From NCBI RefSeq assembly GCF_041468085.1, contig NZ_CP121017.1, positions 4,189,501 through 4,253,500 of the forward strand: a DNA stretch of 64,000 bases. The letters are read 5' to 3'. The position numbers and the translations under genes were made by a program. Positions 1 through 64,000 of this stretch are shown here, piece by piece; the stretch's first letter is position 1; each line of letters begins with the position of its first letter. Source of the DNA: Tistrella mobilis. GTDB lineage: Bacteria; Pseudomonadota; Alphaproteobacteria; Tistrellales; Tistrellaceae. The notes beneath the pieces were generated by a model, which had not been told where the DNA came from, did not search any database, and worked only from the letters and a program-made list of their open reading frames with translations.

Positions 1-738
1 GCTGGTGAGATCGAGATTGTTCCACTCGTTCCAGACGTAGTAGCCGATGCCGGTGCCGCCGACGAGCATCTCCGCCGCCACGATCACCAGCCAGGCGATG
101 CCGATCGAGATCCGCATCCCCGTCACGATGGTGGGTGCCGCGGCCGGCAGGATGACCCTGAGGGCGGTCGAGACCGGCCCGAGTTCGTGGGTGCGGGCCA
201 CATTCACCCAGTCCCGCCGGACATTGGCGACACCCAAGGCGGTGTTGAGCAGCATCGGCCAGATCGAGCAGATGAAGATCACGAAGATCGCCGACATCTG
301 GCTGTCCTTGATGACGAACAGCGCGAGCGGCATCCAGGCGAGCGGCGAGATCGGCCGCAGTACCTGGATGAACGGGTCGAGCGCCCGATAGGCCAGCGGC
401 GACATGCCGATCAGGAAGCCGAGCGGCAGGGCGATGGCGGCCGCGGCCAGATAGCCCGCCGCCACCCGGTAGAGCGAATAGCCGATCTGGATGCCGATGC
501 CCTTGTCATTGGGGCCGGCGTCATAGAAGGGATCCGATATCTCTTCCCAGGCGCGCATCAGGATGTCGGAGGGGGCCGGCAGGCGGGCCTGGGTGTCGGC
601 ACCGCCCATCAGCCGGGCATATTCGTCCTGCGCCGCCGAGGCGGCGGGCGCCGTGCCGGAGAGTTCCCAGACCCCCAGCAGCAGGGCCAGCACCGCGACC
701 GACAGGATCGCGGCACGGATGCGGAGCGACGGCATCAT
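1..738 (-). CDS. nrtB: Nitrate ABC transporter permease NrtB (3' end outside window)
   Basis: Inner-membrane permease of a nitrate/nitrite/cyanate-type ABC importer. At least 246 codons are present with no stop before the window edge, so the C-terminus is missing. The N-terminus has one hydrophobic segment (residues about 10-22) and then the binding-protein-dependent permease domain, with the EAA-type cytoplasmic loop region near residues 150-200 (motifs RTHELGPVSTALRVILPAA and TGMRISIGIAWLVIVAAEM). It begins with two consecutive Met codons (738 or 735). It lies 24 bp behind nrtA on the same strand, so the two are cotranscribed, probably from the sigma-54 promoter upstream of nrtA. Family assignment is strong. 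Nitrate rather than cyanate or bicarbonate is inferred from the paired NrtA. Confidence 0.9.
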   Translation of the reverse strand, partial: MMPSLRIRAAILSVAVLALLLGVWELSGTAPAASAAQDEYARLMGGADTQARLPAPSDILMRAWEEISDPFYDAGPNDKGIGIQIGYSLYRVAAGYLAAAAIALPLGFLIGMSPLAYRALDPFIQVLRPISPLAWMPLALFVIKDSQMSAIFVIFICSIWPMLLNTALGVANVRRDWVNVARTHELGPVSTALRVILPAAAPTIVTGMRISIGIAWLVIVAAEMLVGGTGIGYYVWNEWNNLDLTS

Positions 739-762
739 TCCGGGTCTCCCAGTGTGGCAGGC

Positions 763-2181
763 TCAGCTGCGCCGGATGGCGAAGGAGGCGAGATAGCCTT
801 CGGGATCCGCCGGATCGAAGGTCTTGCCCATGATGGTGTGGGGCTCGTAAGTGACCTCGGGCGGGGTCAGGCCCAGCTCCTTCATCCGGGCACCGGTCTC
901 GGCGGCGAGATAGACCTGTTCGGCGATGCCGCGATAGTCGATCTCGCCCGAGATGTAGCCCCAGCGCTTCATCTGGGTCAGGATCCACACCCCCATCGAA
1001 TGCCAGGGGAAGGGATCGAAATCGATCCGGTCGGGCACGTCCTGCACCTGGCCCAGCCCGTCGGCGAAGCGGCCGGTCAGCACCTGTTCGATCACCGGCA
1101 CGGGCTGGTTCAGATAATTGGCGGGCGCGATCGCGGCCGAGATCTCCTTGCGATTGGCCGGATCGGCGGCATAGGCGGTCGCCTCCAGCAGGGCCATGAC
1201 CAGGGCGCCATAGGTGTTGGGCATCTCTTCGGCGAAGGCCTTGGAACAGGCGAAGGCGCAGCAGGGATGGCCTTCCCAGATGTCCTTGGTCAGCAGATGG
1301 ATGAAGCCGACCTTTTCCCAGACGGCACGCTGGTTGAACGGATCCGGCGACAGGTAGCCGTCCAGATTTCCGGCACGCAGATTGGCGACCATCTCGGGCG
1401 GCGGCACGACCCGGATCTGGATATCCTTGTCGGGGTCGAGCCCATGCTCGGCGACGTAATAACGCAGCAGGAAATTGTGCATCGAGTATTCGAAGGGAAC
1501 GCCGAAGCGGAAGCCCTTCCAGTCCCTGGGGTCGCGCTTGTCCTTGTGATCGACATGCAGCACGATCGCCTGACCGTTGATGTTCTCCACCGCCGGCATC
1601 AGGAAGGGCTGGGCGGTGGAGCCCGCCCCCATGGTGATCGCCAGCGGCATCGGCGTCAGCATGTGCGAGGCGTCGTATTCCTTGTTGAGCGACTTGTCGC
1701 GGGCGACCGCCCAGCCGGCGGTCTTGATCACCTGCACATCCAGGCCCCGGCGTTCATAGAAACCCATGGGATGGGCCATGATGATCGGGGTGGCGCAGGT
1801 GATCGGCACGAAGCCGATGTTCAGTTTCGTCTTCTCCAGCGGGCCACCGCCGGTCATGCCGTCCTTGACCGCCGCCTTGACCCGGTCGAGCGGCAGAACC
1901 GAGGCCAGCGCCGCCGCAAAGGCCCCCGCCCCCACGGTCTTCAGAAACGACCGCCGGGCGATCTCGTTGCCGCCGAACATGGAGCGGACGACCGCGTTCT
2001 CGACCATCCGATCGACCAGCGCTTCGTCGCCCGCGGGCAGCGCCGGGCCCGATGGAGCGGATGTCGGCCGGGCCGAGGCCGGACGGGCGGAGGTCGTTGC
2101 GCAGGCGGCACAGCCGCAGTGCCGGCCATGGCCGAGGTCGACATCCGGATCGAAGGCGTCGCCGAGGCTCTTGATCGTCAT
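763..2181 (-). CDS. nrtA: Nitrate ABC transporter substrate-binding protein NrtA/CmpA family
   Basis: Periplasmic solute-binding protein of 472 aa for nitrate or nitrite import. The mature domain contains the family block 'NIGFVPITCATPIIMAHPMG' near residues 117-136. A twin-arginine export motif (ARRSFLKTVGAG) with a following hydrophobic stretch lies unusually far in, around residues 74-98. It is preceded by an extension with a His/Cys cluster, HGRHCGCAAC, near residues 19-28. NrtA/CmpA proteins of proteobacteria often carry such a Cys-rich leader, so I kept the ATG at 2181, which has AGGGAGTG as ribosome site. It is the first gene of the nrtAB operon, divergent from the PAS-AAA+ activator. 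Nitrate is the best substrate guess; bicarbonate-type CmpA relatives are the main alternative. Confidence 0.9.
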   Translation of the reverse strand: MTIKSLGDAFDPDVDLGHGRHCGCAACATTSARPASARPTSAPSGPALPAGDEALVDRMVENAVVRSMFGGNEIARRSFLKTVGAGAFAAALASVLPLDRVKAAVKDGMTGGGPLEKTKLNIGFVPITCATPIIMAHPMGFYERRGLDVQVIKTAGWAVARDKSLNKEYDASHMLTPMPLAITMGAGSTAQPFLMPAVENINGQAIVLHVDHKDKRDPRDWKGFRFGVPFEYSMHNFLLRYYVAEHGLDPDKDIQIRVVPPPEMVANLRAGNLDGYLSPDPFNQRAVWEKVGFIHLLTKDIWEGHPCCAFACSKAFAEEMPNTYGALVMALLEATAYAADPANRKEISAAIAPANYLNQPVPVIEQVLTGRFADGLGQVQDVPDRIDFDPFPWHSMGVWILTQMKRWGYISGEIDYRGIAEQVYLAAETGARMKELGLTPPEVTYEPHTIMGKTFDPADPEGYLASFAIRRS

Positions 2182-2257
2182 GTGTCACTCCCTGACGGAT
2201 GAACGGTCTGGACAGCCGGGCGGCAGGCGGGGGATGCCGCGTCCCGGAGCTCTGTTC

Positions 2258-2273
2258 TGCAACCGTCGGGCCA
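2258..2273 (-). promoter_or_regulatory. Sigma-54 (RpoN) promoter of nrtAB
   Basis: Read on the minus strand this is TGGCCCGACGGTTGCA. It matches the sigma-54 consensus TGGCACGRNNNTTGCW at every fixed position except one (A to C in the -24 box), with the required 10-bp GG-to-GC spacing. The start of transcription would be near 2247, giving a leader of about 66 nt to the nrtA ATG. The divergent gene encodes a GAFTGA-type sigma-54 activator, which supports the call. Confidence 0.75.
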
Positions 2274-2343
2274 GATGGGCGGCATGAGTCCAAACATATG
2301 AAATAGCTCGGGAAAGATCCCGGATCGTCGGAATGGTACGGCT

Positions 2344-2396
2344 CACGATATCTCGTGATCCACGGGATATCGCGGTTGGCTTCACGAAGTTTCGTG
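2344..2396. promoter_or_regulatory. Three tandem inverted repeats, candidate enhancer (UAS) for the PAS-AAA+ activator
   Basis: Two perfect CACGA-N4-TCGTG repeats lie at 2344-2357 and 2383-2396, with a degenerate copy CACGG-N4-TCGCG between them at 2361-2374. Relative to the predicted sigma-54 start site of nrtA they are centred about 103, 120 and 142 bp upstream, the usual position for enhancer sites of NtrC/NorR-type activators. The last repeat also lies inside the spacer of the activator's own predicted promoter, which would allow autorepression. Which protein binds them is inferred from position only. Confidence 0.6.
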
Positions 2397-2403
2397 CTAG
2401 GCT
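2376..2403 (+). promoter_or_regulatory. Candidate sigma-70 promoter of the sigma-54 activator gene
   Basis: TTGGCT, a 16-bp spacer, then TAGGCT. The inverted repeat 2383-2396 occupies the spacer. The start site would be near 2410, about 38 nt ahead of the ATG at 2448. The -10 box resembles TAGGCT/TAGACT boxes seen at 25014 and 8273 in this window. Confidence 0.45.
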
Positions 2404-2447
2404 TCCACATACCCCCGCGCCCTTCCCGGTCCTGCCCGGAGGACGCC

Positions 2448-4388
2448 ATGCCCGATACCGCAGCACCACCCGACCACGCCCGCCGGTCCGATGCCCTGGC
2501 GGCGGTGATCATTGCCGCCAGCCCGCGGCCGATGCTGGTCTTCGATCCGGTGGCCGATCTGATCCTGCATGCCAACCCGGCGGCAGGCCGGCTGTTCGGC
2601 CTGGCGCCGGAGGTGCTCGTCACACGGCGGATGAGCGAACTGCACAAGGGCCAGATACCGGCGCTGGTGGTCTTCACCGAGGCCGTTCTGGACCAGGGCC
2701 AGGCGGTCACCCGGGGTCTGGCCCCCAGCCGTGCGGATGGCAGCGAGGTCGCGGTCGAATACGAGGGCGCACGGCTCGACGGGGCCGGTGCCGGGCTGGT
2801 CCTGCTGACCATTTCGGATCTGGAAGAACGTCATCGCCGCGAGGTCGATGCCGAAGCCGACGCCTATCTCAAGGGTGGCATCGCCGAGTGGCGGCGGGTG
2901 GAACGCTTCTTCCGCGATGTCGAACGGCAGAACCAGCTGATCCTGAGGGCCGCCGGCGAAGGCATCTACGGCATCAACGCCGACGGCCATACCACTTTCG
3001 TCAACCCCGCCGCTGAACGTCTGCTGGGCTGGCGGGCGGAAGAGCTGGTCGGCCGCGACATGCACGGCATGGTCCACCACACCCATGCCGATGGCAGCCA
3101 TTATCCCGAGCACGAATGCCCGATCTACGCCGCCTTCCGCGAAGGCGAAGTCCGCCAGATCGACGATGAGGTGTTCTGGCGGAAGGATGGCCGGCCGATC
3201 CGGGTGGAGTATACCAGCACGCCGATTCGCGATCGCGGCGTCGTGGTCGGCGCCGTGATCGTGTTCCGCGACGTCACCAGCCGGCGCGAGGCAGAGGAAC
3301 GGCTGCATGCCGCCCTGGCCGAGGTCGATGCGCTGCGCGAGCGGCTGGAACGCGAGAACGCCTATCTGCTGGAAGAGATCCGCACCGAGGTCAACCACCA
3401 CCACATCATCGGCCGCAGCGCCGCCATCCAGACCATCGCCCGCCAGATCGACCTGGTGGCACCGACGGATGCGAATGTGCTGATCACCGGCGAAAGCGGC
3501 ACCGGCAAGGAGCTGATCGCACGCGCGATCCACGAAGCCGGCCGGCGGTCACACCGGCCGCTGATCCGGGTGAACTGCGCGGCCATCCCGCGGGAGCTGT
3601 TCGAAAGCGAGTTCTTCGGCCATGTCCGCGGCGCCTTTACCGGCGCGGTGCGCGACCGGGTCGGCCGGTTCGACCTGGCCGATGGCGGCACGCTGTTCCT
3701 GGACGAGGTGGGCGAGATCCCGCTGGAACTGCAGAGCAAACTGCTGCGAGTGCTGCAGGAGGGCCATTTCGAGCGGGTCGGCGAAGAGCGGACCCGGGCG
3801 GTCGATGTACGGATCGTGGCCGCCACCAATCGCGACCTGAAGGATCAGGTACGCCGCGGCCGGTTCCGCGAGGATCTCTATTTCCGCCTCAACGTCTTCC
3901 CGATCGAGAGCGTGCCCCTGCGCGAACGGTTGGATGACGTGCCGCTGCTGGCGGCCCATTTCCTGGCCAAGACCTGCCGGCGGCTGAACATCCCCGAGCT
4001 CCGGCTGACCCGGGGCGACGTGGAGCGGCTGACCGGCTATGACTGGCCGGGCAATGTCCGGGAGCTGGAGAATGTGATCGAACGGGCGGCGATCCTGGCC
4101 CGGGGGGGCCGGCTGCGCTTCGATCTGGAGCCTTCCGACACCACCCGCCATGCCGGCCGGGTACCACCGCCTGCCGCACCTGCAATGGCGGAGTTCGAGG
4201 ACGGCATATTGACCGAGGCCGGCCGCCGCGACCGCGACCGCCGGATGATCGAAGTCGCCCTCAGCCGCTGCGGTGGCCGGGTCTACGGTCCGAACGGAGC
4301 CGCCGCCCTGCTCGGCCTGCCGGCAACCACACTGGCCTCCCGGATCCGGGCCCTGGGGCTGGAACCGCGCCGCTACAGGCCGGGATAG
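2448..4388 (+). CDS. Sigma-54-dependent PAS-PAS-AAA+-Fis transcriptional activator
   Basis: Cytoplasmic enhancer-binding activator of 646 aa. Two PAS domains (about residues 15-135 and 165-290) are followed by a short coiled linker and the AAA+ domain: Walker A GESGTGKE at 348-355, the sigma-54 contact loop GAFTGA at 395-400 and Walker B GGTLFLDEVGE from 413. A Fis-type helix-turn-helix is at the C-terminus (about 595-640). There is no response-regulator receiver domain, so input is presumably sensed by the PAS domains. I chose the ATG at 2448 because GGAGGA sits just upstream. The gene is divergent from nrtAB, and the gap contains both a sigma-54 promoter and tandem dyads, so it most likely controls nitrate import. 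Its ligand is unknown. Confidence 0.9.
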   Translation: MPDTAAPPDHARRSDALAAVIIAASPRPMLVFDPVADLILHANPAAGRLFGLAPEVLVTRRMSELHKGQIPALVVFTEAVLDQGQAVTRGLAPSRADGSEVAVEYEGARLDGAGAGLVLLTISDLEERHRREVDAEADAYLKGGIAEWRRVERFFRDVERQNQLILRAAGEGIYGINADGHTTFVNPAAERLLGWRAEELVGRDMHGMVHHTHADGSHYPEHECPIYAAFREGEVRQIDDEVFWRKDGRPIRVEYTSTPIRDRGVVVGAVIVFRDVTSRREAEERLHAALAEVDALRERLERENAYLLEEIRTEVNHHHIIGRSAAIQTIARQIDLVAPTDANVLITGESGTGKELIARAIHEAGRRSHRPLIRVNCAAIPRELFESEFFGHVRGAFTGAVRDRVGRFDLADGGTLFLDEVGEIPLELQSKLLRVLQEGHFERVGEERTRAVDVRIVAATNRDLKDQVRRGRFREDLYFRLNVFPIESVPLRERLDDVPLLAAHFLAKTCRRLNIPELRLTRGDVERLTGYDWPGNVRELENVIERAAILARGGRLRFDLEPSDTTRHAGRVPPPAAPAMAEFEDGILTEAGRRDRDRRMIEVALSRCGGRVYGPNGAAALLGLPATTLASRIRALGLEPRRYRPG

Positions 4389-4392
4389 GCGA

Positions 4393-4941
4393 TCAGTTGC
4401 GCGGGCGCACGGGGTCCGCGGGCAGCGGCAGCAGGATCTGCATCAGGGCGCGATAGGGCACCAGCATGGCCAGCGCCATGGCCATCTTCACCCCCCAGTC
4501 GCCCACCGCCCAACTGACCCAGGGCAGGCCGGTGCCGACGAAGGCGATGGTGAAGAACAGCACCGTATCGAAGGCCGAGGCGAGCGATGATGAGATCAGC
4601 GGCGCCTGCCACCAGGGCCGTCGCCGCAACCGGTCGAACACCGTCACATCCATCAGCTGCGAAACCAGGAAGGCCGCCCCCGAGGCGAGCGCGATCCGCG
4701 GATCGGCCAGCCAAAGGGACATGGCCACCGCAATCGCGAAACCGGCATAAACCACCCGGCGGGCGGATGCGGTGCCGTAGCGACGATTGGTCAGATCGGT
4801 GACCAGAAAGGCCGCCGGATAGGTAAAGGCCCCCCAGGTCAGCCAGTCGTTGATCGGATACTGAACCAGTATGTTGGAGGCGACGACGGCAACGGTCATC
4901 GCCAGAATCGGCAGCCAGAGGCGGTGCAGCGCATGAACCAT
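4393..4941 (-). CDS. Queuosine precursor transporter, YhhQ/VUT family
   Basis: Integral membrane protein of 182 aa with about five to six hydrophobic segments. The family block ends in TYPAAFLVTDLTNRRYG near residues 40-56, followed by SQLMDVTVFDRLRRRPWWQAPLISS, both typical of the VUT family. The best-known member, E. coli YhhQ, imports the queuosine precursors preQ0/preQ1, so a role in supplying the queuosine tRNA modification is inferred. The ATG at 4941 begins directly before the first membrane segment. The gene ends 4 bp after the stop of the convergent sigma-54 activator. Confidence 0.85.
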   Translation of the reverse strand: MVHALHRLWLPILAMTVAVVASNILVQYPINDWLTWGAFTYPAAFLVTDLTNRRYGTASARRVVYAGFAIAVAMSLWLADPRIALASGAAFLVSQLMDVTVFDRLRRRPWWQAPLISSSLASAFDTVLFFTIAFVGTGLPWVSWAVGDWGVKMAMALAMLVPYRALMQILLPLPADPVRPRN

Positions 4942-5065
4942 GGAAGGCGGTCTCTTTCCCAATGGGACGGCAGGCGGATCTTCGCGGCCGTCCGGACGGC
5001 GATACAGGCCGTCGGGTGGCGGGGCGGCACGTGACTGCGCCTCCCCGGATAGTCTGTTCGAACGC

Positions 5066-5102
5066 AGAAGGACCCGCAACCGTGTCCGGTGCGGGTCCTT
5101 CT
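5066..5102 (-). terminator. Hairpin terminator behind rpmB
   Basis: A perfect 13-bp stem (AGAAGGACCCGCA at 5066-5078 with its complement at 5090-5102) and an 11-nt loop, 37 bp beyond the rpmB stop. No long U-run follows, so termination efficiency is uncertain. Confidence 0.6.
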
Positions 5103-5139
5103 GGATCTGGAGCGGCGGAACCCTCAAGGGGCTCCGGCA

Positions 5140-5451
5140 TCACTCGGCGGCGGCAAACTCCGCAGCGCGAGCGGCACGCTTCTCGACGATCAGCTTCTTC
5201 AGCCGGCGGGCGTCGGGCGACAGCTCAACCTCGCGGGCACCGGCGAGGAAGGCATCGAGGCCACCGCGACGCTCGATCGAACGCAGGGTCGACACGGCGA
5301 CCTTCAGGCGGACCAGACGGCCCAGCACGTCGGAATAGATGCCGGTGTCCTGGACGTTCGGGTTGAAGCGACGACGGGTCTTGTTGTGGGCATGGCTGAC
5401 ATTGTTGCCTGCCATGTAACGCTTACCGGTAAGCTCGCAACGACGGGCCAT
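5140..5451 (-). CDS. rpmB: 50S ribosomal protein L28
   Basis: Large-subunit ribosomal protein of 103 aa. The N-terminus MARRCELTGK and the segment NVSHAHNKTRRRFNPN are diagnostic of bacterial L28. The length fits the alphaproteobacterial form, which is longer than the E. coli protein at the C-terminus. It appears monocistronic, with a sigma-70 promoter at 5558-5586 and a hairpin at 5066-5102. Confidence 0.97.
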   Translation of the reverse strand: MARRCELTGKRYMAGNNVSHAHNKTRRRFNPNVQDTGIYSDVLGRLVRLKVAVSTLRSIERRGGLDAFLAGAREVELSPDARRLKKLIVEKRAARAAEFAAAE

Positions 5452-5557
5452 GTTTGGAAACCTTCAGCGGGCGGACGCTTGTTGAAACCTTCGGACGATG
5501 CGCCGCGCCGGCGTCGTCGATGGCGGCACCCGGGTCGGGCACCTTTCGGAGACCGTG

Positions 5558-5586
5558 TCTTTAGGCGAGCCGGCCCCGATCGTCAA
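5558..5586 (-). promoter_or_regulatory. Sigma-70 promoter of rpmB
   Basis: On the minus strand TTGACG, 17 bp, TAAAGA. The start site would be near 5551, giving a leader of about 100 nt. This is one of the best -35/-10 pairs in the window and is appropriate for a ribosomal protein gene. Confidence 0.65.
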
Positions 5587-5661
5587 GGAAAAATCAGCGA
5601 TTTAGGCCGGGGGCCGGGAATCCGGCGGTGAAATCGCAAGCTCCCCGCGCAGACATACAAA

Positions 5662-5700
5662 CCCCCGACGGTGCCGGATGCTGATCCGGCCCGCCGGGGG
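5662..5700 (-). terminator. Terminator of the ArsR-SRPBCC gene
   Basis: Nested hairpin: outer arms CCCCCG (5662-5667) and CGGGGG (5695-5700), inner perfect GCCGGAT/ATCCGGC stem. On the minus strand it is followed by GTTTGTATG. It lies 30 bp beyond the stop of the gene ending at 5730. Confidence 0.65.
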
Positions 5701-5729
5701 CAGAGCCAAGTGCGGACGACGCTCAAACG

Positions 5730-6539
5730 TCAGCGGATGGCGCCGGCCACCCAGGCGTTCTGCGGCTCGCCGTGGGCATCCTCGTCCTCAAGGTCGAGGT
5801 CGGCTTCCGCGGGGCCCGCCTGAGTATCGGCATAGCCCGCATAGGCGTCGGTCAGCAGACGGCGCCAGAACGCACGATAGCGCTCGCGTCCGGCCTGATC
5901 CAACGTCACCAGGGCATCGGTGCGCAGATGGACCACGGTACGGCCCTTGCCCGCCTTTTCGAAGACGAGACGGGTTCGGGCGCTTTCGACACCCTTCTGG
6001 CCGCAGGCGCCGATCAGTTCGATCGCCGCCGGCGCCCGGGCATCGCCGATCACGGCCCAGATCATCTGGGGCCGGCCGGGGCCGCGGTCGAGATAGAGCC
6101 AGCCGCCGGTTGCAGCTTCCAGGCGAACCCGCCCCTCGCCCTCACGCGGCCACCAGTTTTCCGCCTGTTCGACGAAAAGCAGATAGGCGCGCCGACGGGG
6201 CAGGTCGATCTCGACAGCCGCCTCGATCGCCATGGCTTCGACCGCACCGGGCAGATTGCCCTGTTCGGCTTCGGCCCCCACCGCGAACTGGGCAAGCCAG
6301 CCGGCGACGGTCGGCGTGAGGCGTTCGAGCGCCAGCCGGTTCCAGCGTTCGCGGCCGCGCCGTTCCACCGTGACCAGCCCTGCCTCGACCAGAAGGTCGA
6401 GATGCTTCATGACCGCGAAACGGGTCACGTCGAAGCAGGCGGCCAGATCGCCGGTGCGGCGGGGCTGCGCGTGAAGAAGTTCGATGATGCGCCTGCGGCT
6501 TGGGTCCGAGAGCGCTTTCCAGATGAGATCGTCGTCCAT
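5730..6539 (-). CDS. ArsR-family HTH regulator fused to an SRPBCC (AHSA1-like) domain
   Basis: Protein of 269 aa. The N-terminal half (about residues 3-90) is an ArsR-type winged helix (motif LIWKALSDPSRRRIIELL, then FAVMKHLDLLVEAGLV). The remainder (about 105-240) reads as an SRPBCC/AHSA1 hydrophobic-cavity domain (AVEIDLPRRRAYLLFV, WWPREGEGRV). The C-terminal 25 residues are acidic and probably disordered. Such fusions are thought to couple DNA binding to a small hydrophobic ligand, but the ligand is unknown. I chose the ATG at 6539. A TTG at 6575 would add 12 residues; it has a better-placed AAGGAGG-like sequence on the minus strand but no conserved protein. The gene stands alone, with its own terminator. 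Confidence 0.8.
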   Translation of the reverse strand: MDDDLIWKALSDPSRRRIIELLHAQPRRTGDLAACFDVTRFAVMKHLDLLVEAGLVTVERRGRERWNRLALERLTPTVAGWLAQFAVGAEAEQGNLPGAVEAMAIEAAVEIDLPRRRAYLLFVEQAENWWPREGEGRVRLEAATGGWLYLDRGPGRPQMIWAVIGDARAPAAIELIGACGQKGVESARTRLVFEKAGKGRTVVHLRTDALVTLDQAGRERYRAFWRRLLTDAYAGYADTQAGPAEADLDLEDEDAHGEPQNAWVAGAIR

Positions 6540-6689
6540 GAGCTCGATCGTGGGTCCGAGACCCGGCGGGAACAAGTGTCAATAAGGAGGCAGAGCTGCG
6601 GAGGTATCCGGGATCCGGACCATCGCGCATGACAGGCGCAGGCTGGGTGGAAATCCGTCGGGTATGGTTCCGGTGACCGGATCCTGCCC

Positions 6690-7607
6690 TCAGGCGCCAC
6701 CGTCCTGCGCGCGCCGTGTTCGGTCGAGGCTGGTCTGGGCCAATACGATGCCGGCCAGAACCAGAACTCCACCGCCGAGCGTCGCGGGTGGCAGGCTCTC
6801 CTGGAAGAGAAGCCATCCCCACAGACTGGCGAACACCGCCTCCCCCATGAGAGAGATCGACACCGCCGTCGCCGGCAGGGCCTTCAGCGACCAGTTATAG
6901 GTGCTGTGACCAATTAGTTGGGGGATAAGCGCCATTCCCACAAGGGCCAGATATGTGGCTGTCCCGTGTCCCAGAAGAGGCAGGCCGGCTGCGAGCGTGA
7001 CCGAAAGGAGAATCACGGCCGCGACACCATAGGCCAGCATCACGTAAGGCACGAGGTCGAGCCTGGCCCTGAGGGCACGTCCGCACAGCAGATAGGCCGC
7101 CATCGCCGCCCCGCCGACAAGCGCCAGGGCATTGCCCAGAAGCCCGTCGCCCGAAAGATCGGCCGAGGGCGTCGAGACGATGAGGGTGCCAATGACGGCG
7201 AGGCCCACCGCCATCCAGCCCCGCCGATCGAGCCGGTCGATGCCGAGCACGAGACCACCGAGTGCGGTCCAGATCGGCACCGTGTTGACCAGCAACACCG
7301 AATTGGCGATGGAGGTATAGGAGAGCGAGCTGATCCATGTCGCAAAATGCAGCGCCAGAAAGGCGCCCGACACCACTGCGATCAACAGGTGGCGCCGGCC
7401 GAGCCTGCGGATCGCACTGCGATGACGCATGCCCATCAGCGGCAGGATCAGCAGGCTGGCGATGGCAAGGCGGCCGGTGGCGATCACCAGGGCCGGCGCA
7501 TCTGCCAGGCGCGCAAAGATCGCACCGGTCGACACCGCAAGCACGCCCATCCAGAGAGCGGCAGCGGCCATGCCGGGACGGGCCGGCACCATTCCGGTAC
7601 CGGGCAT
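6690..7607 (-). CDS. DMT-superfamily (EamA) transporter
   Basis: Inner-membrane protein of 305 aa with about ten hydrophobic segments arranged as two EamA repeats (about residues 15-145 and 155-290). The first repeat ends with SYTSIANSVLLVNTVPIWTAL, where EamA proteins carry a similar Pro-containing helix. Family members export amino acids or other small metabolites; the substrate cannot be read from sequence. The start lies immediately behind the ubiK stop. ATG 7607 is preferred over TTG 7616, which would overlap ubiK by a few bases. Cotranscription with ubiK is likely. Confidence 0.85.
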   Translation of the reverse strand: MPGTGMVPARPGMAAAALWMGVLAVSTGAIFARLADAPALVIATGRLAIASLLILPLMGMRHRSAIRRLGRRHLLIAVVSGAFLALHFATWISSLSYTSIANSVLLVNTVPIWTALGGLVLGIDRLDRRGWMAVGLAVIGTLIVSTPSADLSGDGLLGNALALVGGAAMAAYLLCGRALRARLDLVPYVMLAYGVAAVILLSVTLAAGLPLLGHGTATYLALVGMALIPQLIGHSTYNWSLKALPATAVSISLMGEAVFASLWGWLLFQESLPPATLGGGVLVLAGIVLAQTSLDRTRRAQDGGA

Positions 7608-7612
7608 CGCGG

Positions 7613-7954
7613 TCAAGAGGCCGACCGTTCGTCCGGGGCGTCCGCCTGGGGAGCCTCTGCCTGGGGGGCATCGGCTGCCGCGGATTCGGAGACCGGTGTT
7701 CCGGCAACCGGAGCGGCCGCAGCCTCCAGCGCCGCAATCCGCGTCTCAAGGGCCGCAATCCGCCCGGCCTGGCCTTCGGCGAGGGCCCGCAACGCATCCG
7801 CCTCTTCACGGGTCACGGCACCCATTTCGGCCAACATCCGTTCGACACGTGAGCGGACCAACTGGTCCATCTCCTGGCGCAGACCGGCAAAGCCGCTCAT
7901 GGCGCCGCTGGCGACGCGGGCCATGTCGTCGAAGAAGGGGTTATTGCTCTGCAT
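7613..7954 (-). CDS. ubiK: UbiK-family accessory factor (BMFP domain)
   Basis: Protein of 113 aa with the BMFP/UbiK pattern: MQSNNPFFDDMARVASGAM at the N-terminus, an amphipathic helix, and a coiled coil (about residues 50-80, ALETRIAALEAA). A low-complexity Ala/Pro/Glu tail follows. UbiK is a helper of aerobic ubiquinone biosynthesis that binds UbiJ and lipid. In alphaproteobacteria it commonly sits divergent from lgt, as here. It heads a two-gene unit with the DMT transporter. Confidence 0.85.
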   Translation of the reverse strand: MQSNNPFFDDMARVASGAMSGFAGLRQEMDQLVRSRVERMLAEMGAVTREEADALRALAEGQAGRIAALETRIAALEAAAAPVAGTPVSESAAADAPQAEAPQADAPDERSAS

Positions 7955-8322
7955 CGGCGATCTCCCGGGCGGCCGGTGGCCGGAGGCGGGCCGGAATCCC
8001 GGGCTTATGCCCGGTCGGCCCGGCAGGCGGACACGGACCTGGAGGACGTGTACATTGGCTTGCAGGATACGGGGCCCGCCCTTGCCGGCACCACCCGACA
8101 GAACGCGTGATGCACGGGGTTCGGCCCCTGCGGATCCATAACATGGTCACCGCTTCGTTAACAGTATCACATTCACATGTCCGGCCTGCAGATATCGTCG
8201 GGTCTCGAAGATGTCACCACCCGGGTGGCACACTCTCCGGCGGCACTGCTTGAGCGGCAGGAGCGCCCCCCTTAGACTGCCGCCACCACCCGATCCCGAT
8301 ATCTCCACGAGGCCCGCTGCCG
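7955..8322. other. 368-bp intergenic region between ubiK and lgt, divergent promoters
   Basis: This gap separates divergent genes. I can support an lgt promoter (8250-8278) and a perfect 12-bp palindrome CCACCCGGGTGG at 8217-8228, 21 bp upstream of that -35 box. No convincing ubiK promoter and no coding frame are seen. The stretch 8140-8200 is AT-richer than its surroundings. Confidence 0.4.
8250..8278 (+). promoter_or_regulatory. Sigma-70 promoter of lgt
   Basis: TTGAGC, a 17-bp spacer, TAGACT. The start site is expected near 8285, 38 nt before the lgt ATG. The -10 resembles those at 2398 and 25014. Confidence 0.55.
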
Positions 8323-9141
8323 ATGACCGGCCTGACTTTCCCCGACATCGACCCGGTTGCGATTGCCATCGGTCCGATCGCCATCCGCTGGTACGCTCTG
8401 GCCTATATCGCAGGCCTGCTGATCGGCTGGCGCTATGTTGTCGGCCTCACCCGGCGCCACACTCTCGGCCTTGACGAGCGGTCGATCGACGACCTGCTGG
8501 TCTGGGTCGCGTTCGGCGTCATCCTGGGCGGCCGGCTTGGCTATGTCCTGTTCTATCGCCCGGACTACTACGCCCAGCACCTGCTGGAGATCCCGATGGT
8601 CTGGAAGGGTGGCATGTCCTTCCACGGCGGGCTTCTGGGGGTGGCGGTCTCGCTTGCCCTCTTCGCCCGGACCAAGGGCGTCAACCCGCTGAGCGTCGGC
8701 GACCTGGTGGCGGCGGCGGCGCCGATCGGTCTGTTCTTCGGCCGGATCGCCAACTTCATCAACGGCGAACTCTGGGGGCGGCCCACGGACCTTCCCTGGG
8801 GCATGATCTTCCCGATGGCCGGGCCGGAACCGCGCCACCCGAGCCAGATCTACGAGGCCCTGCTTGAAGGTCTGCTGCTGTTCGTGGTGCTGTGGTTCAT
8901 CGCCCGGCGCCGGGAAACCTGGGCCCGGCCGGGACTGCTGGCCGGCTATTTCCTGATGGGTTATGCCATCACCCGATCCATCGCCGAACTGTTCCGCATG
9001 CCCGATGCCTTCCTGGGCTTCCTTGCGGCCGGGTTGACCATGGGCCAGCTGCTCTCTCTGCCCATGTTCCTGATCGGCGTCTATCTGGTGCTCCGCGCCC
9101 GTGGCCGGACCGGCGCCGCCACCGGGCAGGGCCGCGAATGA
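8323..9141 (+). CDS. lgt: Phosphatidylglycerol--prolipoprotein diacylglyceryl transferase
   Basis: Inner-membrane enzyme of 272 aa that transfers diacylglyceryl to the lipobox Cys of prolipoproteins, the first step of lipoprotein maturation. It has about seven membrane segments. The motif MSFHGGLLG (His of the HGGL motif) is near residues 98-106. The Lgt signature GRIANFINGELWGRPTD, with the essential Arg and Asn, is near residues 142-158. The length is standard. It overlaps the next gene by 4 bp (ATGA), so lgt-midA are translationally coupled. Confidence 0.96.
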   Translation: MTGLTFPDIDPVAIAIGPIAIRWYALAYIAGLLIGWRYVVGLTRRHTLGLDERSIDDLLVWVAFGVILGGRLGYVLFYRPDYYAQHLLEIPMVWKGGMSFHGGLLGVAVSLALFARTKGVNPLSVGDLVAAAAPIGLFFGRIANFINGELWGRPTDLPWGMIFPMAGPEPRHPSQIYEALLEGLLLFVVLWFIARRRETWARPGLLAGYFLMGYAITRSIAELFRMPDAFLGFLAAGLTMGQLLSLPMFLIGVYLVLRARGRTGAATGQGRE

Positions 9142-10316
9142 CCGAAGCCACACCACTCCCCCCCGCCGACACCCCGCTCGGCCGGATCATCGCCGGACGA
9201 ATTGCCATCGACGGGCCGATCACCCTCGGTACCTATATGGGTCTCGTGCTCGGTCATCCGCAGCACGGCTATTATACGACCCGCGAACCGTTCGGTGCCG
9301 ATGGCGATTTCGTCACGGCGCCGGAGATCAGCCAGATGTTCGGCGAGCTGATCGGGCTGTGGCTGGCGGTCGCCTGGGATGAGGCCGGCCAGCCGCCGGC
9401 GGTCACGCTGGCGGAACTGGGCCCCGGGCGCGGTACGCTGATGGCCGATGCGCTGCGGGCAATGAAGATGATGCCGGGCCTTCTGGACCGGGTGTCGCTG
9501 CATTTCGTGGAGCAGAGCCCGCGCCTGCGGGAGGCTCAGGCCCTGGCCGTCACCGATGCCGGGCTCGCGCGGCCGCCGGTCTGGCACGACACGGTCGACG
9601 GCCTGCCCGACGACCGGCCACTGCTGCTGGTCGCCAACGAGTTCTTCGATGCCCTGCCGGTCCGCCAACTGGTCCGGCGCCCCGACGGCTTCTGGTCGGA
9701 ACGGATGATCGACCTCGATCCCGACCGGCCGGGCCGGTTCCGTTACGGCCTGTCCCCCGACCCCAGCCCGGCTGCCGCCCTGCTTACCCCGCGCATCGCC
9801 CGTGCATCGCTTGCCGAGATCCCTGCCGGGGCAATTGCCGAGGTCCAGCCGGCATCGATCTCGATCGCCGGCACCATCGGCACCCGACTGGCCGCCCTGG
9901 GCGGTGCGGCGCTGATCGTCGATTACGGCCACGGCATCAGCGCCCCCGGCGACACCTTCCAGGCCGTGAAGGCCCATGCCCATGCCGACCCGCTGGAAGA
10001 ACCGGGCCGTGCCGACCTGACGGTTCACGTCGATTTCGAGCGTCTGGCCGCCGCCGCGACCGCAGGCGGTGCCGTGGCCCATGGCCCCGTCGATCAAGGC
10101 AGCTTTCTGGGCCGCCTCGGCATCGGTGCCCGTGCCGAACGCCTGGCTCGCGGCGCCCGCAACGGCCGGGAGCGCGCCCAGATCGCCACTGCCCTGAAGC
10201 GCCTGACGGCCCCCGAAGAGATGGGCCGCCTGTTCAAGGTGCTGGCCCTGACCCCCCCCGGCCGGTCGGCGCCCCCCGGCTTCGCCCCGGTGCCCGGCTT
10301 CGACGCCGGTCTTTAA
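9138..10316 (+). CDS. SAM-dependent methyltransferase, MidA/NDUFAF7 family
   Basis: Class I methyltransferase of 392 aa. The family signature is present: GYYTTREPFGADGDFVTAPE near residues 35-54, EISQMFGELIG after it, and the SAM-binding loop LAELGPGRGTLMAD near 95-108. Eukaryotic NDUFAF7/MidA methylates an Arg of complex I subunit NDUFS2. A role in NADH dehydrogenase assembly is therefore likely, as inference. The start ATG at 9138 overlaps the lgt stop. The lgt - midA - pgeF order is common in alphaproteobacteria. Confidence 0.9.
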   Translation: MTEATPLPPADTPLGRIIAGRIAIDGPITLGTYMGLVLGHPQHGYYTTREPFGADGDFVTAPEISQMFGELIGLWLAVAWDEAGQPPAVTLAELGPGRGTLMADALRAMKMMPGLLDRVSLHFVEQSPRLREAQALAVTDAGLARPPVWHDTVDGLPDDRPLLLVANEFFDALPVRQLVRRPDGFWSERMIDLDPDRPGRFRYGLSPDPSPAAALLTPRIARASLAEIPAGAIAEVQPASISIAGTIGTRLAALGGAALIVDYGHGISAPGDTFQAVKAHAHADPLEEPGRADLTVHVDFERLAAAATAGGAVAHGPVDQGSFLGRLGIGARAERLARGARNGRERAQIATALKRLTAPEEMGRLFKVLALTPPGRSAPPGFAPVPGFDAGL

Positions 10317-10352
10317 GCCCCGCCGCACTCTGCCCCGCGAGGAGGCCGACCG

Positions 10353-11171
10353 ATGACACTGCCCCCCATGAACGACCGGCCGCCGCATGACCGCCACGGG
10401 CTGCTCGACCTGCCCGGTATCGCCCATGGCTTTTTCGGCCGGCAGGGCGGTGTCTCCACCGGCCTCTACGCCAGCCTGAATTGCGGCCCGGGCAGTGACG
10501 ACGACAGGGCGGCCGTCGCCGAGAACCGTCGCCGCGTGGCCTCCGCCCTGTCGCCGCAGCCCCGTCACCTGCTCACCAACCATCAGGTCCATGGCCGCCG
10601 TGTTATCACGGTCGACGAGGACGGGCTGGCGCTTTATCCCGAAGCCGGCCGCGGTGCTGAAGGCCGCCCCCATGCCGACGGCATGGTCACCCGGTTACCG
10701 GGCATCGTCCTTGGCGCCCTCGCCGCCGATTGCGCGCCGGTGCTGTTCGCCGATGCCGAGGCCCGGGTGGTCGGCGCCACCCATGCCGGCTGGAAAGGCG
10801 CGGTCGGCGGTGCCACCGATGCGACCGTCGAGGCGATGGAGGCGCTGGGGGCGAGCCGGAGCCGTATCCGTGCCGTGATCGGCCCCTGCATCGCCGGACC
10901 GAGCTATGAGGTGGGGCCCGAGCTTCGCGACGCCGCCATGGCCGCCGATCCGGCCGCGGCCGGTTTCTTCAGCCCGGGACGCAACGACCGGCTGCATTTC
11001 GACCTGCCGGGCTATCTGCTCGCCCGGCTGAGGCGAAACCGGATCACGGCCGAAGCCGTCGGCACCGACACTTATGGTGCCCACGAGACACTCTTCTCCT
11101 ATCGCCGCACCACTCATCGGCGGGAACCGGATTACGGCCGCCAGGTCTCGGCGATCGTGCTGCTCGATTGA
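10353..11171 (+). CDS. pgeF: Peptidoglycan editing factor PgeF (YfiH/LACC1 family)
   Basis: Protein of 272 aa of the multicopper-oxidase-like YfiH family. Landmarks: GFFGRQGGVSTGLYASLNCG near residues 28-47, LTNHQVHG, then LAADCAPVLFADA and the metal-site His in GATHAGWKGA. Bacterial members are reported to correct misincorporated L-Ser in peptidoglycan precursors, and related proteins act as purine nucleoside phosphorylases. An AGGAGG-like site precedes the ATG. It is third in the lgt-midA-pgeF run, 36 bp behind midA. Confidence 0.92.
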   Translation: MTLPPMNDRPPHDRHGLLDLPGIAHGFFGRQGGVSTGLYASLNCGPGSDDDRAAVAENRRRVASALSPQPRHLLTNHQVHGRRVITVDEDGLALYPEAGRGAEGRPHADGMVTRLPGIVLGALAADCAPVLFADAEARVVGATHAGWKGAVGGATDATVEAMEALGASRSRIRAVIGPCIAGPSYEVGPELRDAAMAADPAAAGFFSPGRNDRLHFDLPGYLLARLRRNRITAEAVGTDTYGAHETLFSYRRTTHRREPDYGRQVSAIVLLD

Positions 11172-11311
11172 GCATAGGCGGAGACAGGTGAGCGAGGGCC
11201 GGCATGCCGACCGCTTGCCGGCCCTGCCCCGCCACACCAGATTCCAACGAACCCCGCGCGGCCCTTTCATGCGGCCGCAGGGATGTCTGCATGCATCCGG
11301 AGGCAAAGCCG

Positions 11312-13066
11312 ATGGCCAGCGCCGCCCCCCGCGAGACCGGGGCCTCACACCAGACACGTGATCGGACCAAAGCCGTGCTGAAACGGCGGATCGATCAGGC
11401 ACTCGGCCGCGAGGCCGCCGATCTGGTGGTCCGCGGCGGCCGGGTGCTGAACCTTGCGACCGGTGTGCTGGAGGCGGCCGACGTCGCCGTCACCGGCGAT
11501 ATGATCGTGGGCGTCGGCCCCGGCTATCGCGGCCGGCGCGAGGTCGATGCCCGCAACCGGGTGATCGTGCCGGGTTTCATCGACACCCATGTCCATGTCG
11601 AGAGCACGCTGGTGACGCCGGCCGAATTCGACCGGCTGGCGCTGGCCCGCGGCACCACCACCGCCATCTCGGACCCGCATGAGATCTGCAATGTGCTGGG
11701 CACCGAAGGGCTGCGCTACTTCCTGGACGCCAGCCTGCATACGGCACTGGACCTCAGGGTGCAGCTCTCCTCCTGCGTGCCGGCAACCGGGCTTGAAACC
11801 TCGGGCGCCCGGCTGAGCGCCGACGATCTGGTCGCCTTCCGCGATCACCCCTCGGTCATCGGCCTGGCCGAATTCATGAACGTACCGGGCGTTCTGCATC
11901 TCGACGACGAGGTGCTGGACAAACTGGCCGCCTTCGACGGTGCCCATATCGATGGCCACGCGCCACTGCTCTCGGGGCGCGATCTCGATGCCTATCTCGC
12001 CTGCGGTATCCGCAACTGCCACGAATGCACCAACCGGGCCGAGGCGCTGGAGAAGATCGGCAAGGGCATGCAGGTTCTGATCCGCGACGGCAGCGTCTCG
12101 AAGGACGTGGCGGCGTTGGCGCCGCTGCTCGACTGGCGCAACTCCCCCTTCTTCGCCTTCTGCACCGACGACCGCAACCCGCTCGACATCGCCGAAGAGG
12201 GCCATCTCGACCATCTGATCCGGGCCGCCATCAAGGCCGGCGCACCGGCAGGCGCCGTCTACCGCGCCGCCACCTGGTCGGCGGCACAGGGCTTCAGACT
12301 CCGGGACCGGGGGCTGGTCGCGCCGGGGCGGCGGGCGGACATCGTGGTGCTGGATGATCTGGATCACTGCGCCGTTGCAACCGTCATCCGCAACGGCCGG
12401 GTGGTGGAGGATGGACTCTTCGATCATCACGCCATGCCGGCACCGGTCGGCTTCGGCTCGGTCAAGCTGCCGCCGGTGACCCCCGACATCTTCCGGGTGC
12501 CGGCCCAGGGGCCGGGGGCGCCGGTGATCGGCGTCCGCCCCGGCAGCCTGATCACCGATCACCTGACCATGGCGCTGCCCTATGCCGACGGCGAGCGGCG
12601 GGCGGATCCGTCCCGCGACCTGCTGAAGGTTGCGGTGCTTGCCCGCCACGGCACCAATCGCAATGTCGGCCGCGGCTTCGTCACCGGCTTCGGCTTCCCG
12701 GACGGCGCCATCGCCTCTTCCGTCGGCCATGACAGCCACAATATCTGTGTGGTGGGGGCAGGCGATGCCGACATGGCCGTGGCGGTGAACCGGCTGATCA
12801 GCATGGGCGGCGGGTTCGTCGTGGTACGCGACGGCCGGGTTCTGGCCGATCTCGCCCTGCCCGTCGCCGGGCTGATGAGCGATGCCGGTGCCGATCACGT
12901 CCGCGACCGGCTGGTGGCGCTGCGCGCGGCGGCCCGGGCCATCGGCTGCCGGCTGGCAGAGCCCTTCCTCCAGCTCGCCTTCCTTCCGCTGCCGGTGATC
13001 CCGCATCTCAAGATCACCGATATGGGGCTGGTCGACGTCGACCGCTTCCGCCTGCTCGCCGCCTGA
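11312..13066 (+). CDS. ade: Adenine deaminase
   Basis: Amidohydrolase of 584 aa that converts adenine to hypoxanthine and ammonia in purine salvage. Metal-binding HxH is in FIDTHVHVEST near residues 90-100. The family-specific AISDPHEICNVLG follows, and the C-terminal block GFGFPDGAIASSVGHDSHN is characteristic of Ade rather than other amidohydrolases. The length is normal. I chose the ATG at 11312 because CCGGAGG precedes it by 8 nt; an open frame continues 36 codons upstream but is not conserved-looking. It follows pgeF by 140 bp in the same direction. Confidence 0.95.
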   Translation: MASAAPRETGASHQTRDRTKAVLKRRIDQALGREAADLVVRGGRVLNLATGVLEAADVAVTGDMIVGVGPGYRGRREVDARNRVIVPGFIDTHVHVESTLVTPAEFDRLALARGTTTAISDPHEICNVLGTEGLRYFLDASLHTALDLRVQLSSCVPATGLETSGARLSADDLVAFRDHPSVIGLAEFMNVPGVLHLDDEVLDKLAAFDGAHIDGHAPLLSGRDLDAYLACGIRNCHECTNRAEALEKIGKGMQVLIRDGSVSKDVAALAPLLDWRNSPFFAFCTDDRNPLDIAEEGHLDHLIRAAIKAGAPAGAVYRAATWSAAQGFRLRDRGLVAPGRRADIVVLDDLDHCAVATVIRNGRVVEDGLFDHHAMPAPVGFGSVKLPPVTPDIFRVPAQGPGAPVIGVRPGSLITDHLTMALPYADGERRADPSRDLLKVAVLARHGTNRNVGRGFVTGFGFPDGAIASSVGHDSHNICVVGAGDADMAVAVNRLISMGGGFVVVRDGRVLADLALPVAGLMSDAGADHVRDRLVALRAAARAIGCRLAEPFLQLAFLPLPVIPHLKITDMGLVDVDRFRLLAA

Positions 13067-13097
13067 ACCGCCCCGCCCCCACAAGAAAGCCGCACGC

Positions 13098-13166
13098 GTG
13101 CCCCATCTGATCATCTTCACCTTGGTGCTGCTTCTGGGCATGATGGCCAGTTGCATAATGATGTGA
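13098..13166 (+). CDS. Possible 22-residue hydrophobic peptide ending in a lipobox-like MASC
   Basis: A GTG-initiated micro-frame, mostly Leu/Ile/Met, with AAGAAAG about 9 nt upstream. It ends Met-Ala-Ser-Cys-Ile-Met-Met. It could be a tiny membrane peptide or leader peptide ahead of the DUF2165 gene, or chance. No homology can be judged by eye. Confidence 0.25.
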   Translation: MPHLIIFTLVLLLGMMASCIMM

Positions 13167-13210
13167 GGCGGACCCCGTTCCGGGACAGGGACCTCCGGTC
13201 AGGAGTGTCC

Positions 13211-13235
13211 GGACCGGGGGTAAACCGCCCGGTCC
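13211..13235 (+). other. Hairpin directly upstream of the DUF2165 ribosome-binding site
   Basis: GGACCGGG (13211-13218) pairs perfectly with CCCGGTCC (13228-13235) around a 9-nt loop. One base after the stem comes the AGGGAG Shine-Dalgarno sequence (13237-13242) of the gene at 13252. There is no U-run, so an effect on translation or mRNA stability is more likely than termination. Confidence 0.45.
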
Positions 13236-13251
13236 CAGGGAGCGAGCGTTC

Positions 13252-13746
13252 ATGCCTGCTGCGTCGCGTGTGGCCAAGATCGTGATGGTGCTTGGCCTCT
13301 CGGCCTTCGCCTTCCTCGTCACCTTCAACAATCTGACCGACTACGGATCGAACTTCGCCTTCGTGTCTCACGTTCTGGCGATGGACGACACCTTCCCCGG
13401 CAATGCGCTGATGTGGCGGGCGATCACCGATCCGATCTTCTGGCATATCGGCTATTGGGCGATCATCGCCGGCGAGGGCATCACCGCGGCCCTGTTCGCC
13501 GTGGCCGGCATCGCCATGCTGCGCCGGGTCAACGGCACGGCCGGAGAATTCGGCCGCGCCAAGCGGATGGTCCATTTCGGCGCAGCCATGGGCTTTCTGG
13601 TCTGGTTCGTGGGCTTCATGGTGATCGGCGGCGAGTGGTTCGCCATGTGGCAGTCGTCCACCTGGAACGGCCAGGCACCGGCTTTCCGGTTCTACATCAC
13701 GATCCTGGCGGTGGTGATCTATGTCGGCCAGCCCGATCCGGACTGA
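13252..13746 (+). CDS. DUF2165 family small integral membrane protein
   Basis: Protein of 164 aa with four hydrophobic segments (about 8-26, 62-84, 108-128, 142-158). The pattern NNLTDYGSNFAFVSHVLAMD followed by WHIGYWAIIAGE is typical of DUF2165. The function of this family is unknown. AGGGAG is placed 9 nt before the ATG. The gene stands between ade and prs with its own upstream hairpin. Confidence 0.8.
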   Translation: MPAASRVAKIVMVLGLSAFAFLVTFNNLTDYGSNFAFVSHVLAMDDTFPGNALMWRAITDPIFWHIGYWAIIAGEGITAALFAVAGIAMLRRVNGTAGEFGRAKRMVHFGAAMGFLVWFVGFMVIGGEWFAMWQSSTWNGQAPAFRFYITILAVVIYVGQPDPD

Positions 13747-14059
13747 CCGTACCCGGCGGCGGTACCGTGTCATTCCGGCCATGCATGCACCGGGCGGGCA
13801 CACGCCCCCCGCCGCCTGCATGTTTACAGCTTCGAGACGCCTTGCTATTTTGCGCCCGCGCAAAGGCAGGCCCGGAGGACGTCGAACAACGTCTTGCGGC
13901 CGCTCGTCTTTTCTCGCACAGTTCGCACGGACGGCCGGCACGACCAAGGGTTGAGCCGACCATCGGCATGCAAACCCCCGGGACTGTTCCCGCGGGCGGG
14001 ACGTGCGTCCTCACCTTCCTCATCCGGACAGTCGGACAGATCATCGCGGGGCAGTGTCG
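13747..14059 (+). other. 313-bp region upstream of prs: promoter and long leader
   Basis: Apart from the promoter/palindrome at 13823-13864, no gene or clear terminator for the DUF2165 gene is visible. If transcription starts near 13858 the prs leader is about 200 nt long and GC-rich, enough for regulatory structure. Confidence 0.45.
13823..13864 (+). promoter_or_regulatory. prs promoter with a 16-bp palindrome over the start site
   Basis: TTTACA (13823-13828), a 17-bp spacer and TATTTT (13846-13851) form a strong sigma-70 promoter. Overlapping the -10 and the expected +1 is TTTGCGC-CC-GCGCAAA (13849-13864), a perfect inverted repeat in the classic position for a repressor. The binding protein is unknown. 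Confidence 0.6.
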
Positions 14060-14992
14060 ATGAAGGTTATCGCTTGCAACAGCAACCGGCCGCTGGCCGA
14101 AGCCATCGCGACGTTCCTGAACCTTCCCCTGACCAAGGCGAACATCCGCCGGTTCTCCGACATGGAAGTGTTCGTCGAGATCCTGGAGAACGTCCGTGGC
14201 GAGGACGTGTTCGTCATCCAGTCGACCAGCCATCCGGCGAACGACAATCTGATGGAGCTGCTGGTGACGCTGGATGCGCTGAAGCGCGCATCCGCCCGCC
14301 GCATCACCGCCGTCATTCCCTATTTCGGCTATGCCCGCCAGGATCGTAAGCCCGGCCCGCGCACGCCGATTTCGGCCAAGCTGGTCGCGAATCTGATCAC
14401 CACCGCCGGCGCCGACCGCGTTCTGACGCTGGACCTGCATGCCGGTCAGATCCAGGGTTTCTTCGACATCCCGGTCGACAATCTCTATGCAGCGCCGGTG
14501 ATCGTGCGCGACATCCAGGAGAAGTCGGCCGGCCGCAATCTGATGGTGATCTCGCCCGACGTGGGCGGCGTGGTGCGTGCCCGCGCGGTCGCCAAGCGCA
14601 TCGATGCCGATCTGGCCATCGTCGACAAGCGGCGTGAGCGCGCCGGCGTATCCGAGGTGATGAACATCATCGGTGATGTCGAGGACCGGGACTGCATCCT
14701 GATCGACGACATCGTCGACAGCGCCGGCACGCTGTGCAACGCCGCCGCCGCCCTGATGGCCAACGGCGCCCGGTCGGTGAAGGCCTATGTCAGCCACGGC
14801 GTGCTCTCGGGCGGCGCCGTCGCCCGCGTAACCTCCTCGGCGCTGGAAGAGCTGATCGTGACCGACTCGATCGCCGCCACCGAGGCGATGCGCGTGTCCC
14901 GCAACATTCGCAGCCTGAGCATCGCGCCGCTGATCGGCGAGGCGATGCGCCGGATTGCCGACGAAAGTTCCGTGTCCAGCCTGTTCGACTGA
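14060..14992 (+). CDS. prs: Ribose-phosphate pyrophosphokinase (PRPP synthase)
   Basis: Cytoplasmic enzyme of 310 aa that makes PRPP from ribose-5-phosphate and ATP for purine, pyrimidine, His, Trp and NAD synthesis. Class I features: flexible-loop region [20 protein letters not shown] near residues 94-113, the pyrophosphate-binding [18 protein letters not shown], and the PRPP-binding loop [15 protein letters not shown] near 213-227. The ATG at 14060 starts the conserved MKVIACNSN. It leads the conserved order prs - rplY - pth - ychF, separated from rplY by a hairpin. Confidence 0.97.
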
Positions 14993-15016
14993 CGTCCCGG
15001 ACACCTGACGGTATCA

Positions 15017-15044
15017 AGGGCGGGCACCCCTGGAGGCCCGCCCT
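15017..15044 (+). terminator. Hairpin between prs and rplY
   Basis: AGGGCGGGC (15017-15025) pairs with GCCCGCCCT (15036-15044), loop of 10 nt, followed by GCCGTATTTCC. It is a weak intrinsic terminator or attenuator that would separate expression of prs from rplY. Confidence 0.55.
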
Positions 15045-15136
15045 GCCGTATTTCCGGACCAAGACGTCAACGAACCGGCATAACCCCCCGGCGGGCCAGA
15101 CAGACAGGCACCGCCGGCCAGCAGGAGACCATCCTC

Positions 15137-15745
15137 ATGACCACTCAGCCCGTGCTGAATGCGACGGCGCGTGACCGCGGCGGTAAGGGGGCCGCGCGTC
15201 AGGCCCGCCGTGACGGCCTCGTCCCCGGCGTGATCTACGGCGGCAAGCAGCCCGCCCAGATGGTGTCGTTCAACGCCCGCGAGTTCGGCCTGTTCTTCAA
15301 CCGTACCCCGGATCTCGCCTCGACCGTGATCGAGGTGAAGCTGGACGGTGAGAGCATCCGCGTCCTTGCCCGCGACGTGCAGCTCCATCCCGTCACCGAC
15401 GTGCCGCTGCATGTCGACCTGCTGCGCCTCACCGGTGACCACGAGATCCGCGTCGACGTGGCCGTGCACTTCGCCAACGAGGCGACCTGCCCCGGCATCA
15501 AGAAGGGCGGCGTGCTGAACGTCGTTCGTCACGAGGTCGAGCTGATCTGCGCCCCCGACGCGATCCCGCAGTCGATCACCGTCGACCTGGCGAATGCCCA
15601 GATCGGTGACAGCATCCACATCAGCGCCGTCGAGCTGCCGAAGGGCACCCGCCCGGCGATCACCGACCGCGACTTCACCATCGCGACGATCGCGGCACCG
15701 GCCGGCCTGTCCGAGGGTGAGGCCGAAGGCGGCGAAGAGGCCTGA
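15137..15745 (+). CDS. rplY: 50S ribosomal protein L25/general stress protein Ctc
   Basis: Long-form L25 (TL5/Ctc type) of 202 aa that binds 5S rRNA. The N-terminal L25 domain (about 1-95) has [27 protein letters not shown]-terminal beta domain (about 100-190) carries [20 protein letters not shown] and ends in a short Glu-rich tail. E. coli L25 lacks the second domain, whereas alphaproteobacteria have it. It is followed by pth after 5 bp, so the two are cotranscribed. Confidence 0.96.
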
Positions 15746-15750
15746 CGATC

Positions 15751-16401
15751 ATGTGGCTGCTGGTCGGTCTGGGCAATCCCGGCCCCGAATACGCCGGCAA
15801 TCGCCACAATATCGGCTTCATGGCGGTGGACGAAATCGTCCGCCGCCATGGCTTCTCGCCCTGGCGCCGCAAGTTCCAGGGCGAGATGTCCGAGGGTCGC
15901 ATCGGCCCCGAGCGTGCCATCGCGCTCAAGCCCCTCACCTACATGAACGAGAGCGGCCGGTCGGTCGCCGAGGCTGCCCGCTTCCATAAGATCGAGCCGG
16001 GCCGGATCGTCGTGTTCCACGACGAGCTTGACCTCGCCCCCTCGAAGATGCGGGTGAAGACCGGCGGCGGCCATGCCGGCCATAACGGCCTGCGCGACAT
16101 CACCCGCCATATGGGGGCCGATTTCGTGCGTGTGCGGCTGGGTATCGGCCATCCGGGCGACAAGGCCAGGGTCCATGGCTGGGTGCTGGGCGATTTCGCC
16201 AAGGCCGAGCAGGATTGGCTCCGCGATCTGACCGACGCAGTGGCAGTGCATCTGCCCCTGCTGCTGGCCGGCCGCGAGAGCGACTATATGAGCAAGGTTG
16301 CGGGTGCCGTCCGGCCGCCGAAACCGCTGAAGCCGGCAAAGCCGGCGAAGCCGGATGCCGCGGGTGCCCCGCCCGCGGGTGCGACCGGCGGCGAGGAGTG
16401 A
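15751..16401 (+). CDS. pth: Peptidyl-tRNA hydrolase
   Basis: Cytoplasmic enzyme of 216 aa that recycles peptidyl-tRNA dropped from ribosomes. The catalytic His lies in [12 protein letters not shown] near residues 17-28. The substrate-binding motif is [11 protein letters not shown], and the conserved Asp is in [21 protein letters not shown] Lys/Pro/Ala-rich tail (about residues 185-216, [12 protein letters not shown]) is longer than in the E. coli enzyme and probably disordered. It is tightly packed between rplY and ychF. Confidence 0.97.
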
Positions 16402-16405
16402 TCCC

Positions 16406-17506
16406 ATGGGCTTCAAATGCGGCATCGTCGGCATGCCGAATATCGGCAAGTCGACCCTGTTCAACGCGCTGACCAGCACCGCAGCTGCGGAAGCGGCGAA
16501 CTATCCCTTCTGCACCATCGAGCCGAATTCCGGCCGGGTGATGGTGCCGGATCCGCGCCTCGACAAGCTTGCCGCCATCGCCGGCTCAAAGCAGATCATC
16601 CCGACCCAGCTCGACTTCGTCGACATCGCGGGCCTGGTGCGCGGCGCCAGCAAGGGTGAAGGCCTCGGCAACCAGTTCCTCGCCCATATCCGCGAGGTCG
16701 ACGCCATCGCCCATGTGCTGCGCTGCTTCGTCGATGACGACATCACCCATGTCGAAGGCGGCGTCGATCCGCTGCGCGACGCCGAAACCATCGAGACCGA
16801 GCTGATGCTGGCCGATCTCGAAAGCCTGCAGAAGCGCATGGCCGGCATCGAGAAGCGCGCCAAGGGCGGCGACAAGGACGCCAAGGCCCAGGCGGAGCTG
16901 ATCGGACGGGTTCTGGCGGCGCTGGAAGAGGGCCGTCCGGCCCGCACGGTGAAGATCGAGGCGGAAGAGCGCCGCGCCTTCCAGCTGCTCCAGCTGCTGA
17001 CCGCCAAGCCGGTGCTCTATGTCTGCAATGTCGACGAAGGCGCTGCGGCCGAGGGCAACGAGCTGTCGGCGAAGGTCTTCGCAAAGGCCGAGGCCGAAGG
17101 CGCCGCCGCGGTCGTGGTCTCCGCCAAGATCGAGAGCGAGGTCGCCATGCTCTCCGACGAGGCCGAGAAGCGCGACTTCCTGGAAGCGCTGGGCCTCGAA
17201 GAGACCGGTCTCGCCCGCGTCATCCGCGCCGGCTATGGCCTGCTCGACCTGCTGACCTTCTTCACCGTCGGCCCCAAGGAGGCCCGCGCCTGGACGGTCC
17301 GCAGGGGTGCCACCGCGCCCCAGGCCGCCGGTGCGATCCACACCGATTTCGAGCGCGGCTTCATCCGCGCCGAGACCATCGCCTTCGACGACTACATCGC
17401 CTGCGGCGGCGAAGCCGAAGCCCGGGCCGCCGGCAAGCTGCGCATGGAAGGTAAAGAATACGTGGTCCGCGACGGCGACGTCTTCCATTTCCTGTTCAAC
17501 GTCTGA
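16406..17506 (+). CDS. ychF: Redox-regulated ATPase YchF (Obg-like GTPase family)
   Basis: Protein of 366 aa. The G1 loop is GMPNIGKSTLFNAL near residues 8-21. The Obg-like switch region is DFVDIAGLVRGASKGEGLGNQFL. The fourth nucleotide motif reads NVDE rather than NKxD, the change that gives YchF preference for ATP. A TGS-like C-terminal domain carries GAIHTDFERGFIRAE. YchF associates with ribosomes and affects oxidative stress responses. It lies 4 bp after pth and is the last gene before a strong hairpin. Confidence 0.96.
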   Translation: MGFKCGIVGMPNIGKSTLFNALTSTAAAEAANYPFCTIEPNSGRVMVPDPRLDKLAAIAGSKQIIPTQLDFVDIAGLVRGASKGEGLGNQFLAHIREVDAIAHVLRCFVDDDITHVEGGVDPLRDAETIETELMLADLESLQKRMAGIEKRAKGGDKDAKAQAELIGRVLAALEEGRPARTVKIEAEERRAFQLLQLLTAKPVLYVCNVDEGAAAEGNELSAKVFAKAEAEGAAAVVVSAKIESEVAMLSDEAEKRDFLEALGLEETGLARVIRAGYGLLDLLTFFTVGPKEARAWTVRRGATAPQAAGAIHTDFERGFIRAETIAFDDYIACGGEAEARAAGKLRMEGKEYVVRDGDVFHFLFNV

Positions 17507-17544
17507 CGGCATCGCGCCGATCGGCGGCGGCATCCGGAATACGA

Positions 17545-17574
17545 AACGCCCGGCATGGGATCATGCCGGGCGTT
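17545..17574 (+). terminator. Terminator between ychF and the convergent DUF1266 gene
   Basis: A perfect 13-bp stem, AACGCCCGGCATG (17545-17557) and its complement (17562-17574), with a 4-nt loop. It sits between two convergent stops and can serve both strands. Confidence 0.75.
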
Positions 17575-17591
17575 CCGCATTTCAGTTCCGG

Positions 17592-19274
17592 TCACCAGTC
17601 CTTCTCAAGTTTCAGACTCCAGGGGAGCCGGTTCCAGGGGCTGTCGGGATCGGCTTCAAGATGGGCCACGGCCTTCTCGAATCCGGGCTGGTCGCCGTCC
17701 GTGCCACCCGACCACACTGCACGGCCCTCCAGACAGGCCGCAGCCATGTCGGACCAGGAGCCATAGGCGCTCTGAATCTCGCGCGCGATCGGCAGCATGC
17801 GCATCCAGGCATCATCCTCGTCGATCCAGCCGGCCATATGGCCCCAGCGGATCAGCATGAGCGCGCGGCCGAAATCCCACGCCATGTGCGGGTCATGGAT
17901 GACGGCGCCGGGACCAGCCGCTTCGAGAAGACGCAACCGGCCCAGTTCCTCGGCCGGGAAATCCGGATCGGCCAGCTGGTGCAGAAAAATCCGGAGCTGA
18001 ACATACAGTTCGAGCACCCCCGGAACCTCGATCACCTCACGCGTGAAGGCCGCGCGCCAGGCGTCGAAGGCGCGCAGCCCCTCCTCACCGAACGCCTCCC
18101 CGACCATCTCGCGCGCCCGCGCCCAATGCGGCTCCAGTTCGCCCGCGTCGACATCGGGATCCCAGAGCGGACCAAGCATGGCGGTCTCGGCCAGTTCGAC
18201 GACAGCGGGGTCGGTCTCCGGAGCGCGGCGCAGCACGCCCCCCATCACCTGCAGGCCTTGAGCGCCGTAGCGCAGGGCAATCAGATCGGCAAGGGCGCGC
18301 TGCCGGGCGGCAGGATCCTCCGCCAATCCGCTGTCGGTGAGGGCATGAAGCGCCCGGCCATAGCGCATCCGCTCGCTCGCCGACAGCCCGGCGGCACGGG
18401 CGGTGAAGCCGAAATCCTGACGATGTCCGCGGGTCATCAGCGCCGTGACCTGCAGATCGAGATCTTTGTCGTCGAGAATGCCCCAGCCCTCGCGCAACCG
18501 CGCCACGGCCTTGCGCCGGCCGATCATGCCGAGCGGTCCCGGCATCTCCCCGACCCGGTCGACCGGGTGGCCGCTGGCCCGGGCCAGGATTGCGCCGGCG
18601 CCGATGATCCAGCCCTGGACAGGGGTCAACCGTCCCGGCGCCTGCGGAAGATCGGTCAGGGCGCCGGGGGCTGGGGCGTCGGCCGGGCCGGCAGGTCGCG
18701 TGAAGGGAAGCCGCCGTTCCAGTAGTTCCACCAATCGCGCCCGCACGACCTGTGCCACCTCGATCTGCGCCGCCGGGAAATGCGCCAGCCGCTGACTGAG
18801 GTCCGGATGGTCGAGGCTGAGGGCCACCCCCTCCTCATCCGGCCTCAGCTCCAGTTGCGCAGGCAGGATCCGGTCGAAAGGCAGCTTCGTCCCCCCATGG
18901 ATCACGGTTCGCCGACGCAGATCGAAATGCGTACCGGACCGCGGGGCAAAACGAAGCGCAAGACCAAGCAGGACCAATGCTGCCGCAAAGAAGCTCCAGT
19001 CCGGCATGACGAGACCGGCGAGCGCCAGATCCTTCATCAGAAACAGCGAGACGATGCCGGCCGCCAGCGACACCGCCGCCAGAACGACGACGACAGCCAG
19101 AACACCGTCACCACTGCCGCTGCCGAAGGTCAGCCTCACCGCCCGGCGGTCGTAATCCAGCCGGCCGCCATCCATCGCCCGTGCGAACCCCAGCAGTTCG
19201 GCCGCGACCTCGGCGATGTTCCGTTCACTACGCCCGCCCGATTGCGCGGACTGCGCCCTTGCCTGACGACTCAT
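17592..19274 (-). CDS. Membrane-anchored DUF1266 protein of unknown function
   Basis: Protein of 560 aa. Two adjacent hydrophobic segments (about residues 58-80 and 92-110) probably place it in the inner membrane, with both ends cytoplasmic. The large remainder is soluble and Ala/Leu-rich. The C-terminal third contains WDFGRALMLIRWGHMAGWID with a following Asp/Trp-rich stretch, the hallmark of DUF1266. DUF1266 proteins are uncharacterised; some occur near toxin or secretion genes, but nothing here suggests that. The region upstream holds a palindrome (19437-19452). Confidence 0.75.
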   Translation of the reverse strand: MSRQARAQSAQSGGRSERNIAEVAAELLGFARAMDGGRLDYDRRAVRLTFGSGSGDGVLAVVVVLAAVSLAAGIVSLFLMKDLALAGLVMPDWSFFAAALVLLGLALRFAPRSGTHFDLRRRTVIHGGTKLPFDRILPAQLELRPDEEGVALSLDHPDLSQRLAHFPAAQIEVAQVVRARLVELLERRLPFTRPAGPADAPAPGALTDLPQAPGRLTPVQGWIIGAGAILARASGHPVDRVGEMPGPLGMIGRRKAVARLREGWGILDDKDLDLQVTALMTRGHRQDFGFTARAAGLSASERMRYGRALHALTDSGLAEDPAARQRALADLIALRYGAQGLQVMGGVLRRAPETDPAVVELAETAMLGPLWDPDVDAGELEPHWARAREMVGEAFGEEGLRAFDAWRAAFTREVIEVPGVLELYVQLRIFLHQLADPDFPAEELGRLRLLEAAGPGAVIHDPHMAWDFGRALMLIRWGHMAGWIDEDDAWMRMLPIAREIQSAYGSWSDMAAACLEGRAVWSGGTDGDQPGFEKAVAHLEADPDSPWNRLPWSLKLEKDW

Positions 19275-19436
19275 CAGCTTCCCGTGCTCCGACGAAGAGG
19301 TCCCGCCTCCTGGGGTCCGGTCTCCACGGGTGCCGTCCGATCCATAGTCGTGAACCGCCGGCCAGGCAGATCGCCTGTGGCAAGCGGTGGTCTCCTTGCG
19401 AAGATCTGTCCCGGTATCATGACGCCGGGCATGCAG

Positions 19437-19452
19437 CTGGTCGTGCGACCAG
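19437..19452. promoter_or_regulatory. 16-bp palindrome in the divergent gap before the dienelactone hydrolase gene
   Basis: CTGGTCG-TG-CGACCAG, perfect. It lies in the 298-bp gap between divergent genes and could be an operator. No clear -35/-10 pair accompanies it, and the rest of the gap shows nothing else I can support. Confidence 0.35.
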
Positions 19453-19572
19453 ACAGTGTCAATCCTGGTCCTGGCATGCCCCCTCTTCCGTTGCCGGACG
19501 TCCTGTCGTATCTGAGAGGGGGCGCCAGCGCTTCCGGGCGCCCTGCCGCAACATCGTCACGAGGTTCCGCAT

Positions 19573-20283
19573 ATGGGTGAGTTCATCCGTCTCGATGCCG
19601 CGACCGGCACGTCGATCTCGGCCTGGCACGCCACTCCGCGCCAGCCTGCCCGGGCAGGCCTGGTGGTCCTGCAGGAGATCTTCGGGGTGAACGCCCACAT
19701 CCGGGGCGTGGCCGATCGCTTTGCCCTGCCGGGCTATGACGTGGTGGCGCCGGCCCTGTTCGACCGGGTCGCTCCCGGTACCGAACTGGGCTATGGCCCG
19801 GACGACCTGAAACGCGGCATCGAGCTGAAAGGCCAGGTGCCGGACGACGAGGCACTGGCCTACGTCACCGCGGCGGTCGATCTTCTGCGCAGCCGCCACG
19901 GCGCTGCCTTCCCGGTGGGTGTGGTCGGCTTCTGCTGGGGCGGCAGTCTTGCCTATCTGGCAGCCGCGAAACTGTCGGTTGATGCCGCCGTCAGCTATTA
20001 CGGGGGCCAGGTACCGAAATATCTCGACGAGGGCATCAAGCCGGTGGCGCCCCTGCTGGTCCATCTGGGCGGGCGCGACAGCCATATCCCCGCAGGTCCC
20101 ACCGCAGACAAACTGCGTGTGACGGCGCCGGGTGCCGAGATCTATGTCCATCCCCAGGCAGGGCACGGATTCAATTGCGAGGCCCGGCCCGACTATCGGC
20201 CGGAAGAAGCCCGCTATGCCATGGAAGTGACCCTGCGCTTCCTGGATCGCCGCCTGTCGGGTCCGCGCCGGCCGCCACTCTGA
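19573..20283 (+). CDS. Dienelactone hydrolase family protein
   Basis: Alpha/beta hydrolase of 236 aa with the DLH-type Cys-Asp-His triad: Cys121 in GFCWGGSLAY, Asp169 in GGRDSHIP and His198 in QAGHGFNCE. DLH cleaves dienelactone in chloroaromatic degradation, but most genomic members act on other esters or lactones. No aromatic-degradation genes are nearby, so the substrate is open. It is monocistronic, with a strong terminator right after the stop. Confidence 0.9.
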   Translation: MGEFIRLDAATGTSISAWHATPRQPARAGLVVLQEIFGVNAHIRGVADRFALPGYDVVAPALFDRVAPGTELGYGPDDLKRGIELKGQVPDDEALAYVTAAVDLLRSRHGAAFPVGVVGFCWGGSLAYLAAAKLSVDAAVSYYGGQVPKYLDEGIKPVAPLLVHLGGRDSHIPAGPTADKLRVTAPGAEIYVHPQAGHGFNCEARPDYRPEEARYAMEVTLRFLDRRLSGPRRPPL

Positions 20284-20301
20284 AGATCCCGCACATGAAC
20301 C

Positions 20302-20337
20302 GACAAAGGGCGGCCTCCGACGGGGCCGCCCTTTGTC
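20302..20337. terminator. Bidirectional terminator
   Basis: A perfect 14-bp stem GACAAAGGGCGGCC (20302-20315) with its complement (20324-20337) and an 8-nt loop, placed between the convergent dienelactone hydrolase and VOC genes. Confidence 0.8.
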
Positions 20338-20361
20338 ATAGGTCGATGCAGGCGCCGCCGG

Positions 20362-21225
20362 TCAGGCGGAGGTGAACTCGATCAGCACGCCGCAGGCCTC
20401 CTCGGGTCCGACGATCAGATCGCCGTTCTGCTCGCGATCGAAGGCCACGCCATTTTCCTGGAGCACAGCTGCGGTGCGGTCGCGGTCGGCGACACCGATC
20501 TGCAGCGCCACCAGGCCGTGATCATGAGCGCGCGGCTCGTCATCGAGATCGGGATGCAGATTGGGCAGGTCGTAAGGTGTGGCGAACATCAGCACCCCAC
20601 GCCCGGTATGGACCGCGATCACGGTATCGGTGGGGGTGACCGCACCACTCCCAAACAGACGGGAGTAGGCATCGGCGGCGGCATTCACGTCATCCACCAC
20701 GATGGTGGCGGACAGGATGCTGCGCGCCGTATTGGGGTGGGCCAGCCAGTCCGGGCGACGCATCTTCTCGGGCGTCAGATGCTGACAGAGGAAGGCGGGA
20801 ATGCCGGGCGTGGCACCATCGGCCAGATGGACATTGCGAAAGGCGAGTTCCACCGGGCCGCCATCGGGGCCGTTCTCGATCACCCGGCCCAGATTGCGCA
20901 GCGCATTCTCGGGCGCAACCAGCCCTGCCGCCCCAAGCAGTGCATGCGATGCCTCGGCATCCGGGGTGGAAAAGACCACGCCCAGCCCGCCCTCACCCTT
21001 TTCGAGGAAGCGGTCCAGGCCGTTGGTGAAGGCGGTGGAATCGATCAGCCCGAGCAGTTCCAGGTAGTCGTCATCGAACATGACGCAATAATTGGCGGTG
21101 CCCCAGCCAACATGGCGTCCGCGGTCGGTGACGGCAAAGCCGAGGCGCCGATACCGTTCCCGTGCCGCTTCCAGGTCGGCGACACCGATGATGGCATGGT
21201 CGATGCCGTTGATCGCGTGGGTCAT
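20362..21225 (-). CDS. VOC-superfamily (glyoxalase-like) protein
   Basis: Protein of 287 aa that starts INGIDHAIIGVADLEAARER, the typical beta-alpha-beta opening with the first metal-ligand His. A second VOC-like module begins near residue 140 (LSATIVVDDVNAAADAYSRLFG). The arrangement matches glyoxalase-like domain proteins (Glyoxalase_3 type), whose reactions are mostly unknown. I chose the ATG at 21225, with GGAGAG just before it; upstream codons are in frame but look noncoding. It is transcribed alone, towards the shared terminator at 20302-20337. Confidence 0.8.
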   Translation of the reverse strand: MTHAINGIDHAIIGVADLEAARERYRRLGFAVTDRGRHVGWGTANYCVMFDDDYLELLGLIDSTAFTNGLDRFLEKGEGGLGVVFSTPDAEASHALLGAAGLVAPENALRNLGRVIENGPDGGPVELAFRNVHLADGATPGIPAFLCQHLTPEKMRRPDWLAHPNTARSILSATIVVDDVNAAADAYSRLFGSGAVTPTDTVIAVHTGRGVLMFATPYDLPNLHPDLDDEPRAHDHGLVALQIGVADRDRTAAVLQENGVAFDREQNGDLIVGPEEACGVLIEFTSA

Positions 21226-21347
21226 CTCTCCGGCGCTCCGCTTTTGTGGGGCTTTGCCGATTAGTGACCCGAACCGGGCTGCGGAGCAAGACCCATGCGT
21301 GGGCTGGTCCGTGATGCGGCCCTGTTTCTCCCGGGTGAGGCTCATAA

Positions 21348-21373
21348 AAAAGGGCGGCAGACGCCGCCCTTTT
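21348..21373 (-). terminator. Intrinsic terminator of proC
   Basis: An 11-bp stem GGGCGGC-type hairpin (21348-21358 with 21363-21373) with a 4-nt loop. On the minus strand it ends in a run of six T, a textbook Rho-independent terminator 34 bp beyond the proC stop. Confidence 0.85.
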
Positions 21374-21406
21374 ATCCCGCAACCCATGGTTCCCGAGCGC
21401 GAGCCG

Positions 21407-22249
21407 TCAACCGGCGAGTTCCCGGCCGCGGTCGCGTGCGGCAGTGACCGCGCGCGCCATCAGCGGCGGCAGCCCCGTCTGCCGGTCCATCAGCACCGAC
21501 AGGGCAGCTGCGGTGGTGCCCGCGGGGCTGGTCACGGCTTCCCGCAATGCGGTCTCGGTCTCAGGCGACGCGTCGGCCAGCGCTGCGGCGCCGATCACGG
21601 TCGCACGCGCCAGCCGCCGCGCCGTTTCATAGGGCAGGCCCACCTCTTCACCGGCGCGGGTCATTGCTTCGATCATATGGAAAACATAGGCCGGTCCGCT
21701 GCCCGAGACGGCGGTGACCGCATCGATCAGCCCCTCGTCCTCGATCCAGACCACCTCGCCAACGGCCGAGAGCAGACCTTCGGCCAGGGCCCGATCGCGG
21801 CCATCCGTCTCTGCTACGGCATAGCAGCCGGTGATGCCGCGACCAATTGCCGCAGGGGTATTGGGCATCGCCCGGATCACCTTGCGCGGGTGGCCCAGCA
21901 GATCACGCAGGGTCTGCACCGTCTTGCCCGCGGCAACCGAGACCACAAGGGTTTCAGGCCCGACCAGAGGGGCCGCCGGCGGCAGGGCCACCTCGAAACT
22001 CTGCGGCTTCACCGCCACCACCAATACGTCGAAACCGCCATCGGGCATGGACACCGCATCGGCATCCGCCGCAACGCGCACGCCACGGTCCTGCAGACGG
22101 GTCCGGCCTTCGACCGAGGGGTCGATCACGGTAATGCTGTGCGGATCGCGGCCACGGGCGATCCAGCCTTCGATCATCGCGCCACCCATCCGGCCGGCGC
22201 CGATCACGAGCAGCTGACCGGCCGTCCCGGCTTCAGATGTGCTGGACAT
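21407..22249 (-). CDS. proC: Pyrroline-5-carboxylate reductase
   Basis: Cytoplasmic enzyme of 280 aa for the last step of proline synthesis. The N-terminal Rossmann motif is LLVIGAGRMGGAMIEGW near residues 13-29. The family signature in the dimerisation domain is ALADASPETETALREAVTSPAGTTAAAL near residues 210-240. The ATG at 22249 is 7 bp from the stop of the upstream ybjN-like gene, so the two form an operon, a pairing common in alphaproteobacteria. Confidence 0.95.
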   Translation of the reverse strand: MSSTSEAGTAGQLLVIGAGRMGGAMIEGWIARGRDPHSITVIDPSVEGRTRLQDRGVRVAADADAVSMPDGGFDVLVVAVKPQSFEVALPPAAPLVGPETLVVSVAAGKTVQTLRDLLGHPRKVIRAMPNTPAAIGRGITGCYAVAETDGRDRALAEGLLSAVGEVVWIEDEGLIDAVTAVSGSGPAYVFHMIEAMTRAGEEVGLPYETARRLARATVIGAAALADASPETETALREAVTSPAGTTAAALSVLMDRQTGLPPLMARAVTAARDRGRELAG

Positions 22250-22256
22250 GAGGGAA

Positions 22257-22757
22257 TCAGGCCTCGCCGACGGTTTCGAACATGGCAGCCGTGATGGCCT
22301 CGTCGGCCGTCTTGCCACCCCAGATGACGAACTGGAAGGCGGGATAGGCGCGCTCGCATTCGGAGACCGCGATGTCCACCACCTCTTCCACATGCTCAGG
22401 GGTCAGCGGACCACCGCGGACCAGCAGGGTATGGCGGAACAGCGGTACCGATTCCTCGGTCCAGAGGTCGAAATGGCCCAGCCACAGGCGCTCGTTCAGC
22501 TGCGCCAGCAGCGGATAGATGTTCGTACGGCGGCCGGCCGGCACCTTCATATCCAGCGCACAGGACAGATGCAGGGCGGCAGTCTCCGGGCGCCACGCGA
22601 ACCAGAGGCGGAAGTCGCAGAACTTGCCGGTGATTTCGACAGCCATCTCGTCTTCGGTCTGGCGGTCGAACGGCCATTCGTTGGCGATGACGATCTGTTC
22701 GACGAGATCGAGAGGATTGGCCACGACGTCTTCGGCTTCCGCGATGATGAAAGACAT
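22257..22757 (-). CDS. YbjN domain-containing protein
   Basis: Protein of 166 aa. The sequence EWPFDRQTEDEMAVEITG followed by FRLWFAWRPE and NERLWLGHFDLW matches the YbjN family, which has a type III secretion chaperone-like fold. The exact function is unknown; in E. coli ybjN overexpression affects motility and stress traits. GAGGCG precedes the ATG at 22757. It is the first gene of the ybjN-proC operon. Confidence 0.88.
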   Translation of the reverse strand: MSFIIAEAEDVVANPLDLVEQIVIANEWPFDRQTEDEMAVEITGKFCDFRLWFAWRPETAALHLSCALDMKVPAGRRTNIYPLLAQLNERLWLGHFDLWTEESVPLFRHTLLVRGGPLTPEHVEEVVDIAVSECERAYPAFQFVIWGGKTADEAITAAMFETVGEA

Positions 22758-23184
22758 GCTCGATCGCCTCCTTGGGCGGGCGGCTGCAGGCCGCGGATCC
22801 CGGCGGCGGTCTCGGGGACACCGCCGCTGGCGCGAAGGTGGGGGCGAGAACACGACGACCTGCCGGACCTCCGCGAGAGCACGGATTTTCGTCACTCCCG
22901 CGGTGCGGCGGCCTGCCGTCGGGTTCGAGGCGGCTACCACATCTTGTGGCGCAGACGGCGTAAACCGACTACGTCGGCAGCGTGCACGAAGCCCAGGTCA
23001 GCCGCAAGGCCCGTTGTTTAGCCATAATGGCGGTGCGGATGCAACGTCTTTCCGCAGCGCACCCGCCACGGCCGGAAAATCCCACAGGCTCAAGGCCCTG
23101 GCCGATGACGGGGCATCTGCTCCGGCGGCCGGAAAATCTGCCGGAAAATCGACGGGGCCCCGGTTCTCAGCCCCGCCGGTGTGG
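22758..23184. other. 427-bp intergenic region with no supported gene
   Basis: It lies between the ybjN start and the stop of the next gene leftward-reading. It contains the short repeats listed at 23071-23150 and should hold the ybjN promoter, which I cannot place. Open frames through it lack ribosome sites and protein-like composition. A small RNA cannot be excluded. Confidence 0.35.
23071..23150. repeat. Three copies of an 11-bp direct repeat
   Basis: GCCGGAAAATC occurs at 23071-23081, 23128-23138 and 23140-23150, the last two nearly adjacent. The repeat is AT-richer than its surroundings and sits just downstream of the PNPOx-like gene. Its role is unknown. Confidence 0.55.
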
Positions 23185-23799
23185 TCAGTACAGGGTGCGT
23201 GGAAGGCGAGTGACCGCCTCGGCATCATAGCCGTTGGCATCGAAATCCTGGCGGGCGGCCTTCAGCATCTGCCCGGCGGTGGGCAGGGTGTCGGTGACAG
23301 GCCATGTTTCAGGGGTCCACAACCCGGACCGGATCAGCGCCCGGGCGCACTGGAAATAGACCGTGTCGATGGCAACCAGAATCACGGTGCGGGGCAGGTG
23401 GTCGTCGACGGCAAAGCTGTCACACAGCGCCGGATCGGTCGAAATGCGGGCCCGGCCGTTGATCCGAAGCGCCTCGCCCTTGCCCGGGATCAGGAACATG
23501 AGGGCGACGCGGGGGTCGCGGACGATGTTGCGCAGGCTGTCGACCCGGTTATTGCCCCGGCGGTCGGGGATGGCGAGGGTACGCTCGTCCAGCACCCGCA
23601 CGAAGCCGGCCGGATCGCCGCGCGGTGAGCAGTCGAGCCCCTCGGCTGCGACGGTGGCGAGGGCGAAGAACGGGGCAGCCTCGACGAAGGCGCGATAGGG
23701 CGCCGTCAGAACCGGTACTTCCTTGATCAGCGACGCCTCGACCGGGGTGCCGTAGAGTGCGTCGAGTTCGGCTTCGGTGGTCACGACATGCCCGGTCAT
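23185..23799 (-). CDS. Pyridoxamine 5'-phosphate oxidase family flavoprotein
   Basis: Protein of 204 aa with the split-barrel flavin-binding fold: FFALATVAAEGLDCSPRGDPAGF near residues 45-67, IPDRRGNNRVDSLRNIVRDPRVALMFLIPG near 78-107. This block resembles the MSMEG_1061 (FMN-dependent PPOX) subfamily rather than true PdxH, so a B6 role should not be assumed. The ATG at 23799 has GAGG six nt upstream; a GTG codon before it is also possible. It is transcribed alone. Confidence 0.8.
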   Translation of the reverse strand: MTGHVVTTEAELDALYGTPVEASLIKEVPVLTAPYRAFVEAAPFFALATVAAEGLDCSPRGDPAGFVRVLDERTLAIPDRRGNNRVDSLRNIVRDPRVALMFLIPGKGEALRINGRARISTDPALCDSFAVDDHLPRTVILVAIDTVYFQCARALIRSGLWTPETWPVTDTLPTAGQMLKAARQDFDANGYDAEAVTRLPRTLY

Positions 23800-23933
23800 C
23801 ACATCCTCGGTTTCTGTCAGGGACGGCCGTCAACCGAAACACCGGATGACGCCGTCATTGAGCCCGTGGCCGAGCTTATACCATCATGCAGTGATCAGTC
23901 GCCCCGCGACATGCCCCCTGCCGGAGCCAGCCG

Positions 23934-24914
23934 ATGACCAGCACCACCGATCGCTTCGCCCCACCCTCCTCCTCGGGCGAAGCAGCCCCCAGCAGGCCAC
24001 GGCTCGACGGCCGGCGGATCGCCATGCTGGGCCTGGGGCTGATGGGCCGGCCGATGGCGATCAACCTGGCCCGCGCCGGGGCGGATCTGGCCGTCTGGAA
24101 CCGAAGCCCCGCCACCACCACGGAGGTCGCGGCTGCAACGGGGGCCCGCGCGGCTTCAAGCCCTGCCGAAGCGGCTGCCGGTGCCGGGATCGTCGTTCTT
24201 TGTGTCACGGATACCGCCGCGGTCGAATCCGTGCTGTTCGGCACGGACGGCGTGGCAACCGCACGGCCCGCGCCCCGGGTGGTCGTCGACATGGGCACGA
24301 CGGATCCGCTGGTGACACCGGACATAGGTCGGCGCCTGACGCAAGCCTGTGGGGCGAGCCTCGTCGATGCACCGGTATCCGGCGGCACCCGCGGGGCCGA
24401 AGCGGCAACGCTCTCGATCATGGCCGGTGCAGACGATGCAGCCTTCGAGGCGGCGCTGCCGGTGCTTCAGGTGCTGGGCAGCCGCATCACCCGGATCGGC
24501 AGCCCCGGCGCCGGCCAGGTCGCCAAGGCTGCAAACCAGGTGGTGGTGGGCGTGGTGATCCAGGCGGTGGCCGAAGCCCTGGCGCTGGCCGAGGCGGCCG
24601 GCGTCGATCCGGCCCGGGTGCGCGAGGCGATGATCGGCGGCTTCGCCGACGGCACCATCCTGCGCCAGCATGGCGAGCGCATGGTGATCGGAAATCTGAC
24701 ACCGGGCGGCAAGTGCAGGATCCATCTGAAGGACATGGTGCAGGCAACCCGGCTGGGAGATGCCAACGGCCTGGCCATGCCGGCCTCGGCGCTGGTGCGC
24801 GATGCCTTCGCCCGGCTGGTCGACCAGGGCCGGGGTGAGCTTGATCACAGCGCCCTGCACCTGCTGCTCACCGACACGTTCCGCGCCTCTGGCGATGATG
24901 TCGCAGCACGATAG
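23934..24914 (+). CDS. NAD(P)-dependent beta-hydroxyacid dehydrogenase (3-hydroxyisobutyrate dehydrogenase family)
   Basis: Protein of 326 aa. The Rossmann motif is IAMLGLGLMGRPMAINLARAG near residues 25-45. The family signature around the catalytic region is DAPVSGGTRGAEAATLSIMAG near residues 145-165, and the active-site Lys is in GQVAKAANQVVVG. Likely substrates are 3-hydroxyisobutyrate, tartronate semialdehyde or a related acid; sequence alone does not decide. The N-terminus has about 20 Ser/Pro-rich residues before the fold, so a later start is possible but none is obvious. Confidence 0.88.
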   Translation: MTSTTDRFAPPSSSGEAAPSRPRLDGRRIAMLGLGLMGRPMAINLARAGADLAVWNRSPATTTEVAAATGARAASSPAEAAAGAGIVVLCVTDTAAVESVLFGTDGVATARPAPRVVVDMGTTDPLVTPDIGRRLTQACGASLVDAPVSGGTRGAEAATLSIMAGADDAAFEAALPVLQVLGSRITRIGSPGAGQVAKAANQVVVGVVIQAVAEALALAEAAGVDPARVREAMIGGFADGTILRQHGERMVIGNLTPGGKCRIHLKDMVQATRLGDANGLAMPASALVRDAFARLVDQGRGELDHSALHLLLTDTFRASGDDVAAR

Positions 24915-24990
24915 GCCACCAGAAATCCTCAAGACAATATCAGAAACGAAACATCCACGAGAAGAAACAAGATCAAATCTTTCCAAAGAG

Positions 24991-25019
24991 TTGACCGGAA
25001 AAAAATGTATCGCTAGGCT
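24991..25019 (+). promoter_or_regulatory. Sigma-70 promoter of the peptidase-importer operon
   Basis: TTGACC, a 17-bp spacer, TAGGCT, inside an AT-rich stretch (24920-25050) that stands out from the GC-rich surroundings. The start site near 25026 gives a leader of about 125 nt to the peptidase ATG. Confidence 0.6.
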
Positions 25020-25151
25020 TCCCGACTTGATGAAGGGGGAAACAATCGGACGAAGCCTGCCGACTGGTAGCCTTCACATGTCGGGATTTGTCGTCGCCGC
25101 CGGTCCCGAAACCGTTCCGCCCTCTCGATTTTCAGGAGCGCTTCCCGAAAC

Positions 25152-26291
25152 ATGACCCAGTTCCGCCCCGGTCCGCTGAACGCGATCACCGACGTCCCCG
25201 GCATCAAGGTCGGACAGGCGCATGACGACCGACTGTGGAGCGGCGTCACCGTGATCGTGCCGGACGAGCCGATGCTGGCGGCGGTGGATGTGCGCGGCGG
25301 CGGCCCCGGCACCCGCGAGACCGATGCCCTCAATTCGGCGTCGATGGTGCAGAAGGTGCATGCGGTGGTCCTGTCGGGGGGCTCGGCTTACGGGCTCGAT
25401 GCGGCCTCGGCGGTGATGTCGCGCCTGGCAGCTCAGGGGCGGGGTGTGCAGATCGGCGATGCGATCATCCCGATCGTGCCATCTGCCATCCTGTTCGATC
25501 TGGTCAATGGCGGCGACAAGAACTGGGGCGATGAGCCGCCCTATCGGAGGCTGGCCGGCCAGGCAATGGACGCCCTCGGCACCACCGTCGCCGAAGGCAA
25601 TGCCGGCGCCGGCTACGGCGCCAAGGCCGGCGCCTACAAGGGCGGCCTTGGCACCGCATCGATCGTAACCGGCGAAGGCTATACCGTGGGCGCGCTGGTG
25701 GCCTGCAATTCCTTCGGTACACCCGTCATCCCGGGCACGCCGTGCTTCTGGGCCTGGCCTCACGAGATCGACGACGAATTCGGAGGGCAGCCGCTGCACT
25801 GTCTGGCGAAGCCCTCCACTCACGACTTCACCTTCACCCCCGGCCGCCCAGGCGTGCCGGGAGAGGTGCTGGACACCACGACCGCCGGGGAGAGGGCGGA
25901 CGTGGCGACGAAGAGGCCGGCAGAGCTGGACGGCGGCGACCCCGCCGCCGCAGCGGCCGGCGGCAACACCACGATCGGCATCGTCGCCATCGATGCGGAT
26001 CTGACCCGCGGGGAGGCGGAGCGCATCGCGATCATGGCCCAGGACGGCTATGCCCGCGCGGTGCGCCCGATGCACACGCCGTTCGACGGTGATACCATCT
26101 TCGTCCTCGCCACCGGCAAGCGACCGCTTGCAAATCCGGTGGTGGACGTCGCGCGGCTCGGCATGCACGCGGCCGACTGCGTCGCCCGTGCCCTGACCCG
26201 CGGCGTCTATGCGGCCGAGACGCTGGGACGTTATCCCGGCTATCGGTCCGTTCACGGGCATCGGCTCAATCGGGCCGCGCAGGGAGGCTGA
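25152..26291 (+). CDS. P1 family peptidase (DmpA/NylC-like N-terminal nucleophile hydrolase)
   Basis: Protein of 379 aa. Opening GPLNAITDVPGIKVGQAHD and the block VVLSGGSAYGLDAASAVMS are diagnostic of family P1/S58. These enzymes self-cleave to free an N-terminal Ser or Thr. Here the expected site is Asn272-Thr273 in GGNTTIGIVAID, the Asn-Thr type seen in the nylon hydrolase NylC, whereas DmpA cleaves at Gly-Ser. Family members are beta-aminopeptidases, D-esterases or amidases. No signal peptide is seen, so it acts in the cytoplasm. The stop is 6 bp before an ABC importer binding-protein gene, which suggests it hydrolyses the imported compound. Confidence 0.88.
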   Translation: MTQFRPGPLNAITDVPGIKVGQAHDDRLWSGVTVIVPDEPMLAAVDVRGGGPGTRETDALNSASMVQKVHAVVLSGGSAYGLDAASAVMSRLAAQGRGVQIGDAIIPIVPSAILFDLVNGGDKNWGDEPPYRRLAGQAMDALGTTVAEGNAGAGYGAKAGAYKGGLGTASIVTGEGYTVGALVACNSFGTPVIPGTPCFWAWPHEIDDEFGGQPLHCLAKPSTHDFTFTPGRPGVPGEVLDTTTAGERADVATKRPAELDGGDPAAAAAGGNTTIGIVAIDADLTRGEAERIAIMAQDGYARAVRPMHTPFDGDTIFVLATGKRPLANPVVDVARLGMHAADCVARALTRGVYAAETLGRYPGYRSVHGHRLNRAAQGG

Positions 26292-26297
26292 TAGAAC

Positions 26298-27788
26298 ATG
26301 GGCACCATTAAGCCGTGGCTCGCCGCGGCGCTTCTTGGCACGGCGGTCGCCTTCGGGCCGGCCGCGGCCTTCGCCGCGAAGGACACCTTCTCGATCGGTG
26401 CGGTGCTGGAACCGCCGCATCTCGATCCGACCGCGGGTGCCGCGGCGGCGATCGACGAGGTCGTCTTCATCAACGTCTTCGAGGGTCTGGTCCGCCTCGA
26501 CGAGCGCGGCCATATCCAGCCGCTGCTGGCCGAAAGCTGGACCATCTCGGATGACGGCCTGACCTATACCTTCAAGCTGCGCCAGGGCGTGAAATTCCAC
26601 GACGGTACGACTTTCGATTCGGCCGACGTGAAGTTCAGCTTCGAGCGGGCGATGGCGCCGAACAGCGTCAACGCGCAGAAGGGCCTGTTCGCGCCGATCG
26701 CGTCGATCGAGGCGCCGGATGCCTCGACGGTGGTTCTCAAGCTGTCGAAGCCGGCCGGCCAGATGCTGTTCAACCTGACCTGGGGCGATGCCGCGATCGT
26801 GGCACCCGAGAGCGCAGGCGAGGCCGAGAAGACCCGGCCGGTCGGCACCGGCCCGTTCAAGTTCAAGCAGTGGGTCAAGGGTGACCGGGTCGAACTGACC
26901 CGCAATGACGACTACTGGGGCGACAAGGTCGCGCTGAAGGAAGCCACCATCAAGTTCATCGCCGATCCGGCGGCGGCATTGCAGGCGATCCTGGCGGGCG
27001 ATCTGGATGCCTTCTCGAACTTCCCGGCCCCCGAAAACCTGCCCCAGCTGGAGGCCGATCCGCGCTTCAAGGTCGCGATCGGCATGACCGAGGGCGAGAC
27101 CATCCTGGCGATGAACAACGGCGTGAAGCCGTTCAACGACATCCGGGTGCGTCGCGCGGTTTCGCATGCCATCGACCGCCAGGCGGTGATCGACGGCCAG
27201 TTTGGCTACGGTACCCCGATCGGCAGCCACTTCTCGCCGAGCGCGCCCGGTTATGTCGATCTGACCGACCGTTACCCCTACGATCCGGCGAAGGCCAAGG
27301 CGCTGCTGACCGAGGCCGGCTATCCGGACGGCTTCAAGACCGCGCTGATGCTGCCGCCCCCGGGTTATGCCCGTCGTGGCGGTGAGATCATCGCGGCCAT
27401 GCTGGCCGAGGTCGGCATCCAGGCCGAAATCGTGCCGCTGGAATGGGCGCAGTGGCTGGATCAGGTGTTCAAGAACAAGGCTTACGGGATGACGATCGTC
27501 TCCCACACCGAGCCCATGGACATCGGGATCTATGCCCGCGACAACTACTACTTCAACTACAAGAACCCTGCGTTCAACGAGCTGATGGCAAAGCTCGACA
27601 CGACCACCGACCAGAATGAGCGCCTCAAGCTCTATGGCGACGCGCAGCGGATGCTGGCAGAGGATGCGGTCAACGCCTTCCTGTTCGAACTGCCGCAGTA
27701 CGGCGTGTGGAACGCCAAGGTCGAAGGCCTGTGGACCGATCGTCCCTTCCAGGTCAACGACCTGACCAAGGTGCACTGGACCGAGTGA
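26298..27788 (+). CDS. Peptide-type ABC transporter substrate-binding protein
   Basis: Periplasmic protein of 496 aa of the SBP_bac_5 (DppA/OppA/NikA) family. A Sec signal peptide spans about residues 1-27 (ending AAAFA-AKD). Family landmarks are LAESWTISDDGLTYTFKLRQGVKFHDGT and later ISHAIDRQ-like RRAVSHAIDRQAVIDG. GGGAGG near the peptidase stop serves as its ribosome site. It is followed by a stable hairpin and then the two permeases and two ATPases, so the importer is complete. The substrate is probably a short peptide or amide handled by the upstream P1 peptidase. Confidence 0.9.
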   Translation: MGTIKPWLAAALLGTAVAFGPAAAFAAKDTFSIGAVLEPPHLDPTAGAAAAIDEVVFINVFEGLVRLDERGHIQPLLAESWTISDDGLTYTFKLRQGVKFHDGTTFDSADVKFSFERAMAPNSVNAQKGLFAPIASIEAPDASTVVLKLSKPAGQMLFNLTWGDAAIVAPESAGEAEKTRPVGTGPFKFKQWVKGDRVELTRNDDYWGDKVALKEATIKFIADPAAALQAILAGDLDAFSNFPAPENLPQLEADPRFKVAIGMTEGETILAMNNGVKPFNDIRVRRAVSHAIDRQAVIDGQFGYGTPIGSHFSPSAPGYVDLTDRYPYDPAKAKALLTEAGYPDGFKTALMLPPPGYARRGGEIIAAMLAEVGIQAEIVPLEWAQWLDQVFKNKAYGMTIVSHTEPMDIGIYARDNYYFNYKNPAFNELMAKLDTTTDQNERLKLYGDAQRMLAEDAVNAFLFELPQYGVWNAKVEGLWTDRPFQVNDLTKVHWTE

Positions 27789-27797
27789 CCGGTCTTC

Positions 27798-27829
27798 GCC
27801 CTGCGGCCGGACTGATCCGGCCGCAGGGC
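27798..27829 (+). other. Intercistronic hairpin between binding-protein and permease genes
   Basis: A perfect 14-bp GC-rich stem (27798-27811 with 27816-27829) closed by CTGA. No U-run follows, and four more genes of the operon lie downstream. It is more likely a 3' mRNA stabiliser or partial terminator that keeps the binding protein in excess. Confidence 0.65.
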
Positions 27830-27900
27830 AACCAGCACCGCCTGCCCGACGCCACCATCACTTCCAGACCGACACTTCCACCCGAGGACGCGCCGGCTCC

Positions 27901-28857
27901 ATGGCCCTGTTCCTGTTCCGACGGCTGATCACACTGATGCTGACCCTTCTGGTCGCGGCAACGGTCGTGTTCGTCGTGCTCGAAATCCTGCCGGGCGACC
28001 CGGCCGCAGTCATGCTCGGCCTGAATGCCGAGCCCGACACGGTGGCGGCGCTGCGCGCACAGCTCGGGCTGGACCAGCCGCTCACCGACCGCTTCTTCGG
28101 CTGGCTGGGCGGCATGATCGTGGGCGATTTCGGCCGCTCTTACACCTACAGCGTGCCGGTGACCGAACTGCTGGCCGATCGCGTGGCGATCACCGTGCCG
28201 CTCGCCCTGTTCGCGATCACGCTGTCCACCCTGATCGCCATCCCGCTCGGCGTGTTTGCTGCCCGCAATCACAACAAGCTGGGCGATGTGGGCGTGATGG
28301 GCTTTTCGCAGATCGGCGTGGCCGTGCCGAACTTCTGGTTCGCCCTGCTGCTGATCATCCTGTTCGCGGTGAACCTGGGCTGGACACCCGCCGGCGGGTT
28401 TCCCGGCTGGGATGCCGGCATCGGCCCGGCGCTTTCCGCGCTGCTGCTGCCGGCCATCGCCCTCGCCCTGCCTCAGGCCGCCATCCTTGCCCGCATCACC
28501 CGCTCATCCGTGCTGGAGGTGCTGCGCGAGGACTATGTCCGCACCGCCCGTGCCAAGGGGCTGGACCGGCGTTCGGCGCTCTGGCGCCATGCCGTGCCCA
28601 ACGCGCTCATCCCCGTGGTCACCATTCTCGGCCTGCAGATCTCGTCACTGCTCGCCGGCACGATCATCATCGAAAACGTCTTCGCCCTGCCCGGCGTCGG
28701 CCGGCTGATTTTCCAGGCGATTGCCCAGCGCGACCTGATCACGGTCAAGAGCCTCGTGGTGGTGATCGCTGCCGTGGTGGTGTTCGTGAACTTCCTGGTC
28801 GACCTGTCCTATGCCGCCCTCGATCCGCGTCTCCGGCGCGGCGGCGACATGCTCTGA
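27901..28857 (+). CDS. Peptide ABC transporter permease (DppB family)
   Basis: Inner-membrane permease of 318 aa with six hydrophobic segments. The N-terminus has the DppB/OppB layout: one membrane helix, then LPGDPAAVMLG and LRAQLGLDQPL. The cytoplasmic EAA-type loop RTARAKGLDRRSALWRHAVPNAL is near residues 210-232. It pairs with the DppC-type permease that starts 16 bp behind its stop. Confidence 0.93.
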   Translation: MALFLFRRLITLMLTLLVAATVVFVVLEILPGDPAAVMLGLNAEPDTVAALRAQLGLDQPLTDRFFGWLGGMIVGDFGRSYTYSVPVTELLADRVAITVPLALFAITLSTLIAIPLGVFAARNHNKLGDVGVMGFSQIGVAVPNFWFALLLIILFAVNLGWTPAGGFPGWDAGIGPALSALLLPAIALALPQAAILARITRSSVLEVLREDYVRTARAKGLDRRSALWRHAVPNALIPVVTILGLQISSLLAGTIIIENVFALPGVGRLIFQAIAQRDLITVKSLVVVIAAVVVFVNFLVDLSYAALDPRLRRGGDML

Positions 28858-28873
28858 GCCGGCGGAGGACCCC

Positions 28874-29752
28874 ATGACCCAGACCACTGCCATCACCATC
28901 CGTCGCCCTTCGGCCGCAGCCGAGATCTTCCGTCGGGCTCTCGCCAGCCGGAACTTCGTCGTGGGCGGCGTGATCACCCTGCTCTTCCTCGGCATCGCGG
29001 CGACCTCGCTGTTCTGGACGCCGCTCGATCCGACCAAGATGAATGTCCGCGCCCGCCTGCAGGCGCCATCCGCGACCAACCTGTTCGGCACCGACCAGTT
29101 CGGCCGCGACATCCTGTCGATGATCATGACCGGTGCGCAGAACTCGATCCTGGTCGGCGTGGTCGCGGTCGGCATCGGCCTGACCATCGGCACCGCCCTC
29201 GGCTGCCTCGCCGCCGCCCGGCGCGGCTGGATCGAGGAACTGGTGATGCGCTTCAGCGACTTCGCCTTCGCCTTCCCGGCCCTGCTCTCGGCGGTGATGA
29301 TCACCGCCCTGCTCGGCCCCGGCGCGGTGAACTCGATCCTCGCGATCGGCATCTTCAACGTGCCGGTTTTCGCCCGCATCACCCGTGGTGCCGCCCTCGC
29401 CGTCTGGTCGCGCGAATACGTCATGGCCGCGCGCCTCGCAGGAAAGGGCCCGGTGCGCATCACGCTGCACCATGTGCTGCCCAACATCCTGTCGATCATC
29501 ATCGTGCAGGCGACCATCCAGTTCGCGCTCGCGATCCTGGCCGAAGCGGGCCTCAGCTATCTGGGCCTCGGCACCCAGCCCCCCACCCCCAGCTGGGGCC
29601 GCATGCTGAACGAGGCGCAGACCTTCATCTACATGGCGCCGCAGCTCGCGATCATCCCGGGTCTTGCCATCGTCTTCACCGTGCTCGGCCTGAACCTGCT
29701 GGGCGACGGCCTTCGCGACGTGCTCGACCCCAAGCTCCGGCGGGCCCGCTGA
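28874..29752 (+). CDS. Peptide ABC transporter permease (DppC family)
   Basis: Inner-membrane permease of 292 aa. The DppC pattern is clear: N-terminal cytoplasmic tail, first helix about residues 31-52, then ATNLFGTDQFGRDILSMIMTGAQNS near 77-101 and the EAA-type loop VMAARLAGKGPVRITLHHVLPN near 195-216. The ATG at 28874 follows GGCGGAGGAC. It is the fourth gene of the peptidase-importer operon. Confidence 0.93.
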   Translation: MTQTTAITIRRPSAAAEIFRRALASRNFVVGGVITLLFLGIAATSLFWTPLDPTKMNVRARLQAPSATNLFGTDQFGRDILSMIMTGAQNSILVGVVAVGIGLTIGTALGCLAAARRGWIEELVMRFSDFAFAFPALLSAVMITALLGPGAVNSILAIGIFNVPVFARITRGAALAVWSREYVMAARLAGKGPVRITLHHVLPNILSIIIVQATIQFALAILAEAGLSYLGLGTQPPTPSWGRMLNEAQTFIYMAPQLAIIPGLAIVFTVLGLNLLGDGLRDVLDPKLRRAR

Positions 29753-29823
29753 TGCCCGGCCTCCGGTTCCCCCAGCCCGCCCATCCTTCCAACCCAGCCC
29801 GTGCCTGAAGGACCGCCAGCCCC

Positions 29824-30861
29824 ATGACCGCAACCGACGAGCCTCTGCTCTCGATCGCAGATCTCCGGGTGACGCTGCCCACGCCCGACGGCCCGGCGCC
29901 GATCCTGCGCGGCGTCAGCTTCGACGTCGCCGCCGGCCAGATGCTGGGCCTGGTGGGTGAAAGCGGCTCCGGCAAGTCCATGACCGCGCTCGCCATCATG
30001 GGCCTGCTGCCCGACAAGGCGATGGTCGAGGGATCGATCCGGCTGGCCGGCGAAGAACTGACCCGGCTGTCGGAGCCTGAACTCTGCAAGCGCCGTGGCC
30101 GCAACATGGCCATGATCTTTCAGGAGCCGATGACCGCGCTCAACCCGGTCAAGACCATCGGCCAGCAGGTCTCGGAAGGCATGCGCCTGCATCTCGGCAT
30201 CGGCCGGGCCGAAGCGGATGATCGCGCCCGGCGGCTGCTGGAACGCGTGGGGCTGAATGCGAAGCGCTTCCCGCTCGACCTCTATCCCCACCAGCTCTCG
30301 GGCGGGCAGCGCCAGCGTGTGATGATCGCGGCGGCCCTTGCCTGCGAGCCCAAGCTGCTGATCGCCGACGAGCCGACCACCGCGCTCGACGTCACCATCC
30401 AGGCCCAGATCCTGGATCTGGTGGTGGAACTGGTGGAAGAGATGCGCATGGGGCTGGTGCTGATCACCCATGACCTGGGCGTCATCGCCGAAACGGTCGA
30501 CAAGACCGCGGTGATGTATGCGGGATCGATCGTCGAGGCGGCACCGACCGAGCCGCTGTTCGCCGAGATGGGCCACCCCTACACCCACGGCCTGTTCGCG
30601 GCCATCCCCCATGCCCATGGGCTGGAGCATGCAGCCGATGGTGACGGCCCGGCCCATACCAGGCCGCGGCTGGCGACCATTCCCGGCACGGTGCCCGATC
30701 CGCGGCGCCTGCCGCCCGGCTGCGCCTTCGCCGGCCGCTGCCCCCGGTCGGATACCGCCTGCACCGGCGACATACCCTGGGTGCGCCTGGCCGCAGATCA
30801 TGGTGTCGCCTGCGTCCACCCGGTGGCCAAGGGTGAGCATATTCCGGAGTTCGCCGCATGA
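29824..30861 (+). CDS. Peptide ABC transporter ATP-binding protein (DppD family)
   Basis: Cytoplasmic ATPase of 345 aa. Walker A is GESGSGKS near residues 45-52. The signature is [17 protein letters not shown], and Walker B is [12 protein letters not shown]. The C-terminal oligopeptide-transporter extension has the Cys-rich [14 protein letters not shown], which in DppD/OppD relatives can bind an iron-sulfur cluster. It overlaps the next ATPase gene by 4 bp, so the pair is translationally coupled. Confidence 0.93.
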
Positions 30862-31886
30862 TCGCCGCAGAAACTGCCCCCCGACCCGCGGCCGATGCCG
30901 CCCGGGCGCCCCTGCTGCGCATTCAGGGGCTGGTGCGCGAATACCGCCTGCCGCGCGAGCGGCTGACCCAGGCACCGCCGGTGCTGCGCGCGCTGGATGG
31001 TGTCGATCTGGAGATGGCGCCGGGTGAGAGCGTCGGCATCGTGGGCGAGTCCGGCTGCGGCAAGTCCACACTTGCCCGCACCGTGGTGGCGCTGGAAGCC
31101 CCCAGTGCCGGCAAGGTCTGGTTCGACGGCGACGACCTGTTCGCGCTGAAGGGCCGCGACCTGCTGAAGCGGCGCCGCGACCTTCAGATGGTGTTCCAGG
31201 ACCCCTACGGCTCGCTGGATCCGCGCCACAAGGTGGAACGGATCATCGCCGAGCCGATGGAAGGGTTGCATGTCGGCACGAAGAGCGAGCGGGCCGGCCG
31301 GGTGGCGGAAGCGCTGGCCCAGGTTGGCCTGCGCCCGACCGATGCCGACCGGTACCCGCATGAATTCTCGGGCGGCCAGCGTCAGCGTATCGCGATCGCG
31401 CGGGCGCTTATCACCCGGCCGAAGCTGATCGTGGCCGACGAAGCGGTCTCGGCGCTGGACGTCTCGGTGCAGTCGCAGGTGCTGAACCTGATGATGGACC
31501 TGCAGGCGGCCGTCGGCATGGGCTATCTGTTCATCAGCCATGATCTTGGCGTGGTGGGCCACGTCACCGACCGGGTGGCGGTGATGTATCTGGGCCGGAT
31601 CGTCGAGACCGGTGCAACCGCCGAGATCTTCCGCGCACCGGCTCATCCCTATACGCAGATGCTGCTTGGGGCGGTGCCGGTCCCGGATCCCGCCCGCAGC
31701 CGCCGCAGACGCGCCCGCCAGACGGCGGATCAGGGGCCCGCCCTGCAGCCGCAGGCTGCCGGCCAGTCGAAGCCGGCCTGCGCCTTCATGCCCCGCTGCA
31801 GCCGGGCGACAACCCGCTGCGGCACCGAGCGCCCGGAACTGAAACCCGTCGCAGGGGGGCGTCTGGCCGCCTGTCACCACGTCTGA
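30858..31886 (+). CDS. Peptide ABC transporter ATP-binding protein (DppF family)
   Basis: Cytoplasmic ATPase of 342 aa, partner of the preceding DppD-like protein. Walker A is [13 protein letters not shown] near residues 62-74. The signature is [15 protein letters not shown] and Walker B is [12 protein letters not shown]. The C-terminal extension contains [14 protein letters not shown]. It is the last gene of the operon; no clear terminator is visible before the tRNA promoter. Confidence 0.93.
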
Positions 31887-31927
31887 CGGCGGCGTGGCGG
31901 GGGGTTCAAGAAATCGCCACATTTCGC

Positions 31928-31956
31928 TTGCATTCCCCGCCGCCTCGCCTTAAGTT
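31928..31956 (+). promoter_or_regulatory. Candidate promoter of tRNA-Arg
   Basis: TTGCAT, 17 bp, TAAGTT. The start site would be near 31963, about 58 nt before the tRNA. It is a moderate match, supported by position. Confidence 0.4.
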
Positions 31957-32020
31957 CCGCCCGTCCCGACGAGGTGGCCCGGACGACGCTCCGGACACCA
32001 CCGAAGATGAGGACAGATAC

Positions 32021-32097
32021 GCACCGGTAGCTCAGTTGGATAGAGCATCAGACTACGAATCTGGGGGTCGGGAGTTCGAATCTTCCCCGGTGCGCCA
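32021..32097 (+). tRNA. tRNA-Arg (anticodon ACG)
   Basis: All four arms fold. The acceptor stem is GCACCGG with CCGGTGC. The D-arm is GCTC..GAGC. The anticodon arm has loop CTACGAA with anticodon ACG at 32055-32057, and the T-arm contains GTTCGAATC. The CCA end is encoded (32095-32097). Its wobble A is normally converted to inosine so that it reads CGU, CGC and CGA. Confidence 0.98.
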
Positions 32098-32099
32098 TT

Positions 32100-32138
32100 C
32101 AGGGGATCAGCCGAGCAGGCTGATCCCCTGTTTCTTTT
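32100..32138 (+). terminator. Intrinsic terminator of the tRNA gene
   Basis: A perfect 13-bp stem (32100-32112 with 32118-32130), a 5-nt loop, then TTTCTTTT, three bases behind the tRNA CCA end. Confidence 0.9.
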
Positions 32139-32461
32139 GGGGCAGGACTTCTGCGGCCCCCTTGCCAGCCTGATGACGGCCGGCTTATCCTTGATGGGTA
32201 ACGTGTCGGTCCGCCAGGCCCACCGTCCGGACGCCCGGTCCAGTTCTTCTTCAGGTTTTTCCGGCCGCCCGGCCCCCTTACGCGCCCACCGCACCCGGCG
32301 GACAGGCCCCTCGTATCCACGTCCTCCCCGATGGCCGGCCCGATCCGGCTGCCCTTCGGCGGAAGCACGGCATGCGGTCGGATGACGGCGCCTTCGTGGG
32401 GAGGCGGGCGACAACGGCCGGATGGCACCGGATGCGGGGTTCTCTCAGCTTCGGGTGGTTC
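32139..32461. other. 323-bp region upstream of the glutamine-synthetase-like gene
   Basis: It should hold the promoter of the gene at 32462, but I see no -35/-10 pair or operator I would defend. The reading frame of that gene stays open back to about 32372, so a longer N-terminus is possible. Confidence 0.3.
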
Positions 32462-33802
32462 ATGGACAGCCTTGCGGACTGGCTCAAAGCCAACGCGATC
32501 ACCGAAATCGAATGCCTGGTGCCGGATTTGAGCGGGGTCGCCCGCGGCAAGATCCTGCCCGCCGACAAATTCGTCCGCAGCCTTACGAGCCACGGGCTCC
32601 GGCTGCCGGAACCGGTCTTCACCCAGACCGTCACCGGGGAATACCCGGACGAGGACATCACCGACGAGGCGATGCCCGACGTCTGGATGAAGCCTGACGA
32701 GAACTCCATCCGCAAGGTCCCCTGGTATGTCGACGCCACCGCTCAGGTGCTGTGCGACTGCTATTATCTGGACGGCCGCCCCTGTGACATCGCCCCGCGC
32801 TACGTGCTCCGCCGGGTGCTGCAACGCTTCGCCGACAAGGGCTGGGCCCCGGTGGTGGCGCCGGAGCTGGAATTCTTCCTGGTCAAGATCAACCACGATC
32901 CGGACTACCCGCTGGAGCCGCCGGTCGGGCGCAGCGGCCGGCCCGAAACCGGTCGCCAGGCCTTCGGCATCGACGCCGTCAACGAGTTCGATCCGCTGTT
33001 CGAAGAGATGTACGACTTCTGCGAGGCGCAGGAGATCGATATCGACACCCTGACCCACGAGGCCGGGGCGGCGCAGATGGAGATCAACTTCAACCACGGC
33101 AACCCGCTGGACCTGGCCGACCAGACCTTCCTGTTCAAGCGCACTGTCCGCGAGGCGGCGATCCGGCACAAGGTCTATGCGACCTTCATGGCCAAGCCCA
33201 TGCAGCGCGAACCGGGCAGCGCCATGCATATCCACCAGTCGCTCACCGATATCGAGACCGGGCGAAACCTGTTCGTGGGTGATGGTGGCGCCAGTTCCGA
33301 ACTGCTCTATGGGTTTATCGCCGGCCTGCAGAAATACCTGCCGGCGGTGATGCCGCTGATCGCGCCCAATGTGAACAGCTACCGCCGGCTGATCCGGCAT
33401 TCGGACGCCCCGATCAATGTCGACTGGGGCTACGAGAACCGGACCTGCGGCCTGCGCGTCCCCCATTCCGAGCCCGATGCGCGGCGGATCGAGAACCGGG
33501 TGCCGGGCGCGGATGCCAATCCCTATCTCGCGATCGCGGCCAGCCTTGCCTGCGGCTATCTGGGCATGATGGAGGGGCTGACACCCACCGAACCGCTGCG
33601 CGGGTCGGCCTATGTCCGCGCCCATGGCCTGCCCCGCCACCTGCCCGACGCCCTCTCGCAGCTGGCCGATTGCGACCCGCTGGTCGAGCTTCTGGGCGAA
33701 CGCTTCGTGAAGGTGCTGATCGCGGTCAAGGAGGCCGAATACGACGCCTATTCCAGCGTGATCTCCTCGTGGGAGCGGGAGTGTCTGCTGCTCAACGTAT
33801 AA
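32462..33802 (+). CDS. Glutamine synthetase family protein, probably gamma-glutamylputrescine synthetase
   Basis: Protein of 446 aa of the GS-I fold. The N-terminal beta-grasp has ECLVPDLSGVARGKILPADKF near residues 17-37. The catalytic part has APELEFFLVK, the metal-site Glu in HEAGAAQMEINFNHGN, ATFMAKPMQREPGSAMHIHQSL, and the ATP/ammonia region NRTCGLRVPHSEPDARRIENRV. It is shorter and more divergent than housekeeping GlnA. The next genes form a polyamine importer, and the PuuA group is the usual partner of such importers, so putrescine glutamylation is the likely reaction. ATG 32462 begins at the conserved region; upstream ATGs at 32432 and 32372 are in frame. Confidence 0.82.
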   Translation: MDSLADWLKANAITEIECLVPDLSGVARGKILPADKFVRSLTSHGLRLPEPVFTQTVTGEYPDEDITDEAMPDVWMKPDENSIRKVPWYVDATAQVLCDCYYLDGRPCDIAPRYVLRRVLQRFADKGWAPVVAPELEFFLVKINHDPDYPLEPPVGRSGRPETGRQAFGIDAVNEFDPLFEEMYDFCEAQEIDIDTLTHEAGAAQMEINFNHGNPLDLADQTFLFKRTVREAAIRHKVYATFMAKPMQREPGSAMHIHQSLTDIETGRNLFVGDGGASSELLYGFIAGLQKYLPAVMPLIAPNVNSYRRLIRHSDAPINVDWGYENRTCGLRVPHSEPDARRIENRVPGADANPYLAIAASLACGYLGMMEGLTPTEPLRGSAYVRAHGLPRHLPDALSQLADCDPLVELLGERFVKVLIAVKEAEYDAYSSVISSWERECLLLNV

Positions 33803-33805
33803 TCG

Positions 33806-33830
33806 TTCGTCATTGCAAGACGAATTTTTT
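33806..33830 (+). terminator. Terminator of the glutamine-synthetase-like gene
   Basis: TTCGTC (33806-33811) pairs with GACGAA (33819-33824) around a 7-nt loop, followed directly by six T. The stem is short, so read-through into the polyamine importer is possible. Confidence 0.6.
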
Positions 33831-34047
33831 CGGAAAACGTGACGAGCGGCGTCCCTCTTCCCCCGGCCGCGGTTGACCGCGGCAGGCGCCTTGTCGAAAA
33901 ATGCCGGTCGGAGCATGGTGTCCCGCCGTGCTCCGGCTCGCCCCGAAGTGCAGCCGGCAGGCGGTCGTTCGCGATCGCCGGCAGTCTGCCGTTGCGGAAC
34001 CGAGCGCGGACAGACGCCCGCGCATGATAAGGATGAGGCGCCGCCCG

Positions 34048-35187
34048 ATGACCAACCGACGCACCCGTCGCCCGACCACCGGCTCTGCGGCCGTGACCGG
34101 CCTTGCTGCCGGTATCGCGCTTCTCGCCCTGGGCAGTGCCCAGGCCGCCGAGGAGAAGGTCCTGAACGTCTACAACTGGTCGGACTACGTGGCCGAGGAT
34201 ACGGTCCCGAATTTCGAGCAGCAGAGCGGCATCAAGGTCAATTACGACGTCTATGACACCCAGGACGTGCTGGAGTCGAAACTGCTGGCCGGCCGCTCCG
34301 GCTACGACATCGTCGGTCCGACGCTTGCGCCTTATGCGGCGCGCCAGCTGAAGTCGGGCATCTATCAGAAGCTCGACAAGTCGAAGATTCCGAATTTCGG
34401 CAATCTCGACCCCAAGCTGATGGCGCGGGTGGCCAAATACGATGCCGGCAACGAGCACCTGGTGCCCTATATGTGGGGCACGACCGGCATCGGCTACAAC
34501 GTCAAGATGGTCAAGGAACGGCTGGGCGAAAACGCCCCGCTCGACAGCTGGCGCCTGATCTTCGACCCCGAGGTGGTCGCGAAGCTGGCCGATTGCGGCG
34601 TCTCGGTGATGGACAGCCCCGACGAGACCTTCCCGGCCATGCTCAACTATCTGGGCCTCGATCCGGACGGTCACAAGGTCGAGGATGTGGACAAGGTGAC
34701 CGAGGCTTATATGAAAATCCGGCCTCATATCCGCAAGTTCCACAACAGCCAGTACATCAACGACCTGGCCAATGGCGAGGTCTGCGTGGCCATGGGCTAT
34801 TCGGGCGATATCCTTCAGGCGCGCGACCGCGCCGAGGAAGCCAGTAACGGCAACGAGATCGTCTATGTGATCCCGAACGAGGGCGCCCAGCTCTGGTTCG
34901 ACATGCTGGCGATCCCGGCCGATGCGCCGCACCCCGAGAACGCCCACGCCTTCATCAACTACATCCTTGAGCCCAAGGTGACGGCGGCGATCTCGGACTA
35001 TGTCGCCTACGCCAATGCCAATGCCAAGGCAACGCCTCTGGTCTCGGAAGACGTCCGCAACGACCCCGGCATCTATCCCTCGGAAGAGACGATGAACCGG
35101 CTGTGGGTGGTGACCCCGCACGACCTGAAATACGAGCGTGCCCGCACCCGCGCCTGGACCCGGATCCGTAGCGGCAGCGAAGGCTGA
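34048..35187 (+). CDS. Polyamine ABC transporter substrate-binding protein (PotF/PotD family)
   Basis: Periplasmic protein of 379 aa. A Sec signal peptide covers about residues 1-34 (ALGSAQAAEE). The mature start VLNVYNWSDYVAEDTVPNFEQ is the hallmark of PotD/PotF proteins. Downstream the family blocks VPYMWGTTGIGYNVKMVK and AMGYSGDILQARDRAEE are present. GGATGAGG lies 10 nt before the chosen ATG at 34048; ATGs at 34024 and 34033 are in frame but lack such spacing. It heads the importer operon. Putrescine or a related diamine is the likely cargo. Confidence 0.9.
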   Translation: MTNRRTRRPTTGSAAVTGLAAGIALLALGSAQAAEEKVLNVYNWSDYVAEDTVPNFEQQSGIKVNYDVYDTQDVLESKLLAGRSGYDIVGPTLAPYAARQLKSGIYQKLDKSKIPNFGNLDPKLMARVAKYDAGNEHLVPYMWGTTGIGYNVKMVKERLGENAPLDSWRLIFDPEVVAKLADCGVSVMDSPDETFPAMLNYLGLDPDGHKVEDVDKVTEAYMKIRPHIRKFHNSQYINDLANGEVCVAMGYSGDILQARDRAEEASNGNEIVYVIPNEGAQLWFDMLAIPADAPHPENAHAFINYILEPKVTAAISDYVAYANANAKATPLVSEDVRNDPGIYPSEETMNRLWVVTPHDLKYERARTRAWTRIRSGSEG

Positions 35188-35202
35188 GTTTTCATGATCG
35201 AT

Positions 35203-35245
35203 CGGGGCGGCCGTCTTGTCCGATAGGGTCGAGGCGGTCGCCCCG
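35203..35245 (+). other. Intercistronic hairpin behind the polyamine-binding-protein gene
   Basis: CGGGGCGGCCG (35203-35213) pairs with CGGTCGCCCCG (35235-35245), 11 bp with one G-U pair and a 21-nt loop. No U-run follows. It has the same placement as the hairpins at 27798, 42186 and 55146. Confidence 0.55.
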
Positions 35246-35336
35246 TTCGCGTTCCGGCAGTGACGGCCCGGTCCGGACATGGGGATGTCGGCCCGGGCCG
35301 GGCAGATCCCGCAGCCTGCGGAGGGAATGGTTCCCG

Positions 35337-36500
<1,164 letters not shown>

Positions 36501-36570
36501 CGGCCTTGCCCTGACCGCCGGGCATGCCGCCCCTCTCCATGCTTCTTCCCGAGCCGAAGGGACCGACCGG

Positions 36571-37509
36571 ATGGCCGATCTCGAAACGCCCGCAGCAAGG
36601 CCCGATGCCGGCCGTCGCCTGCGCCTGCCGCTGCCCGGCAGGGGCATCGTGGTGGCGATGCCTTATGTCTGGCTGCTCGCCTTCTTCCTGCTGCCCTTCG
36701 TCATCATCCTGAAGATCAGCTTCGCCGAGGCAATCATCGGCCAGCCGCCTTATACGCCGCTGCTGGAATGGGTCGACGACCTGGCGCTGACCGTTACGGT
36801 CAATCTCGGCAACTACGCCTATCTGCTCGACGATCCGCTCTACATCCACGCCTATCTCAACAGCGCGGAACTGGCGGCGGTTTCGACCATCGTGTCGCTT
36901 CTGCTGGGCTATCCGCTGGCCTATGCCATCGCCCGCAGCGACCAGAAGATCCGGCCGCTGCTGCTGCTGTTGATCGTGCTGCCCTTCTGGACGTCGTTCC
37001 TGATCCGGGTCTATGCCTGGATCGGGCTGCTGCAGAGCAACGGCCTGATCAACAACGCGCTGATGTGGGCCGGCGTGATCAGCGAGCCGCTGCCGCTGAT
37101 CAACAACAACTTCGCGGTGGTGATCGGCATCGTCTACAGCTACCTGCCCTTCATGGTGCTGCCGCTTTACGCCACGCTCGAAAAGATGGACCTCAGCCTC
37201 CTGGAGGCCGCGGCGGATCTGGGCTGCCGGCCGGTGAAGGCCTTTTTCGCCATTACCCTGCCCCTCTCCATGCCGGGCGTGATCGCCGGTGCCATGCTGG
37301 TCTTCATTCCGGCGATGGGCGAGTTCGTCATCCCCGACCTGCTGGGCGGACCGGACACGGTGATGATCGGCCGGGTGTTGTGGAACGAGTTCTTCCAGAA
37401 CCGCGACTGGCCGGTGGCATCCGCGGTCGCCATCGCCATGCTGCTGCTGCTGGTGGTGCCGATCATGATCTTCCAGAACGTGCAGGCGCGCGGCGCCGGG
37501 CGCGGGTAA
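36571..37509 (+). CDS. Polyamine ABC transporter permease (PotB/PotH family)
   Basis: Inner-membrane permease of 312 aa with six hydrophobic segments. The first helix (about residues 27-50, VVAMPYVWLLAFFLLPFVII) is followed by a long periplasmic loop. The family block LLLIVLPFWTSFLIRVYAWIGLL is near residues 130-152. The EAA loop LLEAAADLGCRPVKAFFAITLPLSMPG is near 210-236. It pairs with the permease 18 bp downstream. Confidence 0.93.
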   Translation: MADLETPAARPDAGRRLRLPLPGRGIVVAMPYVWLLAFFLLPFVIILKISFAEAIIGQPPYTPLLEWVDDLALTVTVNLGNYAYLLDDPLYIHAYLNSAELAAVSTIVSLLLGYPLAYAIARSDQKIRPLLLLLIVLPFWTSFLIRVYAWIGLLQSNGLINNALMWAGVISEPLPLINNNFAVVIGIVYSYLPFMVLPLYATLEKMDLSLLEAAADLGCRPVKAFFAITLPLSMPGVIAGAMLVFIPAMGEFVIPDLLGGPDTVMIGRVLWNEFFQNRDWPVASAVAIAMLLLLVVPIMIFQNVQARGAGRG

Positions 37510-37527
37510 GGGGAGCGACAGAGCATC

Positions 37528-38349
37528 ATGGCCACCCGTTTTCCCTGGTTCCGCCTCACCTCGCTGCTGGTCGGCTTCCTGTTCCTCTATGTGCCGATCC
37601 TGCTGCTGATCGTCTATTCCTTCAACGAATCGCGGCTGGTCACCGTCTGGGCCGGGTTCTCGCCCAAATGGTATGGCGAGCTGCTGCGTGACGATGCCAT
37701 CCTGAACGCCGCCTGGATCAGCTTCCGGATCGCCGCGATCTCGGCCACGCTGGCCCTGATCCTGGGGACGATGGCCGCGGTGGCGCTGGTACGCTTCGGC
37801 CGGTTCAGGGGCCGGACCCTGTTCTCGGGTATGATCAGCGCGCCGCTGGTGATGCCCGAGGTGATCACCGGCCTGTCACTGCTGCTACTGTTCGTGACGC
37901 TGGAACAGATGATCGGCTGGCCGGCCGGCCGCGGGGTGATGACGATCATCATCGCCCATGTCACCTTCTCGACCGCCTATGTCGCGGTCATCGTCCAGTC
38001 GCGGCTGGCGAGCTTCGACATCAGCCTGGAAGAGGCGGCGCTGGATCTGGGCGCCCATCCGGCCAAGGTGTTCTTCGTGATCACCCTGCCGATCATCGCC
38101 CCGGCCCTGGTGGCGGGCTGGCTGCTGTCTTTCACCCTGTCGCTCGACGATCTGGTGATCGCAAGCTTCGTCTCGGGCCCTGCCTCCAGCACCCTGCCGA
38201 TGGTCATCTTCTCAAGCGTGCGTCTGGGCGTCAGCCCCAAGATCAACGCCCTTGCCACCATCCTGGTGGTGCTGGTGACGATCGCCGTGATCCTGGCGGC
38301 GCGGATGATGCGCAAATCGGGCGGGCTTGCCCAGTCGGCACAGAACTAG
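37528..38349 (+). CDS. Polyamine ABC transporter permease (PotC/PotI family)
   Basis: Inner-membrane permease of 273 aa with six hydrophobic segments. The opening FLYVPILLLIVYSFNES near residues 17-33 and the block ISAPLVMPEVITGLSLLLLF are typical of PotC/PotI. The EAA loop is LEEAALDLGAHPAKVFFVITLPIIAP near residues 169-194. It is the last gene of the polyamine importer operon. Confidence 0.93.
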   Translation: MATRFPWFRLTSLLVGFLFLYVPILLLIVYSFNESRLVTVWAGFSPKWYGELLRDDAILNAAWISFRIAAISATLALILGTMAAVALVRFGRFRGRTLFSGMISAPLVMPEVITGLSLLLLFVTLEQMIGWPAGRGVMTIIIAHVTFSTAYVAVIVQSRLASFDISLEEAALDLGAHPAKVFFVITLPIIAPALVAGWLLSFTLSLDDLVIASFVSGPASSTLPMVIFSSVRLGVSPKINALATILVVLVTIAVILAARMMRKSGGLAQSAQN

Positions 38350-38495
38350 GGGGCGGACGGAGAGCCCGATCCAGGGCTGTGAGGCGCGCAGGGCAGCCGC
38401 GCGCGGGGGGCCGACGGAATCTTGTCGCCCCCCTCTGCACAAGCGGGCGCTTATGCGCTATCTTCACCTCATCGTCAACCACCAAAAGGTGTCTC

Positions 38496-38711
38496 GTGCG
38501 TCTTGCACATCTGTTTGCCCTGCCCGGCGGGTTCGAAGGCCGCGCGCTGATGGCGCAGCCGCTTCCCCGGTCCGAGTCGGTCGAGAGCCGTCTGCGGGGC
38601 AACGCCATGGGATCGCGCAACATGCGGCCGATGAACCGGCTGCTCGGTCCCGCCACCCTGGGTGCCACTGCCTCGTCCTGGACGCGGCGCCGGCGCAGCA
38701 GCGAGGTCTGA
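38496..38711 (+). CDS. Small basic protein of unknown function
   Basis: A GTG-initiated frame of 71 codons, with AAAAGGTG placed 5 nt upstream. The product is rich in Arg, Leu, Ala and Ser, has no membrane segment or motif I recognise, and ends in a strongly basic TRRRRSSEV. It has its own strong hairpin 27 bp after the stop, which argues for a transcribed unit. A non-coding RNA ending at that hairpin is an alternative. I do not recognise it. Confidence 0.4.
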   Translation: MRLAHLFALPGGFEGRALMAQPLPRSESVESRLRGNAMGSRNMRPMNRLLGPATLGATASSWTRRRRSSEV

Positions 38712-38738
38712 CCGTCGCTTCAGCGACGTTCGGTAGGC

Positions 38739-38774
38739 AAAAGGGGGCTGCCCGGGAAGGGGCAGCCCCCTTTT
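38739..38774. terminator. Bidirectional intrinsic terminator
   Basis: A perfect 15-bp stem AAAAGGGGGCTGCCC (38739-38753) with its complement ending in TTTT (38760-38774) and a 6-nt loop. It serves the small gene on the left and the enoyl-CoA hydratase gene reading from the right. Confidence 0.88.
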
Positions 38775-38796
38775 CAGTTCCAGACGGGCAAAAGCC

Positions 38797-39645
38797 TCAT
38801 CCCTTGAGATCCGGCCACCAGGCGGTCATGTAGGGCGCATCCGCCAGCCCGTCGCGGAAGCGCGGTGCCCGGCGCTCCTTGAAGCTGGCGACGCCCTCGC
38901 GAACGTCGTCACTCGCCATCCGGGCCGCAACCGCCCGGCTCTCCAGCGCGTGCGCGGCCTCGGGATGATCCGCCCCCATCATCCGCCACAGCAGCTGGCG
39001 GTTCAGCGCCACCGAGACCGGGGCGCAGTTCTCCGCGATGTCCAGCGCCAGCGCCCGTGCCCGCGGCAACAGGTCTTCCGCGGCCAGCAGCTCGTGGACC
39101 AACCCGCGCGCCAGGGCCTCCGAGGCCGGGAAGGTCCGCCCGGTCAGCATCCACTCCTGGGCGGTCTGCATGCCCACCAGCCGGGGCAGGAACCAGCTGG
39201 AACAGCTCTCGGCACAAATGCCCCGCCGCGTGAAGGGAAAGGCGAACTTCGCCGCCTCTGCCGCCAGCCGGATATCCATGGCCAGGGTAAAGGTCGCCCC
39301 GAAGCCCGCCGCAGCCCCATTGATCGCCGCAATCACCGGCTTGCGCATCCGGAACAGCCGCAACACGGTCACGCCGCCCACATCTGCAGGCACGCCCTCG
39401 CCCGTCTCGGGATCGCCGCCGGCCGGCAGCCGGAACCCGTCGGAGATATCGGTGCCGGCACAGAAGGCCCGACCGGTACCGGTCACGATCACGGCCCGCA
39501 CGGCGTCATCACAATCGGCCGCATCCAGCGCGGCCTGAAGCTCCAGATGCGTCTCGTTCCGCGCTGCATTCATCACCTCCGGGCGCGCGAAGCTGATCGT
39601 CGCGACGGGGCCGTCCACCGCATAGGCGATGTCCTCGAAGACCAT
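38797..39645 (-). CDS. Enoyl-CoA hydratase/isomerase family protein
   Basis: Crotonase-fold enzyme of 282 aa. The CoA/oxyanion-hole region has RAFCAGTDISDGF near residues 59-71, and INGAAAGFGATFTLAMDIRLAAEAAKF follows near 107-133. The usual first catalytic Glu position reads FTRRGICAESCSSWFLPRLVG, with Glu retained in CAES. Members hydrate enoyl-CoA or isomerise or hydrolyse CoA thioesters; the substrate is not readable. A strong GGAGGAGG site precedes the ATG. It is divergent from an acyl-CoA-associated phosphotransferase gene, so both may act in fatty-acid or acyl-CoA catabolism. Confidence 0.88.
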   Translation of the reverse strand: MVFEDIAYAVDGPVATISFARPEVMNAARNETHLELQAALDAADCDDAVRAVIVTGTGRAFCAGTDISDGFRLPAGGDPETGEGVPADVGGVTVLRLFRMRKPVIAAINGAAAGFGATFTLAMDIRLAAEAAKFAFPFTRRGICAESCSSWFLPRLVGMQTAQEWMLTGRTFPASEALARGLVHELLAAEDLLPRARALALDIAENCAPVSVALNRQLLWRMMGADHPEAAHALESRAVAARMASDDVREGVASFKERRAPRFRDGLADAPYMTAWWPDLKG

Positions 39646-39692
39646 GGGCTTCCTCCTCCGGGCCGGATTCCGTGCGGCCTCGATTCGTCTGT

Positions 39693-39738
39693 TTGTCGGA
39701 CAATCCGATTGACAGAAGGATAGCCGTCCTCCTAGCTA
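39693..39738 (+). promoter_or_regulatory. Promoter with TTGTC-G-GACAA palindrome before the phosphotransferase gene
   Basis: TTGACA (39709-39714) with TAGCTA at 39733-39738 (18-bp spacer) is a plausible sigma-70 promoter. Five bases upstream of the -35 lies the perfect odd palindrome TTGTCGGACAA (39693-39703), which could bind a TetR or GntR regulator and resembles the operator at 57803. Confidence 0.45.
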
Positions 39739-39882
39739 TAGTTCAACGACGATGTCGCGCCCGCCGGGCCGCTCCACGCTCTCCAGCCCGCCTCATCCAG
39801 ATCGTCCTCCGCCCCGCCCCTGGCGGAGCTCTCCCCGCATGACCGCCGGCACCTCCGGCCGACGTCCGGACCCGTTTCCGCC

Positions 39883-40923
39883 ATGACCCTGACCACATCT
39901 CCCTCCAGCGATATCGATGCCCAGGCCCTGGCCGCCTATCTGGCCGCACGGGTCGACGGCGCAGGACCGACCGTCAGCCTCACCCGGCTCGGCGGCGGTC
40001 AGTCCAACCCGACCTATTTTCTCGACACCGGCAGCCGTCGCCTGGTGCTGCGCAAGCGGCCGGCGGGCACGCTGCTGCCATCTGCCCATGCGGTGGATCG
40101 GGAATACAGGGTCCAGGCGGCACTGGCCGATACGGGTGTCGCTGTGCCGCGTATGGTCCATTTCTGTGACGACCCGACGGTCATCGGCACCCAGTTCTAT
40201 GTCATGGAGCGGGTCGACGGCCGCGTGCTGCACGACAATGCCCTGCCCGACATCCCGGTCGCCGGGCGCGGAGCCTATTTCGACGCCCTCGCCCGCATGC
40301 TCGCCGCCATCCACGCGGTCGATGTGGTGGCGGTCGGGCTGCGTGATTACGGCCGCAGCGGTGGCTTTGCGGCCCGCCAGATCGCCCGCTGGACAAAGCA
40401 ATGGCAGCTCTCCGCCACCGCCGCCAATCCGGCGATGGACCGGCTGATCGACTGGCTGCCCCGCAACCTGCCCGAAGACGACAGCACCACCCTGGTCCAT
40501 GGCGATTTCCGCCTGGGCAATGTGATGTTCCATCCGACCGAGCCCCGCATCGTCGCAGTGCTCGACTGGGAACTGTCGACCCTGGGGCACCCGCTCGCCG
40601 ATCTCGCTCACAGCTGCATCTACACCTGGATGATGCGGCCTGAGGAATACGGCCGCGGCCTTGCCGGGCTCGACCGCGCAGCACTCGGCCTGCCCGAAAT
40701 GGAGGCGTTCTGCCGAACCTATTTCGAGGCCTCGGGCCGGACCGGCCCGCTCACCCGTTTCCATCTGGTGCTCGCCCTGTTCCGCAATGCGGTGATCTTC
40801 GAAGGCATCGCGGCCCGGGCCCGTCAGGGCAATGCCGCATCCGATGACGCCGCCGAAGTCGGCCGGCTGGCGCCGGCCCTGGCTGCCCGGGCTGTGGCCC
40901 TCATCGAAGAGGCCACCGCCTGA
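39883..40923 (+). CDS. Phosphotransferase family protein (APH/ACAD10-type)
   Basis: Protein of 346 aa with the aminoglycoside-phosphotransferase kinase fold. The N-lobe has LVLRKRPAGTLLPSAHAVDREYRVQAAL, where the Lys and Glu would contact ATP. The catalytic Brenner-like motif is VHGDFRLGNVMFHP near residues 205-218, and the metal-binding Asp lies in VLDWELSTLGHPLADLAH near 226-243. This pattern matches the group found with acyl-CoA dehydrogenases (human ACAD10/11 kinase domain), which phosphorylates 4-hydroxyacyl-CoA. No resistance role is implied. Confidence 0.85.
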   Translation: MTLTTSPSSDIDAQALAAYLAARVDGAGPTVSLTRLGGGQSNPTYFLDTGSRRLVLRKRPAGTLLPSAHAVDREYRVQAALADTGVAVPRMVHFCDDPTVIGTQFYVMERVDGRVLHDNALPDIPVAGRGAYFDALARMLAAIHAVDVVAVGLRDYGRSGGFAARQIARWTKQWQLSATAANPAMDRLIDWLPRNLPEDDSTTLVHGDFRLGNVMFHPTEPRIVAVLDWELSTLGHPLADLAHSCIYTWMMRPEEYGRGLAGLDRAALGLPEMEAFCRTYFEASGRTGPLTRFHLVLALFRNAVIFEGIAARARQGNAASDDAAEVGRLAPALAARAVALIEEATA

Positions 40924-41004
40924 CAGCCGCATCGCCGCCGCCCGGCGGCCCGACAGACGAAGATCCGGACGCCCGACGATCCGGACGCCAAGGGAGGACT
41001 GCCC

Positions 41005-42134
41005 ATGAACCGCTTCGCCATGACCGCCCTCGCCGGCTGCCTTTCCATCGCCGCCACCGGTGCCCAGGCCGGCGCCGACCTGATCGTGGCGTCATCGCTG
41101 CCCCAGGTGCATTTCTGGGTCGGCAAGCACATGGATCTCTTTGCCGACGCGATCGAAGAGCGGAGCGGTGGCGACATCGCCTTCACCCGCTTCTATGCCG
41201 GCGAACTCACCTCGGTCGGCCGCGAACTCGACGCGCTGCAGGGCGGCGCGATCGACGTGGCCGCCCCCCTGCTCGCCCCCTATCACGAGGGCGCTTTCCC
41301 GCTCTCCGACGTCACCCAGCTGCCGACGGTCGGCACCAGCTCGGTCACCCAGACCAAGGCTTTCCTGGCGCTGATGGACAGCACGACCGAGCTGGTTTCC
41401 TGGCGCTGATGGACAGCACGACCGAGCTGGTCGACGGCAAGACTTTCTACGACTACGAGATCGCCTCCAAGGGCATCCATGCCTGGCCGGTCGGCACCAC
41501 GGCGGCCTATGCGATCAGCTTCGCCAACAAGACGCCCAAATCGGCCGCGGACCTGAAGGGCATGCCGCTGCGCGCCGGCTCCGCCCTGCACACCATCTTC
41601 CTCAGCGAGTTGGGTGCCACGCCCGTCACCATGCCCTCTTCGGCGTCCTATGAAGCGCTGTCGCGTGGCACGGTCGAAGGCACGATCCTCTCGATCGGCG
41701 ACTGGCGGTCCTATTCGCTGCAGGACGTGCTGACCTACACCATCACCGGCGTCGCCGTCGGTCATTGGGGCAGCTATCTCGCCATCTCGGACACCGGCTG
41801 GACCGGACTTTCCGCCGATGAGCAGAAGCTCTGGGCCGATACGGCGCGCGAGATCGCGCTGCGCAATGCTGAGTTGATCGAGGCCCAGGACGCCGAGGTG
41901 CGCGAAGCCGCCGCCGCCAAAGGCTCCACCTTCGCCGATCTCTCGACCATCTCTCCCGACCTGAAGGCGGCGATCGAGACCGCCTCGACCGCGACCTGGC
42001 GCCGCTGGGTGGAGCAGACCGAGGCTGCCGGCCATCCGGGCCTTGCCACCGCCCGCCTCTGGGCGAAGCTGGTCGAGGAACAGGGCGGCAAGCTGCCCGC
42101 GGGTGTGGCCGCCTATCTCGAAAAGGGCGCCTGA
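41005..42134 (+). pseudogene. TRAP transporter substrate-binding protein DctP, split by a 35-bp tandem duplication
   Basis: The first part (41005-41409) encodes a signal peptide (about residues 1-26) and the N-terminal lobe up to FLALMDSTTELV, then runs into a stop. The second part resumes in another frame with the same residues and continues to the normal DctP end at 42134. Removing one copy of the duplication restores a single 364-aa DctP, the normal family length (DctP_7-like, with ASKGIHAWPVGTTAAYAIS and SLQDVLTYTITGVAVGHWG). As sequenced, the protein cannot be made whole. The dctM and dctQ genes behind it are intact, so the damage is recent, reversible, or a sequencing artefact. Confidence 0.85.
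41362..41431 (+). repeat. Perfect 35-bp tandem duplication inside dctP
   Basis: Copy one 41362-41396 and copy two 41397-41431 are identical and adjacent. As 35 is not a multiple of three, the duplication shifts the frame and creates the TGA at 41407-41409. Confidence 0.95.
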
Positions 42135-42185
42135 TCCGCCGGCCGGCCGGATCCCCGACAGGGTCCGGCCCTTCCCCTCCGCTCT

Positions 42186-42206
42186 CCCGCCGGTAACGTC
42201 GGCGGG
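42186..42206 (+). other. Intercistronic hairpin between dctP and dctM
   Basis: CCCGCCG (42186-42192) pairs with CGGCGGG (42200-42206), 7-nt loop. A second weaker hairpin, GATCCG/CGGATC at 42133-42153, overlaps the dctP stop. Neither has a U-run. The placement matches that in the ABC importer operons here. Confidence 0.5.
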
Positions 42207-42236
42207 CCCGAAGGTCCCGTGCAAGGCCCGGATCCC

Positions 42237-43544
42237 ATGTCCCACGACATCATCCTGCTGATCGTCGCCGGCTGGTTCGTCTTTTTCCTGCTGCTCGGCC
42301 AGCATGTCGCCACGGTCCTGCTGGGGACCGGCATCGTCGGCATCCTGCTCTGGACGGGGCCGCGGGTGCTGAACGGCGTGCTCGGCCAGGACGTGTTCTA
42401 CACGGCGTCGAACTACTCGCTGTCGATCATCCCGCTCTATCTGCTGATGGCCCAGCTGCTGCTTCGCGGCGGGCTGGTGCTCGACCTGTTCCGGGTCGGC
42501 CATCGCATGGCCGGCTACAGGCGGTTTCCGCTTGGCGTGGCCACGCTCGTGATCGGCGGGCTGCTGGGGGCCGTTTCAGGTTCCGGGGCCGCATCCGCCG
42601 CCTCGCTCGCCACGCTTTCGGCACCCGAGCTGGAACGGGTCGGCTACAGCCGCCGCTTCGCGATCGGCCTTGCTGCCGTCGCCGGATCGCTGTCGGCGGT
42701 CATCCCGCCCAGCCTGATCGTGATCATCTACGGTGCCATCACCTCGGTGCCGATCGGCGCCCTGTTCATCGGCCTGCTGGGCCCCGGGCTGCTGTGCATG
42801 CTGGTCTATATCGGCTGCCTCGCCCTGTTTGAGGAACTGCGCCCGGAAGGTGCCGCCCCTGGTGCCCGTCCCGACCAGCCCGCCGAACTGGAGCGCGGCG
42901 CCCTTGGTGCCTCGCTGTTCATGCTCGCCCTGATGCTGGTGGTCTTCGGCGGGATCTACACCGGCATCATCACGGTGGGAGAAGCGGGTGCGGTCGGTGC
43001 GTTCACCGCCCTCGTCGGCCTCACCCTCATGCGCCGCATCGGCTGGCGCGATCTGGCGGCCGCACTGGCCGACAGCGTCAAGATCTCGGCCATGCTGATG
43101 CTGATCGTGATCGGCGCCCAGATCTTCGCCCGCTTCCTGGCGTTCTCGCGCCTGCCGCGCGAGCTGCTGGGGCTCGCCGAGCCGCTGGTCGGCTCCCCGG
43201 GCCTGCTGGTCGCCGTGCTGATGGTGGTGCTGTTCGTCGCCGGTATGATCCTGGAAAGTGCCGCGGTGATCCTGCTGATCGTGCCGATCGTGCTGCCCAT
43301 GCTGGAAGCAGCCGGCATCGACCTGCTCTGGTTCGGCGTTCTCGCCAGCTTCATGATCGCCCTCGGCCTGCTGACGCCCCCGGTCGGACTGTCCGCCTAT
43401 GCCGCCGCCGCGGCGCAACGCCATCCGGTGGCCGAGGTCTTCCGCCCGGCGGGCAAGTTTGCACTTGCCTCGGCCGTGATCGTCATCGGCGCCACGATCC
43501 TGTTTCCCGGGATCGTCACCTGGCTGCCCGGCAACCTCCGGTGA
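42237..43544 (+). CDS. TRAP transporter large permease subunit DctM
   Basis: Inner-membrane protein of 435 aa with about eleven to twelve hydrophobic segments, of the DctM family that forms the ion-coupled transport channel. Landmarks: SNYSLSIIPLYLLMAQLLLRGG, then GGLLGAVSGSGAASAASLATLSAPEL, SLSAVIPPSLIVIIYGAITS and a C-terminal LGLLTPPVGLSAYAAAA. ATG 42237 is preferred; a GTG at 42219 would add six residues. Gene order here is P-M-Q rather than the more frequent P-Q-M. Confidence 0.93.
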   Translation: MSHDIILLIVAGWFVFFLLLGQHVATVLLGTGIVGILLWTGPRVLNGVLGQDVFYTASNYSLSIIPLYLLMAQLLLRGGLVLDLFRVGHRMAGYRRFPLGVATLVIGGLLGAVSGSGAASAASLATLSAPELERVGYSRRFAIGLAAVAGSLSAVIPPSLIVIIYGAITSVPIGALFIGLLGPGLLCMLVYIGCLALFEELRPEGAAPGARPDQPAELERGALGASLFMLALMLVVFGGIYTGIITVGEAGAVGAFTALVGLTLMRRIGWRDLAAALADSVKISAMLMLIVIGAQIFARFLAFSRLPRELLGLAEPLVGSPGLLVAVLMVVLFVAGMILESAAVILLIVPIVLPMLEAAGIDLLWFGVLASFMIALGLLTPPVGLSAYAAAAAQRHPVAEVFRPAGKFALASAVIVIGATILFPGIVTWLPGNLR

Positions 43545-43549
43545 GATCC

Positions 43550-44098
43550 ATGACCAGATTTTACGGCCTGCTTGGCCGTTTCGAGTGGGGGCTGGCCTCG
43601 ATCGGCGCCGGTCTCTGCCTGTTCGCGGTGATGATCCTGACCGTGCTCAGCGTCTTCGGCCGCTATGCGCTGCACACCGATCTCGTCCCCGGCGCCTACA
43701 ACATCATCGAACGGATGCTCTTTCCGCTGATGGTGTTCTGGGCCCTGCCGCTTGCCCATCGCGACGGAATCTTTCCCCGGCTGGAAGTGATCGCGACCGC
43801 CCTGCCCCGGCGAGCCGGGTCGGCGGTCGCCATCCTGATGCTGGCGGTGGAGCTGGTGATCTTCCTGTTCCTGTTCTGGTATCTGGCGCAATATGCGGCG
43901 ACCGGCCTCAGGACCGGACGAACCATGCAGCTGGGGTCCGATTTCTTCCCGGTCTGGCCGTTCATCATGATGGTGCCGCTGGCGCTGGGGCTGATGGCGA
44001 TCGAAATGGTCTGGCAGATCGGCCAACACATCCGGCATTTCGCGACCGGTGTTCCGCTGTCCACGGCGAATGCCGACCTCACCGCCGGGGGCCAGTAG
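43550..44098 (+). CDS. TRAP transporter small permease subunit DctQ
   Basis: Inner-membrane protein of 182 aa with four hydrophobic segments (about 18-38, 56-74, 92-116, 138-158). The sequence LTVLSVFGRYALHTDLVPGAYNI matches the DctQ pattern with its Arg-Tyr motif. It starts 5 bp after the dctM stop. A GTG at 43541 overlapping dctM is an alternative start. It is the last transport gene of the operon. Confidence 0.88.
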   Translation: MTRFYGLLGRFEWGLASIGAGLCLFAVMILTVLSVFGRYALHTDLVPGAYNIIERMLFPLMVFWALPLAHRDGIFPRLEVIATALPRRAGSAVAILMLAVELVIFLFLFWYLAQYAATGLRTGRTMQLGSDFFPVWPFIMMVPLALGLMAIEMVWQIGQHIRHFATGVPLSTANADLTAGGQ

Positions 44099-44211
44099 GC
44101 CCATCGGGCGGTTCATGGGTAAATTGCGGAACCGGAACGGCTTTCCCCCGCCCGGCGGTTCGGTTACACCGATGCGGCACGTTATCACCCCGGATGCTCT
44201 GGACGGTCGTC

Positions 44212-44940
44212 ATGCTCGAGATCGCGAAACTGAAGATCCCGCCGGCCTATCAGGTCGTCTCGAAGGAACTCCAGCGCCTCATCGTCGACGGCCGGCTGAA
44301 GCCGGGCGAGCAGTTGCCGAGCGAGACCGAACTCGCCACACGCTTCGGTGTCAACCGCTCCACCATCCGCGAAGGCATCCGCCAGCTGGAAAGCGAAGGG
44401 CTGCTCCGGCGGGAGGGCCGCAAGCGGCTGGTGATCGCCATCCCGGGGCAGGAGGACATCTCGCCCCGCATGGAACGTGCGCTGCTGATGCATGACGTCA
44501 AGTTCAAGGAGCTTTGGGAGGTCGCCCGGGTCCTGGAACCGCTTGCCGCCTCGCTCGCCGCCGCCCGGATCACCGACGCGCAGATCGACGCGCTGGATGT
44601 GAACCTGGATGCCACCGCCCGTCTGGTGGCGGCCGGTGAGCCGACCGACGGCGTCGATACCGAATTCCACACGATGCTGGCCGAATTCTCCGGCAATCGC
44701 GCGCTGATGCTGTCGCGCGAGCCGATCGGCCAGCTGCTGTTCCGGCCCTATGTCGAACTGGGCAAACAGGTGAAGCAGGCGCCCCGCCGCAATCTGGAGG
44801 CCCACCGGGCGATCGTCGCGGCACTAAAGCTCAGGGATGCCGACGAGGCCTCGACCTGGATGGTCCGCCATATCGAGGATCTGCGCCGCGGCTGGCTGCT
44901 CTCGGGCCGCGCGATCGAGGACCGGATCGAGGAGCGTTGA
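44212..44940 (+). CDS. GntR-family (FadR/FCD) transcriptional regulator
   Basis: Protein of 242 aa. The N-terminal winged helix (about residues 1-70) has LIVDGRLKPGEQLPSETELATRFGVNRSTIREGIRQLES. The C-terminal part is an FCD ligand-binding domain (about 85-225, with metal-type His in HTMLAEFSGN and LEAHRAIVAAL). It follows the TRAP genes by 113 bp in the same direction and most likely controls them, responding to the TRAP substrate, probably an organic acid. ATG 44212 is chosen; ATG 44194 adds six residues. Confidence 0.88.
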   Translation: MLEIAKLKIPPAYQVVSKELQRLIVDGRLKPGEQLPSETELATRFGVNRSTIREGIRQLESEGLLRREGRKRLVIAIPGQEDISPRMERALLMHDVKFKELWEVARVLEPLAASLAAARITDAQIDALDVNLDATARLVAAGEPTDGVDTEFHTMLAEFSGNRALMLSREPIGQLLFRPYVELGKQVKQAPRRNLEAHRAIVAALKLRDADEASTWMVRHIEDLRRGWLLSGRAIEDRIEER

Positions 44941-45074
44941 GATACGGCCCGACATGTCGACGAGGGCTTGCCCTTTGACATGCCGCCCGCGAACATCACC
45001 TGAAGGGAGAACGGCACCGCCGGACGGATCTCGTCCCGGCCCGGATGCCGTCACCACAAGGGATCGATCCGCGG

Positions 45075-45344
45075 ATGGCCGTCTATCTGGTGACCTATGA
45101 ACTCCGCGCCGAAGGGCAGAGTTACGACCGCCTGCACAAGGCGCTCGCCTCGGTGGCCCATGCCCATGCGCTGGAAGACGCCTGGCTGATCGACCTGGAG
45201 GCCTCGGCCGAAATGGTGCGCGGCTGGCTCACCCAGTACATGGATGATGAACTCGACCGGTTGATGGTGGTCGAGGTGAAGGGGGATCTGGCCGCTCTCA
45301 ATCTGGGGCGCGGCGCCGAGGCCTGGCTGCAGAAGCGGGTTTGA
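45075..45344 (+). CDS. Small protein with a Cas2/SinR-like pattern
   Basis: Protein of 89 aa opening AVYLVTYELRAEGQSYDRLHKAL, then AWLIDLEASAEMVRGWLTQYMDDELDRLMVVEVKGDLAA. The strand-helix-strand order and the opening Tyr-Leu-Val-Tyr strand resemble the ferredoxin fold of Cas2-like and SinR-family small proteins. There is no cas gene or CRISPR array nearby, so it is a stand-alone relative at best. AAGGGATCG precedes the ATG. Its last 47 bases overlap the end of the convergent LysR gene, which is unusual. Confidence 0.6.
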   Translation: MAVYLVTYELRAEGQSYDRLHKALASVAHAHALEDAWLIDLEASAEMVRGWLTQYMDDELDRLMVVEVKGDLAALNLGRGAEAWLQKRV

Positions 45345-46260
45345 GCCCGGCCGGGACGTTCCCGCCATGCCGCGCGACCCTGGTGAAGATCTCGGTCACC
45401 CAGTCAATGAAGACCCGGACCCGCAGCGGCATGTGCCGGTTCTGGGGATACAGCACCCAGACCGGCATCGGCGGGGGTGGCAGCTCCGGCAGGACGATCC
45501 GAAGCCGCCCCTCGGCCAGATCACGTTCGAAACGATAACGCGGCAGCTGAATCAAGCCGAGCCCAGCCAGCGCAGCGGCATTGTAGAGTTCTGCTCCGGT
45601 CAGCGTCACATCGGCCGGCAGGTCGACCGTCCGAAGCACGCCATCCACCATGAACTCCAGCGGATAGGCGGTGCCGGTCGCCGAGGCCAGATAACCGACC
45701 ATGCGATGCCCTGCAAGATCTTCCAGAGTCCGCGGCTCCCCGAACCGGGCCAGATAGTCGGGGCTGGCGACGGTCACCACTTCCAGGTTCGCCACCCGCC
45801 GGCCGGTCAGTGAACTGTCGGCCAGATCCCACGCACGCAGCACGCAGTCGACCCCCTCCTGGATAAGATCCACCATCCTGTCCCCCTCGCCCAGGCGCAG
45901 GCTGATATCGGGGTAGCGGGCGATGAAGTCGGGAAGCTCGGGCATGATGAAGAAGCGTGCGAGCGTGCCCTGAACGTCGACCCGCAGCGGTCCGGCAGGC
46001 CGGGCATGGCGAAAGGCCCCCTCCACCTCGTCCAGATCCGCAAGCAGCCGGGTGCAGTGCTCGAAATAGGCGGCACCATCCAGTGTCGGCGCCACCCGCC
46101 GTGTGGTCCGCTCCAGGAGCCGCGTGCCCAACCGCGCCTCAAGCTGCTGAATGGCATGGGTCACGGTCGGCCGTGGAATCTGCAGATCACGCGCGGCCTG
46201 TGCGAAACTCCCACGCTCCACGATCCGGGTGAACAGCCTCATCACATCGATCCGGTCCAT
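45298..46260 (-). CDS. LysR-family transcriptional regulator
   Basis: Protein of 320 aa. The N-terminal helix-turn-helix is MRLFTRIVERGSFAQAARDLQIPRPTVTHAIQQLEARLG, near residues 7-45. The effector domain (about 90-300) has the usual GPLRVDVQGTLARFFIMPELPDF. It resembles the CrgA-like LysR subgroup. It is divergent from a DoxX gene, its probable target; the gap holds an inverted repeat at 46342-46357. The C-terminal Arg/Pro-rich tail (about 15 residues) overlaps the convergent gene. Confidence 0.9.
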   Translation of the reverse strand: MDRIDVMRLFTRIVERGSFAQAARDLQIPRPTVTHAIQQLEARLGTRLLERTTRRVAPTLDGAAYFEHCTRLLADLDEVEGAFRHARPAGPLRVDVQGTLARFFIMPELPDFIARYPDISLRLGEGDRMVDLIQEGVDCVLRAWDLADSSLTGRRVANLEVVTVASPDYLARFGEPRTLEDLAGHRMVGYLASATGTAYPLEFMVDGVLRTVDLPADVTLTGAELYNAAALAGLGLIQLPRYRFERDLAEGRLRIVLPELPPPPMPVWVLYPQNRHMPLRVRVFIDWVTEIFTRVARHGGNVPAGLKPASAARPRRRAPD

Positions 46261-46341
46261 GTGGGGTTTCCTACAGGTCGAGCACGAGATTGTTCGTGTC
46301 CATGGAATTGTTCTGTCGAAATCCAAGACCAAGACGTCCAG

Positions 46342-46357
46342 GCCTAAACAATTAGGC
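46342..46357. promoter_or_regulatory. Inverted repeat in the LysR/DoxX divergent gap
   Basis: GCCTAA-ACAA-TTAGGC, perfect, in an AT-rich patch about 55 bp before the DoxX ATG. It overlaps a possible -10 region (TAGGCT at 46353). It is a candidate LysR-type target site, inferred from position. Confidence 0.4.
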
Positions 46358-46412
46358 TATAGGGAGCCGCGTCGCGCAAGGCCGGCATCTTCCCCTTCCC
46401 GGAGACGACGTC

Positions 46413-46907
46413 ATGACCACCGACACGGGACATCAGAACCGTCCGCCGGCACCCCGCCTGATTCTGCCGACCCTCCAGCCGGTTTACGACAACGGCACGC
46501 CGCTCGCCGGTGCGGCCCTCAGAATCGCCTTCGGCCTCACCATGGTCACCCACGGCCTGCCCAAACTGCTCGGCGCCTCGCACGGATCGATGGCCGATCC
46601 CATGGCCGGATCCACCGGGCTGATCCGCAACGTGCTGGGCCTGCCATTCGCGGAAGAGCTCGCCATGCTGGTCACCCTGCTCGAAACCTTTGGCGGTCTT
46701 GCCCTCGCGGCCGGTCTGGCCACCCGGCTCATGGCCGTCATGTTCACGGTCGAGATGATCGCGATCTCTGTGGCACTCGGCCCGACCTGGCCCTGGATCG
46801 ATCGCGGCATCGAATACCCGGTGATGCTGTGCTTCGCCGCCCTTCTCTTCGCCTTCATGGGCGGTGGCCGCTTTTCCCTCGACCGCCGTCTCGGCCTGGA
46901 AGTCTGA
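46413..46907 (+). CDS. DoxX family membrane protein
   Basis: Protein of 164 aa with four hydrophobic segments. DoxX pattern: ALRIAFGLTMVTHGLPKLLGA near residues 31-51, then VTLLETFGGLALAAGLATRLMA near 89-110. DoxX-like proteins are thought to be involved in quinone or redox reactions in the inner membrane, but most are uncharacterised. The N-terminal 25 residues are polar and probably cytoplasmic. It lies 14 bp ahead of the decayed molybdenum-hydroxylase gene, with which it was probably cotranscribed. Confidence 0.88.
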   Translation: MTTDTGHQNRPPAPRLILPTLQPVYDNGTPLAGAALRIAFGLTMVTHGLPKLLGASHGSMADPMAGSTGLIRNVLGLPFAEELAMLVTLLETFGGLALAAGLATRLMAVMFTVEMIAISVALGPTWPWIDRGIEYPVMLCFAALLFAFMGGGRFSLDRRLGLEV

Positions 46908-46921
46908 AGGAAGCGACGATC

Positions 46922-48109
46922 ATGACGATGTCCGACGGCGTGTCTCGCCGCACCGTGTTCAAGACCGGCGCAGCCGCCACCGCAGCCGGCAACCTCGGCC
47001 AGCAGACATCGCGCCACGACCTCATGCCCGGGCTCGGCACCGAGGTGAGCCTCAGACTGCAGGCGATACCGGCGGTTCAGGGCATCGAACGGCTGACGCG
47101 GCTGGACACCCAGACCCCCGGCTTCATGCGCATCTTACGAGTTCGGCGCCGTTTTCGCCTTCGAGAGTGCAGTCGATGAACTCGCCTGGAAGCTGGGCGC
47201 CGCCCCGGTGGCCTTCCGCCTCACCCACGATACCGACCGCGCCCCTGCGATCACGCGGCTCACGCTCCGCGCCGACGGATCGGCCGAGATCGCTGTCGGC
47301 GGCCACGAAATGGGTCAGGGGCTGTGGACGGCCGTGGCTCTGGCCATGTCGAACCGACTGAGCATCGATCCCGCAGCCATCCGTGTGATCGCAGGCGATA
47401 CGGCAAGCGTCCCTCAGCACCTCACTGCCGGCTCGTGGGGCACGGCAACCGTTGTGCCGTCGGTAGAGGCAGCAGCGGAGAAGATGCATGCCCTGATCGC
47501 GGAACGGGAGGGGCGCGGGGGCCTCACCGCCGGCCTCTCCCGCCTCTTCGCCGGCAATGGCGGCCGACCGCTGGAGGTGACGGTCGAAAGCCTGGCCCCG
47601 GACAGGGCCAACCAGCCCTGGACCGGCTGCGCCAGGGGCTGCCGGCTGCCGCCGGACCCGACTATCCCGAAGCGGTGGCGATGTCCTTCGCCGCCCATTT
47701 CGTGGAAGTGGCCATCGATCCGCGCACCCGGATCCTGCAGGTGGTGCGCGCCCATTCCGTGTTCGACTGCGGACTGGTCATCTTAGGGAGGACTGCCCGG
47801 AGCCAGGCGCTGGGCGGCATGATCTGGGGGATCGGTGGCACCCTGTTCGAGGCAAGCGAGGTCGATCCCCGCGATGGCAGCTTCCTGAACGCCGACCTCG
47901 CCGACTATGTGGTCCCAAGCCACGCAGATATCGGCCGGCTTTCCGCAGAGTTCATCGACCTGCCGGACCCGATGCCGGGCGGGCCGGGCATGAAGGGGCT
48001 GGGCGAGGTCGCCTCGGTGGGCATGCCGGCGGCCATCGCTAACGCGGTCTTCCACGCCACCGGCCGGCGCATCCGCGACCTGCCGATCAGGGTCGATGCC
48101 CTGATCTGA
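46922..48109 (+). pseudogene. Decayed molybdopterin-binding hydroxylase subunit (isoquinoline 1-oxidoreductase/xanthine dehydrogenase family)
   Basis: Three pieces in different frames align to one family. Piece 1 (from the ATG at 46922) begins with a Tat-like leader, SRRTVFKTGAAATAAG, and reads to about 47130. Piece 2 (about 47136-47620) carries FAFESAVDELAWKLGAAPVAFRL and the molybdenum-site block GGHEMGQGLWTAVALAM and VPQHLTAGSWGTATVVPS. Piece 3 (about 47620-48109) has MSFAAHFVEVAID, TARSQALGGMIWGIGGTLFE and a normal C-terminus. Intact members are about 700-750 aa; here roughly 390 codons remain, so several hundred N-terminal residues are deleted and at least two frameshifts exist. No small Fe-S subunit gene is adjacent. 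Confidence 0.85.
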
Positions 48110-48129
48110 ATGGTCCCTGACAGAAAGGC

Positions 48130-48153
48130 TCCCGGCGACCTGCGTCGCCGGGA
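48130..48153 (-). terminator. Terminator of the aminotransferase operon
   Basis: A perfect 10-bp stem (48130-48139 with 48144-48153), 4-nt loop. On the minus strand it is followed by GCCTTTCTGTC. It lies 10 bp beyond the aminotransferase stop and ends the leftward operon. Confidence 0.75.
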
Positions 48154-48162
48154 ACTGCGGGG

Positions 48163-49530
48163 TCAGAGCACCTCGGCCGCCACGTCGTTCAGCACGGCCT
48201 CGAAGCGGTCGGCGATCATGTCGACCTCGTCGGCCTTGATGATCAGCGGCGGGCAGAAGGCGATGGCGTCGAGCATGTTGCGCACGATCACGCCGCGCGC
48301 CTGCAATGCTGCCGCAACCTTGCCGCCGAGCGCGCCGGGGGTCTCCAGCGCGGTCTTGGCTTCCTTGTTAGTGACGAGTTCGACCGCCGCGATCAGGCCG
48401 ACGCCACGAACCTCGCCCACGAGCGGATGGCCTTCAAGGGCATGGAAGCGGCCGCGCAGGCGCTCGCCCATCTCGCGGGCATTGGCGACCAGATCGCGCT
48501 CTTCGATGATCTTCAGGTTCTCGAGTGCCACGGCCGAGGCGACCGGATGGCCGCCGGCGGTGAAGCCGTGGCCGAGCACGCCGATGCGGTGGCTCTCGTC
48601 GGCGATCGGCCCGTAGACCTTCTCGTTGATCATGAAGGCCGAGATCGGCAGGTAGGACGAGGACAGCTGCTTCGACATGGTCATGATGTCGGGGCGCATG
48701 TCGTAGGTCTGGCTGCCGAACATGTTACCCGTCCGGCCGAAACCGCAGATCACCTCATCGGCGATCAGCAGGATGTCGTATTTCGCCAGGACCGCCTGGA
48801 TCTTCTCCCAATAGGTCGCGGGCGGCACGACCACACCGCCGGCGCCCATCACCGGCTCACCGATGAAGGCCATGATGGTCTCCGGCCCCTCGGCCAGGAT
48901 CATCGCTTCCAGCTCTTCGGCGCGACGGGTGGCGAAATCTTCTTCGCTCTCGCCCGGGTTCGCGTCCTTCCAGTGATGCGGCGAGCCGGTATGCAGCACA
49001 TTCGCGATCGGCAGGTCGAAGGAGCGATGGTTGTTGGGCAGGCCCGTCAGGCTCGCCGAGGCGATGGTGACGCCGTGATAGCCGCGGACCCGGCTGATGA
49101 TCTTCTTGCGCTGCGGCTGGCCCATCGAGTTCGAGCGGTACCAGAGCAGCTTCAGGATGGTGTCGTTCGCCTCGGAGCCCGAATTGGTGAAGAACACCTT
49201 GCTCATCGGCACGGGGGCGAGCGAGATCAGCTTCTCGGCCAGATCGATCACCGGGCCGTTCGACTTGTAGCTGAAGGTGTGCGCGAAGGGGAGCTTCGCC
49301 ATCTGGCGCGCGGCGGCATCGGCCAGCCGCTTTTCGCTGAAGCCCAGCGCCACGCTCCACAGACCCGCCATCGCTTCGATGTAGCGGTTGCCGTGGATGT
49401 CCTCGACGAAGACCCCGTCACCCTTCTCCAGGACCACCGAGCCGGTCTCTTCATGGCGGCGGGCATCGGTGTAGGAATGGAGGTGGTAGGCGATGTCGCG
49501 GGCTTCCGGCGAGTTCGGACTGTAGGCCAT
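48163..49530 (-). CDS. Class III PLP-dependent aminotransferase (omega-amine:pyruvate type)
   Basis: Protein of 455 aa. PLP-binding features: FFTNSGSEANDTILKLLWYR near residues 112-131, the Asp in LLIADEVICGFGRTG, and the Schiff-base Lys287 in TMSKQLSSSYLPISA. This layout fits omega-amino-acid or polyamine:pyruvate aminotransferases more than acetylornithine aminotransferase. It is the last gene of the leftward operon that also encodes an HDAC-family amidohydrolase, so its substrate may be the free amine released by that enzyme. The ATG at 49530 is the conserved start. Confidence 0.92.
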   Translation of the reverse strand: MAYSPNSPEARDIAYHLHSYTDARRHEETGSVVLEKGDGVFVEDIHGNRYIEAMAGLWSVALGFSEKRLADAAARQMAKLPFAHTFSYKSNGPVIDLAEKLISLAPVPMSKVFFTNSGSEANDTILKLLWYRSNSMGQPQRKKIISRVRGYHGVTIASASLTGLPNNHRSFDLPIANVLHTGSPHHWKDANPGESEEDFATRRAEELEAMILAEGPETIMAFIGEPVMGAGGVVVPPATYWEKIQAVLAKYDILLIADEVICGFGRTGNMFGSQTYDMRPDIMTMSKQLSSSYLPISAFMINEKVYGPIADESHRIGVLGHGFTAGGHPVASAVALENLKIIEERDLVANAREMGERLRGRFHALEGHPLVGEVRGVGLIAAVELVTNKEAKTALETPGALGGKVAAALQARGVIVRNMLDAIAFCPPLIIKADEVDMIADRFEAVLNDVAAEVL

Positions 49531-49585
49531 GATCCGGCTCCTGGGGTGGGATCGGGGGGGGATTGTCGATGAAACGATACGCCGG

Positions 49586-50614
49586 TCAGCCCAGCGCCGC
49601 ATCACAGGCGTTGAGAAACACGACGGCATTGTCGGAGAGCGAGGGCCCCAGATAGCCGCCTTCCTGAACCAGCACGGTCGGCAGACCCATGCGGGTGATC
49701 TTGGTTGCGGTCGCGGCGAAGCCTTCGGCCGTACAACGAACCACCGAGAGCGGGTCGTCATGCGCCATGTCGAAGCCGAGCGACACCACCAGAGCCTCGG
49801 CGCCGAACGTACGGATCGCCTCCAGCGCCTGATCGACCGCCGCCCCGATCTCGGCGTCACCCGATCCGGGGGCCAGGGTCAGGTTCAGATTGGCACCCGC
49901 CCCCTCGCCGCGGCCGGTCTCGTCGGGATAGCCGACGTAATAGGGCACATAGTCGGTGGGATCGACATGGATCGAGGTGAAGAACACGTCGCCGCGCTCG
50001 TAGAAAATATCCTGGGTACCGTTGCCGGCATGGGTGTCGACATCGATGATCGCGACCCTGGCGAACCGGCGCCGCAGATGATGGGCGGCGGCAGCGGCGT
50101 TGTTGAAGAAGCAGAAGCCGTTGCTCGCGTCCCACGAGGCATGATGGCCGGGCGGGCGCGAGAGGCCATAGACCATACGCTCGCCGGCCATCACCCGCTC
50201 CGCCGCATCCAGCGCCGACTGGGCCGACCAGTAGATCGCCTCCCAGGTCCCCTCGGTCACGGGGCAGGCCGTATCGGTGGAATAGTAGCCGAGCTGGCCG
50301 ATCACCCCGGCCGGCAGACGGGCGTCGCGCCGGGTGGTGTGGTAATTGGGCACGGCCGGGTTGGTGGTCCCGGTCGCCTCCACCCAGCGTTCCCAGGCAG
50401 TGCGGAAGAAATCCACATAGCCGCGATCATGGACGGCATAGAGCGAGTCCAGGCCGTGATCCGCCGGAGCCACGATCTCGTGACCGGCACCGGCCAGCGC
50501 GTCGCGCAACAGAATCGCACGCAACGGCTGCTCGGGGTGGGGGATGAAGGCGCCGCGGCGGAAATACTGCTCCGGCGCATGGGCGGTCTGGCGGGGGTCG
50601 AAGACGACTTTCAT
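49586..50614 (-). CDS. Histone-deacetylase-superfamily enzyme, acetylpolyamine amidohydrolase type
   Basis: Zinc-dependent amidohydrolase of 342 aa. The metal and catalytic residues are visible: tandem His in SRPPGHHASWDASNGFCFFNNAA, the metal Asp and His in AIIDVDTHAGNGTQDIFY, and the second metal Asp in SLGFDMAHDDPLSV. The opening MKVVFDPRQTAH matches acetylpolyamine amidohydrolases (AphA), which remove acyl groups from N-acetylputrescine or N-acetylcadaverine. It lies between a 2-hydroxyacid dehydrogenase gene and an aminotransferase gene of the same operon. ATG 50614 is preferred; ATG 50623 adds three residues. Confidence 0.9.
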   Translation of the reverse strand: MKVVFDPRQTAHAPEQYFRRGAFIPHPEQPLRAILLRDALAGAGHEIVAPADHGLDSLYAVHDRGYVDFFRTAWERWVEATGTTNPAVPNYHTTRRDARLPAGVIGQLGYYSTDTACPVTEGTWEAIYWSAQSALDAAERVMAGERMVYGLSRPPGHHASWDASNGFCFFNNAAAAAHHLRRRFARVAIIDVDTHAGNGTQDIFYERGDVFFTSIHVDPTDYVPYYVGYPDETGRGEGAGANLNLTLAPGSGDAEIGAAVDQALEAIRTFGAEALVVSLGFDMAHDDPLSVVRCTAEGFAATATKITRMGLPTVLVQEGGYLGPSLSDNAVVFLNACDAALG

Positions 50615-50655
50615 GAGGCACATGTCCCGAAAGAGAAGCGCAGGAACCGGAGCGG

Positions 50656-51623
50656 TCAGTATCCGGCGCCGCGGTCGACGGAGGTCTCGACCGGCAGTCC
50701 CCGGTCGAGACGCTCCGCCGCCGCAGCGATGTGACGGGCAAGCGCACCGGCATCCGGTTCGCTCGCTTCATGCGGCGTGATCAGGATGCGTGGATCGCGC
50801 CAGAACGGATGGCCGGCCGGCAGCGGCTCGACCTGGAAGACATCGAGCGAGGCAGCCGACAGCTGCCCGGCATCCAGCGCCGCCAGCAGATCCGCCTCGA
50901 TCAGCTGCTCGCCCCGACCGAGCTGGATCAGCACGGCGCCCGCCGGCAGTTTCGCGAAGAAATCGGCCGCCAGCAGGCCGCGGGTATCCTCTGTCAGGGG
51001 CAGCAGGTTGATCACCATGTCCGCCTCGGGCAACAGGCGGTCGAGCGCGGCCGGGCCGGCAAGCACGGTCACCCCCTGAGGCACCAGAGCCGGGTCGGGC
51101 GCCCGGCGGGCCACGGCCCGCACATCATAGCCGAGCCCGGAGAGTACCGTGGCTGCCATCCGCCCCATATGGCCGAAGCCCAGAATCAGGATCCGCACCT
51201 CACGTGCCGGCTGTTTGCGCAGCTTGCGCTGCCAGACGCCGTCCCGCTGCTGGGCCAGATAATCCCCCATGCCGCGGTGATGCCAGAGCACATGCCAGGC
51301 CGCGAACCCGGCCATCATCCGCGCCTGATCATCATCGCGCACCCGAAGCACCGGCAGCCCCCGGGGCAGGCTGGGGCAGGCCAGGATGTTGTCGACCCCG
51401 GCTGCAATCGAGGAGACGAAGGCGAGGTTCGGGAAGGGTGTGAAAGCATCGGCCGCCGGCTTCCAGGCCAGGGCGAAATCGATCGAGGCCGGGTCTTCGG
51501 CTGCCGTAACGGCGTCGACCAGTTCGATATGCGGGGCATGGGCCCGGAAATCGGCGCCGAAGATGGCGCCGAGATCCAGGGTGGCACTCAACCAGACGCA
51601 ACGGCGCGCCCGCGGCATGGTGG

Positions 51624-51627
<4 letters not shown>
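50656..51627 (-). CDS. D-2-hydroxyacid dehydrogenase, glyoxylate/hydroxypyruvate reductase A type
   Basis: NAD(P)H-dependent enzyme of 323 aa. The cofactor motif is VRILILGFGHMGRMAATVLSGLG near residues 143-165. The catalytic Arg is in VLIQLGRGEQLIEADLLAAL, and the catalytic His in RILITPHEASEPD near residue 290. This resembles E. coli GhrA. It would reduce glyoxylate, hydroxypyruvate or a related 2-keto acid, possibly one formed by the operon aminotransferase. Its ATG overlaps the stop of the upstream ATPase gene by 4 bp, showing it belongs to the importer operon. Confidence 0.88.
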
Positions 51628-53264
<1,637 letters not shown>

Positions 53265-53275
53265 CTGGGCCTCCC

Positions 53276-54115
53276 TCACCCGTCCTGCCGCGCCAGGCGC
53301 GGGTTGAGCGCGTCGTTCAGGCCTTCGCCGACCAGGTTGAGCGCAAGCACCGTCAGCAGAATGGCGACGCCAGGGAAGAAGCTCAGCCACCAGGCCTGAC
53401 GGATCACGGTCCGGGCAGCGCCGATCATATAGCCCCAGCTCATCACATTGGGATCGCCCAGCCCCAGGAAGGAGAGCGAGCTTTCGAGCAGGATCGCCGT
53501 CGCCACCATCAGCGAGGCGAGCACGATGATCGGCGACAGCGTGTTGGGCAGAACCTGCTTCAGGATGATGGTGGTATTGGACTGCCCGGCGAGCATCGCC
53601 GCCTCGACATATTCGCGGGTGCGCAGCGACAACACCTCGCCACGTACGAGCCGCGCCACGGGTGGCCAGCTGACCACCGCAATCGCAATCACGATCGACG
53701 TGATGCTGGGCTGGAAGATCGCGACCAGCACGATGGCGAGCGCGAAGCTCGGCACGGTCTGAAAGAATTCGGTGAAACGCATCAGGGCATCGTCGACGAT
53801 GCCGCCGTAATAGCCGGCGATGGCGCCGAGCGGCACGCCGATCGCCAGCGCCACCACCGTGGAGACCAGGCCGATCAGCAGCGAGACCCGCGCCCCATGG
53901 GCAAGACCCGCCGCGACGTTGCGGCCCAGCGTGTCCGTCCCGAAGGGCAGACCGGCCACATCGAGCGGCGGCAGGAAAGGCCGCTGCACCATCTTCCAGG
54001 GAGAGACCGGGTAGATCAGCGGCGCGATGATCGCAAGCACGATCACCGCCAGCAGGATGATCATGCCGACGACGGCACCGCGGTTCTGCGCGAAGCGCAC
54101 GAGGAACTTCTTCAT
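53276..54115 (-). CDS. Oligopeptide-type ABC transporter permease (DppC family)
   Basis: Inner-membrane permease of 279 aa. DppC landmarks: GLPFGTDTLGRNVAAGLAHGARVS near residues 55-78 and the EAA-type loop EAAMLAGQSNTTIILKQVLPNTL near residues 176-198. Six hydrophobic segments are visible. It overlaps the DppB gene by 4 bp and is followed 11 bp later by the fused ATPase gene. Confidence 0.92.
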   Translation of the reverse strand: MKKFLVRFAQNRGAVVGMIILLAVIVLAIIAPLIYPVSPWKMVQRPFLPPLDVAGLPFGTDTLGRNVAAGLAHGARVSLLIGLVSTVVALAIGVPLGAIAGYYGGIVDDALMRFTEFFQTVPSFALAIVLVAIFQPSITSIVIAIAVVSWPPVARLVRGEVLSLRTREYVEAAMLAGQSNTTIILKQVLPNTLSPIIVLASLMVATAILLESSLSFLGLGDPNVMSWGYMIGAARTVIRQAWWLSFFPGVAILLTVLALNLVGEGLNDALNPRLARQDG

Positions 54116-55089
54116 GCCCCCACCTCGATCCTGGGATCGGCAACCCTGTAGATCAGGTCGGTCACCAGGTTGAACAGGATCACCATCGCCGCCGACACGA
54201 AGAAGATGCCGAGCAGCAGGTTATAGTCGCGCTGCAGCAGGGCCTCGAACATCAGCCGGCCGATACCCGGCCAGGCAAAAACGGTCTCGGTGAGGATGGC
54301 ACCGCCGACCATCTGCCCGGCCTGGAGGCCGGCCAGGGTGACGATCGGCAGAATGGCGTTGCGCAGCACATGCCGGCGCTGGATGACCGCGGGCCTGAGC
54401 CCCTTGGCACGGGCCGTCTTTACGAAATCCAGCCGAGAGACCTCCAGCATCGAGGCACGGGTCATGCGCGCATAGACGGCCATGAAGAACAGGCCGAGGG
54501 TCATGGCCGGCAGGACAAGATGCTCGGCGATATCCAGCACACGGCCGAAGCCGGTCGCATTGCCGCCGACGGTTTCCATGCCGAAACCCGGCAGCCAGCC
54601 AAGCTGCACCGAAAACAGCAGCACGGCCATCAAAGCCACCCAATAGAGCGGTGTGGCATAGAAGATGAGGGCCGCGGTGGTGATGGCCGTGTCCGACCAC
54701 TTGCCGCGCCGCATGGCAGCCACTGCGCCGGCCGCAACGCCCAGGATCAGCGAGATCACGAAGGCGGTGCCGGTGAGCAGCAATGTCGCCGGCAGGCGGT
54801 CCATGATCAGATCCAGGACCGGCATCTGCTGACGATAGGAATAGCCGAAGTCGAGCGTAACCACGCCCGAGAGATAGATCCACAGCTGCACATGCAGCGG
54901 CTGATCGAGGCCGAAGCGCTCGCGCAGCTGCTGGATGAAGATCTCGTCGGCGGCACCGGCCTCGCCGGCCATCACCGCCGCCGGATCACCCGGTGCTGCA
55001 TGGATCAGAAAGAAGTTCAGCACCAGAACCGCAAGCAGCACCAGGGCGGCCTTGACCAGCCGGCCAAACAGGAAGCGTGCAAGCGCCAT
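54112..55089 (-). CDS. Oligopeptide-type ABC transporter permease (DppB family)
   Basis: Inner-membrane permease of 325 aa. DppB layout: first helix about residues 12-30, then APGDPAAVMAGE and LRERFGLDQPLHVQLW, with the EAA loop VKTARAKGLRPAVIQRRHVLRNA near residues 215-240. CGAGGAGAC precedes the ATG at 55089. A large hairpin separates it from the upstream binding-protein gene. Confidence 0.92.
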   Translation of the reverse strand: MALARFLFGRLVKAALVLLAVLVLNFFLIHAAPGDPAAVMAGEAGAADEIFIQQLRERFGLDQPLHVQLWIYLSGVVTLDFGYSYRQQMPVLDLIMDRLPATLLLTGTAFVISLILGVAAGAVAAMRRGKWSDTAITTAALIFYATPLYWVALMAVLLFSVQLGWLPGFGMETVGGNATGFGRVLDIAEHLVLPAMTLGLFFMAVYARMTRASMLEVSRLDFVKTARAKGLRPAVIQRRHVLRNAILPIVTLAGLQAGQMVGGAILTETVFAWPGIGRLMFEALLQRDYNLLLGIFFVSAAMVILFNLVTDLIYRVADPRIEVGA

Positions 55090-55145
55090 CGACAGGTCTC
55101 CTCGACGGGGCGCCCGGAAGGGAATGGCAGGAACGGGATGGATGC

Positions 55146-55198
55146 GACGGCCGGCCCGGCGGGGCCGCTCCCGGACAGAGCGGTCCCGACCGGCCGTC
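55146..55198 (-). other. Intercistronic hairpin between binding-protein and permease genes
   Basis: Outer arms GACGGCCGG (55146-55154) and CCGGCCGTC (55190-55198), with an inner 10-bp stem (GGGGCCGCTC/GAGCGGTCCC, one G-U pair). It begins 12 bp after the binding-protein stop and has no U-run. Confidence 0.65.
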
Positions 55199-55210
55199 AC
55201 ATCCAGCCGG

Positions 55211-56758
55211 TCACTCGATCCAGGCGTCCTTGAAGCCGTCGTTCACGCCGATGCCCGTGGTGATCAGGTTCTTCACGTTGCAGCGGGTGATGGTCGGGAA
55301 GCCGAGCTCCAGCAGCCAGGCCACCGGCACGTCTTCGACCAGCTTCTTCTGGACGACCTTGTAGACGGCCTCGCGCTTCTTGTCGGAGAAGGCGCTGGCC
55401 CCCTCGTGGAACAGCTTGTCGATCTCGGGCGACACATAGCCCTCGACATTGTTCCAGGGCGAGCCCTTGGCGATGTTGGTCGAGACATAGGTCCGCGATA
55501 CGCCGAGCGCCGGGTCGCCATACTGGTAGAGATAGGTGAAGGCGAGATCGTAATCCCAGTCGGCGACCTTCTGGTTCCAGCCGGCGACATCGGTCGCGAC
55601 CAGTTCGACCTTGATGCCGACCTCTTCCAGATTCTGCTTCACCGCTTCCGCCCAGCGCTGCCAGGTCTCGCCATAGGGCAGCGGCAGCAGGCGGACGGGC
55701 GTGCCGTCATAGCCCATCTCCTTCAGCAGCGCCCTGGCCTTCTCAGGATCGTGCGGATATGGCGTGACATCCTTGGAATGGAAGCGGATCTTCGACGAGA
55801 ATGGACCATTGGCGACGTCACCCAGACCGTTCCAGAGCACGTCCTTGGCGAATTCGCGATCCATCGCATACATGATCGCCTTGCGGAAGCGCACGTCCTT
55901 GGTCGGGCCTTCGCGGTTATTCAGCCACAGCCAGGACAGGGGCGAGAAGAACTCCCAGCCTTCGTCGGTGACGCAGACATTGTCCATCCCGGTCAGCCGC
56001 GGCACGTCGAAATTCTCGACCGACCCGCCCGGCAGAATGTCGACCGTGCCGTTTTCGAAGGCGACGGCGCGCGAGGCCGCGTCGGGGATCACATGCCAGT
56101 AGATCTCGTCGAGATGGGGCTTGCCCGTCTCGTAATAGTTCTCGTTCTTGACCAGCAGGATATGCGAACCCTTGACCCATTCCTTGAACTTGAACGGGCC
56201 GGTGCCGATCGGCGTGTTGTTCGCGGGGTTGGTCTTGTAATCGGTGCCTTCGTAGATGTGCTTCGGCACCATCGGCATGGTGCCGACCTCGAAGATGCCG
56301 AGGAAGGGGCCGAAGGGCTCCTTCAGCTTGAAGACGACGGTGTGATCATCGGGCGCCGAGATGTTGTCGACATAGGCGAGCGAGGCGCGCAGGCGCGCAT
56401 GGGTCTCGCGCAGGAACTTGTCGACCGAGAAGACGACATCCGCCGCCGTGAAGGGCTTGCCGTCATGCCAGGTGACACCCTGGCGGAGCTTGAAGGTGTA
56501 GATCGTACCGTCGCCGGACACGGTCCAGCTTTCGGCGAGCTGCGGCATCGGCTTCAGCGATTTGTCGTAGCGCAGCAGGCCTTCGTAGATGTTGCCGGCC
56601 ACCATCTGCGTCGGGCCGTTCTGGATCATGCCCAGCATCAGTCCCGGCGGTTCGGGCTGGATCACCACATTGGCCCGTCCTCCCTCGACGGGCGCCGCGG
56701 TTGCCGCGAAGATCCACGACAGCGCTGCCACGCCGCCGAGCAGAATTCCCCTGATCAT
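55211..56758 (-). CDS. Oligopeptide-type ABC transporter substrate-binding protein
   Basis: Periplasmic protein of 515 aa of the SBP_bac_5 family. A Sec signal peptide spans about residues 1-22 (LSWIFAATAA-APV). Family landmarks: PQLAESWTVSGDGTIYTFKLRQGVTWHDGKPF near residues 75-106, and FRKAIMYAMDREF near 280-292. It differs clearly from the binding protein at 26298, so the two operons import different compounds. The linked amidohydrolase and aminotransferase suggest an acylated amine or amino-acid conjugate. Confidence 0.9.
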   Translation of the reverse strand: MIRGILLGGVAALSWIFAATAAPVEGGRANVVIQPEPPGLMLGMIQNGPTQMVAGNIYEGLLRYDKSLKPMPQLAESWTVSGDGTIYTFKLRQGVTWHDGKPFTAADVVFSVDKFLRETHARLRASLAYVDNISAPDDHTVVFKLKEPFGPFLGIFEVGTMPMVPKHIYEGTDYKTNPANNTPIGTGPFKFKEWVKGSHILLVKNENYYETGKPHLDEIYWHVIPDAASRAVAFENGTVDILPGGSVENFDVPRLTGMDNVCVTDEGWEFFSPLSWLWLNNREGPTKDVRFRKAIMYAMDREFAKDVLWNGLGDVANGPFSSKIRFHSKDVTPYPHDPEKARALLKEMGYDGTPVRLLPLPYGETWQRWAEAVKQNLEEVGIKVELVATDVAGWNQKVADWDYDLAFTYLYQYGDPALGVSRTYVSTNIAKGSPWNNVEGYVSPEIDKLFHEGASAFSDKKREAVYKVVQKKLVEDVPVAWLLELGFPTITRCNVKNLITTGIGVNDGFKDAWIE

Positions 56759-56904
56759 TCCTGTTCCCCCTGACGTCTCTGTTTTACGTCGGTCGTCGGA
56801 CGTGGCTCATCCTGTTCTGATGTCGTTGGTATCGGTCTGTCGTCGAACGGCCACGAAATCCGCGCCCGGCCTCCCTGCCGGGTACGAAATCCTGTTCTGG
56901 TCGG

Positions 56905-57684
56905 TCAGTTCTCGAAATCGGGCTGGGTCCGACGGAGGAGGCGCAGATAGGCCTCCCACTCCGGGTCGGGCCGGTTGTGGCCGTGCTTGTCGTTCCAGCC
57001 CGTGTACTGGGCGGCGGTCTTGCGCGCCACCTCTTCACTCGGGCGATGGACAGGTGCGCCCGAGGCCTGCAGGGCAAGCTGCGCCTTGCAGCTGCGCTCA
57101 AGATTGTACATCAGCTTGAATGCCTCCGCGACCGTGGCGCCGCAGGTCATCAGGCCGTGGTTGCGCAGGATCATCACCTTGCGGTCGCCCAGATCGTTCA
57201 CCAGCCGCTCGCGCTCGTCCAGATCCAGCGCAATGCCTTCGTATTCATGGAAGGCGATGCGGTCGTGGAACTGCAGCGACCACTGATTCAGCGGCAGCAG
57301 CCCTTCTGCCTGACACGATACGGCAACACCGGCGACGGTGTGGGTGTGCAGCACGCACTGCACATCATGTCGCGCGGCATGAACGGCACTGTGGATGGTG
57401 AAGCCGGCCGCATTGATGCCGGCGCCATACGGGTCGTCGATGATCCGGCCGTTGAGGTCCACCGTCACCAGGTTCGACGCCGTCACCTCGTCGAAGCGCA
57501 GGCCGTAGGGATTGATCAGGAACCGGCCGGTTCCATCCTCGGCATCGGCCACGCGCGCCGAGATATGGGTGAAGATGCTGTCATCGAGGCCGAAATGGGC
57601 GACCAGGCGATAGGCCGCGGCCAGATCGATCCGGGTCTTATCGACAGGATCGGAAGCGGGATGGAGCTGGGATGCGGTCTGCAT
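56905..57684 (-). CDS. Class II aldolase/adducin family protein
   Basis: Protein of 259 aa. Zn-site residues: the His pair in CVLHTHTVAGVAVSCQ near residues 113-128 and the third His in ILRNHGLMTCGATVAEAF near 170-187. The opening block LAAAYRLVAHFGLDDSIFTHISARV is typical. Known members act on fuculose or ribulose phosphates or on 3-hydroxyacid substrates; this longer, phosphate-motif-poor type is often a decarboxylase or aldolase of unknown substrate. It lies 146 bp upstream of the binding-protein gene, same strand, and is divergent from a GntR regulator gene. Confidence 0.88.
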   Translation of the reverse strand: MQTASQLHPASDPVDKTRIDLAAAYRLVAHFGLDDSIFTHISARVADAEDGTGRFLINPYGLRFDEVTASNLVTVDLNGRIIDDPYGAGINAAGFTIHSAVHAARHDVQCVLHTHTVAGVAVSCQAEGLLPLNQWSLQFHDRIAFHEYEGIALDLDERERLVNDLGDRKVMILRNHGLMTCGATVAEAFKLMYNLERSCKAQLALQASGAPVHRPSEEVARKTAAQYTGWNDKHGHNRPDPEWEAYLRLLRRTQPDFEN

Positions 57685-57802
57685 CAGGCGGACCTCGCGC
57701 GGAGATGACGGATGCGGTGCCCCGGAACGGCGGGCGCGGAAAGGGTAGTCGACGGGTGGGTCGGCGAACGCGACGCGGGGGCGGCGGAATGTCGCGTTGC
57801 AA

Positions 57803-57842
57803 ATTGTCGACAATCGACATTCGACCATGTTTCCGGCATAGT
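57803..57842 (+). promoter_or_regulatory. GntR-type operator and promoter in the aldolase/gntR divergent gap
   Basis: ATTGTCGACAAT (57803-57814) is a perfect 12-bp palindrome with the TTGTC/GACAA half-sites typical of FCD-type GntR regulators. Overlapping its last base begins TCGACA (57814-57819), which with CATAGT (57837-57842) at 17-bp spacing forms a promoter for the gntR gene. Binding here would affect both divergent promoters. Confidence 0.6.
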
Positions 57843-57861
57843 CGCAAGGGAGAGGTGACAT

Positions 57862-58578
57862 ATGACCGCAACCGGACCGACCCGCCCCCCACACATCGCC
57901 GCAGGCACCCAGGCTGCGCCGCAGCTTGCGGCGCTGGCGCAGGACGATCTCGTGAACCGCATCGCCCAGGTTCTGACCGAGGCGATCATGAAAGGGGGGT
58001 TTGCGCCCGGCGCCCGGCTGACCGAGGCCACCATTGCGCGCGATCTGGGGGTGAGCCGTGCCCCTGTCCGCGAGGCGGCACGCCTGCTGGAGAACAGGGG
58101 ACTGGTCGTGGCGGTACCGCGCCGCGGCTTCTTCGTCCGCAGCTTCGATGCAGCGGATCTGGACCAGATCTATGATCTGCGCATGTGTCTGGAACGACAT
58201 GCCGGCGGGCTGCTCGCGGGCCGCCTGACGCCCGAGATGGATGCCGCATTGTCGGCGCAGGTGGACCTGCTCCATCGCCTGGCCGAGGCAGGCGACGCCG
58301 ATCGCCAGATCGAGGAGGACCTGAAGTTCCACCGCATGATCTGCGTCTTTGCCGGAAATCGCCGCCTGCTCAAGGTGTTCGATGAACTGACCGCAGAGAC
58401 GCGTTATGGCATTGCCATGATCGGGCGGCTCTATGACGACCCGCACGAAATCGCCCGCACCCACGAGCCCCTGCTTGAAGCGCTGCGGTCAGGCGACGCC
58501 ACGAGCTTCGCGGAAGCGAGCGATTATCACATCGGGACGGCCCGGGAGAGGGTCGTCGCCATGTTCGGTCCCGGCTGA
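57862..58578 (+). CDS. GntR-family (FCD) transcriptional regulator
   Basis: Protein of 238 aa. The winged helix (about residues 25-95) has AIMKGGFAPGARLTEATIARDLGVSRAPVREAARLLENRG. The FCD domain follows (about 105-230) with likely metal-binding residues in EEDLKFHRMICVFAGNRRL. AGGGAGAGG is placed ahead of the ATG. It is divergent from the aldolase-importer-amidohydrolase unit and is its probable repressor, relieved by a pathway intermediate; that is inference from position and operator type. Confidence 0.9.
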   Translation: MTATGPTRPPHIAAGTQAAPQLAALAQDDLVNRIAQVLTEAIMKGGFAPGARLTEATIARDLGVSRAPVREAARLLENRGLVVAVPRRGFFVRSFDAADLDQIYDLRMCLERHAGGLLAGRLTPEMDAALSAQVDLLHRLAEAGDADRQIEEDLKFHRMICVFAGNRRLLKVFDELTAETRYGIAMIGRLYDDPHEIARTHEPLLEALRSGDATSFAEASDYHIGTARERVVAMFGPG

Positions 58579-58590
58579 AGGTTGCGCCCC

Positions 58591-59037
58591 TCAGCGCCGT
58601 TTCTGCAGGGCCCGGCCTGCCGGCCGGTCACCGACCAGCTGCCAGAGAGCCCGGGTCACGTGATCGAGATCATCGCCGTTCAACCGGCGTGACATGTCGG
58701 CATGATACTGACGGTCGATATCCGTCAGCCGCTGGACCTGGGACCGGCCGCGATCGGTGAGGGTGAGCGTGATCATCCGACGATCGGTGTCGGAACGATC
58801 CCGGCGCACCAGGCCGTGTTCGACCAGACCGTTGACCAGCCGGCTGGGGCTGCCGGTCTCACAGACCAGCAACTCGCCCAGATCGACCAGCGACAGGGGC
58901 TCACGCTGAGCCAAGACCGTCAGCACCTCCGCCTGGGAGGGCGTAAGGCCGAGCGGCCGCAGCCGGTCGGCGAGCTGACGGTAGGCTTCGCGCTGTGCCG
59001 CCAGGATCAGATAGCGAAGCTCTTCGACGGGCTGCAT
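58591..59037 (-). CDS. MarR-family transcriptional regulator
   Basis: Protein of 148 aa, the normal MarR length. The winged helix lies near residues 33-100: GLTPSQAEVLTVLAQREPLSLVDLGELLVCETGSPSRLVNGLVEHGLVRRDRSDTDRRMITLTLTD shows the helix-turn-helix followed by the Asp-Arg-Arg wing (given in shortened key form: SPSRLVNGLVEHGLV and DTDRRMITLTLT). GAGGGAGGC precedes the ATG at 59037. It ends 12 bp from the stop of the convergent GntR gene. No target is obvious. Confidence 0.88.
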   Translation of the reverse strand: MQPVEELRYLILAAQREAYRQLADRLRPLGLTPSQAEVLTVLAQREPLSLVDLGELLVCETGSPSRLVNGLVEHGLVRRDRSDTDRRMITLTLTDRGRSQVQRLTDIDRQYHADMSRRLNGDDLDHVTRALWQLVGDRPAGRALQKRR

Positions 59038-59223
59038 CCTGCCTCCCTCTGGTTCGAGGACGAATTCGAGGATGGGTACGTCATTCGGACGGGATGCCGC
59101 GACCGACGTCGATCTCCTCCGGAGATCCCCGATCGGAAACCGCATCCCCATGACCTAGACATAGGTCCTGCGTCACCGATTACCAAGCCGCCGAATGCGG
59201 AAGTGTCGGTCAAACCACGAAAA

Positions 59224-59257
59224 AACGCCCATGCCCCTCAAAAAGGACACGGGCGTT
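59224..59257 (-). terminator. Intrinsic terminator of the DUF983 gene
   Basis: On the minus strand AACGCCCGTG pairs with CATGGGCGTT (10 bp, one G-U pair) and is followed by a T-rich end. It lies 33 bp beyond the stop at 59291. Confidence 0.75.
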
Positions 59258-59290
59258 CCCGGAACCGGGGGTTTGTGCGGGCGGGCGGCT

Positions 59291-59716
59291 TCAGTGGATA
59301 CCGAGGTGGACCATCGCCCCCAATACTGCGCCCTTGATGCGGGGCAGGAAGAGGAAGGTCAGGATCAGGCTGAGCGGGATCCAGAGCAGGACATGTACCC
59401 AGAGATCGGGCATCCAGTCCTTCTCCACCCACAGCATCAGCGGCACCACGATGTGGCCGACCAGAAAGATGGTGAAATATGGTGGGGCATCATCGGCACG
59501 GTAGCTGTCCAGCGCCTCACCGCAATGGTCGCAGTGATCACGCACCTTCAGATAACCGGCGAAGGCCGGCGCCTCGCCGCAACGGGGGCACCGGCGGGCG
59601 AAACCCCGGCGCAGAGCGCGCCAGAAGCCCGGCCGTACCGGCTCGGCTGCCGCCTCTTCGGTCATTGCGTTGGTCCAGACCATTTCTTCCTGGCCCGACA
59701 TGTTCTGGCCCGACAT
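59291..59716 (-). CDS. DUF983 domain-containing membrane protein
   Basis: Protein of 141 aa. A cytoplasmic zinc-ribbon-like part has two CxxC pairs (RRCPRCGEAPAF and DHCDHCGEALDSY, about residues 42-70). Two hydrophobic segments follow (about 80-98 and 106-126). This is the DUF983 layout common in alphaproteobacteria; the function is unknown, although neighbours elsewhere suggest links to respiratory or cytochrome oxidase assembly. GGAGAAGAG precedes the ATG at 59716. Confidence 0.88.
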   Translation of the reverse strand: MSGQNMSGQEEMVWTNAMTEEAAAEPVRPGFWRALRRGFARRCPRCGEAPAFAGYLKVRDHCDHCGEALDSYRADDAPPYFTIFLVGHIVVPLMLWVEKDWMPDLWVHVLLWIPLSLILTFLFLPRIKGAVLGAMVHLGIH

Positions 59717-59903
59717 GGGCTCTTCTCCTCGGGGCTGGGGCGCATCACTCGGGGGAACGGGACTGCGGAAGGGATCCCGGAGACTGGCGGGACGGATGCG
59801 CGATCTTCAATATGGGGGCCCGCGCGGTCGCGTGATACGCGACACGACGTCGCGGCCTTCATCGCCGGAGACGAGAAGAACCGACGGATCCCCCGCCGGC
59901 CGA

Positions 59904-60359
59904 TCACCCCATCCAGTAATGGGCGGCGCCGAACAGGGCATCGACCCGATCGCCGGCATCGCTCACCGGCAGCAGGATGCGTTCATAGGTCACGTAGTCC
60001 TTGCCGATCGCGAAACCAGAGCGACGGGCGAAATTCGGCCGGCCCGTGAGGACCACGTCGTGATAGTCCTTCTCGATCCGCGGCCACTGATTGCCATGCA
60101 CCTCGCGCAGCAGCCGGCCGCGATGATCGCCGCCATGAGCTTCGGAGATCCGTGTACCGACGAGGCGGAAGCGGTAGTCCAGACTGCCATCATCTGCCCG
60201 TACGACATCGTAGATGAACAGGTTCGGCAGCAGCCGGCGAAGATCAAGCGGATCGATCTGGCGCCGTAGCGGCATACCGGCACCTCCGCACAACCCACGC
60301 CAGTATGCGTAGGCCGAGCGGAGAATGTCGGTTTCGAACTGACGCGCGAAATCGTCCAT
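59904..60359 (-). CDS. PAS domain-containing protein (PAS_5 type)
   Basis: Protein of 151 aa consisting almost entirely of one PAS_5 domain: LPNLFIYDVVRADDGSLDYRFRLVGTRI near residues 44-71 and the later ERILLPVSDAGDRVDALFGA. No output domain is attached. Such single-domain proteins are abundant in Rhodospirillales and their partners are unknown. It is transcribed alone. Confidence 0.82.
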   Translation of the reverse strand: MDDFARQFETDILRSAYAYWRGLCGGAGMPLRRQIDPLDLRRLLPNLFIYDVVRADDGSLDYRFRLVGTRISEAHGGDHRGRLLREVHGNQWPRIEKDYHDVVLTGRPNFARRSGFAIGKDYVTYERILLPVSDAGDRVDALFGAAHYWMG

Positions 60360-60463
60360 GTTGCGGATGCCTGCCTGGCGGTCGCACGGCCGGTCATGGC
60401 CTTCTGCAACGATAGCAGTCCTTGTACGGCCCGTCCGGATGATTTCTTCAGACTAGAAAAGAA

Positions 60464-60501
60464 AAAGCCATCCGTCCGGAAATTTCCTGACGGATGGCTT
60501 T
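60464..60501 (-). terminator. Intrinsic terminator of proS
   Basis: A perfect 13-bp stem (60464-60476 with 60489-60501). On the minus strand it runs into GGCTTTTTCTTTTC. It lies 53 bp behind the proS stop. Confidence 0.88.
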
Positions 60502-60554
60502 ATTGCAACGCAACATTCATGCGGCGATGCGAAATCACCGCGGAGGTATGCCGC

Positions 60555-62078
60555 TCAGTACGACTTCGCGAAGATGGCTTCCACGGTCGCAGGCGCACCG
60601 GTCAGCACGCAGGCCTTACCGGAGACATCACCCTGGTCGTAGGGCAGGCAACGGATGGTGACCCCCAGATCGTCGAGCTTCGCCTCACTCTCACGCGTCC
60701 CGCACCAGGGAGCCCGCACGAAGCCCAGCCCGCCGGTGAAGTCGCTGCCCTCTTTCGAGAAGAAGGCGCGGAAGGAGTCATAATCGGTGATGTCGGTGCG
60801 GATGCGGGTCTCGCGGAACGCCACCGCCTCGTCATAAAGCCGCGCCTGAATCGCCGCCAGCCGGTCCGAGATGCCCGAGACCAATTCGTCCTGCGGAAGG
60901 ATCGCCTTCTTCTGGTCCAGAGCAATGCGCTCGGTGACCGCAACCGAGCCCGAGGCGACGTCGCGGGGCCCCACCTCCAGGATCACCGGCACACCGCGCT
61001 TGATCCACGACCAGCGCTTCTCGCCCGCATTCATGTCACGACGGTCGACCTCGACCCGCACCGGAAGGTCCAGATAGCGTTCTGCCGACAGTCGCTTCGC
61101 CAGTTCCTCGACCGCCGGCATGACCTGGGCTTCGCTCGCCTCGTCGCGGATGATCGGCAGGATCACGATCTGCGCCGGCGCCACCGCCGGCGGCAGGCGC
61201 AGGCCGTCATCATCGGAATGGGTCATGATCAGCGCGCCGATCAGCCGGGTCGAGACACCCCACGAGGTGGTGTAGGCGAATTCCAGCCCGCCATCCTTCG
61301 TCTGAAACTGGATATTGGCGGCCTTGGAGAAGTTCTGGCCCAGGAAATGCGAGGTGCCGGCCTGCAGCGCCTTGCCGTCCTGCATCATCGCCTCGATGCA
61401 GTGGGTCTCTACCGCGCCGGGGAAGCGCTCGCTCTCGGGCTTCTCACCCGGGATCACCGGCACCGCCAGCCAGTCCTCGACCACCTCGCGATAGACTTCG
61501 AGCATGGTCGCAGTCTCGTCCATCGCCTCCTCGCGGGTGGCATGGGCGGTGTGCCCCTCCTGCCAGAGGAATTCGCTGGTGCGCAGGAAGACCCGGGGCC
61601 GCATCTCCCAGCGGACCACATTGGCCCACTGGTTGATCTTCAGCGGCAGGTCGCGATAGCTGCGGATCCAGCGGGCAAAGGCCTCGCCGATGACGGTCTC
61701 GGAGGTCGGGCGGACGACCAGCGGCACTTCCAGCTGTCCGTCGGGGACCAGCTTGCCGTCCTTCTGGACCAGACGATGATGGGTGACGACCGCCATCTCC
61801 TTGGCGAAGCCCTCGACATGGGCCGCCTCTTTCTCGATCAGGTCGAGCGGGATGAAGATCGGGAAATAGCAGTTCTGATGGCCGGTTTCGCGGATGCGCT
61901 GGTCGAAACGCTTCTGGATCTGCTCCCAGACGCCATAGCCCCAGGGGCGGATGACCATGCAGCCGCGCACGCCCGAGGGCTCGGCCATCTCGGCTTCCTT
62001 GACCACTTCCTGGAACCAGGCCGGAAAGTCTTCGGCACGGCTGATACGGATGGCGGTCTTCCGCTGGGCGCTGGACAT
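60555..62078 (-). CDS. proS: Prolyl-tRNA synthetase, archaeal/eukaryotic-like (type 3) form
   Basis: Class II aminoacyl-tRNA synthetase of 507 aa that charges tRNA-Pro. Motif 2-like VVRWEMRPRVFLRTSEFLWQEGHTAHAT is cited here by its core RVFLRTSEFLWQEGHTAH (about residues 160-177). The protein ends in KSY; a C-terminal Tyr and an extra C-terminal domain are marks of the archaeal-type ProRS. It lacks the large editing insertion of E. coli ProRS and is not the short ProRS usual in many alphaproteobacteria. ATG 62078 begins the conserved region. It appears monocistronic with a strong terminator. Confidence 0.93.
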   Translation of the reverse strand: MSSAQRKTAIRISRAEDFPAWFQEVVKEAEMAEPSGVRGCMVIRPWGYGVWEQIQKRFDQRIRETGHQNCYFPIFIPLDLIEKEAAHVEGFAKEMAVVTHHRLVQKDGKLVPDGQLEVPLVVRPTSETVIGEAFARWIRSYRDLPLKINQWANVVRWEMRPRVFLRTSEFLWQEGHTAHATREEAMDETATMLEVYREVVEDWLAVPVIPGEKPESERFPGAVETHCIEAMMQDGKALQAGTSHFLGQNFSKAANIQFQTKDGGLEFAYTTSWGVSTRLIGALIMTHSDDDGLRLPPAVAPAQIVILPIIRDEASEAQVMPAVEELAKRLSAERYLDLPVRVEVDRRDMNAGEKRWSWIKRGVPVILEVGPRDVASGSVAVTERIALDQKKAILPQDELVSGISDRLAAIQARLYDEAVAFRETRIRTDITDYDSFRAFFSKEGSDFTGGLGFVRAPWCGTRESEAKLDDLGVTIRCLPYDQGDVSGKACVLTGAPATVEAIFAKSY

Positions 62079-62223
62079 CGGACGGAGGCCCCTGTGTGTT
62101 GGACGACGGCTGTTGGACGACGGGGGGTTATGCCGCAATGCGCATCACCCCGAACTCGCCGGCATCATCCACGTTTCAGGGCCGAGAACAAGAGCTTCCG
62201 CCCGGCCGGACCGACCTTCAATC

Positions 62224-62580
62224 TCAGAGACTGCCACGGGAGGCCAGGGCAATCCCTACCGCAAGGGGCAGCAGCGGCAGCACTGCCGTGAAGCCGTAAC
62301 CACGGATCATCCGCCGCTTCAGTCCGGATCCGCCGCCACCGATAACGATCGCCGCAATCGCGACCGGCAGCCAGCCTGCAAGGCCCAGTGTCACCGCCGC
62401 TTCGGCCCCCTCCAGTACCGCGGTCACCGCCACCGCCGCCAGCACGACCACCGCGAGCGCCGCGATGGTAGCGGGCAGGCCGGGGCGCGCCGCAGCGAGG
62501 CCAGCGGCAATGCGGCCGGCACCGGCCGTGGCAGGTTTTCGCGGATCGGCAGCGCTGCGAGGATCACGATCGGCGGACAT
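62224..62580 (-). CDS. Small hypothetical membrane protein
   Basis: Protein of 118 aa, very Ala-rich. Two or three hydrophobic segments (about residues 38-58, 64-84, 96-112) follow a charged N-terminus of about 30 residues. I do not recognise a family. It is divergent from oxyR, separated by 131 bp, so it may share control with it. Confidence 0.55.
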   Translation of the reverse strand: MSADRDPRSAADPRKPATAGAGRIAAGLAAARPGLPATIAALAVVVLAAVAVTAVLEGAEAAVTLGLAGWLPVAIAAIVIGGGGSGLKRRMIRGYGFTAVLPLLPLAVGIALASRGSL

Positions 62581-62674
62581 GGGCGGGGCACTCCATCGAC
62601 TGGAATGAATCTAAGTTTCACTCTTATATACAGGAGCGCGCCCCGGACTTGTAGAGGCGAATACGGATCGACAC

Positions 62675-62691
62675 GATAGGCAATCCCGATC
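62675..62691. promoter_or_regulatory. LysR-type box upstream of oxyR
   Basis: GAT-N11-ATC, a T-N11-A motif, centred about 29 bp before the oxyR ATG in the gap shared with a divergent gene. It is a candidate autoregulatory OxyR site; the full four-ATAG OxyR pattern is not seen. Confidence 0.35.
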
Positions 62692-62711
62692 GCCACGGAG
62701 CCTCCCCGCCC

Positions 62712-63629
62712 ATGACCCTCACCGAACTCAAATACCTGGTGGCCATCGCAGATCACGGTCATTTCGGCCGGGCTGCCGCCGCGGCCGGCGTTGCCCAGCC
62801 CACCCTGAGCGCCCAGCTGCGTAAGCTTGAGGACTATCTGGGGGTGGAGCTGGTTGAGCGCAGCCGAAAGGGTGTGCGCCTGACCGCGGCCGGCGAACGC
62901 ATCGTGACCCATGCCCGCCGGGCACTGGCGGAACAACAGGCGATCCTGCGGCTGACCCGGCATCGCGCCAGGCCGCTGGAAGGGCCGTACCGGCTGGGCG
63001 CCATTCCGACCCTCGGCCCTTATCTGCTGCCGGCGCTGCTGCCGGCGCTCAAACAGGCACATCCCCTGCTCGACCTGGTCGTGATCGAGGATCTGACCGA
63101 CAATCTGCTGGGGCTGCTCGACGACGGCCGGCTGGATGCCGCCCTGGTGGCCCTGCCGGTCGAGATGCGCGGCCGGCAGGCGGTACCGCTGTTCGACGAA
63201 GGCTTCTTCGCCGTCGAACCCGCAACCGCCGGTGATGACCGATCTGATCGGGCACCCGCGATCAGTGACGCCGAACTATCTGCCGCCCGGTTGCTCGTGC
63301 TCTCCGACGGTCATTGTCTGCGCGATCAGGTGCTCGCCGCCTGCGCCCGCCCCAACCCGAGCGGCGACGATTTCCGGGCCGCCAGTCTGGAGACCCTGCG
63401 CGAGCTGGTCGCCGCCGGCTTCGGCACAACCCTGGTCCCCGCTCTTGCCGCCCGCGCCTGGCAGCGCGGCGGTGAAAGCCGGATGATTTTCCGCCCGGTC
63501 GAAGGCGATGCCGGGCATCGGCGGATCGGCCTGGTCTGGCGGCGCGGGGCCGGTGATGCCGACGCAATGGCCCTGGCTCGTGTCTGTCGGGGCGCCGTAC
63601 CGCCGGAAGTGCGGCCGATCGACAGCTGA
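62712..63629 (+). CDS. oxyR: Hydrogen peroxide-inducible LysR regulator OxyR
   Basis: Protein of 305 aa. The N-terminal helix-turn-helix is MTLTELKYLVAIADHGHFGRAA followed by AQPTLSAQLRKLEDYLG (about residues 1-38). The effector domain has YRLGAIPTLGPYLLPALLP. Cys202 and Cys211 in SDGHCLRDQVLAAC have exactly the spacing of the redox pair Cys199/Cys208 of E. coli OxyR, so peroxide sensing by disulfide formation is expected. No catalase or alkyl hydroperoxide reductase gene is next to it in this window. Confidence 0.93.
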   Translation: MTLTELKYLVAIADHGHFGRAAAAAGVAQPTLSAQLRKLEDYLGVELVERSRKGVRLTAAGERIVTHARRALAEQQAILRLTRHRARPLEGPYRLGAIPTLGPYLLPALLPALKQAHPLLDLVVIEDLTDNLLGLLDDGRLDAALVALPVEMRGRQAVPLFDEGFFAVEPATAGDDRSDRAPAISDAELSAARLLVLSDGHCLRDQVLAACARPNPSGDDFRAASLETLRELVAAGFGTTLVPALAARAWQRGGESRMIFRPVEGDAGHRRIGLVWRRGAGDADAMALARVCRGAVPPEVRPIDS

Positions 63630-63744
63630 TCACGCGGCCCGGATCCGGGAGCAGCCACCCGATTCCGGGCAAAATCTGCGATTGATTATTATTTGCATAT
63701 GATGCGAGCATCCAGCCTCGGGATCATCCCCAGCAGAGGCATTC

Positions 63745-64000
63745 ATGACGCCCCTCCCCTCCGCCAACGACGATACCGGCCATCGCATCTCCATCTCCCT
63801 CGACGGCGTGCCCGAAACCATGCTCTGGCCGCTCTGGCATCGCGTCGGGCTGGCAGGAACCGGCCGGGTGCCGCAGGAGGAACTGCTCGACGATCCGCTT
63901 GCGGCAGGAGTGCTCGCCCGCATCGATTATGATTTCGCCGGACATTTCGGCCGCCCGCATCCGGCCCACACAATCCGGGCGAAGCTGGGCGACCGGTTGA
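63745..64000 (+). CDS. Leucine-carboxymethyltransferase-like SAM methyltransferase (5' part, cut by window end)
   Basis: Eighty-five codons are present without a stop. The opening ISISLDGVPETMLWPLW, then LLDDPLAAGVLARIDYDF and FGRPHPAHTIRAKLGDRL, resembles the COG3315 (LCMT/PPM-type) O-methyltransferases, in which the first block precedes the SAM-binding core. The SAM motif itself would lie beyond the window. The promoter region contains an AT-rich patch at 63675-63710. The substrate is unknown. Confidence 0.65.
   Translation, partial: MTPLPSANDDTGHRISISLDGVPETMLWPLWHRVGLAGTGRVPQEELLDDPLAAGVLARIDYDFAGHFGRPHPAHTIRAKLGDRL

Follow-up and report, generated by a model that had tools for sequence, protein, structure and literature searches.

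A gene for the substrate-binding protein of a TRAP transporter (dctP) is broken in this genome by an exact tandem duplication of a 35-bp unit, and it is probable (about 80%) that this duplication arose spontaneously after the split from both Tistrella relatives used for comparison, frameshifting a gene that is otherwise conserved. The locus lies in a window of 64,000 nucleotides (the whole stretch of DNA that was analysed), which corresponds to positions 4,189,501-4,253,500 of a 4,916,686-bp contig in a 6.3-Mb genome of four contigs.

The duplication and the two pieces of dctP

The tandem array occupies positions 41361-41431 of the forward strand and comprises two exact, head-to-tail copies of the 35-bp unit, in the form of a 36-nt match that overlaps by one T. 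Given this overlap, the copies may be written equally well as 41361-41395 and 41396-41430 or as 41362-41396 and 41397-41431; two adjacent exact copies at 41362-41431, as described in an earlier note on this DNA, were therefore confirmed, in one of two equivalent phasings. The array has a match of 100% and a TRF score of 142, the highest of the nine rows obtained for the window, and the 35-base pattern, with up to three mismatches allowed, has only two matches in the whole genome, both of them within the array. Several features of a spontaneous frameshifting tandem duplication of the pneumococcal capsule type were found here, namely exact adjacent copies within an open reading frame, a length that is not a multiple of three and absence from close relatives.

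As a result of the shift, dctP is represented by two open reading frames on the forward strand. The 5' part (41005..41409, 134 aa) starts at ATG 41005, preceded by a GGAGG motif (identified by eye), keeps the native sequence up to residue 131 and ends with the residues SWR and a TGA stop at 41407-41409. It matches the DctP family (PF03480) with 28.6 bits (cut-off 23.4) and has no match among the NCBIfam models. The 3' part (41409..42134, 241 aa) matches the same family with 67.7 bits over positions 123-283 of the 286-position profile, and the NCBIfam model TRAP_S1 with 50.9 bits (cut-off 50). It begins in the middle of the protein (MDSTTELVDGK) and has no N-terminal signal sequence. Jointly, the two pieces span the whole protein, with eight residues (MDSTTELV) common to both. 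Each piece is thus separately above the Pfam cut-off, but they lie in different frames and do not form one continuous exported protein, i.e. the gene is a broken member of the family. This bears out the claim that a TRAP binding-protein gene was inactivated by an exact tandem duplication, and also the claim that loss of one copy would restore a protein of 364 aa, as 1130 minus 35 nt gives exactly 364 codons and a stop. From the equivalent methionine, the gene of T. mobilis KA081020-065 also encodes 364 aa, within an open reading frame of 380 aa that begins at an ATG 16 codons before MNRFA. Just upstream of the dctP start, an imperfect 16-bp tandem repeat (93%) was noted at 40958-40989 (forward strand), and the T. 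mobilis KA081020-065 frame runs on upstream through a stretch matching this repeat.

Reading of the sequence places the premature stop in overlap with the next in-frame ATG (TGATG, 41407..41411, forward strand). This is a possible termination-reinitiation point for the C-terminal piece, and reinitiation there may partly keep translation running into dctMQ. Programmed frameshifting was also considered and rejected, as inspection by eye revealed no slippery heptamer in the short overlap of the frames. The 134-aa piece appears (by eye) to keep the N-terminal signal sequence, but the greater part of the protein is missing from it. Reinitiation at TGATG would yield the 241-aa piece without a signal sequence; this piece should therefore remain in the cytoplasm, and a working importer is unlikely. 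Most likely, then, dctP is null; the binding protein would not work and the TRAP importer would be off.

The remaining genes of the locus, all on the forward strand, are intact. These are dctM, encoding the large permease subunit (42219..43544, 441 aa; PF06808, 225.4 bits), without gaps or stops in comparison with both relatives, dctQ, encoding the small permease subunit (43541..44098, 185 aa; PF04290, 61 bits), and a gene for a GntR/FCD regulator (44212..44940; PF00392 and PF07729, read from 44206). That the permeases and the regulator are intact, as had been proposed, was confirmed by the Pfam matches and the open frames, while NCBIfam was less clear-cut: DctM scored 258.4 bits against its best model, below the cut-off of 268.45, and DctQ matched none.

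The genome holds 38 DctP-family matches, two of which are the halves of the broken gene, which leaves about 37 genes, 36 of them others. When the C-terminal piece was used as a query, 19 other places in the genome were found at E ≤ 0.001, none with more than 31% identity over at least 100 residues; the best of them by E-value shares 26% identity with this half, and no close duplicate of dctP was found in the genome by this similarity search. The nearest solved chain by sequence is 4n6d_A (E 8.6e-12, residues 38-214 of the 241-aa piece), and most of the solved structures retrieved by sequence belong to TRAP binding proteins, listed without a stated ligand.

Further downstream, at 47208-48109 (forward strand), there is a remnant of a gene for the molybdenum-cofactor-binding subunit of an oxidoreductase, with PF20256 split over two frames. 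The corresponding pieces in one Tistrella relative (G001, C9:103753-108232) comprise about 2.7 kb more than in this genome, and in T. mobilis KA081020-065 only a 41-bp match was found in the neighbourhood of the remnant. This remnant is a case of older decay near the broken dctP.

Relatives, age and selection

Two other Tistrella genomes, G001 and G002 (the latter being T. mobilis KA081020-065), were compared with this one. In both, the dctP region is collinear and 91-92% identical, the 35-bp stretch is present as a single copy with continuous sequence at the site, and the dctP frame is open over 391 codons. The earlier note had proposed a comparison with sister strains as a check; in the comparison with congeners, the duplication proved absent from two of two, each with one copy and an open gene. 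A search of genome contigs with the C-terminal half identified 15 loci, of which 14 were aligned (including T. mobilis KA081020-065 itself) and one, L037, was left out as a partial match of 27% identity. All 14 aligned orthologues (13 of 13 besides T. mobilis KA081020-065) run unbroken through the site, in open reading frames of at least 364 aa. Since both congeners and the 13 more distant orthologues have a single copy, the duplication is, on this alignment, derived, and private to this genome among those examined. Among 385 genomes of the class, the C-terminal piece retrieved at E ≤ 1e-60 only three Tistrella genomes, this one included, and no megablast match was obtained among the plasmids of PLSDB.

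The two copies had been taken as very recent on the ground that they are identical. Recency stands in the sense of an origin after the split from both relatives, while identity of the copies is in itself weak evidence: zero differences in about 36 sites bound their divergence only to about 0.08 (rule of three). The synonymous divergence (dS) between this genome and the relatives is 0.16-0.39 over the gene pieces compared, and 0.16-0.26 for the two halves of the binding-protein gene. At 41384 and 41391 this genome differs from both congeners, and the same two lineage-specific bases stand in the second copy, at 41419 and 41426; the duplication therefore came after the substitutions that produced them.

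Five gene pieces could be aligned to both relatives without gaps and were used for an ungapped dN/dS comparison; the APH gene was left out, since an indel relative to G001 invalidates such a comparison, and its value for G002 was not used. Neither half of dctP carries a further stop or indel in relation to the relatives. The dN/dS ratios between this genome and the relatives are 0.07-0.13 for the halves of the binding-protein gene, and 0.10-0.12 for dctQ; dctM and the regulator both stand at about 0.02. Long decay is thus not indicated by any stop, indel or ratio close to neutrality, and the pattern is as expected for a recent loss. Between the two congeners the ratios are 0.02-0.03 (binding-protein halves), 0.03 (dctQ) and 0.02 (dctM). 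As the values for the binding protein and dctQ are higher in this lineage than between the congeners, selection on these two genes may have been somewhat relaxed, or different, here before the duplication took place.

The inverted repeat and the proposed origin of the duplication

A perfect inverted repeat of 12 bp is formed by a left arm at 41335..41346 and a right arm at 41385..41396 (both given on the forward strand); the outer end of the right arm is also the right end of the first copy, and the right arm is repeated at 41420-41431. In the window, a perfect inverted repeat of at least 12 bp with its partner no more than 100 bp upstream ends at 21 of 63,800 positions, and two of these 21 are the two right ends of the dctP array. 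Before allowing for the two junctions of the duplication, the chance of such a coincidence is about 3 in 10,000 per position, or 8 in 10,000 if a distance of up to 1 nt from either of the outer ends is allowed. No matching structure was found at the left end of the duplication, where there is complementarity of only 2-3 nt, and the coincidence is best regarded as a post-hoc reading of one event. The hairpin has a predicted energy of -18.5 kcal/mol (z -3.11) in this genome. For the relatives, in both of which 10 of the 12 arm positions pair, the values are -12.5 (z -0.99) and -12.6 (z -1.36), and this hairpin is no longer predicted. Two synonymous differences separate the perfect arms of this genome from the imperfect arms of the relatives.

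These features suggest hairpin-assisted replication slippage as the mechanism. During copying of the forward strand, the nascent strand could have folded into the 12-bp hairpin at the moment when synthesis reached the end of the right arm at 41396; the 3' end set free in this way would then have paired again with one matching T, 35 nt upstream, and been extended a second time. As with any such repeat, one copy would be expected to be lost precisely at a low frequency, which would bring back the reading frame. For insertions no longer than nine bp, the discussion of one report (PMC4022640) gives an expected reversion of at most about 1e-5. Another report (PMC8604942) describes template switching between imperfect inverted repeats, with homogenisation of the arms. 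The dctP arms, imperfect in the relatives and perfect here, are as such homogenisation would predict; unlike in that system, only two synonymous, unpolarised positions are concerned and the main event is a duplication, not a correction of the arms. The consulted sections of a review on palindromes (PMC7999016) hold nothing bearing on short bacterial duplications.

The background of similar repeats was estimated by a scan for exact tandem pairs with periods of 10-300 that covered 1.664 Mb of this genome, namely the window together with 80 stretches, each of 20 kb. It returned 51 rows (20 in 864 kb and 31 in 800 kb), of which 12 have a period of at least 17 that is not divisible by three; these were picked by period alone and include the dctP array as well as two rows that represent one array in L084. 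In 800 kb of T. mobilis KA081020-065 the same scan gave 18 rows, three of them out of frame with a period of at least 17. When compared with the congeners, the rows in L149, L074 and L164 lie in stretches of species-variable length and were judged to be intergenic; the row in L138 sits in a repetitive stretch. The array in L149 (18892-18944; G000:C2) consists of a 17-bp unit in triplicate, without mismatches, near a stretch resembling the APH gene of the window; the corresponding stretches of the congeners are shorter, by 19 and 34 bp, so the copy number may vary between species. Three copies of an 83-bp unit form an exact tandem array in L141 (18076-18324; G000:C1), and L160 (13246-13553; G000:C4) carries an exact array with units of 69/71 bp.

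Alternative readings and known systems

The duplication might be an assembly or sequencing error, in which case the genome would truly be single-copy and dctP intact. The two-copy allele is known from one assembly, both relatives have a single copy at the site, and dctM and the regulator show the low dN/dS ratios given above. Out-of-frame pairs with a period of at least 17 are also about twice as dense here (12 in 1.664 Mb versus 3 in 0.8 Mb of T. mobilis KA081020-065), although the counts are low, and two smaller contigs contributed to the second sample of this genome, whereas all of the T. mobilis sample came from contig C1. Against an error, a single short read can span the whole array of 71 bp, which is therefore easily assembled; besides, the assembly consists of just four contigs, and the one that carries the site is 4.92 Mb long, with its nearer end about 0.69 Mb away. 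We regard this explanation as unlikely, but as one that deserves to be kept in view.

A contingency (phase-variable) switch, with frequent gain and loss of copies, dctP off at two or three copies and on at one or four, and the arrangement kept by selection, would profit from the fact that 35 is not a multiple of three, so that the frame returns, by arithmetic, when one copy is lost or four are reached. A precedent is offered by the capsule genes of the pneumococcus (the type 3 locus, cap8E and tts), in which spontaneous duplications reportedly cause or control phase variation (Waite, Struthers and Dowson 2001; Waite et al. 2003). What speaks against a switch is that a contingency locus should show an unstable tract or recurrent copy variation in relatives, and neither repeat nor length variation was found at the dctP site in any of the two congeners or the 13 other aligned orthologues. 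Moreover, there are two copies only, with no ancestral repeat tract, and the literature on TRAP transporters and phase variation, as covered by titles and the openings of abstracts (and thinly for subscription papers), contains no TRAP switch. The reversible on/off switch raised in the earlier note thus finds no backing beyond the arithmetic, and we consider it very unlikely. A related scenario is a lineage-specific hotspot, in which two substitutions perfected the hairpin and 35-bp duplications are made and removed often, giving an incipient TRAP on/off switch with TGATG keeping dctMQ translated in the off state; this, too, we hold to be very unlikely. A working split gene, in which TGATG would couple translation and the overlapping fragments would assemble into a binding protein, agrees with the overlap of stop and ATG at 41407-41411 and with two pieces that cover the whole protein, but is barely credible, since TRAP binding proteins work on the outer side of the inner membrane and the 241-aa piece, starting mid-protein, lacks a signal sequence, no clear Shine-Dalgarno sequence precedes this piece (by eye), and no split dctP occurs among the 13 orthologues and two congeners.

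The duplication in dctP is therefore most likely not a dedicated switch but a breakage of an ordinary, known kind. It is one clear-cut case in which a gene was lost through a short tandem duplication with one breakpoint at the base of a hairpin, and it means that the TRAP phenotype of this strain may not represent that of its species. No new kind of system is added by this case. The locus has the known TRAP layout of dctP-dctM-dctQ with a GntR/FCD regulator and the same set of Pfam domains (DctP, DctM, DctQ, GntR and FCD), and differs from ordinary dctP-dctM-dctQ loci in that dctP is broken in this genome. As in the pneumococcal capsule duplications, the repeat lies within an open reading frame, turns the gene off and could be undone by the loss of one copy; in contrast to these, the target is a TRAP binding-protein gene of an alphaproteobacterium, and reversion would here be predicted from arithmetic. 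According to a report on Mycobacterium tuberculosis (PMC12817950), which also urges caution with regard to errors in reference sequences, the copy number of tandem repeats in promoters varies in that species, changing between close strains and within cultures. Those repeats recur across lineages and are located in promoters, whereas the dctP repeat is coding and was seen once.
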